In this document: in pieces, positions 1 to 64,000 of the stretch
Layout of the letters: each line of letters begins with the position of its first letter
How positions within the stretch are numbered: position 1 is the stretch's first letter
Assembly: GCA_029964075.1 (NCBI GenBank)
Contig: CM057140.1
Coordinates: forward strand, 10,372,643-10,436,642
Direction: 5' to 3'
From: Patiria pectinifera
Lineage: Eukaryota > Echinodermata > Asteroidea > Valvatida > Asterinidae
Length of the DNA stretch: 64,000 nt
Made by a program: the position numbers and the translations under genes
Notes under the pieces: model-generated
What the model was told of the DNA's origin: nothing
The model's database searches: none
What the model saw: the letters and a program-made list of their open reading frames with translations, nothing else

Positions 1-50
1 TTTCTGTTGGTTAGTTACTTGATGATATGACTGAAATCACTGAATGAACT

Positions 51-3000
51 ATGGAACCAAGGGAGGGCACCAACACTGTCAAGCATATTTTTCATCGCCA
101 GATTCAAGTAAGTTGGGACAGAGGCCTATCCGTTGTCCCCAATCTCCAATCCGATGGATTCTTGCATTTTCTCGCTTCTCTTTGCTGATACAAAATTGTG
201 TCTGAAGGAGCCATAACCCTTTCTAGTTTCTACATGGCTAAAATTTTGTTGGAAACAAATAAAAAGACAATGATATTGACATTTGACAATATATGTGCAA
301 AATGTATTGCATATGTATGAATTAAAAAAAAAAGGGGAGGTGGGCAGGAAAAGGAAGTGGGCTGGAAAAAGGAAGCAGTTGGGAACGAGAATGTGGTTTA
401 TATTTTTATTTTGCCTAAATAAAATAAATAAAACCTACCTAAATTTCCATACTCCTGGGGCTCTTTTACTAGAAAGTATCCTGAATCCGCCAAAATCCAC
501 CAATTTTGTCATGCAAAAATGCTGGTATCCTGAATCCATCAGAATCCCCCAGTGTAGATACTGGAGGTATCCTGAATCCGCCAAAGTCCACCAGCAAAAG
601 TCTCGATGGATTCTGGCGGATTCAGGATACCATGGTGGCATAAAAAAAAATACAGCATGTTTTTCCATAGAGTCTTCAAAATCCATCGCCTAAATTTCTG
701 GTGGATTTTGACAGATTCAGGATACCATGCTTGCATGAAAATTGTGATGTGTGTTGTTGCATAGGATCCATCAAAATACACCAATGCATGGCGATTCCAG
801 CATTGCATTGCCTGGATGGGTTATTTACATAATCCATCGTTTATATGCTGAGGCCTATATATAGCCCCAGTCACAAGCTCCCATCCACCCAGTACATGTG
901 TGTACATGTTTGTAAAGTATGTGACAGACTTGGCAGGGCTAGTGCCAGCAGAATTTACTTGACCACAAACATTGCAAAAGAGTTAAACTGTTGAGATCCT
1001 GAATCCATCAAAGTCCCCCAACAGCTCAAAATAGAGGTATCCTGAATCAATCAAAATCCCCCAGTTTGTTTAATATGGAGGTATCCTGAATCCGCCGAAA
1101 TCCCCGGAAACAGGGGGGTGGATTTTGATGGATTCAGGGACGTTAGAGTTAAACTAAAATTAACTTCATCTCACCACTTAGCCCATCATTCTGTCTTGTT
1201 ACTTTTTGTCTCATTATACAAACAATAACAATAGACACTTTGCATAACAGCAGCCATCTTGGAGGCATATTTGGTTATTTTAATTCAGCCATACCAAAGA
1301 ACAAGAGGTTTACTCATGGCTATCTCTATAGTGGTGTGGGCGGGGTTACTTTATCTGATGAGAACATCTACCTTGCACGCCAAATTTTCATCGGTTGCTA
1401 TGTGTTACCATTCAGTACTCCAGAGTCAAGAACCATTGAGTTTCAAGAACATAGGTCTGGGAACTAGATAAGCCAATGTAAAGGGGGGTCAGACAAGTCG
1501 ACCGTTGAGACAACTCGACTCAGGACAAGTCGACCGTTGAGACAACTCGACCGTTGAGACAACTCGACCATATGTGCGATAAATGGAAAGACAAGTCGAC
1601 CGTTGAGACAAGTCGACTCGCATGTTTGGGCCTAGTTTTGGGGATAGTACCGGAGATGTTGACGGCGGCTGATCGCCGTTTGGGAGTTATGATACATGAT
1701 TTTTATTTGTTTTTTGGCATATAACAGAGCCAAAATAGCGCAGCGTGATTGTCCGTGAACATCGTTCGTTTTTGCCGGGCCTGCTGTGCGCGCATCCCCG
1801 GTCAACGTCATAGCCGTACCGTGCACGGTGGCATCGTTTTTGCCGGGACTGTGCGCCCACTTGCCGCGCCGGTCGACGTGCCCGGCACGTGCCGGTCTGG
1901 GCCCGGTCCTTGCGGGCGCGGCGGGGCGCGCCGGCCCGACGCGACGGCCACGGGTAGAGTATGCCCGCGCCGCACCCGGGACCGGTCCTGCCACAGATTT
2001 ATGCAACTTTTTTCCGCTCCACGTGTATACATTTCCATTAAGTCGAGCTGTCTCAACGGTCGAGTTGTCCCGAGTCGAGTTGTCTCAACGGTCGACTTGT
2101 CTCAACGGTCGAGTTGTCTCAACGGTCGACTTGTCTCAACGGTCGAGTTGTCTTAACGGTCGACTTGTCCCGAGTCGAGTTGTCTCAACGGTCGACTTGT
2201 CTGACATTCATGTAAAGAAAAATCATGGATGTCCGCGCCCACCTATGGAACAATGGCACGCACTTCATACCTGGCTGTAATGCAAATGATCAATTTCTTT
2301 GACTGTATGTGAGTTTGTTTCCATTCTTTTCCAGGACACATTTCGCATCAGTTTCCAGCGTTCGCACCATGTGGATGAAGCCTTGATCAATAGGCTAGGC
2401 CTGCTGCATGAATTGGAGGTAAGACAGTGTAACCGTCAACTCCTTTTACCTTCAAACTTCGTCAGCATGATGTTGCGCTAAAAAATATTTTGAATCTCGA
2501 CCAACTCTTCACTGTGGCAAAACCAAATGGTTCCTTAAAATGATTGTCAATGAATGAGTAATAAACAAGATCAAGACTATTTTGAGTAGAGAATCCTTGT
2601 TATTGCTCCATAAGAAACTTACAGTGATATTTCGCTTTTTCGACTCTTTTAACCCTAACTCCCCAGCCTAATTTACTAGGAACCATACCCATTCTGGCGA
2701 ATTCCAACACCCACATGGGAAATTGTACACACACACTGTTGGACTTAGTTTCTGGAGGCATGCCAACCCCAGAGTAAAAGACCATCACTTTAGGGGTACT
2801 GTACCTATCCCAACAGATTTAAACAAACCCTGCTGTTGAACTTTGATGGGTTGAGTTCGGTTAGGGTTAAGATGTTCTCCCAAAATTACTTCTTCATCAA
2901 TGTCTTATTTGAAATGTGTTTTTTTTCTTCAGGGTCACAATGGCTGTGTCAACTGCCTTGAATGGAACCATTCTGGCCGGTGAGTCATTTTTGACTGAAA

Positions 3001-6000
3001 ACAAATCTATCAAATTTCATGCTGGTTTAACCATTGACACACAAAAATGGGAATGATTCACAATGTGGCGTACCAACAAAATTGCTTTTTATCTGACTTG
3101 TGATTGAGTTGTGATGGTTTGAAAACAACGCTTTGATGTGTGCCAAGGAAAAGGGCGTTAGCAGCCAAGGAGTTTACAGATTTTGTGGAACCATCTCTAA
3201 ATTAAAAATCACATAAGGCAGAAATTTTGACTCATGAAATTTGTTCATAACTGAAGTATTAGTGTGCATTTTTATTCCAAAGTATTACTTAATTTGAAGT
3301 TATTAACATTTTTATGCTAACGACCTTTTACTCGGAACTCTCCCACCATAAAGGTGCACTTAAGTGGCATGTAAAATCATAACGTCCTTTTGCCGGGAAT
3401 AAGTTTGGCTAAGTTACCTACCCACTTCAGTGGGACGTTAGCACACTTGGAACGTATTTTGTTACATTAGTATTACATGCTAACGTCCTGCTGCCAGGAA
3501 AAAAACAATGAAAAACCACCTTCCGTCTTCCTCATACTGTTAATTACGTCAGAATGACGTTAGCTTCGTGAGACAAAATATATATCAAATGAAAGATATT
3601 TCAATGCTCTATCGATTACCCGAAAAATCTGAATTTGACATTTTGACCCATTTTTTTGCTCTAATGACCTTCTTCCACGCGCCTGAAGTCTTGCTTTTTG
3701 TACCTGAAATGTTGGCTGATCTTCAGAATTGATCTCTCGTCTAACCGGGAGTTTGAATTGTGGTTATTTTCGCAGATTGTTAGGCAGTGGTTCCGACGAC
3801 TTCAATGCAATCGTTTGGGACCCTCACCGGAGACGGAAACTCTGTACACTAAGAACCGGTCACCATGGGAATATATTCTCAGTTAAGGTAAATAAAATTT
3901 GCGCAAATATGCAGGGTGAGTAAAAAATAAACGAAACCCAAATGGCAGGACCAATTTTTGAATGACGTTTTGCCTGTAGCACTTTCAAAATCTAGGATAT
4001 GAAAGCCCAATCAATGAGCTTTCTTTTAGTAGAATCATTCAAATCACTCATGTACTTTTCAAGTTATGGAATTTCGAACACAAACACCATTTTAAAGTTC
4101 TGTCCATGGATCACAAAAAAGGTAAGTGTCCTTTCAGCAAAACGAAGACAATTCACCTTCATCAAATGAGAACAATTCATCTGCATCCCTATGAGAATTG
4201 TTTTCGTTTTGCTGAAAGAACACTTCCTTTTGTTGTGATCTGTTGGCAGAACTTTAAAACGGTGGTTGTGTTCAAACTTCGGTAACTTGAAAAGTACATG
4301 AGTGATATGAATGATTCTTGTACTAAAAGACAGCTCATTGACTGGGCTTTCATATCCTAGATTTTGAAAATGCTACAGGCAAAACTTGATTCAAAAAGTG
4401 GTCCTGCCATTTGGGTTTCTTTTTTTTTTACTCATCCTGTATTTACTTTATACCTTCTGAAATCATGGCACAGATGTTGGGTGTATTTGACATAAGGCTG
4501 GCCCTCTGGGACCAGCACAAAGTAATGTCTCTATCTTTAAAGCTAATCATATCACCTGAGAAAGTGTCGTCATTTTTTCCCCCCTACCCTATCACTAAAT
4601 CTTAGTTCCTCCCTAATGCAAATGACGAGACGTTGGTGACCGGCGCGGCCGACCACAAAGTCCGCATCCACAACCTACCCAATCAGGAGACCACGCATGC
4701 CTTCAGCTGCCACGCCGGCCGGGTCAAGAGGCTAGCCGTGGCCCAAAACGTGCCCTACATGTTCTGGAGCTCTGGCGAGGACGGAACAGTCAGGTAAAGC
4801 GACGTTTCAAACCCACTAGTTCTTGCCACATTGGGCGTGATCCCTGGCTACATGGCATATATGGGTTTATGGCTTCTGACTAGCGCCCCTTGAACAAGGA
4901 GATGGATTAGATGGGGTACTGCCAACATTGAGCTGGATAGCTCAGTTGGTAGAGCACTGGTATGGTAATCTAGAGGTAGCAGGTTCAAATCCTGCTCAAG
5001 TCAATTTCTTTTTTCAACTTTTACATAAGTTCTAGACCAATGAAATTTTAGAACCCTGGCGACAATACGGACTTGAAGCACAAGTACCGACTCAGTGGTT
5101 ACAAACGGAGGGTTAAGCTAGGCTCTTAAATGCATTAACCCCCCTGCTATCCAAACAGTCACAGACAGTCAAAAGATCAATCCTCTTCCCCTGCCATGCC
5201 TTTTACACAGGCTAGTCACCAACAGTCAGCTCATATTTCAAGCGAGCACTGTGACTGGTTAATTTCAGTCTGCAGAGAAAAACAGGCAGGTGATAGCACA
5301 GCTGGCTTATCAGTCACCAACAGTCAAAGCATATCCGTATGAAATTACATAAACAGTCACAGCCAGTCAATCCTGCTTTATGTAGGTGGGGAGCTCTTAA
5401 CTGTTTGAAAACAGTCACTTGATTGATTGTGACTGAAAGGACAACTTGGCACAGGGTGTATGTTTGCATAGGAGGGTTAATGCTGTAAACCTGTAGCAAA
5501 GATGCTGAAGATTTTACCCACATTTTGATAAAAATTAATCATATGTACATTTGACAAATGTTTCAGTTGAGGTTGTTTTTCCCTTCCAGACAATTCGACC
5601 TGCGAGCGCCGCACACATGCACGGACAGTTGCAGCAACGTCCTGATCAACCTGAACTGTTACATCGGCAAACAGGCTGAATGCAAGTGCCTTGCCATTAA
5701 CCCACACAGACCAGAACTCATGGCCGGTAAAGTGACTCTCTTTGCATAATTTTTATATTACCTACGAACTAACATTCCTGCAAACTTTCCCTTCCAACCC
5801 TTTATTTGAAAACTGACATATCTGGCCTGAGTTGTGATCCCACTACCGTTTTATGTCAACCATTTACTTCTCTCCTCAGCTAGTTGTGAAAAGTGATCCC
5901 TACTGCTGTTTCATGTAGGCCTTAAACTGCCCCCTCTCAATCTGTACTTGTGATCTAGGAGATTTCATGTCAACCAGTTAGCTCTCTCCGTAGTGCTAGT

Positions 6001-9000
6001 GATCCCTGCTGCTATTTCATGTTCACTATTTACTTCCCTCTCAGGTCCCTTGTCAGAACTTGTGACCCTTCAACTGTTTCATGCCACTATGTTACCTGTC
6101 CCCTTGGTGCTAGTAGTGACCCTTAAACTGTTTAATGTCGCCATTTACTTCACTCCTTGGTACCAGCTATCCCTGCTGCTATTTCATGTCCACTATTTAC
6201 CTCCCTCTCCCGTGTCAGAACTTGTGACCTGTAACTGTTTCATGCCACCATTTTACCTCTCCCTTGGTGCTAGTAGTGACCCTTAAACTGTTTCATGTCA
6301 CCATTTACTTCACCCCTGATACCAGCGATCCCTGCAGCTATTTCATGTCAGCTATTTACCTCTCTCTCCTCAGTTGGTGCTTGTGATCCCTGCTGCTATT
6401 TCATGTCTGCTGTTCATCTTTTTCTCCCCAGTCGGTGCTAATGATCTCTGCTGCTATTTCATGTCTGCTATTCACCTCTCTCTCCTCAGTTGGTGCTAGT
6501 GATCCCTGCTGCTATTTCATGTCAGCTATTTACCTCTCTCTCCTCAGTTGGTGCTAGTGATCCCTGCTGCTATTTCATGTCTGCTATTCACTTCTTTCTC
6601 CTCAGTTGGTGCTAGTGACCCCTACGTGCGGCTGTACGATGCTCGGATGCTGACGCCCCACGCCGTGCATTTCTCCCGAGATGAGAGGATGGGATCGGCC
6701 TGGATGAGACCCATGGCCGCAGACCCAGACGAATGTGGTCTCCTACCCAGGGGATGTGTGCAATATTTTGTGGCAGGTTGGTCCATAAACCCTGTTACTT
6801 AGGGCTGTGCGCTTACAGATAATTTTGAAACCGGGTAACCGAACATAATAGTGGATGGATATCTGGATACCGACTTGAAAGGCAAGAAAGTCTAACTGGG
6901 CTCACTTCTTGAGAACAAAAATGGGAACTTCCACTTTTTATGGATCAACAGTTATTGAAGGTTTTTGTGCTAGTAAAGTAAAACAACCAATAGAAAAGGT
7001 AAAGTGCCTTACTCAAGGGCACAACACGCATGGCCACGGCGCGGCGGGGCTCGAACCACAATCTCACGATCATGAACCCTGTGCCCTACCACTAGACCGC
7101 ACGGATGTTTGAGCAGAGCTTTGTCGTGCCAACAGACAACACCTACGGTCCTTACATATATTGTTGAGTATCTTGTTATGTTTTTATCCACCTTCAGGAC
7201 ACCTGCCACTCAAGGAAAACGACCGGAAAAGAAAATACCGATCGTTAGTCTCCACCTACGTCACCTTCAGTCCCAGCGGGCGCGAGCTCCTGGTCAACCT
7301 GGGCGGTGAACAGGTCTATTTATTCGACCTCTACAACCTGCAGCATCCCAAGGCGTTCAACGTCGGCGATTACGTACTACCAGAACACAGCAACGGGGTC
7401 TGCAAAGGTAGGAATGACAGTTGCCATTAATGATTGAAGCTTTTGTCTTAAAGGGGTATGATTCTTGAGATGGGGTTGCTGACATCTTTGATGTAGTAAT
7501 GGTGTTTGTAATGCGAGCAGGGATGACGATTCCCTTTAATGTTGCAGTTTGGGTTTTTAAAGGGATGAGCATTTCTTGTCAGAGTTCAAACGCGAACACC
7601 TGTGCTAAAACTAGTAGAAACAGCTTTTCTTAGTTGAGTTACTGATGTAGCAGCTGAACTATAGATGAGATTCTGAACTCCCAAGTTTGCAAGACTTGCT
7701 AAATAAGGAAATTCATCTTCTATTTTACTTTGTGGAGCGATAAAACAAATTGTTGGTTTCCTTTGAGCGCACAGTATTTTAATATTGGAAGGGTATTCTA
7801 AGCTTTTACCGACAAGTAAAGATAAATGCGCCCGTAGTTTCCTTTAGAGTGGAGGATTTTAGAGGATTCAAGATCCTTGCAAAAGTCCCCACTTTTCTCA
7901 GGGGTTGAACCCTTACCCTCCACTTTGTTTTGCCTAGAACCCTAAAACACTTTAACCCTCCGACGCAGAAAGCCCATTTACTAACACACTTACAGTAAGG
8001 GGTCCCCCGGGGACCCAAATATTTAGCGCCACGGTTTGAGGCTACACAACACTGTATCCACATGAACACAATCTTGCCATGTCTGTGGACTAAGGAGGTG
8101 TATTGTATACATAGTCTGTGGTCAAGCCGTGCACTGTCTACCCGCAAGTGACCTTGTTTGTTCACTTGTATATGGTGGGTCCCCGGCAGAAATTGCGTCG
8201 GTCCTTAGCCCAGGTTATCAGACTCAGATATGCCTGACCCGGGCTCACACACTAAAGGTGACTGCATATATCCGTAGTGGGTGTCTCGTGCTAGGATTAG
8301 ATGGAAGATCACCAGAATTGGCTTGAATTTTTTTTTTTAATTAAGGTAATTAACCAAATTGGGTCCCCAAAAGGGCTAGTTTCTGCGTCGGAGGGTTAAA
8401 AAAGAAAAAAAGGTAAGAAGCCTTCCCAGTGTCACAAGATAAAACAGAACGAAACTCCCCATGCGAAACTGCCTTAGGGTCTGTGGTTGCATAACTGCGG
8501 CAGGATATGTCTGTGGCATTGTTCAATGGGACTAGCTCTCATTGTTTCAGAATTGGCCATTTAGGCACTGGTGTTGCTGGCTCAGTGCAGCAAGGTCCAA
8601 CTGACTTTTTGCACCTGATGCATTGTGCTACATCTGGCAGGGTCAGGGTTATGATCCCGAAAATCATCTTATGTTATCGTTTCTTTGCAGAAGTCTCGAG
8701 TCAAGTCGCTGAGGCGCTGTCAGCCAATGGCACGTCCATCGGTTCAACCAACGGAGTGACCAAACACTTATCCCATGCAAGCAGCTACAGGCTACAGGAG
8801 GGTTCTCCTGGCACTACCCCATCAACGAGGTAACAAAGACCAGTGGATCACAGTGTTCAAAATCTTCCTGTTACCCTTCTTAATGATGCAGCACTTTCTT
8901 GTTCACTGCAGTAATTGATGGCATGCAAAAATCAACATTTCCCTTACAAATATCTGTTTACTTCGGGCCCAGAATTTATAGTACTGCAAAGCACACAACC

Positions 9001-12000
9001 TTCTTCTAATGGGGAATCTTTCTCCATTTTACTGAGACCGTATGCATTAAGCACAGCAAGAATCACGCTTACTTCGGTAGAAAAAAAAAATTAGCTTGAG
9101 ATACTGATGTAACCATATAATTCTCCCTTGAATGTGCAAGCATCAGCATTCATGCTAGGTCTCTTAACCAGTTTACACTGGCTGTTTTTGAGCACGGGCA
9201 TGGCTGAAGTGTTAAGACATCAAGATTGCCTTGACATGGCTCCGGTTGCGACTTACATGCTAAATCCATCGTGCCTTTTGTACACACAAAGTCCATGTTG
9301 TCTGTGAAGGTGGACCATGTGCTGACCGTGGTGTGGGCCATTGTGCACGGCCTATTGTACAATTTACACTCCAGTGCACACCCCAGAGTTTTGAAACATG
9401 AGGTTTCGGTAAGAAATATCATACAAATACTGTTGAAATCGCTCTTACGAATCAGTATTTGTGGCATTTGCTGTATATCAGAAGTTGGCTCGAAATTTTT
9501 GGCAAAAATTAAACCCGGCGCAAAGTGGTTAATGACATCATGGTCCTTTATCTCAGATTCTGCCTCTGATGATAGATATTACTGTTAATTTTGACTGAGA
9601 CTTTAGTTAAGTCTGTGGTAAGGATCATATCGGAGACAACATGAAAGTAACAATGGCACTCTATGCTTTCTATTGGTGTACTTTTGTTGATCGGGGTTGC
9701 ATTTTTGAGGTGCTTGTTGACGCAGAAAATGAACAAAAAAATGCCTTGGGTATTGCTGCGCACTCTTGCAGGTCAATGCTTCGTCATCTTCTAATAACAG
9801 GACGAAGCTATGATGCGATCATTTCAGATGTGCCCATCCTTAGATCAAACTGTAAATCGAGGGAGGGAATCAGATGGAGTATCCCTAGGTTTTATATTTA
9901 AAGTGTCAGTGTTATTTTCCTCTTGACAGTAAGGAGCTCCCGCCCAGAGCTGAAGCCCTGAAGCAGGAGGGTAACCGTTTCTACTGCGACCTGAAGGACT
10001 ACACGTCAGCAATAAGACTGTTCAACCAGGCGCTCAGCATTGCACCAAACAGTGCCATACTCTTTGCGAACAGGGCTGCAGCATTTATGAGGAGGAAATG
10101 GTAAAAAGTTAAGGAAGGCATAGCTTGGGACAGAAACAAGCTTATTTACTTGGGGAGTCAGTTTGGCACTGTGGTCCTTCCCTCACCTTCCACCTCTGTA
10201 GACCAGGTTCAAATCCCACCCAAAAAAATGCAGATTGGGTTTTCAGTCCCTGCCTGATTCCGCGGCTTCTCCTCGGAATATTCTTGGTTTTCCTCTGAAG
10301 TGTCAAACTGCACATGTTTTCATTGCCTTCTGCGTTACTGTGGGCTTCCAAGCCACAGTGCATGTACACTTAAGGAAACACTTCGGTGTCGGCCAGAGAG
10401 AATTGAAATCAATACACATTTTTTTTTAATGAAAACAAGTCATATTTTGGCCTATTTGCTATAAAATATAATTTTGAGTCTCTACCTAGTTCCCTGCTAA
10501 TAAATGCATACAAAGTATCCCTTCAAAAGTAACATTTGTGTACTCATGGATGTGTTTGAACTAATGTTCAAATTGTGTGTCAAACATAAAGCACTGAGAG
10601 AGTTAAAGCTTTGTTGTTCTAGTGACTTTTTAGAACCAGTAAAATCCAGCAACAGCAAGTAGTAAAATGTGACAAAGCCAACAAGATCAAACGGCTTAAC
10701 ATTTATTTCGTTCACTGATCAACAAAATCTAACAGACATTGCCTTTTGTCAATGACATTGTTTGATTGCGCAGGGTTAAGGCTAGTTCAAGCAAACGTGT
10801 TTGCCAATTTTTCAAGTTTTCGAGCTGCGAATTTGCAGAAGTTGAACATATTTCAATTCTGGCAAATTTCACAGCGCAAGTTTCATGACGTCAAGTTTGC
10901 CTTGCATTCAAATTTGCGTGAAGTATGAACCGGCCTGTAGGGTCCTTGCACAAAATTGATAATTTTGCCTGCCGTTCTCTCACCAGGGATGGCGACCTGT
11001 ACGCAGCCCTTCGAGACTGCCACCGTGCCTTGGCCCTGGACCCCTCCCACCGCAAGGCCCACTTCCGGTTAGCCCGGTGCCTGCTGGAGCTGACCTGGGC
11101 GCGGGAGGCCCAGGACTGCCTCAAACAGTACAAGCACAACTACCCGGAGTACAGCAAGCAGCGGGAATTTGAGGCCTTGGATAGGGACATCACGACGGCA
11201 GTCTTCTCATTGTGTGACAGTGGTAAGGGTTTCACTGCCCCAAAGCGCCCTTCCTGTTGCTCCTTATACCGCCCCAAACAGCCCCAGCACGCTATGGTTC
11301 TATGGATTCATAACAAAATGTAATACAAATGCACTTGGAAGATTTTGGAGAATTCCGGAAGGGCCCTAGCAATAATACCTTGGGAATAGGGTGGACGATA
11401 TTCATTTGCCCAAATTTTCTGCTAAGCAGGGAATATTGTCAAGTAAACAACCGGGCCTTAATTCCTGTTCCAGAAAACGATTACGGTAAGCATATTTTAT
11501 GAGTTAGCGAGGAGTTTTGTCTTATGCACATGAGACTGAGTACATCCCTTAATTAAGGAAGCTGTACTTCCAAGGTTAGCGCAGACATTTTTCTTGAAAC
11601 GCTGTTCGCACAGAAAGGTGAACAGAGCCACAAAATGGGGCCTCCACTTTGAACCAGTCTTAGATAATACATTTCACGTTACTAGTTTTAGTTACCGATT
11701 CTTGCAAAATTGAGGTTTTTTTATGAGCAATTTTGCAGCTCGATGATATTTATTGTTGTAGGCAACCGTGTTGGTCGGTACTCGGTAGAGTAACTTGTAG
11801 GCACTGATCTCTATATAAAGACTGGATAGCTAATAAAGAGCCGCACAATGTACGAATTTGACTCCATATTGGTGAGACCGGCTGGTGATCTACAAAGGAC
11901 AAGTTGCCGTTTTTAAAGACAGCATGATTTCTTTTGTAACGTCGCGGTTCACTTGACTTATATTTTGACCACCACCACTGACCAAGGTTAACTACAATTA

Positions 12001-14872
12001 TTTTTAACGTCGTGGTTACTAAAATACCGCAAATATCACTTTTTCGGCGTTTTGCAATGATAATCACTACGGAAATGTGTCCCTTTTAGAGCATCATAAT
12101 ATGTGTACGTGACCAAAATGCGCGTCAACTGTTGATACAACGCGCGCGTATTTACGCGTAGAACGTTCGTATTATACGCGGCCATCTTCGTGAGACCGGG
12201 GCGAATTGGTCAATACGCAAAGTCTACTGTGTGAATGTTGTATGCATATCCGCTATCCAGTCTTTATATAGAGATCAGTGCTTGTAGGTACCCATTTGCT
12301 CTTGGTTCGAGAGAATTGCAATATTTTTTTCTTTCTTGTTCCACTACCAACAGACAGCAGTACCAGTGACAAGGAGAAAGTAGACACCTCCCCAAGACGA
12401 CGATGGAACCATCCAGATCGCATCTCAGACGAGGAGAGAATACTGAGGAGCGAGGCTTACGACTACGCCGAGCGGTTCTGCGGCCACTGCAACACCACCA
12501 CGGATATCAAAGAAGCTAACTTCTTTGGAAGGTAGGTGGACCATTAACTCTAGCCCACCTAGATCCTTCAGAGCCACAAGGAGGTTTTGGAGGGATTTGT
12601 AGGATTGAGGATGGTTGAGGCCAGCCACTATTACTTCAAATAATGGTAGTGTAAGAATTTGGTTTAATACTCACTGGGTTACCGCCAATAATGGAACAAC
12701 CCAATTATGGCCCAAGTGGTTTTCATGCCTTATATTTTGAGATCCCAGTTCTTTTAGTGTTATGTCTTAATTTCTTAAATGTTAGATATGAGTCTGAAGT
12801 TATGAACAAGTAGAGTGGTCTTTGAGTCCATCATAAGTCAAATTTCAAGTCCATCACAAGTGAGGTCAACGCACAAGAAGCAGGTTATGAACAATGACAA
12901 AGGAATGCCTTTGCCACACATTGTAGTTCATATGAAGAGCTTATCTCTTGACCCGATTGACTTATGAGGACTCGTGAGGGCTGATAAGGACTTGTGATGG
13001 ACTTGTGATGGACTTGTGAGGACTTGTGAGGAATTGTGATGGACTTGTGATGGACTTGTGATGGACTTGTGATGGACTTGTGAGGACTTGTGAGGACTTG
13101 TGAGGACATGTGATGGACTTGTGATGGACTTGTGAGGACTTGTATGGACTTGTGAGGACTTGTGAGGACTTGTGAGGACTTGTGAGGACTTGTGATGGAC
13201 TTGTTATGGACTTGTGAGGACTTGTGATGGACTTGTGATGGACTTGTGATGGACTTGTTATGGACTTGTGATGGACTTGTTGTGAGGACTTGTGGTGGAC
13301 TTGTTATGGACTTGTTATGGACTTGTGAGGACTTGTGATGGACCTGTGAGGACCTGTGGAGACTTGTGAGGAATTCTGAGGACATGACTACAATGCATTT
13401 TCCCATCCCAATGTTTCTTTGAGTTCTTACAATGCACTTTTGTTACCATTCCACACAGCAATGGTCAGTTTATCATCGCCGGGTCGGACGACGGCTCGTT
13501 CTTCGTCTGGGATCGCAAGACCACCAACATCGTCCGGGTGCTACGCGGCGATGACTCCATCGTCAACTGCTTACAGCCTCACCCTAGCTTCTGTCTGCTA
13601 GCTACCAGCGGCATCGACCAAGTCGTTAGGTTATGGGGACCTAAAGCACAGGTACGGAAGTACTTAAATGGAGATCGCTCCAAGATTGGCTATCATTCCT
13701 GCCCACCTAACACCAGGGGCTATGACGCATGAGTTTCCCCAATCCCACATAGCGTATTTCGGCCGTGCATGCATTTGTTAAATGCGCATGCCGCACTCTT
13801 TGTGGGAAATTTGGTTGCACATGCGTGCCTGTGATTGTTAAAAAACATCAGTTGTGACTAGAACCCTCCCCCCTCCTCCCTGACCAGCTTGAAATAAAAT
13901 GGAATAATTTTCTCCTATTTGCCAACGACAAACAAATGGAGTTTTGTTGCTTCTGTACTTCTCAGAGCAAAACTTTGCTTGAACTTGACTGTAATTGTAC
14001 ACTGTATATCCATTTCCCAATTTCAAATTGCAGCTGAGCACTAAATGTTGCCCAGCGAATTTATGGGCTAAGGAAAATTTAGTGGTTTTTGGGGGCATTA
14101 GGTGGGTAAAAGAAATAATGTCAATATTATAAAAAATTAACACCTCCCGACGCGGAATTCTATCAACAGTGATTAATGGTAGTGTCCCCCCCTTATTTTC
14201 TTAAAGTACAGTGGAACGTTGCTATACCGAACACCACTATACCGAACATTTGGCTATACCGAACATCATGCCTGGCTCCCAATTTTTCTGTACAAAACGT
14301 ACCGAACATTGTTGTTGAATATTGCCAGCAGAATAGACAAGTGGCTATTATTTCCCCAAGGAACAGAGGGGAAAAGCCACCCATTGCTGCAGGTAGTAAG
14401 CTAAAAAAATGTGCAGTGGCATAATTCAGCAGTCAGCATATGTCGTCTTCCAATAACTACCAAGGCGTGCAGGGTGACGTTTTGAAGGGCGCTATTTATT
14501 GAAAAATGAGTACCGGAGCACCAGCAGCTTAAAAATCGCTATACCGAACGATCGCTGTTACGAACAATTTCTGTGGATCCTGCGATGTTCCCTATAGCGG
14601 CGTTCCGCTGTCGACAAATTAACCGATAAAACAGCATGATCCATAACCATTTTGTTTTGTGTGTTGCATCGTTTTCCTCCTTCCTGTAGGATGGGAAAGC
14701 TGAAGAACGTTGTATCCGGGAACCAGACACGGCAGCCACGGCCAACCAGCGTCGCATGAACGCCGATCCGCTAGAGGTCATGCTCATGAACATGGGCTAC
14801 CGCATCACGGGGATGTCAGACGGCTCTGACGACGAAAACGAAGGTGGACCAGTCCAGTGCAACACCAGCTGA
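51..14872 (+). CDS. WDTC1: WDTC1 (DCAF9/adipose), WD40 and TPR protein, complete, 14 coding exons
   Basis: Exons: 51-107, 2335-2418, 2933-2979, 3776-3887, 4606-4793, 5590-5726, 6606-6776, 7198-7407, 8691-8829, 9930-10100, 10987-11222, 12354-12531, 13459-13651, 14690-14872. All introns are GT-AG and phases agree, giving 701 residues (human about 677). The start has A at -3 and G at +4, with an in-frame TGA two codons upstream. Exon 1 ends in RQIQ, matching the vertebrate RQIK segment. WD40 blades: ~48-83 (GHNGCVNCLEWN, IVWDP), ~90-122, ~133-168 (ends FDLR), ~193-223 (ends YDAR), ~283-310. TPRs span ~387-505 (NRAAAFMRRKW, AHFRLARCLLEL). A conserved FCGHCNTTTDIKEANFFG block sits near ~560-577, then C-terminal blades (SDDGSFFVWD, LATSGIDQVVRLW) and a tail with NADPLEVMLMNMGYRITG. 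Family knowledge: substrate receptor of CUL4-DDB1 ligases, linked to fat storage in flies and mammals; the FDLR/YDAR blade ends fit DDB1-binding WDXR-like motifs. Substrate is not visible here. Confidence 0.97.
451..1150. repeat. Repeat made of many inverted copies of a TATCCTGAATCC motif
   Basis: Lies in WDTC1 intron 1. A motif of about 20 bases beginning TATCCTGAATCCGCC recurs in direct orientation (about 478, 529, 569, 1080) and in inverted orientation (about 606, 707, 1118). A related inverted copy of the whole block is at 36590-36975; its outer ends match those of this block, so the two are copies of one interspersed element. Family unknown. Confidence 0.6.
1488..2205. mobile_element. 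Foldback element with minisatellite arms and GC-rich core, hAT-like target duplication
   Basis: Both ends start GTCAGACAAGTCGACCGTTG in inverted orientation and the match continues for at least 34 bases. Each arm is built from repeats of a ~17-base unit (ACAAGTCGACCGTTGAG and variants). The repeat ATGTAAAG occurs at 1476-1483 and 2210-2217, each exactly four bases outside the matching termini, which looks like an 8-bp target duplication. The core (about 1740-1990) is far richer in G+C than its surroundings. Open frames through the core are a product of its composition and resemble no protein I know. Subterminal repeats and 8-bp duplications are typical of hAT elements. Confidence 0.75.
2419..3775. 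other. WDTC1 introns 2-3, no recognisable element
   Basis: Apart from exon 3 (2933-2979) this stretch is AT-rich intron sequence. Between 3300 and 3560 several short TAACGTCC/TAACGACC-like words recur, but no terminal inverted repeats or coding potential could be defined. Confidence 0.4.
3912..4439. mobile_element. Foldback MITE, Tc1/mariner-like ends (copy 1)
   Basis: Inside WDTC1 intron 4. The left arm begins CAGGGTGAGTAAAA and the right arm ends with its near complement. The two arms of about 250 bases are inverted copies of each other over almost their whole length, for example ATCTAGGATATGAAAGC-like sequence in the left arm and its complement in the right. Relatives occur at 33219-33709 (full length, TA on both sides), 32366-32660 and 42862-43157 (left half only). 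TA flanks and CAGGG-type ends suggest Tc1/mariner mobilisation. Confidence 0.75.
4826..5020 (+). mobile_element. Composite tRNA-like SINE (copy 1)
   Basis: WDTC1 intron 5. A body with TGATCCCTGGCTACATGGCA and TATGGCTTCTGACTAGCG is followed, after about 40 bases, by a tRNA-like region at 4931-5003. The latter has A-box (TAGCTCAGTTGGTAGAGCA) and B-box (GGTTCAAATCC) sequences and a T-rich run after it. The acceptor stem has decayed. The same arrangement recurs at 23760-24015, which argues for a dispersed SINE rather than a tRNA gene. Confidence 0.65.
5135..5480 (+). mobile_element. TTAA-bounded MITE with ACAGTCACAG motifs (copy A)
   Basis: Starts TTAACCCCCCTGCTAT and ends GGAGGGTTAA. The interior is rich in CAGTCAC/GTGACTG words in both orientations. 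Copies occur at 62784-63134 (same strand), 56252-56599 and about 19235-19523 (opposite strand). The TTAA ends and CCCT-type termini suggest a piggyBac-like origin; this is inferred from termini only. Confidence 0.7.
5826..6605 (+). repeat. 58-bp tandem repeat that copies the 3' splice site of WDTC1 exon 7
   Basis: The real acceptor AG ends at 6605, followed by TTGGTGCTAGTGACCCC of exon 7. The same pyrimidine tract, CAG, and TTGGTGCTAGTGATCCC recur upstream with AGs ending at 6547, 6489, 6431 (slightly changed) and 6373, an exact 58-base spacing. More diverged units continue back to about 5826. Each unit also holds a CTGCTATTTCATGTC segment. Reading from any of the last four decoys gives a stop (TAG or TAA) at the start of the next unit. 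Confidence 0.9.
6975..7105 (-). mobile_element. tRNA-derived SINE fragment
   Basis: On the minus strand it reads as a tRNA-like head (GCGGTCTAGTGGTAGGGCA, then GGTTCGAGCCC as B box), followed by a TGCCCTTGAGTAAGGCACTT segment of a kind common in animal SINEs. It lies in WDTC1 intron 7. Confidence 0.6.
7952..8399. mobile_element. TTAA-bounded MITE, 20-bp perfect TIRs
   Basis: The ends TTAACCCTCCGACGCAGAAA (7952 onward) and its exact complement (to 8399) are perfect inverted repeats in WDTC1 intron 8. Further inside, GGGGTCCCC-like blocks also pair. The terminal TTAACCCTCC is shared with the family at 5135-5480, but the interior is unrelated. No coding potential is evident. Confidence 0.75.
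10140..10345 (+). mobile_element. SINE-like repeat with B box
   Basis: Contains an A-box-like GGCACTGTGGTCC region and a B box GGTTCAAATCCC, followed by a CT-rich body (CTGATTCCGCGGCTTCTCC). Located in WDTC1 intron 10. Assigned as a tRNA-derived SINE from the Pol III promoter motif only. Confidence 0.4.
10785..10938. mobile_element. Short MITE related to the 60482-60658 element
   Basis: Ends with AGTATGAACCGGCC-like sequence and holds GCGAATTTG/CAAATTTGCG words in both orientations, as does the better preserved element at 60482-60658. The left end has diverged. It stops about 50 bases before WDTC1 exon 11. Confidence 0.5.
11802..12280. mobile_element. Intact hAT-type MITE with 29-bp perfect TIRs and 8-bp target duplication
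   Basis: Inside WDTC1 intron 11. The terminal CACTGATCTCTATATAAAGA... (11802-11830) and its exact complement (12252-12280) form perfect 29-base inverted repeats. They are flanked by CTTGTAGG at 11794-11801 and 12281-12288, a perfect 8-bp duplication. No transposase is encoded in the 479 bp. The perfect ends and duplication suggest a recent insertion. Confidence 0.9.
12958..13386. repeat. GACTTGTGAG/GACTTGTGATG minisatellite
   Basis: About 425 bases of interleaved 10-base (GACTTGTGAG) and 11-base (GACTTGTGATG) units fill most of WDTC1 intron 12 and end about 70 bases before exon 13. The 174-codon open frame on the minus strand is a by-product of the repeat. Confidence 0.9.
14209..14610. mobile_element. 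pogo/Tigger-like MITE
   Basis: The left end CAGTGGAACGTTGCTATACC and the right end (complement CAGCGGAACGCCGCTATAGG) are imperfect inverted repeats, and CTATACCGAAC words recur next to the ends. CAGTnGAACCTCG-type ends followed by TATAnCGAAC are typical of pogo/Tigger elements. It lies in the last WDTC1 intron and ends about 80 bases before exon 14. Confidence 0.65.
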
Positions 14873-16794
14873 GATAAAAAAAAAATGAGATAAAACTTCC
14901 TGGATTTAGAGCTTTGTTTTGTTTTTTTATCTCAGAAACTCTTGTATGATACTCAAAAATAAAGAGACTGGTGCCGGAAGGGTCAACACATTCCTTAGAG
15001 GCACGGTGACGTTTGGACCCCGCCTGCTGTTCCTGGCAGCCATCTTGGTATGGTACCCTGAAGCCCATATTGTGTGGAAACATTGTTTCCTTAACAATAA
15101 TGGGTACCAGCCTAACTGAACTCGGTGTCGTGGGACCAAAACCACAGAGCTGTTAAGCGGAGGAAAACATGCTTAGCGATTAATCTCCTTAGCTAAAATG
15201 CAAAAAGCTGAGAACAGCTTGATTTTTCTAATCAAGTAATCCATTTTTTTCTATTGAAAGCAAGAGTGTGTGCTAAAACAGCTGCGTAAAAAGGATGGAC
15301 TCCGTGCGCTAGTGTAGTTAAATCGTTGCCATATTAGTCTGGATCCAAGGATACAAGGCATTATCACATCCCTGCAATGTACAGCTAATTTTGTTACCAG
15401 ACTATTATTTTGCTGAATGCCTTGCTGGTGATTTTGAGTCCAAAAAACCCCACAAAAACATCTGCCGCGCTGTAATTATTCAATACAATGCGTGTGGTGT
15501 TTTGGGGCATTTCTTGGGAATACTTTTCCCTTCAAGTCTGGCCTAAGCAAGACAAAAGTTGAGGTATTTGAAGTTGAATTAAATCATTTTCAAAAGGAAG
15601 TGTCATTTTCCAGTTCCAAAAAAAACAACACCCTGAATCACCGTGGTTTTCAAAACAGTTGCACAATTAAAAAGCACACTTAAAAACTTGCTATCACAAT
15701 TTGACTTTTTTCCAAATGAGGAGTTTGTGTTAAAAAAAAAATTGCCAGTTTATTTATGATATATCAAATGTCTTACGTTCCTTCTCGTTGAAAGGGTCTG
15801 TGTTTGAAGTCAATGAATTGGTTGATGGCAAGTTTGTAAGAAAAAAAATAAACAGAATTGCCATTTTTGCAAGCAAAAAGTGACAATTCCTAATGACAAA
15901 CGAAACCCTTAAACGGGCAAACCATGCATGGTTCTAGAACAAGATTTTCTTTCTGGTTGACTGAAGTTATCTTTTTGGGGACAGGATTTAAGGAAAAAAC
16001 TTCGAACTTACATTGTTAACAGATTTCAGTAGTTGGTGAAAATTGTTTGAGGAAAAAAAGGTGGTTTTTTTACATCTTGGAACGCTGGTTGGTACCCCCT
16101 CGCCCCCAGTCCCCCAGAAACAGTTTCCCCATCGAGCCATCCCCAAGTTTTCAAATTTGGAAATTTGAATTGTTCCGAGGAATGTAGTAATCTTTTGAAA
16201 AAGTGCTTTATTTAAAAAGTTATATTTAAGTACATTTAATGCTGCAAATTCCACAAGTGTATTTTAGACTTAACATTTTTTGCAGATCCACAGTATGTGG
16301 GTTTCGTGGAGAATTTTGTGTCCCAAAATGTCCCACAATGCATGGCAGGTTTTGAAGCAACTGGGGTTTTTGAAACCCCGGTTTTGCCCCAGCTTTGTCC
16401 CCAGCATCAACTTCAGAAGATATGAGGCCCCTAGCGTGGGGCACTCCAGCTCAATAATAACTATTCCATTCTCTGCTTTAGGAATGAATATCAAAATGAC
16501 TCTGAAGCTGGAGACGGAGCCTGGATTTCATTAATTGCCCCTTTACTCTTTGAAAAATGATTTATGATAATAGTAAAAAAATTGCTAATGAAGTGAGAAT
16601 CAGTTTTCATCTGCTTTCAATTGTATCCTTAAATTAAAATTTGGTTGTAGCCTGCAGGGGGTTTACTATGCACTGTATAATTTGCTTTTTAAATGCTTTG
16701 CATATTCTACAAGTGTCTTTTGTTTTGGCGCTGTGTCCCATACGTGGGAATTCGGTTAAGTAAAATGAGAAATTTCACAGTGTATTACAACCAA

Positions 16795-17104
16795 GGCCAA
16801 GTTCGGGCAAGGACAATTAGTCGACTAGTGGTTGATTTGTGACGTACCTTACGCCTGCGCACTAATAGCAACGTGCGAACGTCTCTAGTCAAACGCTGGT
16901 CAAAATGTCATCGCAAAACTTCTGGATCCTGGCTCTCTGCTAGCGTTATGGATGCGCGCGGCTATTGGTTACCAGCGAAGCAACCAACCCCAGTAGGCTG
17001 GTTCCAAATAGTCGACTAGCGTAGTCAACCATCGTCGACCAGACAGAGTTCAGGCAAACGTTAGTTAACCATTGGTCAACTATAGTCCTTGCGCGAACTT
17101 GGCC
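16795..17104. mobile_element. PIF/Harbinger-like MITE in the WDTC1 3' UTR
   Basis: GGCCAAGTTCGGGCAAGGAC at the left and its complement at the right (one mismatch) form 20-bp TIRs. CAA lies on both sides (16792-16794 and 17105-17107), consistent with a 3-bp target duplication. Internal GTCGACTAG and GTTGACTA words also pair. If the UTR reaches 17602, the element is transcribed. Confidence 0.65.
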
Positions 17105-17601
17105 CAAGTAACACATGTCAGATGCATACAGAGTTTTAAAAAAATGAATTACAAGTTATAGCAGATAATAGGTTTTGTGAAATTCGTTCTGGGTTTCATT
17201 TAATTACAAAGATGATTAAGTTTGGGAAGCATATTTTTTTTTTGGAGAAAGGTCAGTTTAAACTTGGCAAACTTGGAGTTTTTACGTGCGTCATAATGTA
17301 GCTAATATCATTTTAAACAAATTCCATCCAATCCATTTTTTGGGGGACTGTTAGCTTAACTTGTACAAATCTCCACCCCTCTTCTTCTGGTTTTTATTTC
17401 ATTTTTTATAGGTACTTTAATGTATTTATCTTTTGTTTCTTTTTTAAATGCCAAATTTCTCTTAATTTGAAATAACATAATTGATTCAGTACATTTTGCA
17501 AATTATGAAATAAGTGGGAGAGATCTGATGATTGTATTGTGGTAGAGTTGACTATTTTGTGCAAAATAGCAAGTGTTGTTGAAAAGGGATGGATCTTTTT
17601 G

Positions 17602-17611
17602 AATAAATAAA
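17602..17611 (+). terminator. Overlapping AATAAA polyadenylation signals
   Basis: Two AATAAA hexamers overlap by two bases (17602-17607 and 17606-17611). A TG-rich stretch follows about 25 bases downstream. They lie about 335 bases upstream of the PAAF1 start codon, so WDTC1 transcription probably ends here. Confidence 0.5.
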
Positions 17612-17630
17612 CATGATTATATGCGTCAAA

Positions 17631-17945
17631 CTGGAATGTGTTGTCATTGCAGAATCGTCGAAAAAGTAATCTTATTTGTGACTAGATTTGAAAAATCACT
17701 TCAATGATAGCAACAAATGTAAGCAAGAAGGAATCAAAATAGCCTTCCCCCCCAAAAAAAACAACCTAAGAAATCTTGTGAGATGTTAAAAAAAACACCG
17801 CAAAATATATATCCGAACGACTATTAAAAACTGCAGTTTTTTATTGAACTGGATTTTCAAGCTTTTTGGATGGGAGACAACTTTATGTTTAGCCACTGTT
17901 ATGTTGACATAGCGCCCTCATTCGCCAGACCTTGTACATGTAAAC
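17631..17945 (+). promoter_or_regulatory. WDTC1-PAAF1 intergenic spacer, presumed PAAF1 promoter and 5' UTR
   Basis: Roughly 315 bases separate the favoured WDTC1 poly(A) region from the PAAF1 start codon. The stretch is AT-rich with an ATATATAT run near 17805 and no clear TATA-box context or initiator that I can defend. Because the gap is short, PAAF1's core promoter probably overlaps the WDTC1 3' end. This is an inference from spacing. Confidence 0.35.
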
Positions 17946-20900
17946 ATGGCAGCGCGCTTGATTTTGCAAAGTGACTGGAACGAATCGCTTTGGTAAGCCG
18001 AATTTCTCGAAACTGCTTCCAACATAGTGAATTTTATTATTGCATGTTCAATAAGAACTATATTTATACTGGTGGTAATATACATTCTGTCTCGGTTTGC
18101 TCTTTTCCAGGCGAAACGAAGGCCAGGCGTGGGTGCTTTGCAAGACACTCGGTAAATTTGACAAGTCATTGCATCTTTTTCGTGAAAAAAAAATGTCCCT
18201 TTAAATTCTGCATGTCATTTAAAAACAAAATGCACGGTGCAATTACTGTTAGTGTTGGATAAGATTTGCACTAATAATGTACTCATTTGTTTCACTGAAA
18301 ATTTCACCTTTTCATTTTAATCGCAGTGAATTGCTAATGAGTTTTAAATTGTTTTTGTTTTGTTTTTGTTGTTTATAATTTCAACAAAAGAAGTGTAGGC
18401 CTATTTGACTGTGTCTGTGAACTGGTCCCCGATTGTTTTTGCTATTACACTGGTGCCAAAAACTGTCTGGTACCAAATAGTGTCCGCTTATTAGCATAAT
18501 GCGATGTGATTGGTCACGCATCTATGACGTCGCATTGTTTACAAATATAGGGTCCACGCTTAGCGTGCATCCTACTGCGTGCCTTGCTGTGGAGCTGTCA
18601 AGGCATCGTACAGCATTCTTTTCACCTGAATTTGCTTTTTACAATCTGTTTTAAAGTTTTCCTTATTATCTGTGATCACTAAGGATGCCCTAGTAGTTCA
18701 AACGTATATTTGTGCAAAATCTTTGCATTGTTTTTGTGTCAGTTCACCTGTTTGAGAACACCTATTTGAATATTTTTATAACATTTCTAACAGGGGAAGG
18801 CAGTACCAGCATTCAAGGAGAGTTGAAGTCACAGGGATTGGACAACAAAGGAATCCCTCAAGTTGTTGCGTCGGAGGGATTCAGAGTTTTGGACATCACA
18901 AGGGTGAGGATGCAGTTACTGCATGAGTAGTACTTCTTGTAATAACTTTCATTTTTGCCGAACTGTCCAGAAATCATCAGTCCATCCCAGGTTACTCCCC
19001 AGCTAATGCTGGTACCCGTTTATACTCCTAGGTGGAGAGAGGCAAGCGGGAGTGAAGTGGCTTGCCCAAGGACACATGTGGCTAGCAGCAGAATTTGAAG
19101 CCGCGACCCCCTTATCACAAGTCAGAGGGCCCTTACCACATAGCCACACTCCCCACAAACAGTTTCAGAAGAACAAATACTATGTTATGTCAGTGCATTT
19201 GCTTTTTTTACAACAATTTGAACAAGGCCAGCCCAGCAGTCAAAATAAATCAAGTGACTGTTTTTTGAACAGTTGAGTGCTCCCAGCCTTCATAAAGCAA
19301 AATTGACTGGCTGTGATTGTTATGAAACCTGATTAAAGCTATGCTTTGACTATAGGAGATTGATAAGCCAGCTGTGCCTACCAGTCACCTGCTTTTGTCT
19401 GTTGATGGAATTTGACTAGTCACAGTGCCTATTGAAATATGATCTGACTGTTGGTGACTAGCCTGTGTAAAAGGCATGGCAGGGGAACAGGATTGAATTT
19501 TTGACTGTCTGTAACTGATCAAACAAAAGGAAGATTATACATGATGGATAAGATTTGTCTCAAAATTGAGGATTGTGGCTTGAAAACAAGTTTGTTTGTT
19601 TCGTTTCAGAGGACAATAACTATTTCCTATCCAGAGAAAGATTTGAAGGCCAAATTCCAAGCTGGCAGTGGGGCATTCAGGAATGTCCACACAAGGGGAG
19701 TAAGTATGCACAAAACAATGATCATTTCTCCTTAACTTTAGACATCCAATAAAAATTTCCATCACCCCATTTGGTTCATTGTTTTTCGCTTCATTTGCAG
19801 ATTATTAGTCTGGACATTTCTTCCGGTGGTGCCCTGGGCGTGTCCTCAGATTCCAACGATTTGTTAAGAATATGGCAGACGTCGGACGGAACAGTGCGAG
19901 TGAGTAATAGACACATGATGCATTCTGTCTCAACCAGACTTTTTTTCAGTTTCCTTTGTTTTAATCTACTAAAAAATGGATTCAAATGTCTGCTCATGTA
20001 TTCACATTTTTTTTAAATTGTGGTTCGCTCCATTTCATAAAAATAACATAGGGTGAAGTACACGTTATTGACTAGTAACTGTGAAAATTTCACGTAATTT
20101 ACATACTCTGTTCCCAATTTATGAATATTTTAATAAAAAAGATCACAAAATTCAGCTGTCCGCCACTGATCATTCTACCGTTCTACGAACTGATGAATAC
20201 CCATTAAATACAATGAATGAAAAATTGACGTTTTTCCCAGCAAGAATGAGCGAAAACACGCAAAGGAAAACAGACACGAATCATCATCAATATTTTAGAA
20301 AAAAAGAAAGAAAAAAAACCCAGTTGACTTGATTGCTTCTCATATTCAAAACACAAAATCTGACAGTAAAATGAACGTTTGAGTCTTGACTCAAATTATT
20401 AAAATGTCATTTTCATTTGAATGCCTTAAGCTTTCAATGGCATCTAATGGACAGCCATAAAAGTAGGTGCTTCATTGGTGTATTATTTTTAAAAAAATCA
20501 TGGATTCAGGTCACTTTCTTTTTGACGCACCCTGTATTGTATGCAATGTTTCTGCTTGCAGAGAGAGCTGAAGGGTCATTTCAGCGAGGTCAGTACCTGC
20601 AGATTCTTCCCGTCCGGCATAGTGGTACTGACCGGCGGTCTGGACAGACAGGTCAAGGTGTGGTCAGTAGAGGACGGCAGCTGCCCGGTCACTCTGAAGG
20701 GTCACACAGGAGGTGAGATGACCGTTGCTTGATTGTGTGGTGAGACATCTGAAGTAGTAAGCAGGTGTCCCAGGTTCGAGTCCTTCCCAAGTCACTCTGC
20801 AAACTTTTTTTTCGTGATGTCTCAGAAATCACCGATCAAAGAGTGCTTTGTCCCTAACCCTGCAAGACACAACACAGTGCATCGGATAAAAAAAAACCTT

Positions 20901-23900
20901 TTCACACTAGACAAATCTCGGGGTCGACGCTGGGTTGACGCAGGGTTGAAAACGTGCAGCGTTTCACACTTGAAACTTTCCCACCCCAGCGTCAACCCTA
21001 ACATTGATTTCGCCCCGGTTGGAACTCAACCCTGCCTCAGACCAGGGTTGAGATTTTCAACCCGGGTTGATCTTACCAGGGATCAAAACAGTAGTGACCG
21101 AGCAAAATAACCTCGATTTGCATGAAACAAGTGTGAAACAATGCAGGTTTGAACAAGGGTTTGAAAGATCAAAATCTCAACTCAGGGCGCGGCACTGGGT
21201 TTGCCCAGGGTTGAGTTCAACCCGGGTTGGGAGGCTGTAGTGTGAAAAGGCCTGACGTCAGTTGGACCTTGCTGCGCTGAACCATCAACACCAGTGCATA
21301 AACGGATGAGAGCTACCGTAGTCCCATTGGACAGTGCCACAGTTGTATCCTGCTGCATTCAGTGACCACGGACTCTGAGGCAGTGTGGCCTTGAGACTTT
21401 TGGCCTGATGGATCTTGCTACACTGGGCAGGCTTGTCATTTAGACAAGTGCTGCATGTTGCTGGGTTCGGCAGGTTTTTTTAGCCAAAATACCCTAGGGG
21501 TAAGGGTTAAGAAATAATAACATCTATGAAAGGGTAAAACTCAATATTAACCACAATAATCTGATGTATAAGCGGTGTTGCCCTTGCAGTGCCCATTTCA
21601 ATTGTGGAGATAACTAGGTAGAAGCGAAGCAATTACAGTAATGTGTCCTGCCAAAGGAAACCAACGAATGCTCCATTTGCTAGTCTAGGACCCTCATTCA
21701 AATGTTATGATGGCATTCTTTTACCGAAGTGAAGTGGCATTCTTTTTCCCATTGCACTGAGACTAAAATGACTAAAATGAAGTACACATGTACATCAGTG
21801 AAGGGCAAAAATTCATTTGAAATTTTCATTTTAGCATTGTAAATTATTTTTTTGAATCCAACTCCTAGGCGTATCCTGCACGGCCATTGTGGACAAAGGC
21901 CGAAATATCGTCACTGGTTCCCGTGATGGCACGGCCAGGCTATGGAACTGCGGCAACTCCAAGTGCCTGGCGACCGTTCACAGCATCAAGGGTTTCATCA
22001 ACGCATGCGCCATCGGCGAGGTCCATGATTCCGTCGACCTCGGAACGCCAGGAAAACCACCAGGTGAGGCAAAGATCATTTGAAAAAAAATTCTTTGTTC
22101 ATTATGAAGTTTGAACTGGCAGGTTTCTGTTTGATATCTTGACTTGCTATCATGAGAAGTTGTTTCTTCCACAAGTTGTCTTTACACTGTCTTCACGTAT
22201 GACTTTCGACAAATACCCACTTAAGCAGGGTCGACCTTAACTTTTTTGTTCACTAGCCAGCCGGGCTTCTAAAACAGACTCTTAACTAGCCCGCGGGCAT
22301 TTTCATTAGCCTGCATGTGTTTTTTTTATAGAGTGTCTCATAAACACAACGTGTAAAACATGTAGCAGCGGATACAGCAATTAAACTATTCATAAGATGG
22401 AATTTTGCGTCGGGGTGATGTAAATCAATATCAGGTTTTGCCCTTCATGTACATCAGATTCGAACCAGCCAACCGATCCTGCAAGCTCGGTGGTCGAGTG
22501 GTAAGACGTCTGCACTAGAAAGCAGGAGGTCGTGGGTTCGAGTCCCACCCGAGTGATTTTTTCCAACTTTCACTCGGGAGGTAACACACTGAGTAGATAC
22601 AGTGTTTATACGTCGGCGAAAGGCAAAACCTGAAATTGATTTACATCACCCCGACGCAACATTCCATCTTATGAATAATGTTAAGTAAAGTTAAACTCAT
22701 GGTTGTTTTAGGCTTTCTGTAAATAGAGGCTGCTTGCTTTGACTGTGCGTTGTCATGGGCAAGGAATCGTTACGAGATCTTTAAATTTTCAAATTTTGTT
22801 AAAATCTGAACAGAAAAAAATTTCTCTTTTTTTTATCATAGCGGAGGAGGAGTGTGGTACAGTGGGGAAGATGTTGCTATTAGCAACCGAGGGAGGCGAG
22901 CTGATTGGTGTAGGGCTACATAGCAGGAAAAAGGTGGGTAGCAATATGCGGACGAAAACTATATAGAAATTGTTCCGGAACAGAAGTTATCTCTCTCTGT
23001 GATACCAATCAAGAGGTAATCATAAGCCGAGTGCAAAACATTCAGAGGGGTCCAGGTGTTAGCAAGATTGGACTACAACTTGTTTTTGTCTGATATCTTC
23101 GGGAATTAAAGGTAACATGCAACATTTGCAAACATCAATAACAAAAAAACTACCAAAATATTATGAAATACCTCACTTGACTGCAAGTGAGTGATAGTCT
23201 AGAGCATTCTGTGAAATCATGGCACCTGGTGTGCTGTCATTTTCAAGAAAAGAGGAATTTTTGTATCAATTTCCAATGATGAACGGCTGGAAAAAGTGCC
23301 TTTTTTTCCAAACACTGTTCCCAATTTACCAAATTCGGTTAGTCTACATGTTGTTTGCAATCGGTTACACATCCGTGAACGGGTGCAAGCCAGTTAGTCT
23401 GGTTCCCTGACTTGACAATTTCTCAACATCTATAAATTGCAGCGTTTTGTCTGAAGTAGGGTCAGGGAACCAGACTTACAACAACAGCATTTTGTTTCCT
23501 CGGTTTTTCTAGCATCTATGAACACAAAACTTTAAAACAACAGAGGTTGATGGTTAAATTTGAAATCGTATTTGTACTTTTCCCAGATTTTCCAAGTCGA
23601 GGGTTCGGCAGCTTTCAACTGCTGCGCGTTCCTGGCCAACGACTCGGTGGTTGCCGGGAGCCAAGATGGTTCCATTCACATCGTAGATGTTAGAAATCAC
23701 AGGTGGGCTGTCAAAAATCCTTTGTCATTTTTGTGTTTGAAAAGCTGTATCCTCTCTGAGTGATCCCCATTTGCTATTTCTCCAGTTTGCAGCATTGCTG
23801 ATGTTGCTAGCATCGTGACTTTGGGCGTGATCCCTGGCTACATGGCACATATGGGTTGATGGCTTCTGACTAGCGCCCCGTGAACAAAGACATTGACAAA

Positions 23901-24807
23901 ATGGGCATACGCCAAAATCGGGCTGGATAGCTCAGTTGGTAGAGCACCGGAACGGCAATCCGGAGGTCGCAGCTTCAAACCCTGCTCTAGTCAATCTCTT
24001 TGTTCAACTTTAAAAGTGTTTTCCCTTGAAGATATTTCCTACACATCCTGATAGTGATATGAAGCATAAACTTTCTCCTTCCTGTTGTGAAAACTCCTGA
24101 ACAAAGTACAGTGTTAGTTATCCTACGAGCGCGAGTGGAACACATAATTATGAAGTGTGTCTGTATCAAATATGCCACAAGGGTAAAGATGGGACATAGT
24201 ATAAGATAAGGTCATACGCTGTGATCACATTTAAGCTGTTAACTGATTAGGTGTGCATGCATCAGAAAAATGTGCTCGTCTTAAGATTGTATACGATAAG
24301 CACCATGCAGTATGAACCATGCAGTATGAACCAGTATGAACCAGTATGAACCAGTATGAACCAGTATGAACCAGTATGAACCAGTATGAACCAGTATGAA
24401 CCAGTATGAACCAGTATGAACCAGTATGAACCAGTATGAACCAGTATGAACCAGTATGAACCAGTATGAACCAGTATGAACCAGTATGAACCAGTATGAA
24501 CCAGTATGAACCAGTATGAACCAGTATGAACCAGTATGAACCAGTATGAACCAGAATGAACCAGTATGAACCATGCAATACAGGATAATACAACACCGTC
24601 GTTTCTATGGATCGACTAATCAGGATCAAGTTCAAGTTTGCTTGAAAATAAAACTTTTCACCTTGATGATTTTCTAAATTTTGTATTTTGTACGTAATTT
24701 TCTTGTCTATTTAAATTTCAATAGCCAACCTGCCAAAGTTGTGCAAAAGACGTCCTCTCCCATCCTGTGCATTCAAGCCCACAAGAACGGCTTCATTGCT
24801 GGTACAG
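17946..24807 (+). CDS. PAAF1: PAAF1, proteasomal ATPase-associated factor 1, WD40 protein; 3' end not found
   Basis: Exons: 17946-17992, 18111-18151, 18794-18903, 19610-19699, 19801-19899, 20562-20712, 21869-22063, 22842-22933, 23587-23702, 24725-24807. All have AG acceptors and GT donors and the phases join to 341 codons plus one base. The ATG has A at -3 and G at +4. The N-terminus (LILQSDWNESLW, NEGQAWV) matches the vertebrate start. WD40 blades: ~97-128 (LDISSGGALGVSSDSN, LRIW), ~132-175 (LKGH, CRFFPSGIVVLTGG, VKVWS), ~180-208 (IVTGSRDGTARLW). Later come KMLLLATEGGEL, AFNCCAFLANDSVVAGSQDG and KNGFIAGTG. Human PAAF1 has 392 residues, so about 50-60 are missing at the C-terminus. Family knowledge: binds the base ATPases of the 19S particle and negatively regulates 26S proteasome assembly. 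It starts only a few hundred bases after the WDTC1 poly(A) signals, in the same direction. Confidence 0.94.
18152..18793. other. PAAF1 intron 2, no recognisable element
   Basis: AT-rich intron sequence with no terminal repeats, tRNA-like motifs or coding potential that I can support. Confidence 0.4.
19235..19523 (-). mobile_element. TTAA-family MITE, decayed copy D
   Basis: Reverse-complement relative of 5135-5480: shared blocks include AAGTGACTG, GACTGGCTGTGA, GGTGACTAGCCTGTGTAAAAG and TTGACTGTCTGT. The outer TTAA ends are lost. It lies in PAAF1 intron 3. Confidence 0.6.
20897..21250. mobile_element. MITE with CCTTTTCACACTA ends
   Basis: A perfect 13-base inverted pair (20897-20909 and 21238-21250) bounds a segment rich in CAGGGTTGA and CAACCCTG words and two CAACCCGGGTTG palindromes (about 21058 and 21219). 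It lies in PAAF1 intron 6. The superfamily is not determined. A tRNA-like B box (GGTTCGAGTCC, about 20773) lies just upstream and may be a separate SINE fragment. Confidence 0.65.
22228..22343. mobile_element. Fragment related to the 57516-57924 element
   Basis: GTCGACCTTAACTTTT...CACTAGCCAGCCGGGCTTCT...CTCTTAACTAGCCCGCGGGCATT is close to the reverse complement of the right part of 57516-57924. Truncated copy in PAAF1 intron 7, just upstream of the tRNA-bearing MITE. Confidence 0.55.
22388..22676. mobile_element. MITE carrying a tRNA-like sequence between ~54-bp TIRs
   Basis: The left arm ATTCATAAGATGGAATTTTG... and the right arm (complement ATTCATAAGATGGAATGTTG...) match over about 54 bases with two mismatches. 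Between them, at about 22482-22555, is a tRNA-like sequence with a D-arm region (GGTGGTCGAGTGGTAAGAC), a CTAGAAA anticodon-loop-like segment and a B box (GGTTCGAGTCCC), followed directly by a T6 run that could end Pol III transcription. The anticodon loop has one extra base. It resembles a serine-type tRNA. It lies in PAAF1 intron 7. Confidence 0.75.
23106..23555 (+). mobile_element. Decayed member of the palindrome-bearing TTAA MITE family
   Basis: Begins TTAAAGGTAACATGCAACATTTGC and shares ordered blocks with 28007-28525 (AATCATGGCACCTGGTGTGCTGTCATTTTCAAG; TTACACATCCGTGAACGGGTGCAAGCC; GGGTCAGGGAACCAGACT). Where the other copies carry the palindrome there is only CCAATGATGAACGGCTGG. It lies in PAAF1 intron 8. 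Confidence 0.65.
23760..24015 (+). mobile_element. Composite tRNA-like SINE (copy 2)
   Basis: The body (GTTGCTAGCATCGTGACTTTGG, CCCTGGCTACATGGCACATA, GGCTTCTGACTAGCGCC) precedes a tRNA-like part at 23921-23993. That part folds as acceptor 7 bp, D arm GCTC/GAGC, anticodon stem CCGGA/TCCGG with loop ACGGCAA, and T arm GCAGC-TTCAAAC-CCTGC. The anticodon position reads GGC (Ala type), but base 33 is C instead of the near-universal T and the T stem has a C-C mismatch. It is thus more likely a SINE than a working tRNA. Located in PAAF1 intron 9. Confidence 0.65.
24331..24570. repeat. CCAGTATGAA decamer satellite, 24 units
   Basis: Twenty-three perfect CCAGTATGAA units and one variant (CCAGAATGAA at 24551) in strict 10-base register. 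It lies in PAAF1 intron 9, about 150 bases before exon 10. It sits inside a longer repeat (about 24100-24650) that resembles 61640-61930, so it looks like expansion of a word inside an older element. Open frames on the minus strand are by-products. Confidence 0.95.
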
Positions 24808-24848
24808 GTAAGTCAGTCTATACAATTGTTGGATGTTGCTGTGCCTTA

Positions 24849-25316
24849 CTATGGGTGTGTTCAAGTAGCTGTTCGGGTAAAGGCAGCCACGACAGCCAGG
24901 CTAATTGAACGCTCAGCCGCGGGCCATTGCGATCCTCGTATGATGTCTCTAGCCGTGGCCGTAGCCACTGACAAAACACCCGTTTCGGACTGGGTCTTAG
25001 TTTGAGATTTTACTGCTTTTCAGTCAATTGCTAAACTCAAAACAGTTGAGCTGGAATTATAGCCTCTAAAATCGCAAGGAACTCCTTTAGACTTCAAATA
25101 AAGTTGATTTTTGGGTCCACTTGAGATTTCCGCTGTCCGGCCGCCATATTTGTCCGTTTCCTGGAATGAGCAACGCATCCATGTGACATATTTCCACCAG
25201 TGACTCTGTTCCACGAGCAGGGTCTGTGGTGGCTGACCCGGGTGAGCCCTGAGAATGACTCAGAGCTAATGGAACGGCACAGGGCTCACCCGAGTCGATC
25301 AAAACGAACGCACCCT
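24849..25316. mobile_element. MITE with GGGTGYGTTC ends
   Basis: The left end GGGTGTGTTCAAGTAG and the right end (complement GGGTGCGTTCGTTTTG) are short imperfect inverted repeats. Near the right end a 13-base pair CGGGTGAGCCCTG / CAGGGCTCACCCG (25239-25251 and 25280-25292) could form a hairpin. The element is richer in CpG than its surroundings. It begins about 40 bases after PAAF1 exon 10, in the following intron. Confidence 0.5.
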
Positions 25317-27129
25317 ACATAAAGCACTTCTGAGTACGGAGCAAAATTCAGGCAGTGGCCACATCTCACACATTTCAGTGTGGTTATGGCTACTGTCGTT
25401 GACACATTACAGTCACTCGTCATAGCCGTAGACCCAAATGTCTGATTCTGACAAGGCCTTATCCCTCATCTGTGTCGCAGAACAAGAAGTAATTGCTACA
25501 TTGCTTAATTTAAAGTGTAATTTGTTGCTATTTATTCTTGTATAGGTTTTGCAAATAAATAATTGTTTTCAATAGCATTTTAGACCCTATTACATTTTGA
25601 CCTTTTTTATAATAGCTTTATAATCATTCGTTTTCCCCTACAAATTACAAGTTCCATTCATAAAACATACCAGCAGATTGAAAGAGCGCCCTCAGTAAAC
25701 TCTTTTTGATATCTGATATAACTTTAACGTGATTTGTTCAACTCTTTTCTGAGATAATTTTCATTATATTTTTTGGCAATGGCTGTAGAATGAATATAAT
25801 TAGGTACATTAAGTTCTTTCTTAGGGTTAAATTTAACCCAATGATACAAAATTACATGATGGTATGTAGTTTTTCCAATCTTTCCAAAATAATCCAACTA
25901 GTATGTACAGTACCAATATTCTTCAAAACCATAACCACCTTTTTTTTTAAGAGTGAGAATTTTTGCATTATTGAAGGATGTACAGAATTGGTTGGTTGAC
26001 ATGGAAATAATTGAAAAGTTGAACATGGAGATATTGACCATAGATAAACAGTAAACCGCTCATCAGTAAACTGCCCACTTAGCTTTACAGTGATTCCAAT
26101 ATGTCCAAGTCCCATCAATATATACTTTCTAGCACTTGTCTTAGTAACTCACGTTTTCTTCCTGACGTAGAAAATGTCCTTTATTTCAATAACAGCGTCC
26201 ATAAAATACGCAACCTCAATCCCTGAGCCTTTGTTATGTTCATCCCCTCCAGATTTCCTTTCTGTCGAGCGCCTGTATTCATGAAATTGAACACCACAGC
26301 TCCTATAACCGACAGCATTATCAACCAGAATATCATTTTTGACAGTAACAAAACAATTTCTAGATATTGTTTTCCTTCCATTTGCCCAATATTACCCGTG
26401 GCTCTCCATTAGACTTGTCATTTTTCATTCCACCGACTCTCCCTCCCATCCTAGCAAATTTTTGTTTACCTTTCCCTCCCCCAAATATCCAATTCCTTCT
26501 GTTCAATCAAACCCAATTTATACAGTTTTGTTCCCTTTTCCCTTTGTCCATGTATCCCTCCTTCCCAGTCATTCGACCTTGAAACTGTCATTTCTTGATA
26601 AAGCACCGGCGCATTCCTAGTCATGTTTCATTATTGAGGTTGATTCCCCCTGGCATATTTTTCTTTCTCATTTTACAAAAGAAGAAGAGAGAAAAAAACG
26701 GGGGAATGAACAAAATTGATCGTTGGCCTTCACAGCCGTCAACTGCTAGTATGATTTCATTCCCCCCCCCCCCCAATGCATGTAGCTTTCTTGTCTCGTA
26801 TTAGAGTTAAACATGTAGTTGAATGCTGCGGTCTGTGAAATTCAGGCTATGAAATTTTACCAATCTTGGTGGTTATTTGAATGCCATGGCAACAGTAATG
26901 ATTACAAAATTTGCAATTTTGTTTTTTCCGTCGTAGACTTCTTTTGTCATACTTGACTGCCAATGGTGGAGCGAAATGATTCGTGTATAATTGGAATACG
27001 ACATTCGGTTTATGCATGTAGTGTGTTTAGATACATATCAGGGACTAATTTTATGATGCTGCTTGAATGGCCATGTAATGAATTTTTTGTTTTTTTAAGG
27101 CAATGTTTGAAATGTACCTTTTTGTTCCA
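25317..27129. other. Unassigned stretch downstream of PAAF1 exon 10
   Basis: AT-rich, expected to be PAAF1 intron or downstream sequence. It holds a C-run at about 26762 and a hydrophobic minus-strand ORF (26181-26381) of uncertain meaning. No PAAF1 exon was recognised here. Confidence 0.35.
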
Positions 27130-27654
27130 TTAAAGGGAAGATACAACATTTGCAAACATCACAAAACGAAATGATCGAATTATCACGAAATACCTTACTG
27201 GATTGTTAGGGAATGACAGTCTAAAACATTCTGTAAAATCGTGGCTCCTAGTGTGCTGTCATTTTCAAGAAAAATGGGATTTTTCCAACGCTGGTCGGCC
27301 GACCAGCGTTGGAGAAAACTGGCTTTTTTTCAAAAAGTGCTTCTAATTTTTCGTAATTAGTTATTCCGCGTTTTCTTTGCAATTGATTACACACCTGTGA
27401 AGGGGTACAAGCCTGCTAGACTGATTCTCTGACCTTACAATTCCGCAACGGTTATACATTGCTCTGTTTCATCTTAAGTGGGGTCAGAGAACCAGACTAC
27501 AAGAACATGATTGGTTTTCTTGGTTTTTCCAGCATCTACAAGCCCAAATCGTGAAACAAGTCATTTTAACAATATTTGCCATAACATACTAATCCTCCAA
27601 ATCCATTTGTTTCTGAAACTTGCAGCAAAAGCAAATGTTGTACATTCCCTTTAA
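27130..27654 (+). mobile_element. TTAA MITE with central 28-nt perfect palindrome (copy 1)
   Basis: Ends TTAAAGGGAAGATACAACAT... and ...ATGTTGTACATTCCCTTTAA form TIRs of about 24 bases with two mismatches. At 27285-27312 a perfect palindrome (half-site CCAACGCTGGTCGG, then its complement) sits between T-rich and A-rich flanks. The body includes GGGGTCAGAGAACCAGACTAC and TTACACACCTGTGAAGGGGT. Confidence 0.85.
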
Positions 27655-27679
27655 ATGCTATTTTTTTATCTTCTTATTG

Positions 27680-28010
27680 CCAACGATGGTCGGCCGACCA
27701 TCGTTGGAAAAAAATATACTTTTTTAAAATACTGCCCCCAATTTACCAAATTGAATTAGTCCACGTTTTGTTCGTAATCGGTTACACATCCATGAACGGA
27801 TGCAAGCCATCTAGTCTGGTTCCCTGACCTGACAATTCCCATAAATTGCTCCGTTTCGTCTGAAGTAGGGTCAGGGAACCAGATTTTTTTCCAGCATCCG
27901 TGAACACAAAAACTTTAAACAGGGCAGTGTAACAACAGTTACTATAAAATCCATCAAACTCTCACATCTAACCCCCAAATCAAGCAAACGTTGTACAATA
28001 TTCCCCTTAA
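27680..28010 (+). mobile_element. Palindrome-bearing TTAA MITE, 5'-truncated (copy 2)
   Basis: Starts at the palindrome (27680-27707, half-site CCAACGATGGTCGG with the exact complement following) and runs to TTCCCCTTAA. Its last TTAA (28007-28010) is also the first TTAA of the next copy, so the two lie head to tail sharing one target site. Confidence 0.75.
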
Positions 28011-28525
28011 AGGGAAGATACAACATTTGCAAACATCTCGAAACGAAATGATCAAATAATCACAAAATACCTTACTAGATTGTTAGGGAATGACAGTCTA
28101 AATGCATCCTGTAAAATCGTGGCTCCTGGTGTGTCAACATTTTCAAGGAAAATTGTATTTTTCCAACGCTGGTCGGCCGACCAGCGTTGGAGAAAACTGG
28201 CTTTTTTCAAAAACTGCTTGCAAACTCTTTGCTGCAAAAACTGCAAAAACTATTTGCAATTGATTACACACCTGTGAAGGGGTACAAGCCTGCTAGACTG
28301 ATTCTCTGAACTTACAATTCCCCCAAAGTCTATACATTCTCCGTTTCATCTTAAGTGGGGTCAGGGAACCAGACTACAAGAAAATGAATGATTTTCTTGG
28401 TTTTTCCAGCAACTACAAGCCCAAAACGTGAAACAAGTCATTTTATTTGCTATAACATACTAATCCTCCAAATCCATTTGTTTCTGAAAATTGAAGCAAA
28501 AGCAAATGTTGTACATTCCCCTTAA
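28007..28525 (+). mobile_element. Palindrome-bearing TTAA MITE (copy 3)
   Basis: Full-length relative of 27130-27654: ends TTAAAGGGAAGATACAAC... and ...GTTGTACATTCCCCTTAA, with the palindrome at 28163-28190 identical to that of copy 1 and the same ordered body blocks. Confidence 0.85.
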
Positions 28526-29307
28526 GAGACTCACAGATTTGGACCAGCAAAGTTTTACAATGATTTGACTTTCCCCAAGAATGACTTCGAACCCCCCCCC
28601 CCCAAAAAAAAAGATCTCCAAATTAATTCAGAGTTGCTCTTCTGTTTAATAAAAGGTCGTAATTTTCATCGGTTTTGTGGAACACTGTGTTCGCACAGCT
28701 TTTTCTACAATAGTGATTTCCTTGAGGAAATTGTAGAACTATCACTGTGATTGCTCTATTCTTGTCGCTGTATTTGAGACTGTCCATGGTCCCTTGTTCC
28801 CCGCTAACCTTGGACGAAAACATCCAATAAATTGAGCCGTTTTAAGAAAAAATAAAATCATCAAGGTTCCTTTGAGAAAAAAAAGAAAGAAAGGAAAAAG
28901 CCCTTTTGAAAATCCGACTGAATTAAATTTCTCATTGTTATCCTCCGTAGGGACAGTTTGTGATCTTTTTCACCCAAAAAAAAATCAAAATAAATCAAAT
29001 ATTTGTGGACTGAAAGAAATGAAGAAGAAAAAAGAAAAGAAAAGAAACAATGAAGATATAATCAAGAAGGCAAAGAAGAAAGTTCAAACTTCTTACAAAA
29101 AGGGCAACGAGATTGAATTATTGAGCTCTATTCAGAATTCTTCCACTTAAGGTTAACAGAAGCGAGTCCTTTTATGTCTGAACATTTTTACAAATTCCAT
29201 ACTCGTTTAAATCTTGCTTCACCTTGAGTTTGACTGTTCTTGTTCTCTGATCAAAATGCACATTGATTTCCATATATATATTCAGTTATCTTAAAAAAAA
29301 TTATATA
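28526..29307. other. Low-complexity AT/A-rich stretch
   Basis: Contains poly-C and poly-A runs and a lysine-rich open frame at about 28872-29150 that follows from A-rich composition. A CAATAAA hexamer occurs at about 28827. No gene supported. Confidence 0.4.
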
Positions 29308-29673
29308 AGGCCAAAAAAAAGTCTTCGGTTTCTGGTATGCCCGCGTGTCGCCGTAGCCATGCGCGTCGGCAAAATGAAAAAGTTTTTTTTTTCAATGAAA
29401 GATGTGTCTCAAAACCGCCAAACTCACTGGTTTGACTGGAATCCTGCTGCTGCACAATTTTAACGTGTTTTTAGATGGGTTACGATCAAGAATAAGCTTT
29501 ATGTGGCCTCTCTGGACTCCCATATATTTGCATTTAGTTTAGTCGGGCACCATTTGCAGTCATCAGCCGACATTTGAAGAAGAAAAAAATGGTAAAAAAA
29601 ATTAAAAAGCCGCGTCACAGCACCACTTTTTGGGCAAGCTCCATACCAGAAACCGGAGACTTTTTTTTGGCCT
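29308..29673. mobile_element. MITE with AGGCCAAAAAAAAGTC ends
   Basis: The left end AGGCCAAAAAAAAGTCTTCG and the complement of the right end AGGCCAAAAAAAAGTCTCCG continue as matching inverted repeats through GGTTTCTGGTATG, about 32 bases with one mismatch. The 366-bp element has no ORF of note. Confidence 0.75.
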
Positions 29674-30229
29674 AAAAGAAATTTTTAAAAAGAGATGCGA
29701 GTTTGTGACAAGTCAAGGATGCATCAAAAGCCTTTTAATAATTTATAGCTCTACAGTTCTATTTCAAGGCCAAAGACATATTTTTTGTGTGGAAAAACCA
29801 AATTGGTTTGTCATAATTATAGTTGGAAATTATCTCCTTGTAATGCCCCGAAAACATCTGGCTGCGCATATCATTTACACAATTTACCCGTCCTAGCTAT
29901 AATCCTGTCGGTTTTAGGTTTCGTACAGACGGGGAAACAGAATCCCAGCTTAGTAATGTTCCAAGGTTTTATAAGTGATTCGTTTTTCTGATGCGCATAA
30001 TTCTCGTAAACAATACTTGTAACATGTGTGCTGTGCATACAACATTTGCATACATGATGTGTCGGGCGAGTTCATCGAAGCATAACTTGTTCTTTTTTAT
30101 TTGCTGGTCCACGGTCCTTTTTGAACCTCACTGAATGACTCACCGACTGATTGACTGACTGTCACTTGTTGCTTAGACTTGCATGGTTATTGTTGAAAAA
30201 ATATACTTGGTTGAAAGATAGTAAGGGGA

Positions 30230-30345
30230 CTAAACTCCCTGTGAAAATTCTTTCTGGCAAGCTGTCATTTTGAAGTAATCAACGAAAGAAGGCCTTTCCA
30301 ACGGTGCGTCTTAAGACGCACCGTAGGAAAATTTAAATTAGTAGT
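30230..30345. mobile_element. Fragment with a variant 30-nt palindrome
   Basis: AAGCTGTCATTTTGAAG and TTTCCAACG flank a palindrome at 30298-30327 (half-site CCAACGGTGCGTCTT; one mismatched pair). The setting resembles the palindrome site of the TTAA MITE family, but the palindrome core is different. Confidence 0.4.
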
Positions 30346-30685
30346 TCGTTTTGTAATTCGGCGAAGAGCGCGCAAGCATTGGCACGACACACACGCACCC
30401 CCGGTTGCTTTAATTCGTCGGATCAGTGCGTGACATCACGTAGCTGCAATCGGCTCAGCGAGAACGTGTCTTGGACGCTGAATTCAGGCGCAATTCAAAA
30501 CATGATTCAGCAACCTTTGATTTGAAATTGAGATCCTAGAATGCTGTTTTTCTTGAAATATACAGCTGAAGCTGAGCTGAAACTTCATCAGGTTAGTTGT
30601 TCAGTACCCTTCTTTAGATTTTGAGCACTTTAGTTGCTTCAAACGAACAAAATGCACAAATTACAAATGATGGACTATATCTTTA

Positions 30686-31078
30686 GCCCTAACTCCCTAG
30701 GCATTTTTGCTAGGATGCAACCTCAATGCTGCAAACTCCTCCAACTGCCTCCATGCAAAAATTGCATACAGCCGCAAACCTCCAAAATCCTTCTTGAATG
30801 TAGTCCTTGCAAGGGGTTACCACTGCCTCATTCCTGCAAAATCCTCCGGCAATCACTGTCAGAGCCAGTGACATCCTGGAGCAAGCGCGGAGGATTTCAA
30901 GTATAATCTAGGCCTAAATTTATGCACGGCTAAGTATAAACAACACGAGGTCCAGCCTAAGACCTCGAAACAGAGCATCCTCCAAAATCAGCCCCACAAT
31001 TTGGCCATACAGCCTCAATCCTGCAAAATCCTCCTTTTTGCAAATTATTTTGGAGGATTTGGGAAGGTTAGGGTTATA
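30686..31078. mobile_element. Repeat rich in AATCCTCC / GGAGGATT (copy 1)
   Basis: Starts CCCTAACTCCCTAGGCATTT and ends GGAGGATTTGGGAAGGTTAGGG, with many CTGCAAAATCCTCC words in both orientations. A second copy is at 52211-52625. The outer CCCTAAC / GTTAGGG pair acts as short TIRs. Confidence 0.65.
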
Positions 31079-31260
31079 GTTAATATGAAATATTTGCAAA
31101 ACATCAGAAAACAAAACTACCAAATCATGATGAAATACTTAAAGTGAATCATTTGTCTCAACTCAAGCATCCTGTGAAATCATGGCACCTGGTGTACTGT
31201 TTCAAGAACATAATGACACCAACAGGTCTTTAAAATATTCAATTGTTTGCCGACTTTGGG

Positions 31261-32365
31261 CCGGGTAAAAAAATAATGTAGTTTCTCGTCCTAGCTTTTT
31301 TAATAAACGAAAGAGGCCGGCACTCCCCCCCCCAAAAAAAAATAGCGGATTTTCTGAGATGGCAGATTGAATCTTCCATTTTCTCGACTTTTTTGCTGAT
31401 ACAAAATTGTGTCCAAAGCAGCCTTGCCCCTTTTTTTACAATTTTGTTAGAAACTAATAAAATGACAATATACTGACAATATATTCAGGCATGCAAGTTT
31501 TCCTCGGATCAGCTGATTTCCTCTTTTTTTTACTTCCCATGTGTGCCATTGAAAATAGAAAAACACTGTACAAAGTCTGGGAAAAATTTGAATTTCCTCT
31601 TTTTTTGTGTGATTTCCCAGTTGCATGCCTGTATATTTACAAAATATATCAAATTTATGAATTTAAATTATTTTTTTGTACTTGACCTAATCAATCATGC
31701 GTGTATTTTCCAATTTCTAAGTTCCAAAAGCAATTACTGACAAACTGGTAGTTTGAGAAAAACCTGGCGTACATAAAGTGCCCCGAGGTTGATGAATAAA
31801 AAACAACAAAAAAGAATCCCCCCAAATTGCACAATTCTGTAAAAATGCCAGTTGTAAATTTTTACAACCAGGAAAATAGTTTCAGCCCCTACTCGCCCAC
31901 TCGTTGTAAATATAGTCTGCAACCACGCCCAGCAGTATTGACTCTGTCGAAACCAGGATCTGAAGAGAGTCGGGAGTGTGCCAGCAGAAAAAAAAAATCA
32001 ATAATTTTTTTTATTTATTCATTTCATCCCGGATGTGGCAAAAAAAGATGAGTAATTAGCCTATAAGTGGGGAGATAATTGTCCTGTTTTTCCCCACGTT
32101 GGTGTACTGAGGCGAAAATATATGCCATGATATGACTGAATGCGTTGGGCATCCCCTTGGGATCAAACAATGGATCTTTGTCACTGTAAACAGTTCAGAC
32201 AATTATATAAAGTGCATAAGCGTTATCCGACATTCTCGTGTTTCATGTGACAAGGATGTTTACAGCGTTGGGATAACACTGACATTGTTCAGCAAAGTAC
32301 ATTGTAACATCTGTTGCTTACTCAATCTTTTGTCTGTTACTGTTCTTGAAATTGGATGCATTGTT
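31261..32365. other. Unassigned intergenic or intronic stretch
   Basis: The piece at about 31350-31480 (CTTCCATTTTCTCGAC...GCTGATACAAAATTGTGTCC) is a repeat also seen at about 150-270 and 45410-45500. Otherwise nothing recognisable. Confidence 0.4.
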
Positions 32366-32660
32366 CAGGGCGAGTCAAAGAAAACAAAACCCAAATGTCG
32401 AGACCATTGTTTTAGTGAAGTTCTGCATGTAGCATTTTCAAAATGTAGGATATGAAAGCCCAATTCATAAGCTTTCTTTTAGTACAGAAATCATTCAAAT
32501 CACTCATTTACTTTTCAAATTACGGAATTTTAAACACAACCACCGTTTTAAGGTTCTGTCCACGGATCACAAAAAAAGTTCAATGTTCTTTCAGCAAAAC
32601 GAAAACAAATCACAGGATGTGTGTGAATTGTTTTCGTTTTGCTGAAAGAACGCACACCTT
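32366..32660 (+). mobile_element. Foldback Tc1-like MITE, left half (copy 2)
   Basis: Begins CAGGGCGAGTCAAAG and follows the left arm of the 3912-4439 element through the central CTTTCAGCAAAACGAAAAC inverted pair, then breaks off. The right arm is absent. Confidence 0.65.
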
Positions 32661-33218
32661 TTTGGTGAATGCACACCTTTAGAAAGATCACACTGTGGTG
32701 AACTCAAGGTCATAAAAGATCTTGATTTCCAAGCGCAAAAGAAAATGAAGGCTTAATTACTTCCCAGAAATTGTCCAATTTGACTGGCCATCGCAGCTGG
32801 AGCTCTTTCATATCTGAACCCATTGTGACCCGTGAATCACAATAACAGCTGGACCTAGTAATACTTGTTAGTTTAGTCGAGTTTCAAAGATGTAGCTAGG
32901 AAACCATCAAATGTAAAGGTTCTAAACCTAGCTCACCGCCAACCCTAGTGGCAGTTCTAAAGGGGGGGGGGGTGTTACTAGGGGCCCCCCCTTGTGCCAC
33001 AAATAGGAAAATCATGAAGAAAAAAGTAGCAAATGCCTGCTAACCCCCCTCCCCCCAACGGCCCAATGCCCCCCCCCCCCATTGATGGTTATGTGTCCAC
33101 CCCCCTCCAGCCAAAGCTACCAGTATATAGATTCACCCCTGAAGCCATTCCCTTAAAGATGCACTGTCATCCAGATGTCACCAAAATTGAGTGTTTGTGT
33201 TTGTTAGCTGTACGTGTA

Positions 33219-33709
33219 CGGGGTGAGTCCAAACAAACAAACAAACAAACAAACAAAACAATTGGCAGGACCAATTATGTAATGAAGTTCTGCATGTAGC
33301 ACTTTCAAAATCTAGAAGATGAAAGCCCGATAAATAAGCATTCTTTTAGTACAAAAATCATTCAAATCACTCATGTACTTTTCAAGTTATGGAATTTTGA
33401 AAAACAAGCACCATTTTAAAGATTTGTCCACAGATCACAAAAAAGATAAGCGTTCTTTCAGCAAAGCGAAAACAAATCACATAGGGATGTATGTGAATTG
33501 TTTAGCTTTAAGAATACGGGCCTTTTTTGTGATCCGTGGACAGAAGTTACCTAACTTGAGAAGTACATGAGTGATTTGAATGATTCTTGTACTAAAAGAA
33601 AGCTTATGAATTGGGCTTTCATATCCTAGATTTTAAAAGTGCTACATGCAGAACTTCAATGAAAATAATGGTCCTGACATTTGGGTTTCCTTTTTTTTGA
33701 CTCGCCCTG
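33219..33709. mobile_element. Foldback Tc1-like MITE, full length (copy 3)
   Basis: CGGGGTGAGTCC at the left and GACTCGCCCTG at the right, with TA on both outer sides (33217-33218 and 33710-33711), the expected Tc1/mariner target duplication. The arms pair through most of their length. A (CAAA)n microsatellite of about eight units lies near the left end. Confidence 0.75.
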
Positions 33710-35500
33710 TATGTATTTCGAAGAGCTACATGTAGGTCGCAGAAAATCCACACATTGAGTGTCCTACATATTCAGAGAAAATGTTGAATAACTCATAGAC
33801 GTGTAATGTTCATTTCTGATATGGCAGGGATTTTATTGCTATACCTTTACATATTCCCAGCAGTGAATAAAACCATCAAATTTTAAGCTTAACTGTCAAC
33901 ATAAAACTTGGCTCCGCATAAAATCCATATTCAATTCACCATGTGATATGATGTCTCGCGCTAGTTTCAGACTTATAAAGGCACAACTGAGTTTCTAGAG
34001 CACGTGTGTTTTGAAAAGAGCCGTGTGTGGCAGGAATGCCAACTGTAGCTCCATCAGCTCGATTTTTGCCACCATGAATGCCTTTGACCCCCTTCCCTTC
34101 GTCAATTTTAACCCGAGGTTTTCCCTTTCCTGCCCCCACAGTTGAACCCCCACCTCCCCTCCTTCAAGCTTTCAGCTAGGATCACGGCCTCATTAGTCTG
34201 TCAAGTTGAATATCTCATCCGCGGCCGGCCTCGGAATGTATTGACCCCTATTTCGCTGACCCTGTTTTGGAGAGACCCTTTGTGACCTGTATTTCAACTC
34301 CAGTCTTGTTTCAGGCCTTGTTTGTTGGGCATTACTATTTTCCAGGTTTTTTTTAAGAGAGGTACACGTAGTTATACATTCAACTTGTCTGGGTCGTTCA
34401 GACCATAGAGCTATCTTTGAAGATAGCGCTGGAGCTAGCTAGCTCCATGCAAAATGGTTGTTGTTTGGATGTAACATATCTCCTGAGCTAGCAAGGGCCA
34501 ATTCTAGCCCCGGAAATTTGTGGTGCTAGGTTCAATTTCAGCTCAGCAAAGCTTCATTTTACGACCTAGCTCCACCGTAATTTGCTGTTTGGACGCAACT
34601 GAGCTAGGTCCACGCCAAGGGTGTCAATTGCTTCCCAAAAGTGAGGGGGAGGGGACATACCTTGATCAAAACTAATGCGAGGGTGAAGTGCAAAGCCCTA
34701 ATGGCTAATGATAGAGACATTCGGACGCATCGCCAATGACACCTGATGCTCACGCGAAGATGCCATTGCTCAGCTTTGTGCACATTCAGGATATTGTGCA
34801 TACCTCGCGAGCAAACCTGTACGCGCACGCAGTGTGCTCCGTCCTTGGGGCTCTCAAAAGTGGTTAAAAAAGCGCCCTCCCTTGTTGGCACACGGAGCCC
34901 ATATGCGTACGAACCATGTTCTACATAACCCCCGAGGACCGACACACAAAGGGGGAACAACAGATCCTTTCAGTCCTCGGGAGTCGGGTCTTTTGTTGGA
35001 AACGGTCCTCTGTAGTAAGTTTGTGTGCTTAGTCTATGGCAGAGTGTTATATTACAGGGACAAAGGGAAACACAAAGCATTAACCTCGAGAGTATAGTAA
35101 AACAAGAGTGGGTGCGCACACGGTGTGTCATCCCACTTAGGCTCTCAAAAGTGCTATCTACGGTTTGTGCAGGGAATTCATTATCAAGCCTTAGAAGTAC
35201 ATGAGATACCGGTATGAAGCTTTGGTAGCGCATGTACATGTAATTGATAATGACTGATTTCCCCCTTGACCACACCCAGATTGCCTAACACTGATCTGTT
35301 TGTTCCGATCTGGTTGTGGTTTGCAATGTGGTTTCCATTGCCCCCTTCCACTCCTGCCCTAATTTTGTACCCTACATACCCGCATTCTTCCCCCATTATT
35401 TTCAGTTAAACTGTCTTCCTTCCTCCTTCATCTCATTTTCAAGATCCTTGAAATGATCCCCCTTCCCTGCCATTTTTGTCAAGCCAAGTCTACATACACA
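33710..35500. other. Unassigned stretch
   Basis: No element boundaries or exons could be supported. A short perfect hairpin (CTATCTT-TG-AAGATAG) lies near 34429, next to a GAGCTAGCTAGCTC palindrome. Confidence 0.35.
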
Positions 35501-35559
35501 ATAAATAGATTTTTCTAAATCAGAAAAATCTTTCAAAGTTTAGAATTTGGCACCCATTT

Positions 35560-36215
35560 AAAGTACAAACCCAATTTCCACCAGAACACATTCCTACATG
35601 GGACACCAAACTCAGTTGGGCACAGAATCTGAGGCAAAACATAATGTGTTTATAAAGTGCCCATCGGCAGTCATGCCCAGTAACCATTTGTAACATTCTG
35701 TACCCTTAACACTACGGTATCTAACCCACAAAGCATCTGAAATCTGGACTTGATGTCTCCTCTCGCCTTCTCTGTATATCCGTACAAACCAAAATTCCAC
35801 CAAAACTCAGCTTTACATTCCTACATGGGACACCAAACTCAGTTGGGCACAGAATCTGAGGCAAAACATAATGTGTTTATAAAGTGCCCATCGGCAGTCG
35901 TGCCCAATAACCATTTGCAACATTCTGTACCCTTAACACTACGGTGTCTAACTTATTAGCCCACAAATCATCTGAATTCTGGACTTGATGTCTCCTCTCC
36001 CCATCTCTGTATATCCGTACAAACCAAAATTCCACCAAAACTCAGCTTTGCATTCCTACATGGGACACCAGACTCAGTTGGGCACAGAATCTGAGGCCAA
36101 ACATAGTGTGTTTATAAAGTGCCAATCGGCAGTTGTGCCCAATAACCATATGCAACATTCCGTACCCTCAACACTGTCTAACTTACTAACCCACAAAGCA
36201 TCTGAAATCTGGACT
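35560..36215. repeat. ~230-bp tandem repeat, three copies
   Basis: The word TGGGACACCAAACTCAGTTG starts at 35599 and 35826 and with one change at 36061, so the periods are 227 and 235 bases. Units share GTTTATAAAGTGCCCATCGGCAG and GGACTTGATGTCTCCTCTC. The open frames in it repeat along with it and are not taken as genes. Confidence 0.85.
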
Positions 36216-36589
36216 TCATGTCTCCTCAGGCTCTCGCCTTTCTCTGGCTTTGCGCCTCCAAGAATCCACTTGACTTGAACCCGAGCCTCAAATTCTGGTT
36301 CAAGGACCCCCTAACCCCGTCTTCAACTCTCACCCTTGGTCCCAGCTAGCCAGTCAGTCACTCCCACCCGGATTCCAAGAACTGCCCTCTATCCCTTAAA
36401 CCAGTTTCAAGGCACAAAAGCTAATGGTTATATCAGATGAATCATCCATTTTGTCTCCTACCACAGCAGGAAAGTGTTCGCCTGTGGTATAAGTTGTTCC
36501 AGACGGGCGTTGCTTCAGTTGAAGAATGTGAAAATTAATGTCATTCATCTGTATCACAGTCTATCCCTTGGACTGTTTTTTTTAAATTT

Positions 36590-36975
36590 TTACCTTAACG
36601 TACCCGAATCCATCAAAATCCAAACCCCTGTTTTTGGAGTTTTTCAGCAGATTCAGGATACCTCCATATTGAAATGATTGGGGGATTTTTATGGATTTGG
36701 GACTTAAAGCTTTTGCAGTACTACAGGATTTTGATGAATTTAGGATACTTTCAAATTAAGCAGTTGGGGGACATTGATGGATTCAGGATCTCAACAGTTT
36801 AACTCTTTGGCTATATGTTTGGTGTGTATAAGGTATATGTACTGCAATTGGCGGATTCTGATGGACTCACTGGTGGATTCTGATGGACTCAGGACACCAA
36901 CATTTTCTTTGCATGACAAAATTGATGGAGTTTGGCAGATTCAGGATACTTTCTGGTAAAAGTACTCAAGGGGTT
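36590..36975. repeat. Second copy of the TATCCTGAATCC repeat, opposite orientation
   Basis: Reverse-complement relative of 451-1150: it starts ACGTACCCGAATCCATC and ends GATACTTTCTGGTAAAAGTACTC, with internal blocks such as GGGGGACATTGATGGATTCAGG and GTTTAACTCTTT in the same order as the complement of the first copy. Confidence 0.6.
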
Positions 36976-38922
36976 AGGGTTACTTAATTATATATCTCCT
37001 CTTTTCTTCTAAAAAAAAATCGGATCAACAGACAAATCTCACTTTCATCGAGCCAAACCAGACCTAACTAACTGATGGGCGGCAAACTCTGCCAGACTTT
37101 CGGAGTTCGTAACCCAAGGTGAAATTTCTCCCCAAAATTGAACTTCCCCTGTCTGCAACCGCACATCACCCCCTAGTACTTCTTTGACCCTCCCCCTGCG
37201 CTTCCATATCCTTCCCTTTACTTCTCGAAGGAATTTGTCCCTGCAGAAAGCCAGCAGTGGGCTTGGTGATAATTATGGGTCTCACAGTCCGGTTTATGAG
37301 AAACTGCCTCCCGTATTTGTGGGTGTTTTCAAAACCTGGGCTTCATGCTGACTTTGTCTCTTGATTCAGAATAGTTATTAACACCAAAATATACTCCACA
37401 TCATTTTGGCCTGATATACGTGTACATGCCAGTAAGGATTAGCCTATACATGTAAATTCATCTGAAATTCTGAAGCGGAAGCCTGAAATGAGGCCAAGGT
37501 TTCAAAAACACCAGGTGCCCAATTCTAATGTGGTCAGTGCTGAGGTTGTCTGCTGCCCTCTGTTGATCTTTCCCCCAACCAGATCTCAAAAATGAAGTAA
37601 TCCTTGCTTGTAGAAAATTCATTATCCTTGTATGTTACTCAACGTGGGTAAATACGTACATGAATTTGAAAAGCTGTGTTCCCTTGCTCAACCTTTGAAC
37701 ATACATGTACATATGTACATGTTCAATACAAAGTATGTTGGTTTATTGCAATAAAAGTGTACACTTTAGATGTGGAACAGGGCTTGCCAACTTAGAGTAA
37801 GAGCTGAGAGTGAGAATTTGGCGATGGAGCTTGATCAGAACTAATCCAAGCGCGAAGCCTTATCAGCGTGGGGTTCGGGGCTCGCTGAAGGGTCCCGAAA
37901 AAAATTTGAATGCTCTATTGTGCGATCTGAGGCAATTCTTACCTTTTTAACCGAGTTTTTGAGAAAAAGATCATTATTTTGGGGGGAAAAATGAGGGGAA
38001 AAAACTCAAACCATCAATTACTACCTTTTACCCTCCATATGATCGTACACAAAAAATTGCCCCCCCCCAAAAAAAATTCCCTACCTACCCACCCTATTTT
38101 CAAATGCCGTGTAATCAGAAGCAGAACTATTTTTTTGTTTGGCCTTATCCAAGTTGCTTTGTTGTAGATTTCAACATGCATGCACAGTAGCCTGCTTACA
38201 TACTATGCCAATTCCAAAAACAGGCCATATATCCCCTTCAGTTCACAATCAAAAAAAGCGTTTTAAAAAAAATTCTAGTCCTTGAACATTTACTGTACAT
38301 GATGTGTAATTTCGACAACGCTCTCACATGTTCGAAAAAGAAGGCTTAATTTCAAAATCAAATTTCGTAAAACTGCATTTACAGTAAGGACTAAAGATTG
38401 ATTTCTCAAAATTTAGGATTCGTTCCTGGTTTTTTTTTCTTTTTCCCCTTTTTTACTGAGTTCAAAACAGGATTAGTGCCAGCGTGTACATTAGCTGCCA
38501 CAACTTGTGCCAAGTTTTGTCAGATTTGGTCGTTTTTTTTTATTAGGGGAGGGGAGGGATTTGCAGGGCTTTAGCTAGTCCATGGGTGTTGCGCTTGGCT
38601 GTAGAGAGCTATTAATACCTGCCAAAAGTAGGCCACAAGAGATTTCTATAAATAGACCCCGTTCGCTGGATTTCCTCGGTACCGTTGGCACTCCAACCGC
38701 ATGTTTTTTAGAATTTGTAATTTGAGAATGATACAGATGTTTCGATAACCTAATTATTGTGTGACGACCTGTTCAAACATATGTGACCTAATTTATCATC
38801 GATTTTTGGAACAAATCGATATAATTTTTGGCATTCGCCCTAAATCTCTGATTTTCCTCGAAGATAAAAACTTTGCCAACTTTATGCTGAATTTGTTGAC
38901 TTGGGTCATATTTCATTGTCAC
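36976..38922. other. Unassigned stretch
   Basis: AT-rich with scattered TGTACATGTAC palindromes (for example near 37705) and homopolymer runs. No coding or mobile-element structure supported. Confidence 0.35.
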
Positions 38923-39464
38923 TTAAAGGGAATTTACAACATTTTGCTTTTTCTGTAATTTTCAGAAATGGATGGATTTGGGCGGTTGGTATTTTATAGC
39001 AAATATTGTTACACTGACGTTTTTGAAGTTTTTTGTTCGTAGATGCTGGAAAAAAACAAGAAAAAAACAATCGTGTTCCTGTAGTTTGGTTCCCTGACCC
39101 CACTTAAGATAGAACGGAGCAGTTTATTGGCGTCGGGGAATTGTAAGGTCAGGGAACCAGTCTAGCTGGCTTGTACCCGTTCAAAGGTGTGTAATGGATT
39201 TGCAAAACAAAGTTTTGCGGACTGACGCAATATGGTAAATTGGGGTCAGTATTTGAAGAAAAGCCAGTTTTTTCCAATGGTGGTCGGCCGACCAGCGTTG
39301 GAAATTGATACAAAAATACCACTTAATATCAGCACACCAGGTACCATGATTTTACAGGATGCTTTAAAGACTGTCTTTCACTAACAGTCCAGTAATTAGG
39401 TACTTCATAATAATTTGGTAGTTTTGTTTTTTTGATCTTTGCAAATGTTGTATATTCCCTTTAA
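38923..39464. mobile_element. Palindrome-bearing TTAA MITE (copy 4, opposite orientation)
   Basis: Starts TTAAAGGGAATTTACAACAT and ends ATGTTGTATATTCCCTTTAA. Internal blocks are the reverse complement of copies 1-3. The palindrome site at 39274-39301 has an intact right half (CCGACCAGCGTTGG), but the left half has two changes. Confidence 0.8.
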
Positions 39465-42400
39465 CTCTTAGATTTTTATTCATCAAATTATTCGAAATGG
39501 CTCCCTCCAATTGTGTCTGCCATCTGTCATAATCTGAAGAGGGCTCATTTCATACATTTGACTCTTCTTGTGGGCCGGACTAACGGAAAAGTCTGGTATA
39601 ATAATTAACGCTACACATGTACATTGGCCTTTCTGCTGCGTATAACTCATTGTCTTTGAGTACTGATCACGTACATGTGTAATGTCATACAGCTATGGTG
39701 CCAAATCGGTACATTGCGTGTCTCGAAGAAGACGATAATGACCAAGAAGGGATTCAGACCGTGAATTAAAAGGCAAATCTTCAACGAGATGGGTTTTCAA
39801 GCAGGGGTAGTTGACATATATACCCAGCTTCCTCTTAGTATAGCGACAGATGGTTTTTGCCAAGATGTCTGAGCAAAAAAGGAAAAAAAATCCCCGCAAC
39901 AAATGAGAGTTTGATCTTCAAATCGATTTCTGATCTTGTTTTGGTTGTGGCGCAACAGAGGATGACGTTGTGAACGGACTTCCCTTGCATTGTGACCATT
40001 TACCAGATGGGTTGGACCCCTTAAAGAATGCTTAGTCAAGTGTTGTACCATAATTGCATTCTAATTGAGAGCATTTGAGTTGCGCGTACTTGTATTTTTC
40101 GCAACTCAAAATTGATCGTGCCAGTTTTTGTGTCCACTTTTCACCCTTTGTTGAATAGTTTGGCACAGTAGCCAACCCTCATCCCCCGTCAACAACAAAA
40201 ATGTTCACTTCATGGGTTTTTGTGTTTGGCGTGATCACTGGATTTGAACTGTCGCGTGATTGCGCAGAAATGTAATTTGCACGTTCGGTCGATCAAGTAG
40301 GACATTTCAGGAAATCTCAGTCAATATCAACCGATAGCGCAAGGCGATTCTCCGATAGTGCAGCGCGATTCTCTGATATCGCAGCGCTTTTGACATTTGA
40401 TTCTACAAAGAGCCAAAATATCAGATTGCATATGTCATTTCATTTTCAACAATGACTTGCAATTACACCGCTAAATTTCCTAGTAAGAGTCTTATCTCGG
40501 ACGCTACCAAAAGACTAAGGTTAATTAAACACCGAATCCAAATTCTATGTATGTACACACATTATATGCATTCCGAGAATGTGGGTACGTCAGGAAAGAA
40601 CTCTCACTTCATGTAACCGCAAGATAACATAAAAGATGTTTACTAGTACAAACGACTGCCATGTTTCCGTTAACACATTCTCTGCACTGTTTCATAGAAA
40701 TTTCATCCCAACGGGAAATGTCATAAATTCATCAAATTCATGTCCCTGTACTGGACAATTACTTTGTAACCCGGAAGACATTGGTTGGTTTTTTTTAGTT
40801 GGTTTATCTTTAGAAACCAGAGAGCACGTTTCGGCCTATCAAGAATCCATCAGTGTGCCGTAGGTCAGTGGGTGACAAAAACAAAGAAGAAAAGTGAAAG
40901 AGCCTTTGGTTATTTGAACAAAAAAAAACAGAAACATAAATTTGAACTTCTATACACAGTTATGAGGTTTTTATTGTGGTTGAGCTGTTCGGCCCACATA
41001 CACGAACAATGCAGGTTTTTGCCCCTGCAGATGTGTTTGTCATGGCTTGGTCACGTAACCCATTTGGCCATTACGGCAGAGTCAGTAAGGCAAACCCAGG
41101 AAAGCCGAGTAGATTGCTTACGTTAACCTCTCCATGAACCCGCGGCGATGGTTTATACAATCCACCGACACGACATCCTCATATACCATGCCCAAATAAT
41201 AAGCAGCGGATTTGAGAGAAGAAAAAAACCCTGATCCGTTTCTCAAAGTGATAAATTTAGTTTCTCTCTCGGTGACACTAAAAACGAACCGGTCGCAGAT
41301 CTGGCGACGACGTGCTCTTTGTCACGTGCGCACTGGAGCGCGGCTCCCTGACTTTGCAGTGGGTAAATAGATGCTAGCTATAGATCGACACCAGACTGGA
41401 CACTGTTTTTTTGGAAGAATGCCAAGTGTGTGGGGTGATGAGGAGTTGGGGGTTGGTTGAACACCTGACCAGCTGCCTGCGGGGCTGAGCTTCGAGTCCA
41501 GTTTTTGTCGGTCATAGTTTGCTTATCACTGCCTGCAAAATATGTGACGCATTTGAAGATTTTGTACGGTGACTGAGTTTTAGTTGGCATTTTCAGTTGA
41601 TGGATAAAATGGCCAGTGGTTACAGGTGGTAAGAGTGGGGCAAATGCTTTACGATTAAAAAGGGCATTACGGTCTGATATCTCCGAAAATTTAGTATTTT
41701 GGATTGTTTACTTATCCTATTCCTAAGGTCGGGTTGAAAGGAAACAAACCTAATGTCTTACCATTCCCGAGTAAAGATGAAAAAAAAAAAACCTGGTTGT
41801 TCACATCATCCGCAGAAAATAAACCACTGTGCAGCTGGATTCACAACTAGCACTCGCAGCTTGATTTTTCGGGGACAAAATTGTGACCCCCGAAATTCGT
41901 TCTTGCACGGTTCTTGCAATTAAAGAAAGGTTGTGTGGCCGTTTGTATTCTACCTTTAAATGCTCTTTCTATTTAATGCCATTTTGTTTAAAACGCTTTT
42001 TGTAAGTAGCCCAATTGGGCGCATTCCAAGTGGTAATACCCTTTAAGATAACCTCACAGTCATGTGTGCACGTGCATAGTTTTTTTTTTCTTCCCCGAAT
42101 ATTAAACAGGCGAAAAGCTATGCGAATATCCGATTGATGATGAAATGTTCTGTATATTCTGAAAAGCCCGAGCACCCGTAGGGTAAATTGATGTTCTGGC
42201 AGGCGTGATCATTAACCTACATGTAAAGGCATCTGCACTGTCATGTCACCTCTACATAAGTTAAAGCATTCAGGAGCAACAGTAAACAGATATATACGCC
42301 CATACAATGAAGCACAGCCCTGGATCAAACATAATAACTTTCCCACATTGTAGCCAGGAATTCACCGAGCGCACTAATGACACTGCGCTGGCCTCAATTT

Positions 42401-42861
42401 CAACTCCCACAATGCACCTCTCTGGGAAAAACAAGTCCGCAGCTAAACCGTTACATAAGAAAAAAGGAAAGAAAAAAATCCACCTCTTGTCATGACAAAT
42501 TGCTCCTTATCGGCGGGAAAATGGAGCTGGATGGCGGATTAAGCCGCACTTGAGGAAATAAACAAAATTTTAATCAAATAAACACAGGGAGTTCCCAAGC
42601 TGGACAAAAAGTTGGTCAAAAAAAAAAGTGCAGGAGTGCACGTGCACTTTCTGGTATCTTTCCATTGTTCGTTTGTTTATGTTTACTGAAAGTATATACA
42701 AGACTTGTGTAATATATCTATTTAATGGGTAAACTAGTAACCTCTCCGTATCTGTTTTAAAGCCAGTCCGTGAAATTTATGTACAGGCTATGCATACATG
42801 TATTGTTCTAGGAGCAATTTACAATAGCGTGGCGTATTACACAAGTTCAGGTCACACTGTA
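39465..42861. other. Unassigned stretch with a short 21-bp tandem repeat
   Basis: At about 40331-40387 there are nearly three copies of a 21-base unit CCGATAGTGCAGCGCGATTCT. The rest is AT-rich with a slightly CpG-richer patch at 41100-41350. No exon could be assigned on either strand. Confidence 0.4.
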
Positions 42862-43157
42862 CACGGTGAGTCAAAATAAACCAAACCCAAATGTCGGGAC
42901 CATTGTTTTAGTGAAGTTCTGCATGTAGCACTTTCAAAATCTAGGATATGAAAGCTCAATTCATAAGCTTTCTTTAAGTACAAGAATCATTCACATCACT
43001 CATGTTCTTTTCAAGTTGCGGAATTTTAAACACAGCCACCGTTTTAAAGTTCTGTCCACGGATCACAAAAAGTTCAGTGTTCTTTCAGCAAAACGAAAAC
43101 TAATCACAGAGGGATGTGTGTGAATTGTTTTCGTTTTGCTGAAAGAACGCACACCTT
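42862..43157 (+). mobile_element. Foldback Tc1-like MITE, left half (copy 4)
   Basis: Begins CACGGTGAGTCAAAATAAAC after a TA, follows the left arm of the family to the central AAAACGAAAAC / GTTTTCGTTTT hairpin, and then breaks off, at nearly the same point as the copy at 32366-32660. Confidence 0.65.
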
Positions 43158-43329
43158 TTCTGGTACCGGTAGCAGAAAAACAGAAAAGGAGAAATATATA
43201 CAAATCTTTCGAAAAAGTTCAATCGGCTTTTCTGATAGCAGAAAAGCAGATAGCCACTTTTTGTCCTCTGTAAATATACATTATGTTTCACATGAAGGTT
43301 ACCGTGCATTAATTCAAATGAACTCCCTG

Positions 43330-44455
43330 AGTGATCCCCGTTTGCTATTTCCCAGGTTGGCAGCATTTGCTAATGTTACTAGCATCGTGACTTTTGGCAT
43401 AATTCCTGGCTACATGGCATAAACAGGTTTATGGCTTCTGACTTTATGGCCCCTTGAACAAATTGGTATTGTCCGCACTACAGGTAGTCTATCTTATCAG
43501 GTGTTTTTGTGAGCCAACTTGCCAGATTAATTTCAGAAGAAGGGCAAATCATTACTTTTATTGTGTAATATTCTTAGTAATGGCAGTTTTAGAATTTTGA
43601 TCTTGTTTTGGTTAGTGATTGGGATTTAAATCCGAATTTAAAAATTTTGGTTTGAATTGCACTATTCGGTTTCGATTTAAACCGGATATCCGAAATCGAC
43701 CTGAAAAAAATTCAGCCTTCCATTTTTTTGTGGCACAGGCTAAAGAAATAAACTGGAACATCCTCCAATTTGCTCTATGGTCTCTGATTGTAACTGCATT
43801 CCCTTGCTAGTGGTCTTCTCGGTACATTTATGTATATGAATAGTCCGCCCGTTCGACTTACCAGAGAGTTCCCATTCGTTGTTTTTTTTTCAACATTTTA
43901 GCTCTGGAGCTTTTTTGTAAAGGCCCAGTGGTCATTAAGTCCTGCAAACTATACCCAGTCATATGGAGGGCATTTCATGTGGCACCTCACTTACAATTGT
44001 CAAGTTTTTGCTGGCATGACTGTGAGCTGGATGGGAACTTCCGGTGAAATTGGATACTGTTATTTGGTTTGAAAAAATTCAGATAACCGGGTTTGAAATC
44101 TCCGATTCCTCCCACCACTAGTGTTGATGTGGAGGGCATTGTGATTGAGGGTGTGAAATGTATATATATCTTAATTTACTTTCGTTTTAAATCTTTGACA
44201 TTTTAAACCAATTTCAATGTATTTTTAGATTTTTATTACTCTTATTGCTAATAAATAATATTTTTATGATCCGTTGACAAAACAATTTTTCTAGACTGGA
44301 TATAATATATAATTGAATTGAAACTGGAAATGAAAGCAAAATGGAGAACCCGTTAACATCACAGGGCTGGATAGCTCAGTTGGTAGAGCACTGGAACGGC
44401 AATCCGGAGGTCGCAGGCTCAAACTCCGCTCCAGTCAATTTCTTTGTTCAACTTT
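43330..44455 (+). mobile_element. Composite SINE apparently split into body and tRNA-like part
   Basis: The body (GATCCCCGTTTGCTATTT, TTGGCAGCATTTGCTAATGTTACTAGCATCGTGA, CCTGGCTACATGGCATAA) lies at 43330-43450. The tRNA-like part, with GGCTGGATAGCTCAGTTGGTAGAGC and a full acceptor stem, lies at 44365-44437. In the other copies these parts are about 40 bases apart. The tRNA-like part has loop ACGGCAA (C at position 33) and two weak T-stem pairs. The intervening ~900 bases (43451-44360) may be a later insertion. Confidence 0.5.
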
Positions 44456-46329
44456 CAAATTTTATAAACTAATAAATTCAGTTACTTTGGTAATGAAGAC
44501 CCATTAAAAATATGAACAGTTTTGTTTATAAATTATGCTAAACAGGCTACTCTTTAGCATGTACCGCCAAACTTCCTGCATTGTCTGTTTTTCTGGAGTA
44601 CGTCCGGCCGAAGTGATTCCCACTTTCATGAAATAACAATTAGCACACACTTCGCTAAAAGCTACAAAAAAAATATCCACTGTTGGAGGCCCACAAAGCT
44701 GTCAACTCCCCATAAATTTTTGAACAACATTTTATGGGCCCTGACGCTTGACAAGTCCAAGCTCGCGACAAAAAAATGCCAAAGTGAGGTAAAGCAGGAC
44801 GGTTTTAGTGACAGACAGCGCCGGCCTTGGCCGGTAGATAGACCGGGTTGGACATGCATCACAAGTCACCGGCAGTGTATTGTTTCAGTTGCCGATCACG
44901 TTCACCCTATAGCTCAAGCTTTGTATTAAAGGGAGATGTGGAATGTCAGGCAGGTCAAGGCAAACACAAGAGAGAAACATAAACAAAATTGTGATTCTTT
45001 AAACTGGTGTACGTGCGCAGATGTACAAAAACTGCATCACGAACGTGTTCAAAGACCCCCTCGTTGAAAACGTTAGTGGCTTGGAACTTTAGAGTTGTTG
45101 ATGAGTAATTTTTTTTGCTGATCTCAGAGAGCCAGCCTTTAGAGTCCTAATTTGGCTGACTCCCTGACTGGGTGTCACTTGTAAATTAGACTTGCTTTTA
45201 AGCCTCCCCTTGACTCGAAAATGTGTACTCGGAAGACTACCGAGATCCCTTATTCCAAAAGCGGTCTGGGACCAGTTTTAATAGACTTGCCAAGTCTTGT
45301 TTTCTAATGAGGCCGAGTTAAAAAAAAAGTTCTACAGACTTTTTGAAAAAAGGGTGGAGGCGACCTTTTTTTCTTTTTTTTCTCCCAAGATGGCGGATTT
45401 TCCAAGATGGAGTCTTCCATTTTCTCGACTCTTCTGCTGATACTCTTGTGTCCAAATGAGCCGTAACGCTTTCTGACAGATTCTAAACTTGCATACTAGA
45501 CATACAAATTTGCTGGGAGAACACACGAAAATTGCAAAACGAGAAACTGCTTTATTTGTTTTGACTTGGCCTTAAAAGCTCTTGTGAAATTTTCTTGGAG
45601 CTGCTAAGCTCGCAAAGTTGCTAAGCCAGGAAAAGTAATTGCTAAGCACAATTGGGTCACCGGCCAGAAATGTCATGCAGTGAATATTGCTTGTGACTGG
45701 TTCCCAGTCCTTATTTTGCTTACTACATAACTTTTGCTAAGATATATTTTCTGCTGACCAGATTCAAGAATTTGGGCATCAATGTTGTTTTGGTTTTCTG
45801 TTCTCACCCCATTTTGTTCAGAATTCATGACAATATTTATACGGAATGTTAGCAGATTTATTTTTTCCCCCGAATATTTTGCCTGCTGGCAAGGGATTAT
45901 TTACTAATGAATAAATTTAGTTTGGGGATTTAAGAAATGTAATTAAAAAAGTCTATATTTGCATTCTTGTATTCGCAGGGGCTCTGTCTTGTCAAAATTG
46001 ATTTTCAAAAATCAGGAATTGCATGTCTATGCCTGTAAGGTATTTTTTTATTTAGTTTGTCAATTTGTGAACTTAGCTGTACATGGAGCTGCTTCCCCCA
46101 GGAATTTTTGTGAGGTACCGTTTTAAAACCAGAAACTCAAAGGGATAAACATTATACTCGAATATATAAGTTACAAAAATGTAAACTGGGCATCAAACAC
46201 CACCAAAATTAGAAGTGACGCTAGAGTTCAGGATGTAATCTTTGTTGGTTTTGGAGCAATTCGGAATCACAATTTATAAACAAGATGGTTTTCAAACCAT
46301 GCGTCTCTCCTGCTTTCGCGATTATCTGT
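44456..46329. other. Unassigned stretch with repeat fragments
   Basis: Fragments shared with other parts of the window: 45410-45500 (TCCATTTTCTCGACTC family) and 45600-45760 (GCTAAGC...GACTGGTTCCC family, also at 63800-63960 and, in part, 56660-56770). No exon recognised. Confidence 0.4.
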
Positions 46330-46760
46330 ATAGAGTGACCTTTGACCTTGGTGTGTGATCTTTGGCATCATTATTACTTGAAGGTTCCCATGTTGCATTT
46401 ATGACCCAAGTTTGGTTCCAATTGGACTTCAACCTTTCAAATGAGACCAATTTTACATGTTCAGTCTATTTTACAACTTGATCTCATATGACCTTTGACC
46501 TTGGTATGTGACCTTAACATCATTATGAAGGTTGCCATGTTGCATCTATGACCCAAGTTTGGTTCCAATTGGACTTCAACTTTTCAAATGAGACCAATTT
46601 TACATTATCAGCCTATTTTACAACTTCACCTAAGATTACCGTTGACCTCGGAATGTGACCTTTGACATCATTTTCATATAAAGGTTGCCATGTTGCATCT
46701 ATGACCAAAGTTTGGTTCCAATTGGACTTCAACTTTTCAAATGAGACCAATTTTACGAAA
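46330..46760. repeat. ~150-bp tandem repeat, three copies, with TGACCTTTGACCT sites
   Basis: Copies begin with TGACCTTTGACCT at 46336, 46489 and a degenerate TTACCGTTGACCT at 46636 (spacings 153 and 147). Each is followed by the same AAGGTTGCCATGTTGCAT, AAGTTTGGTTCCAATTGGAC and TTTTCAAATGAGACCAATTT blocks. The 13-mer is, on the minus strand, AGGTCAAAGGTCA, the DR1 binding consensus for RXR-type nuclear receptors. Confidence 0.85.
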
Positions 46761-48699
46761 CTTTCACCAAAATACCACATACTACATACGGACAGACACA
46801 GTGATTCCATAGTCTCTTTCCTGAACGAAGTTCAGACGAGACCAAAAAGGATGAGCTGTGAATGTGTACTTGGTCCAAACTACCTCAGAAAATCTCTCCG
46901 TACAGCGTTTGCAATTGTTTTATGCATTCTGCACATGTCAGGTGATACAGTTAAGCAGAAGGTCAAAATGCAACTCTTTGTCCTGGAAACAAATTGTCTT
47001 CAAGGAGACAGTGACAAGTGTGGATCGCTGACTTTCCTGAGAGTTTTTTTTCCCCCTGATCTGTGACTCTCATGCCCCTTTGCTCTCGATTATTCCAGTC
47101 AATTACTATCGGTGGCAGGCCTTGGATGCTGCAGTCAGATGGGTGAATAATCAGAAACAAGTCTAGAGGAAAAACACTGACCTGATTTTCTCTGTGCACA
47201 GCCCTTTGACTGACCCAGACCTTTTGCGCCAGGAAAGCAGTTGGCTGAAACAGAAACTCGAACCCCCAAGGTAGCCCATTTGGGCAAATTCAAGGATGCT
47301 TGGGGTTGATTTTAGTCATGACGGAGGCAGACAATGCAAGACACACCTTACAGGGTGCAGTCACGCTTCCTTCTTTACTACACGGCTATACTGTTAAGTT
47401 TGACCACATGTACGGTACATGTACGTCATCTTGACTCACTGTTCTTGACATTCCATGTGTTGATTTTCTTGTCTGACTGGCCACCTCTTTTGTTAATACA
47501 GACTTATTCTGCGAACCACAATTAGATGCTATTTCTAAGGTGGTGCCTCACCACGGCTGTAGGACCAGAGTCTAGGACTTGGACTCAGAGTCTGTCTCGA
47601 GTCACAATTTTGGTCGCTTGCGACTGAAATGAATGGCTCGTTCATTAATATTACTGAGAATAAAGGTTAAGGGCTGCTGATGTGTTGTTTTGATGATGTA
47701 ATGTCAAAGGTCATCCAGGGGTCAATTGAGGTCACAACTCATGATGGCAAAAATTAATGCTATTGTTTAAATACATGCACATTCCAGGAGCCAATTATTT
47801 CTTCCACTGAAAATGAACTGCTTCTACAAGAATAAGAACACACAACACATAAGGGATCGACAGCGGAAAAAAAGGTGACACGTGTGATTCGCGGATCACC
47901 TTGTATTCTGAACTTGCACAAACTGTGGCGTCTTAACATGAGCGTCAGCCGTGACAGGCGGTGCGTGCAAGACTCCCTCTCAGTGGGCCCTTGCAAGTTC
48001 CCTGTTGCAACCCCCAAGGAAGTACTTGTTCTGCATGTTCTACATATCTCACTTTCCCTTTTAGGTACTGACTTTGTCCCCTCCCAACCTTTTGAACAAA
48101 CCGCTACCCCACCATTCACTCACATTCTTCCATCCACCCTCCCGCTCCTACATCCCTTCATGAGCACTCCGGATCCCAAGCCATCATCTCAGGAAGCAAT
48201 CCCGGCTTCCTCAACACATGTCGTCTTGACCTACTAACGTCAGACCCTCTCCCCTTGTTCCTCCCAAGGCCCTCTCCGCAGCGTTCCTTGACCCCTGTCT
48301 CATGACAGACTTGACTCCCAAAGTTCAAGGGTGGCCCAGAGAATAATGACCCCCTCTTGAATTTCAGAGTCGTGAAATCAGATGCACCGATAGTCTGACT
48401 GGACGCGGTTGTAAATTACAGACAAAGCCAGTTTGATATTTCAAAGTTGTTCTTAATGGCGTGTCTGTAAATCTCTCTCAGGCTCTGTAATTGTGACTCA
48501 CAGCCTGGCATTTTGATGAAATTTTTATTAGGAATTGACGAGTGTCTGGCAATTTTCATGTCTTGACATTAAAAATGTATGCCCGCTAATCAATAATGGG
48601 AATGTTGAGCTGTCTTTTGTGAGCCTGGATGCCAGTTTGTCAGTCCGTTTTAAAACTGCCTTGGTTGTCTGTCGTGAAATTAGTAAATTGCTTGCGTGC
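46761..48699. other. Unassigned stretch
   Basis: Open frames at 46662-47066 and 47875-48237 show no recognisable domain; the first starts within the tandem repeat. A TCAAAGGTCATCC and AGGTCA cluster lies at about 47703-47735. Confidence 0.3.
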
Positions 48700-49320
48700 T
48701 TGCTCAGTATTCTGCTTGCTTGCTTGCTTGCCGGCTTGCCTTCCTGCCTGCTTACCTGCTTACCTGCTTGCTTGCTTGCTTGCCTGCTTGCTTGCCTGCT
48801 TATTGCCTACTTGCTTGCTGGCTTGCTTCCTTGCTTACTTGCTCCCCTCCTTGCTTGGTGCCTTGTTAGATATCTTGCTTGCTTACTTGCTTACCTGTTT
48901 GCTTGCTTGTTTGCTTGCCTGCTTGCTTGCCTTCTTGCTTGCTTGTTTGCATGCCTGCCTTCTTGCTCCCCTGCTCCCCATCTTGCTGGCTTACTTGCTT
49001 ACTTCCTTGCTTGCTTTCTCCCTGCTTGCTTGCTTGTTATCTTGCTTGCTTACTCCCCTGCTTGTCTACCTACTTCCTTGCTTGCTTGCTTACTTGCTTG
49101 CTGGCTCCCCATCCTGCTTTCTTACTTACTTGCTTACTTTGCTTGCTTGCTTGCTCTCCTGCTTACTCCCCGGCATACTTTCTAGCCTGCCTGCTTGTCG
49201 GCTTGCTTGCTGGGTAACCTGCTAGATATATTGCTTGCTTACTTGCTTGCTTATTTGCTGACTCCCCTAATTGCCTGCTTGCTTACTGGCTTGCTTGCTC
49301 GCATCATGGAGCTATGCTTG
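48700..49320. repeat. Degenerate (TTGC)n tetranucleotide tract, ~600 bp
   Basis: Long interrupted CTTG/TTGC repeat with TTAC, TGCC and CCCC variants. All three plus-strand frames stay open for long distances and would encode leucine/alanine/cysteine-rich polymers, as expected from the repeat. Confidence 0.95.
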
Positions 49321-50149
49321 CTGGCTTATTTAGTTGGTCAGTCAGTCAGTCAGTTGATCAAGTTGATTGATTGATACTAGGTTTTACGGTTGGTTAGCTA
49401 CATGTATTTTGTGTGTCATGTTTTTTATTCCCATTGACTGGCTGGTTGGTCGCTTAATTGGTTGGTTACTAGATTGATTGATTGATTGATTGATGGGTTT
49501 GTTGGTTTTTACGTAATTCATTTGTTGGTATTCATGTTTTGATTTGTGTTTGTTCTTTTGTCATGATTGTTTGTTTGGTCTGTCTAACTTCCTGTCTGTA
49601 CTCCGAAGGCGTGTCTGGCTGTGCTGTTGTGCCTGCCTGCCCACTCACCTCGGGGTTACCGTAGATCAGGAAATCTGGCTAGCACATGGGATTTCAAGGA
49701 AATCTTCGTTAAAAAAAAAAAATGTAAAGTTCAGGAAAAAGGCATTTCTACATACATGGCTATAAATAACCAGAACTTGGCTGAACCATCGAAGGGGAGT
49801 TTTCAGAAGGAAAGATGCGAAGCATGATTTACAGGGAAATTTTACTTGCTAGCCTTGAGAATGTTGAGAATGTTACTGTTTACACCACGAAACGTGTGAA
49901 AGTGCCGTTAATGAGAATAGCGTTTCTATGTAGAACTTGACGCGACCTTTTCGAAGAAGTTATTTGGGAAGAAAACGGGAGAGCAGGATTTATGGTGAAA
50001 TTTCACTTTTTCCAGCCTTGAAAGTTTGAGGAATAATATTAAATTTCAAAGAAGATGAAAACAAAAATGAAGAACATTTTCCTTCATTATTGAAATAATT
50101 TATTATCTCCTATGTCATTTCAACAAACAGTTAAAAAATTTCTGACAGT

Positions 50150-50470
50150 TGTAGAAACTGGATTCCACTTTTTGAACAATTAAAAAAAAAGGATTTACTG
50201 ATTTCACCGGCCTGAAACCAATGGTGTATGTGTGGTTTTGCACAGTTGAAACCACCAAGTTCAAAAGAAAAAAAAATGCAAGCTAAAAAAAAAGTAGTAG
50301 AATCCAGTTGTAGCAACTGGATTCCACTTACATTTGTAAGTTTTAAGAAATTGAAAGAACAAGGATTTACTGATTTCACCTGTCTGAAACCAATAGTGTA
50401 TGTGCGGTTTTACACAGTTGAAACCACAAAGTTCAGAAGAAGATCAAATGCAAGCTAAAAAAAAGAGAAG
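50150..50470 (+). repeat. 159-bp tandem duplication that keeps a short open frame
   Basis: ACTGGATTCCACTT recurs 159 bases apart (50158 and 50317), followed in both copies by GGATTTACTGATTTCACC, CTGAAACCAAT and ACAGTTGAAACCAC. Both copies carry a frame reading GFTDFT.LKP.VYV.F.TVETTKF that ends in NAS-stop. The protein is not recognised. Confidence 0.7.
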
Positions 50471-52210
50471 AAAACTAGAGGACAAAATGTCAGGGTTGCA
50501 GAATATGCGTCACTCCTTTGTGTGGTTTCGTAAATACCATTTCATAATTCTCTGTCACAGGACTTTCAGAATACTTCCCCTGTCCCAAGCATGTATGAAC
50601 TTCTAGTTAAGAGTTCCCTTCAATTCATACTTTTTTTATTGGCTTCAGAGCTTCAGATCTGCAAGTCAAAGTCAATCACAGGTGTGAAAAGATGACATCA
50701 CAGACAGACGACAAAAACTTCTTTGATAAAAAATAATACCAAGATTCTATTGTGGTAGTTGTTCATTGTTGTTGGATTTTTTTTGTTAACAAATCACAGT
50801 TATACTTTTCTGTTGGCCTACGTGACTAACGCAGTCTCTTTGAAACGTCCCCAGCTAATTACCCTCGCAGTAGGACCGACCCCTTACGAGCCAGTAGGGT
50901 CAAGGTAACTTCATCAAGGCGCCCGCACCCGGTAACACGATCCCCCTCTTCTGGCTTGCCCGGGACCAGTCATACCCAGGTTCAACGCCCGTCCACCGCG
51001 AGAGAGACACAGCGCTGCCGCTCTCCCCTTGTGCTTCAGTGAATTCATTAACCCAATTCGGCTCTTGCCCGCGGGGGACACACACACAGAGGGATCATGA
51101 GTGTTCATCGGTCACATCTCGGCGATACACACGTTCTCGGCCCTCTCGTTTCTCCCTCACTTTATTTTATGTATTCGTGCTGCATTTTCACTCGTACGAT
51201 TCCTGTTGAGCTGTCACGTTTTTTCGGGAACGCGCATGACAGCTCGGTGAATTTGTAATTTCGGTAGTATTACCTCCTTTGAATTTCTGGTGTTTTTTTT
51301 GTGAAGGTTGCTGACGGCAAACTTGTTAGGAAAGGCTGTTCAGGAATTTGTGTCTTCTGTCGTTTTGGTTTTTGAGAAGAAAAGACTTGAGGTTTTTTCT
51401 GTTAATGGATTGGAAACATTTAAATTTGTCATTATTCATACATTGAAGAAATGTTTGTTTAAAATGTACTCTTTTTTTTTTAAATCTTGACCCTTTTTCT
51501 GTATATTAAGATTTTTTGGTCTGGTCTCGGAAAGGTGGAAGGATGCTGTTAGAAAAACATGGATTTTATTGTCAATGCAAGTATGAAGTGTGAAAACTAA
51601 GATTCCACTAAATTATTTGTCTGCACTAAACAAATATCTTTATAAAAGTGGCTCGCTTGTTTTTTTTATTTTTCTACTTTTTTTAGGCAGCGAGTTCACC
51701 TTTTACAAGTTTTAAGAATCAAGTATCTAATATTGACGAATGTTGTCACGTTGGCTAAATACTTGTATGTCAGATGAAAATATTACCTGTTTGTCTGATG
51801 GATATATTGATTGATTTGGGACTTCACTCACTTACGATGGGCTGGCCTAATGTACACTGAAACCTTAGAACTTGCAAAACACTCGATAAACTCATCTTTT
51901 GATTGTGTGGTATTGAGGTACCGGTAGTTTTCATGGATGTCACAGTGGTTTTGACTCGGACATGTTTTCACGCCAGCAACAACTTTCTGCATTTTGTCGA
52001 TAAAATTTGTCAAAAAAATCAGCAAACATTACTCTGAAGTTGTGTTATGCTTCATCAGATATGACGGGTCAACAACAGAAAGAGTTATTTCTAAAGCTGT
52101 AAAAAAAAAATCAATATCTTCAGAAAATATCTACATTTTCACACCATCAACAGCTTACCGCTGTAAGCGCATAAATCTATAAAAAAATAACGTGTGTTAA
52201 CTGAAGTTCT
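50471..52210. other. Unassigned stretch with a GC-richer patch
   Basis: About 50840-51260 is richer in C, G and CpG than its surroundings and could be a promoter or 5' exon. No start codon plus splice donor pairing could be defended. The rest is AT-rich. Confidence 0.3.
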
Positions 52211-52625
52211 TTAACCCTAACTCCCTAGGCATTTTTGCTAGCATGCAACCTCAATTCTGCAAAATCCTCCAACTGCCTCCATGTAAAATTTGTATACAGC
52301 CTCAATCCTGCAAAATCATCCGTTACTTCATGAATATGGTCCTTGGAGGGGTGACCACTACCTCAATCCTGCAAAATCCTCCAGCAATCACTGTCAATAT
52401 GTTGAGGAAGAGCAAGTGACATCCTGGAGCAGCGCGGAGGATTTCAAGTATAATCTAAGCCTAAATTTATGCACGGCTGAGCATAAACAACACAAGGTCC
52501 GGCCCAAGACCTCAAAACAGTGCATCCTCCAAAATTAGCCACTCAATTTTGTCATATAGCCTCATTCCTGCAAAATCCTCCATTTTGCAAAGAGGATTTT
52601 GGAGGATTTGGGAAGGTTAGAGATA
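52211..52625. mobile_element. AATCCTCC repeat (copy 2)
   Basis: Starts TTAACCCTAACTCCCTAGGC and ends GGAGGATTTGGGAAGGTTAG. Blocks occur in the same order as in 30686-31078, including GACATCCTGGAGCA, GCGCGGAGGATTTCAAGTATAATCTA and TTTATGCACGGCT. Confidence 0.65.
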
Positions 52626-54921
52626 ATCCTTCATCAGATATGAAGGATAACGACAAGAATGGAATATCTCCAAAAGTGTCAATCATTAAAAAAAAAAATA
52701 AAACATCACACAAAAAAACTACCATATCTGCGGACACATGTCAAGGTTTTTTTTTTCCATTAATTATAGGAGAATGGAAGATTGAACATGTGGTAACTCT
52801 GAGGTTAACCTGGAGGTTGAAGTTAACCACAGTAACCTCGAGGTTTGCGAGGTTTTACATGGTTTTACAAGATACCTCAGGGTTCAACCTCAGGATACCC
52901 CTTGGTTAATTTTGCATTCTCCCCCTTACCTCCCTCCCCTAGAGGGTGTTTTGCCTCCCCATCCCGTCCCAGCTTAAGCCAGTGACCGCCCGTGACTCCA
53001 GCAAGATAATAAAAATGCGAAAAAATAAAGTGCAATCCAGGAGTTCACGTCTCTGCAAACAAAACCAAAAGCAAAAGAAAACAAAAAAGCTGTCAGTGCG
53101 TAAGGAGCTTTGAGGTTTCTGTTTAATCGAGCCGGGGATTAGCAAGGCATTTTGAGACGGACGTGTTTATCTTTGCGAAGAGAGAGAGCTAGCTTCAACG
53201 ATTGAATTTCATGGATGAAGGATGCGGGTACGTTTCTCTCTGATATCCCTCGTCTGGCTTTAATAGCATCTGCGGTCTGTCAGTGTGTGTGACACAGAGT
53301 GTGTCACCATATTTGATTTTGGGGGGGGGGGGGAAGGGGCATATTTTTGTTTGTGTAATTTGGTTTTTTTTTATATTATATTTGTGTTTATTTTTATGTC
53401 TTGTATTTGTTTATTGCCCCCATCCTGTTATTTGTTTTATTTCGTTTGTATAATTTCGTTTGTTTTACTTTCTGGTCATTTTTTTTTTCTCATTTGAGTG
53501 TTTATGCCTTTGTATTTTCCCATTTCGTGTTTTGTTGTAATTTTGTAATGTCGTTTGGGTTGAATGGATAATAATAATAGTATTACCTTTAAAGAGCATT
53601 GTATCACTAAGTGAGTAATCTTCTAAATTCAAAATTCAAATCGCTATTCCATCCCAAGACTCACTTTAAATTCATTCCTCAAATTCTCTTTTATAATGAC
53701 TGTAATAATTATAGGCCTACAATACCAAACTGGAGCAAAGCCCTTGCTGTTGCACTTTTATATCGTGACACAGTATAAGTTTGTTTCACTGAGTTCCCAA
53801 CAATAAATGGGTACGTGACCCTCTACAAGCTCTTAAGGGTTCAAACGTGACCAAGCTTTCTCTTCCCCCCTGGCAAGGAGTAACTCCGAAACACAAATGC
53901 AATTCTTTAAAACACTCGAGCCGTTCACAAGTTCATGGTAACCGAAACAATTGTTTTATTTTAACAAAGTTGGTAGTCATTCAAAAAAAAAATCCCGCGC
54001 AAGTTTTACCAGCCGTGTCTAGCCTGTCTGGGTCATTTCAGTTCCCCTGAGCCCTTTGTCGTCCTTGGGCATTCTGCCAGCAGAAACAGCAGGGTTTTTT
54101 TGCCCGGTGCAGTACTTTTTTTGATTGGCCCTGGCCATGCAAGTTTATTGCCATTGGCCTTCAGTTATCTGGGTCACGCGGGGACACGGGAACTTAATCT
54201 CCAATCCTTGGCTGGCATTGTCACAGTCAGACGATGGGCTCGGCAGAGCCAGTCGTACCTCTGTTTGAACCAAAGGGGGGGGGGGGCACACATGCGTACG
54301 TGTAGGAGGGTACTGTAGTGCATGTATGCCTAAAGCAAGGATTGTCTTAAAACTGGGCCCAAATCTCTTCTGGGTCTCCCAGTAGTTCATGTCTGTGTCT
54401 GGGTGTACACATTCTATTCTCAAGGCCAGCTGACACAAGTCCAATCCCCTGCTGATATTTTCTCAGCTAGACTCCCTCCACGATCCCAACCCAACCGGCC
54501 GGCCAGTACCGACCCGACACAGCCTTGGGAAATAGTGCACTGTGCCCCTGCACCCGGTCGGCTGTTCGACCTTCACGCGTTCACTCAACTCAACTTGCCC
54601 TGCTGAGTGCGAGAGCCCGGTAGTTTTGTTATTATTTTTTTTTCTTCCTTCTTCGTTGTCAGTCGGTCGGTCGGCATCTTGGTGCGGCAAAAGCACTGAA
54701 TGAGTTTGTGTCTGATTTCCCCCTCTGCTTGAACGACCCCGTCCGACTCAAAACCGGTCTTTGTCAAGGTATACCCCCTCAACCCGCAACATCAAGCAGA
54801 CGGGAAAAAGTTCAAGTTTATTTTAGTTTGCCGTAGCGTGCGTGAGCGGTGTTTCATCCAAGGCCAGTTTGAATACCTCTTCTTTTTTTTTTATTTGTAT
54901 TTTTTTTTGTCCCCTGCTAAG
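52626..54921. other. Unassigned stretch upstream of the orphan exon-like ORF
   Basis: Includes GAGGTTAACC-like words in both orientations (52798-52905), a G-run at 53320, and a GC-richer region at 54000-54800. ATGGATGAAGGATGCGG followed by a GTACGT donor lies at 53211, but its phase does not fit the ORF at 54922. Confidence 0.3.
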
Positions 54922-55077
54922 AATTCCATTCAGTGTGACCAGATGCATGAGGAGATCCAGCTAATGATGTGGAAATTTCCGAAAGAATTGATAAAATTTG
55001 ACAATTATCACGATCCTGTAAAATCGCGGAAGGGACAACCACCGAAGGACAAGCGACAATCGGATTGCCTTAATTGA
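54922..55077 (+). CDS. Possible 3'-terminal coding exon of an unrecognised gene
   Basis: A strong pyrimidine tract with CTAAG acceptor (AG at 54920-54921) is followed by 51 codons and a TGA. The peptide is charged and not low-complexity: it contains HEEIQLMMWKFPKELIKF, then NYHDPVKSRKGQPPKDKRQ, and ends SDCLN. An AATAAA lies at 55608-55613. The composition is unlike the random frames around it. I do not recognise the family, and no upstream exon in compatible phase was found, so this may be chance. Confidence 0.3.
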   Translation, partial: NSIQCDQMHEEIQLMMWKFPKELIKFDNYHDPVKSRKGQPPKDKRQSDCLN

Positions 55078-56251
55078 CCTTGAAGCTACATTGCAAGCCA
55101 AAGAAGAAAAAAAAGGGAAAAAAAAAACATCACAAGTATTACAAGGATTGAACTTTATGTTTGTGGTATTTCTCTCTTGATGTCATTGCCACAACTTGTT
55201 TTCGTCTTTATGTTTAGGGATTTTATTTATTATCATTATTAAATTTCACAATTTTTTTTTTCAAATATTGTCACCCAATAATTTTAAGTTGGCAATGTGT
55301 GTATATTAAAAAAAATGTCTATTTTATTTGAAAATGAGTGAATTTCTGTATTTTTCACAAAGTAAATTTAAAAAAAAAGTGACATTCATCAGTTCCGGAT
55401 CTGTATTGGTAAAAGCTCTTCATCCAATTCGTCTGTTTCACATCAACGTTTTAAACTCGATCGTTCATCGTCATTTTTCCCAAGGCCTCAATGGAGCCGT
55501 CAACTTTGTGATTGCTTATTTACCGCTTGTTTATCCGTTAAGTGAATCTATACAAATTACCCGGGAATACTCGTTTCGCTGTTCCCCTTCACAAAATAAT
55601 TAAAAAGAATAAAACCAAATGCGACACGCTCGATGAAGCATTTTATTTTTCAAATTCTGTTTCGTTTTTTTTTTAACAGGAGTAGCAGCTTTTTATGGCT
55701 GGGTGGTGGTGCCGCACTGTCTATCCCACAAATTTTATTTTATTATACAGTTGTTTGTATTAATTGAAATGGCCTTCACTCAGTATCTGTCAATACAATC
55801 GTTTTTTTGTAAGGTCACGACGGAAAGGTTTTGCGCACTTGACGTTTTACGATTGCATTCATCAGATGAACTGCTCTGTGTACTGGGAAAACTGCATGCT
55901 GTAACCTTCCCTTTGACATTTCAAATCTATGTATTATGAACAGCGCCCTCAAGTGTATAATGATGTCCAGTCCCCCTCCCCCACCCCCCATGTTGGCTCC
56001 CTATTGCCCCTTCTCCATCATAATTGTTCCTTTCCTTTGATTACTCTGGCATGTACTTTACAATGTGGTGAAATAAAGTCATTCATTCCTATTCGGAAAA
56101 AAAAATGTATGCATCAGTGATGCACAGTTAACCACTGGCTGCAGACCAGGTTTTTTTTTATATGCACCAAAGGAAAGTCCCCTCACTTATTAAAAAAAAA
56201 AAAATAAAAAATACTGACAAATCTCCAAGGTTTTGAAGACATAAATTCAAA
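55078..56251. other. Unassigned AT-rich stretch
   Basis: Would be the 3' UTR if the 54922-55077 exon is real. No other structure supported. Confidence 0.3.
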
Positions 56252-56599
56252 TTAAAACCCTCCTTTGCAAACATACATTCTGTGCCAAGTTGTCCTTGCA
56301 GTCAAAATCAATCAAGTGACTGTTTTCAACCCTTTAGAATTCCCAGCACAGATAAAGCAGGATTGACTGCCTTGGACTGATTAAGTTACTTGATTACAGC
56401 TATGCTTTGACTCCGGGTGAGTGATAAAACAGCTGTGACCCCAACTTGCCTGCTTTGTCTGTTGACCCAGTTTGACTAGTCACAGTGCTTGCTTGACATA
56501 TGATCTGACTGCTGGTGACTAGCCTTTGTTAAATGTATAGCAGGGGAAGTGGAATTGAATTTTGACAGTCCGTGACGGCTTAAATAGCAGGAGGGTTAA
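56252..56599 (-). mobile_element. TTAA-family MITE (copy C)
   Basis: Reverse-complement relative of 5135-5480, from AAACCCTCCTTTGCAAACAT to AGCAGGAGGGTTAA. Shares TTGTCCTTGCAGTCA, CAAGTGACTG, GATAAAGCAGGATTGACTG and GGTGACTAGCCTTTGTTAAA blocks. Confidence 0.7.
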
Positions 56600-57515
56600 A
56601 GTTATTAAACCATCATTGTTCACTTTTGGTGATATTTTCATCCGAAGATGGGCCCTCCTAAAAGTAGGGCCCAATTTCATGATGCTGCTTAGCATGCAAT
56701 TTTTTGCTAACAGCAGTAAGCTCATCCACGCCATGAGTGCTTAAGGTTAGCACAATTTTCTACTATAGTTTGCACAACTTTTTCTGCTGACTGTTAATTT
56801 AAAGCTGTACATGTCTTGAAGTTGGACCCAGACCTGAATCCATCATGCCCACTTAAAAAATAAAAGATGATACCTCCACTACATTGGCATAAAGGAGCAA
56901 ATTTGTTTGTTCCAATTTTGCCTTAATTTGTCAGAAATACGTGTTCAAAGTGATGTTCAGAGCTTGGGCAAATCCTGTATTTATGAGGATGCAAATCATG
57001 GTTTGGTCGGCATAAACACTTTTTAGCCTATTTATTTGCCCGTTTGGCCTGCAGCCCACACGTTCACTAACCGAGGTGAAACAATGCCCCGCGCTTCACT
57101 GGATCAAACCGACGACAGAAAAACACCTCAGGGGCCTCAGGTGCCCAGCAAAAAAAAAAAAAAATGTAAAACGCAGCTTCCTTTACAATCAATACCTGAC
57201 ATCTTTTCCCCCATTATATGTAATTTATTCTTCGTTCCATTTCTTGCCTTTGGCAACACATTTTTCTTCTCTCCTGAACTCGTTCAAGGTCTGGTATTGT
57301 GAATGGCTTTGCATGATGGAGAGACTTGTGGTGACTTAATTTCTTTTCAAGAAAGAAATCCATATTTCGTGTTGATACCTTTGCTTGTCATGAAATGTAC
57401 ATGTACTCATCCATCTTTTCTAACTCAAGGACTGCGTGGAACTTTCGCAGGATTTTGTCACGAGATCATTTCAGCTTGATTTCAGAATTCGTAAAAACTC
57501 GGGGTATGTACATAC

Positions 57516-57924
57516 TCCGGGTTCGATTTCAGCGGTAGCCCGCCAGTCAAATGCTAGTCAAAAACAGCGGCGTGCTAGTCAAACTATTCCTTAAATTGCC
57601 CGGCTGGCAAGTAAAAAATGATTGGGCAACGGCAAAGAGAAAAGGATAGCAAGAAATAAATCATTAAATTCAGAAAGCAAACCTGTATAAATTTGTGTCT
57701 AATTTTATAAACCGTTTAGGGTTAAATTATTATATCTATTTATTAAAAACGCTGACACGATTGCCTCAGGATACACGTTTTATATGTATGTACATTGTTG
57801 TTTATAAGACACTCTATAAAAAAAATATGCGGGCTATTGAAAATGCCCGCGGGCTAGTTAAGAGTCTGTTTCAGTAGCCCGGCTGGCTAGTGAAAAAAAA
57901 AAAGAAGAAGTTAAGGTCGAACCC
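57516..57924. mobile_element. Element with GGGTTCGA ends and internal AGCCCG motifs
   Basis: Left GGGTTCGATTTCAGCGGTAGCCCG and the complement of the right end GGGTTCGACCTTAACTTC... form imperfect inverted ends, with GCCCGGCTGGCTAGT-like words near both. A fragment of it is at 22228-22343. No ORF recognised. Confidence 0.45.
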
Positions 57925-58483
57925 TGATACTACCATTCTTTTGAGGCAAAGAACTATGGCCGTTTTAGGATTCGAACATGAGGCCTCTGTTTTACATGTC
58001 AATAGATCAATCCACTCAGAAAAGGCCTTTTTTTGGAGTCAAAATTCACATGGCCTGGATGGGCCCCAAACCTTCCTGTCACAGAAAAGAAGGAAAAATC
58101 TCTCAAGAACTAACCTCCTGATAAATACTTTTCAAACCCCCCCCCCTAAAAAAAGGTCAAACTAGAAAGGACTCTTGGTCTAGAATCCCCAAAGTCTACA
58201 TTTCACAGTGCGTCAGGGTGAAACCATCTGTAACTCCTAAAGTGTTGAGGAAGTCAGGGCTGGGCTGTGACCTACCAATTGACCTGCCCAACTTACCTCA
58301 AACACCTGCAAGAAATAATGTCAACTTGTGCATACTAATGAAGAGCACATGCTCAGGTGATACTCGGTCATGACCTATAATATCACCTCACACTACATGA
58401 ACTAGGGCCAATCCCACCTGCATTTTCAGGCAGCATTGAAGCACTCCATAAAAAGGAAAACTTTGCAATTTGGGATTAAGTGA

Positions 58484-59312
58484 GTCTGACTCGAGTCACA
58501 ATTTTTGGTGACTCGACTCGACTCAAGTCCCTGTGGGTAAATGACTCACGACTCAAGTCGATGCAAGCAAATGACTCAGCTCTAATCGAGTCCCTCATCA
58601 GAGGACTCGACTCGACGCGAGCGAAGGCTAATAAGACTCGAGTCCCAAAAATAAAAGCCAAACGTTGCGAAAAATGTTTGCAATGACTTACGGTGCAAAA
58701 TTTATGTTCACGTTACTTTACAAATACAGTCGGTACAGCAGCCACTTGTCATGTACAAACATACAACGTGTCACAGACTCCCACCTTGTGGTTCTGGAAT
58801 GCACAAAATACTATCCCGGAACCAGACTTCAAACACATTCCAATTCGTGGCTTCATCATTAGCTTAGGGCGATTTCTTATTAAGTTCTCGGATTCGAATA
58901 CTGGCTAAATTTATGCCCTCCTTTTAAAAATTAAATAGATACATGCCCACTTTTAAATGATATAATCAGAAACAGTTTTGTATAATACAATTTAGTTTTG
59001 ATGTTGTCAGCGATCAGTGAAAAAAGTTTTAGAAGTCAGACCAGACAGCCGTTAAGAAAGACAGAAGTTTCACTTCTTGTTAACTGTTAGTGACACAAAT
59101 TACTTTATCTCGTCTTTATTGCTTAAATACTCGTGACTTGAATTGACTTGAGCTAGATGTTTGACCTGACTTGACTCGACTCGACTCGACTACACACTGT
59201 GACTCGACTTGACTTGACTCGACCTTCTTGACCTAATGACTCGACTCGAGTCACTTCATTAAAATGACTTGACTCGACTTGAGTCACAAAAATCAGTGAC
59301 TCGTTACAACTC
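58484..59312. mobile_element. hAT-like element with GACTCGA subterminal arrays
   Basis: Arrays of GACTCGACTCG/GACTCAAGTC at 58484-58640 face arrays of GACTTGACTCGA at 59130-59300. The right end, read as complement, is CAGAGTTGTAACGAGTCACT; a similar end (CAGTGTTGTAATCGAGTCACC) opens a fragment at 59941-60040. Subterminal short repeats are typical of hAT elements; the left boundary is not sharp. Confidence 0.5.
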
Positions 59313-59940
59313 TGCCAATCTCATAAGATTGCATTTTAAGGCTGTTCTAAAGCATTCTGCTATTAAATGAAAAGCATCATTCGTATTCATGGTACAATGA
59401 AGTACATTTTAATGACCTGCACTTTTATAGTAGCCACTGAATCCCACTTGTCTTTTAAGCAAGATTCAAGGAATTCTGCTTATGCTAAAACAATTTCAGG
59501 ATTAGTTAAACGTTTGGTCTTAATCTGAATACACCTGAATGAACTGTACAGTTTTTCCAAATAGTTGAACCTGGACAAGCATTCGCAGGTTGTAAAACCA
59601 ATTATTGCCCAAAATTACATGTTTGCATATATATTTTGACTACCCTCCAGCCATTGCAAATGGCCCATATATCATGTTATTAAGTGAAGCCAAAGTGACC
59701 ATCTGAGCAGAGTCAGTGGGTTCAACGACCTGTAGATTGTATTTCTAATGGATTTTTATGGGCACTCGGCCATTGACAACGATGTCAACAACGATGTCAA
59801 CAGCCTAGAAATTACACAAATGAGTCCGATGGGATTGACACTGGCGTACGTCCGAGTTCTGGATTGGAATGTGAATATCTGTTCTTTGGTCATTTACCCC
59901 ATCAGACCATATAACGCTCAAAACTGCCCTGCCTATTGTC

Positions 59941-60045
59941 AGTGTTGTAATCGAGTCACCAACGTCGGGTCCTAGTCCGAGTCCCGAGTCACAAGCCTCG
60001 AGTCCGCGTCCGAGTCTCGAGTCACAAGCCTCGAGTCCCCTCCCC
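59941..60045. mobile_element. Fragment related to the 58484-59312 element
   Basis: Begins CAGTGTTGTAATCGAGTCACC followed by CGAGTCCCGAGTCACAAGCC repeats, then a C-run. Only one end is present. Confidence 0.45.
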
Positions 60046-60481
60046 CCCCCCCAAGAAATGTTCAAGAAATTTTAGGATAGTTTTTTCTTTGGAAGTTTGG
60101 GGAGGGGGATGCTGGGGTTGGCTTGAGAACAGTGAACACTTGGTTCTTTTCAAAAGCCTCCAGTACACTTTTTTTAAGCTATGCAGCTCAAGAAATCATC
60201 ATATCTCTGTGTGTGTTAAATATTAGTTTACTTTGTCTATTGCTACTTCATATTTTGACCGATTTCAACCAAACTTTGTCCAAAGTATCAGTAGCCCAGC
60301 CCCAACATGTCACACGGCCAAACTGGGGTCGAAGGTCATCTGGGGTCACTGGGGTTAAAAATCTGATTGATTTTTTATTATTCAAACACTTTTCCTTCCA
60401 GAAATTACATGGCACAATCACGTGACTCATGCATTAACACAAATTCATTGGCCTGCAGCTTCCGCTCGAGCGTTTTTCCTT

Positions 60482-60658
60482 AAGCCCGGTTCATACTTCA
60501 CGCGAATGCGAATGTGAAGCGAATTTGACATCATGGCACGTTCGCTGCGAAATTCGCCCGAGTTGAAATATATTCAACTTGTACGAATTCGCAGCGCCAA
60601 TACTTGCCATGACGTCACAAATTCGTATTCGCTTTCGCGCTGAGTATGAACCGGGCTT
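60482..60658. mobile_element. 177-bp MITE with AAGCCCGGTTCATACT ends
   Basis: AAGCCCGGTTCATACT at the left and its exact complement at the right form 16-base perfect TIRs. The interior has GCGAATTTG, GACGTCA and TTCGCAGCG words in both orientations. Related to 10785-10938. Confidence 0.8.
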
Positions 60659-61119
60659 GACTCATGTCAAAAAACGAAAAACAATTTATCTTTTTTCAAA
60701 ATGTTACACACTGGAAAAGTGCTTTCCAACCTGGGAAATTTCCCCACACATATTCTCATACATAACAATTTATAATTTCAGGGGACTTTGTCCTGCCAAA
60801 CAGTGACCGCAAATGTGGAAGTTTAAAACAGTTCACCGGACGTCATGACATTGATAACAAAGCCTGAAATAGGTTTGGGGGTTTGTACCAAAACCAAGTC
60901 GGTCTGAATTGGGCACTTCCTCTGTGTCTAGACTTGACTTACGAAAGCAGCAAAAATTAGCCCCCCTCAAAGCATCCCTTGACTTTCTGGCATCTTGCCA
61001 GTCAATGTTAATACCCAACTTTTTGGGGGGGGGGGGGCATTGCACATTCATAAAAAATGTTGTTTCTGTTGAGAAGTTGTGTTCTCAGAGACAAGATTTT
61101 GGGGAATGCTTCATTCATG

Positions 61120-61520
61120 TGGGGGGCTGTAGTCCAATATTTACGGTGTTCGACTTGTGTGCAGTGGTACACGGGTTCGAACCCTGACGGGGAACATGGT
61201 CCTTGTGCTCTACAGCAAGACACTTTACCATTATTGCTTCGTCTTTCGGATGGGACGTAAAGCCATAGGTCCCGTGTGTTTTGTAGTTAAAGAACCCAGT
61301 AACACTTATCGCTGAGAGAAGGGGTTTGCCCCGGTGTCTCTGGCAGTGGCTGCAATATGCGCCGCAGCACCTTGTATACCCTTTATAAAAAGGTGCTCCA
61401 TAATGGGTCTCATTTTTCTCATAAACTTCTTTTACCTGTCTTTAAAAAAATAAACATAATTACCAGCGCCTTGAGTACCTAATTGTGGGTAGATTCGTGC
61501 GCTTTATAAGACTCAGGTAT
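61120..61520 (+). mobile_element. tRNA-derived SINE with a common invertebrate tail
   Basis: A tRNA-like head with perfect B box GGTTCGAACCC (61175-61185) is followed by GACGTAAAGCCATAGGTCCCGTGTG, AAGAACCCAGTAAC and a GCGCCTTGAGTACC...GTGCGCTTTATAAGACTC tail. The tail pattern is of a kind seen in SINEs of many aquatic animals (from memory). Confidence 0.65.
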
Positions 61521-62783
61521 TGTCTCCAGAACACTAACTTTTCATCGATTTGTGGATTGGATAATAGAACTTTTTTTCTGGTTTATTTGTGAGGCTGCTT
61601 TTGTATGCTGAAATGTAACTGTGGGACAGTGCAGTGTTCTGTGGTAGCAATGCCAGGGTACTATTATATATCCCACAAGCGGTGGATCATAGTATAGTGC
61701 GTCTGTGTCGCACATGCCACGAGGAATATGCACGCTTTACTTTTCAGCAGTTATCCTTTCACACGTGCGTGCAGTGGGAATGGTGCGCGCATCTTAGAAT
61801 AGCGCTCGCATCTTAGAATAGCGTACTACGCAGAGTGCGGTATGGACTGTGCTACGTGGGATAATGTAGCACAGTTTTTTTGCCATGGATCGACCAATTA
61901 GAATTGAGGATTTAAGTTTACTTGAAGATAAATGTACATACGTAAATGTATGTATTCTAAACCATGGCTGCAAATCGGTCAAAATATGAAGGAGCAATAG
62001 ACAATGTCGACATTTGTTTAAACTAACTTGTCAACATTGGTTTTTAGCGGAGAGACATGATTATTTTGTTGAGTCGCTATCCCGCGGCTAAAAAATGCAA
62101 ACACGATTTCAATCACTTTGAAACTACCGGTAACTCTCTTAAAAATTGAAATTCAATGTCATCCATTTCCAATTTTACATGTAATTATATATACTGTCCT
62201 TGAATGCATTGTTCGGTTGCTTTCCTACCATTTTAGTATCCACTTCAACTTTCATCATTCATCATTCATCATGAATACCCGCAAAATATTCATTTCAATT
62301 TCAATATTTTTTGGTGTCCCTGTTACTTTTGATAAATGAACTCCAACCCCTCTATGTAATTCTCCTGTCATTGTAAACAAGTCTACATGCTCCCCGCCCA
62401 ATTTTATTTCCTATTTTCTCCGTAAATACCCCGGTATACCTGCAGAGTTGACTTTCAGTTCCTTTTCTGTTCATATTTTGATCATATCTCGATTCAAGTG
62501 GGTGATGATATTTTTATTTTTTTTACCCCTAACCCTGCCTTGTATTACACATGTGTGTACTTTGTATATTCCAAGTTGATGGCCATTTGATCTGTTGGTT
62601 GCATTGTTGAACAATTTTGCAGGTAGGACGCAGACACTATTGAATATAAATGTGGGGTTTTCTATCATAAAAAAATATAATTCTAAGGTTTTTTTTTATA
62701 AAGTAATGAAATTGTTATGTTGCAGTCTTCCACTATGTGTCGTCTTTATTTTGAGGTGTGTGCATTTTATTTACTTTCTTAGA
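61521..62783. other. Unassigned stretch
   Basis: 61640-61930 resembles the repeat that surrounds the decamer satellite at 24100-24650 (shared ATGGATCGACYAAT and AAGTTTRCTTGAARATAAA). The rest is AT-rich with a (CATCATT)n-like patch at about 62256. No exon recognised. Confidence 0.35.
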
Positions 62784-63134
62784 TTAACCCTCCCGCTATC
62801 TGAACAGTCACAGACAGTAAAAAAATTCAATCCTCTTCCAACGGTATGCCTTTTACACAGGCTAGTCACCACAGTCAGATCATATTTCAAGCAAGCACTG
62901 TGACTGATCAAATTCAGTCATCAGACAAATGCAGACAAGTGGTAGGCACAGCTGGCTTATCAATCCCCTACAGTCAAAGCATAGCCGTATCAAGTTACAT
63001 GAACAGTCACAGCCAGTCAATCCTGCTTTATGAAGGCTGGGAGCTCTTAACTGTTAAAAAAAACCCAGTCACTTGCTTGATTTTGACTGAAAGGACAACT
63101 TGGCACAGAATGTGTGTTTGCATAGAAGGGTTAA
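62784..63134 (+). mobile_element. TTAA-family MITE (copy B)
   Basis: Starts TTAACCCTCCCGCTATCTGA and ends GAAGGGTTAA, with the same ordered blocks as 5135-5480 (CCTTTTACACAGGCTAGTCACC, GCACAGCTGGCTTATCA, CAGCCAGTCAATCCTGCTTTATG). TTAA is intact on both sides. Confidence 0.8.
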
Positions 63135-64000
63135 ACAAAATGCGATACCTTCCGTTTTGAGTTTGACACCATTTTCAAATGTGTTTTCTGCAGCAAGTAT
63201 TTCACTTTTTGGATAGAATTGGAAGCTTATTCTCTACACCCTTTTCCCATTCCTTGGATGAGGCATTACACATGTACCGTATGCTTCCAAAAAGTCAAAG
63301 GTGAAACCGCTTAACTATATTTAAAATGTTGATTCGTAGGTTTACAGTATCTTATTCCCACGTGCCAGAGTTAATTTTTTGTCGGTCCACGTAATCGTCG
63401 TTGAGCTTGTCACTAACGTTTCCTCATGAACTGAGAATCCGAAAACCTTTAAAAGAAGGAAACTTGCAATATTAAATGACTAAGAACAAACTACATGGTG
63501 TCTTCTGAAGTCTTTTACAGGTGAACAAATGTGGGTCAACTGAAAGAGGCTTTTCATAGGAAAGAAACTCAGCTGTAACTGAATCAAATTATACATGTAG
63601 ATGTCGAAAATTTAATTTGTGGTGCTGTTTCTTATTTTTCTCGGTCCAACTGTTGAGCGTCATACTTTTATTTTGTGTCCCAATTCCGACAGTTTTCATC
63701 TTTTGGATTTAAATTTAAATTACTTCCAGGGTTCTTTTGTCCAGTGTCACAATGAATTTTATAGTGAAGTCCCAACAAGGAACAATTCAATTGAGCACCA
63801 AAGTTGCTCAGCTCAGAAAATATATGCTTAGCCAAAATAGGTTACCAGCAAAAGTGTCATGTGGTATGTATTGCTTTTGACTGGTTCCCCGCTGATTTGT
63901 ACTTGTCACCCCAAAAAATACTTTGCAGTCAGCATTTTGTACTGATGAAATGTGGCCCAGGTCTGTGTTACATCACATCGCATCGCATCTGGTTTCATGA

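Follow-up and report, generated by a model that had tools for sequence, protein, structure and literature searches.

A probable mirage-type minisatellite spanning an intron-exon boundary in a WDTC1-like gene of the sea star Patiria pectinifera

In a WDTC1-like gene of Patiria pectinifera, the boundary between an intron and the following exon is repeated in tandem, and the copies fill most of the intron. The array is probably a boundary-spanning minisatellite of the "mirage" type, which has grown neutrally, leaves the true AG in use and has no regulatory role. The term comes from the lancelet literature, where it denotes a tandem duplication of an intron-exon boundary (PMC3087553, PMC3902484). 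An earlier note on this DNA had offered neutral satellite growth and tuning of WDTC1 levels by nonsense-mediated decay (NMD) as alternatives; neutral growth is the best explanation of the two. Coordinates refer to the analyzed stretch of 64,000 nucleotides (the window; assembly GCA_029964075.1, contig CM057140.1, positions 10,372,643 to 10,436,642), and all features of the gene and array lie on its plus strand.

The array occupies an 879-base intron (5727..6605) between exon 6 (5590..5726), which ends in phase 1 with the donor CCG/gtaaag, and exon 7 (6606..6776), which is 171 bases long and ends with the donor GCAG/gttggt; exon numbers are those of the earlier note. On re-reading, the exact 58-base period and the AGs ending at 6373, 6431, 6489, 6547 and 6605 described in that note were all recovered, as was the pyrimidine tract preceding each of the five (15 of 17 pyrimidines at positions −20 to −4). 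The last of these AGs is the true acceptor (6604..6605), and each of the five precedes a copy of the exon start. The repeat unit thus comprises the last bases of the intron and the first 17 bases of the exon (6606..6622). The intronic part of these young units, U10 to U14, extends over 6341..6605 with a spacing of exactly 58 bases, and U10, U12 and U13 are mutually 95 to 98% identical. Tandem Repeats Finder reported 6327-6623 as a repeat of period 58 with 5.1 copies, 88% matches, 0% indels and a score of 475.

The complete array is larger than the earlier note reported. Anchoring on TTTCATG-like motifs delimited 14 units, of which the nine older ones (U1 to U9, 5849..6340) measure 50 to 62 bases each and share 61 to 87% identity with U13. 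Among them, a higher-order repeat of three units (∼160 bases) occurs twice, as U4-U6 and as U7-U9, with unit-by-unit identities of 88, 94 and 86%. Identity to the boundary and to the young units falls in the upstream units, as expected if recent growth took place on the exon side. Units thus join both sides of a single boundary, the intron supplying the pyrimidine tract and AG and the exon supplying 17 bases, and the splice signal is present in many but not all of them: a pyrimidine tract with an AG scoring at least 4.3 was found in 7 of the 14 units (at 5879, 6044, 6373, 6431, 6489, 6547 and 6605). Most old units have no AG. The A of the acceptor is kept in 2 and the G in 3 of the 9 old units, compared with a column mean of 71%, and TCAG ties for the least kept 4-base stretch among them, with some other columns equally low, partly since at those columns it is the young consensus that has changed. 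This decay could mean that harmful decoys were lost or that the old units descend from a variant already without the AG; the units are not independent of one another. An exonic seed longer than 17 bases was rejected, the signal being weak for U1 (p of about 0.03 to 0.04) and absent from the other nine tails tested.

Searches of the 613.5-Mb assembly (1020 contigs), in which only the best candidates are scored and very common words are skipped, gave three matches to the exon motif, all in this intron-exon region, and four to the young array, all inside this WDTC1-like intron. A dispersed or mobile repeat was rejected because genome matches were confined to this intron. The whole region matched the assembly once; it is single-copy there and therefore offers no second allele for comparison. 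Taken with the 17 coding bases in the unit and the lower identity upstream, this confinement supports the proposal of the earlier note that an exon boundary had been amplified. Among other queries, the 20 exon matches of the tektin family show that exon-sized matches can be found in this genome, and a search of the genome with COX1 gave no match. No genome match was found for a lancelet-derived fluorescent protein or for the GFP family, a result that is weak alone as no known-positive genome was searched.

The joined frames of the host gene clearly match WD40 and TPR, both of which WDTC1 carries. The name WDTC1 was the label of the earlier note and is used here as an assignment from the joined frames, which were compared with general rather than WDTC1-specific models. 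The gene model starts downstream of the first exon or exons, and its frame breaks between 7407 and 9930. No solved structural relative of the protein was found at an E value of 0.001. A short segment containing the exon start gave two beta-propeller model matches (E values of 0.0007 and 0.03), both below the curated cut-offs, and a WD40-blade reading of the 17 exonic bases is therefore weak by itself. Downstream on the same strand, coding-like segments at 20559-22077 appeared by eye to belong to a second WD40-like gene.

The window contains several further repeats. Two 17-base minisatellites in opposite orientation (1491-1619 and 2042-2202) flank a G+C-rich segment at ∼1738-1992 in an arrangement resembling a fold-back element. 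Four tRNA-family matches (4931-5003, 22484-22556, 23921-23993 and 44365-44437) are perhaps tRNA-derived SINEs; the first of them sits in the intron before exon 6. About 25 almost perfect copies of a 10-base unit were present at 24322-24573, and a diverged TTGC-type repeat covers 600 bases at 48688-49299.

When the frame is carried over from the phase 1 donor at 5726, all four young decoys run through 22 codons and then into a stop in the next unit, as the earlier note had claimed. We scored acceptors with a small matrix built from the gene's 11 other acceptors, whose own leave-one-out scores ranged from −13.0 to 12.7 (median, 7.9). The decoy AGs at 6372..6373 (score 6.6, stop TAA at 6439), 6430..6431 (6.2, TAG at 6497), 6488..6489 (4.4, TAG at 6555) and 6546..6547 (6.6, TAG at 6613) are by this measure not weaker than the true site, which scored 4.3. 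The anatomy of poison acceptors that the earlier note proposed is thus, on paper, real. None of the five sites stands out, their scores being reached by 12 to 31 of 521 other intronic AGs. Two older decoys scored higher, one in U1 (5878..5879; score 9.3, stop after 5 codons) and one in U4 (6043..6044; score 8.0, stop after 80 codons). Use of a young decoy would extend the exon from 171 to 229, 287, 345 or 403 bases. Although a premature stop follows all four young decoys, the same holds, with a stop at or before 6615, for 29 of the 30 AGs that precede 6605 in the intron, and early stops therefore say little about design. The one exception, the AG of GTGCTAG at 6556..6557, leads into the exon in frame without meeting a stop, which would lengthen the protein by 16 residues; it lies outside the 14 best-scoring AGs. 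RNA structure hiding the decoys was rejected, as the young array folds worse than shuffled sequences (z = 1.72; 97 of 100 shuffles were at least as stable).

The neighborhood was surveyed for other boundary duplications over 264 kb, i.e., the window with 100 kb of flank to its left and right. With a codon model trained on 1289 codons, we obtained 80 coding-like segments, of which 53 in four gene spans were kept and 27 dropped (four were removed manually as repeats or doubtful cases, the others for their position or strand). A similar copy no more than 1.3 kb upstream, with a score of at least 18, accompanied the acceptor region of 3 of the 53 segments, namely the WDTC1 exon and two exons of an IGF2R-like gene (named by eye); no donor among the 53 reached this score. 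The positional controls did so in 5 of 159 cases each for acceptors and donors. One of the IGF2R-like exons, on the minus strand at ∼10302400-10302800 of the contig, ∼70 kb left of the window, carries a second clear boundary array. Here, the acceptor and ∼70 exonic bases recur 113 bases upstream (91 bases compared, ∼87% identical), and a further copy, 211 bases upstream, has decayed. The decoy is longer by a single G, and reading it in the phase of the true site leads to TAA after 12 codons. The other IGF2R-like exon (minus strand; window-relative positions ∼−67551 and −66783) is a weaker case, with the acceptor and ∼12 exonic bases in a single copy ∼770 bases upstream.

A second sample comprised 12 exon loci taken from the 20 tektin-family exon matches in the genome. 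One of 12 acceptor regions and none of 12 donors reached the score. In this weaker case, a tektin-like locus (L020) on the minus strand whose two copies lie 211 bases apart, with AGs near positions 1298 and 1509 when the locus is reversed, the duplication runs through the real AG and ∼7 exonic bases as read by eye; the AG chosen by the script lay upstream of the boundary. Comparison with solved structures gave the tektin-2 exon 203.5 bits with chain 8snb_8J, whereas no other entry provided a chain above 129.8, and the tektin-1 exon 171.8 bits with 8snb_8Q versus 136.4. The entry 8SNB is a sea urchin doublet (PMC10973386). The tektin-3-like exon reversed the order, with 131.6 bits for mammals versus 104.5 for the best urchin chain; we infer that the urchin structure contains no tektin-3-like paralogue. 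With two of the three exons closest to sea urchin, a lancelet genome was rejected in favor of an ambulacrarian, most likely an echinoderm.

Background windows reached the score in 20 of 394 cases within introns (the WDTC1 array included) when looking upstream and in 19 of 394 when looking downstream; the corresponding counts for exon windows were 1 of 59 and 0 of 59. With WDTC1 left out, the rate at acceptors (3/64) was that of introns (20/394; p = 1.0), and donors gave 0/65 versus 19/394 (p = 0.09). Enrichment of arrays at acceptors was accordingly rejected. Since acceptors do not differ from introns, tandem duplication that goes on throughout introns seems simply to include them at times. 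Both this background rate and the further boundary arrays in the genome, one clear and two weaker, speak in favor of neutral growth.

Under neutral growth, the intron's 3′ part, with its branch-point-like motifs, pyrimidine tract and AG, would have been duplicated in tandem together with 17 exon bases, and the array would then have grown and turned over, presumably via slippage or unequal exchange, leaving the most uniform copies next to the exon and older ones decaying upstream. The spliceosome most likely still picks the last AG at 6605, which would be favored through exon definition, as no other AG is followed by the exon in its shortest, complete form with a donor downstream. This argument is weakened because the donor of that exon, gttggt, looks by eye the poorest of the gene's eleven. 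Decoy use would be rare noise, presumably cleared by NMD.

A true site that does not outscore its decoys speaks against neutral growth with 6605 as the only site used. In a poison-acceptor array, some transcripts would use the decoys, reach a stop and be degraded by NMD, with copy number setting WDTC1 output. The four strong young decoys, which stop after 22 codons with more exons downstream, would suit such an array. So would the human ABCA7 VNTR, whose donor-starting unit is described as altering splicing, with retention of one unit giving a frameshift (PMC5954066); this case shows that such arrays can have consequences and so keeps the poison reading alive, but it does not support that reading in the WDTC1-like array. 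Early stops, however, follow nearly every upstream AG, the AG has been lost from most old units, and arrays are not enriched at acceptors, where duplication proceeds at the intron background rate. Lancelet arrays are moreover said to leave splicing undisturbed (PMC3087553, PMC3902484), and open-licence papers on WDTC1 with alternative splicing and nonsense-mediated decay gave nothing relevant. We therefore regard a poison-acceptor array as very unlikely here, and find it equally improbable that poison acceptors of variable copy number set or buffer WDTC1 output via NMD.

The loss of AGs bears on another alternative, namely that growth was mostly neutral while decoys were mildly harmful and purged, such that old units persist mainly after losing their AG. 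That the old units have preserved little else as poorly as the acceptor AG (A in 2/9, G in 3/9, TCAG tied lowest) could indeed reflect selection against decoys rather than strict neutrality. Yet U4-U6 and U7-U9 share descent, so that the AG was lost only a few times, the same picture would follow if the old part had been founded by a unit without the AG, and the sites at 5879 and 6044 retain strong acceptors; we judge purging unlikely. The array might also be a step towards a gained intron or a new alternative exon, a model put forward in the lancelet globin paper (PMC3087553). This would be at odds with young decoys that all run into a stop, any donor between the units would be putative, and the idea has hardly any probability in our estimation. 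Finally, the number of young copies might be an assembly artefact, given the near identity of U10, U12 and U13 and the aberrant assembly of a lancelet globin array that the same paper reports for a draft genome (PMC3087553). Since the units differ from one another by degrees and include a higher-order repeat, a pattern that misassembly would not make, this is extremely improbable, and it would put in doubt at most the number of young copies.

Neutral growth of a mirage-type minisatellite also agrees with known systems. In the lancelet papers, the BflGb6 minisatellite likewise spans the 3′ end of an intron and the 5′ part of an exon, further mirages are named in PGBD5, Adh and TnC (PMC3902484), AG or GT is present in many but not all units, the repeats are private to their gene, and normal splicing is reported (PMC3087553, PMC3902484). 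Length instability between haplotypes is a further trait of mirages. The unit found here measures 58 bases, in contrast to 150 to 160 in BflGb6 and 10 to 72 in Adh3 (PMC3087553, PMC3902484). The WDTC1-like array is further set apart by its 14 units, most of them decayed. Its host is an echinoderm rather than a lancelet; lancelets are where the name was coined, and the host group is not part of the structure. The human ABCA7 intron-18 VNTR is also a tandem repeat that adjoins an exon and carries a splice signal per unit, and one retained unit shifts the frame to a premature stop, as the decoys here would; in contrast, its unit is 25 bases long and carries a donor instead of an acceptor, and its effect on splicing has been measured (PMC5954066). 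Aside from this donor-bearing VNTR and the IFI6 case below, we found no mirage outside lancelets in the open-licence literature. The minisatellite of IFI6 has a short unit with multiple splice donors; like the array described here, it offers several splice sites, on the donor side. Introns reportedly arose from tandem duplications in the accounts of Zhuo (2007) and of Gao and Lynch (2009).

These results suggest that boundary-duplicating minisatellites are not a lancelet peculiarity and that, in an echinoderm, they affect more than one acceptor in a small sample. If the poison-acceptor reading were true, the array would be an NMD-tuning element in a phylum without previously described boundary-duplicating minisatellites. 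Each such array is a natural experiment on how the spliceosome chooses among near-identical acceptors and on how fast decoys are lost.
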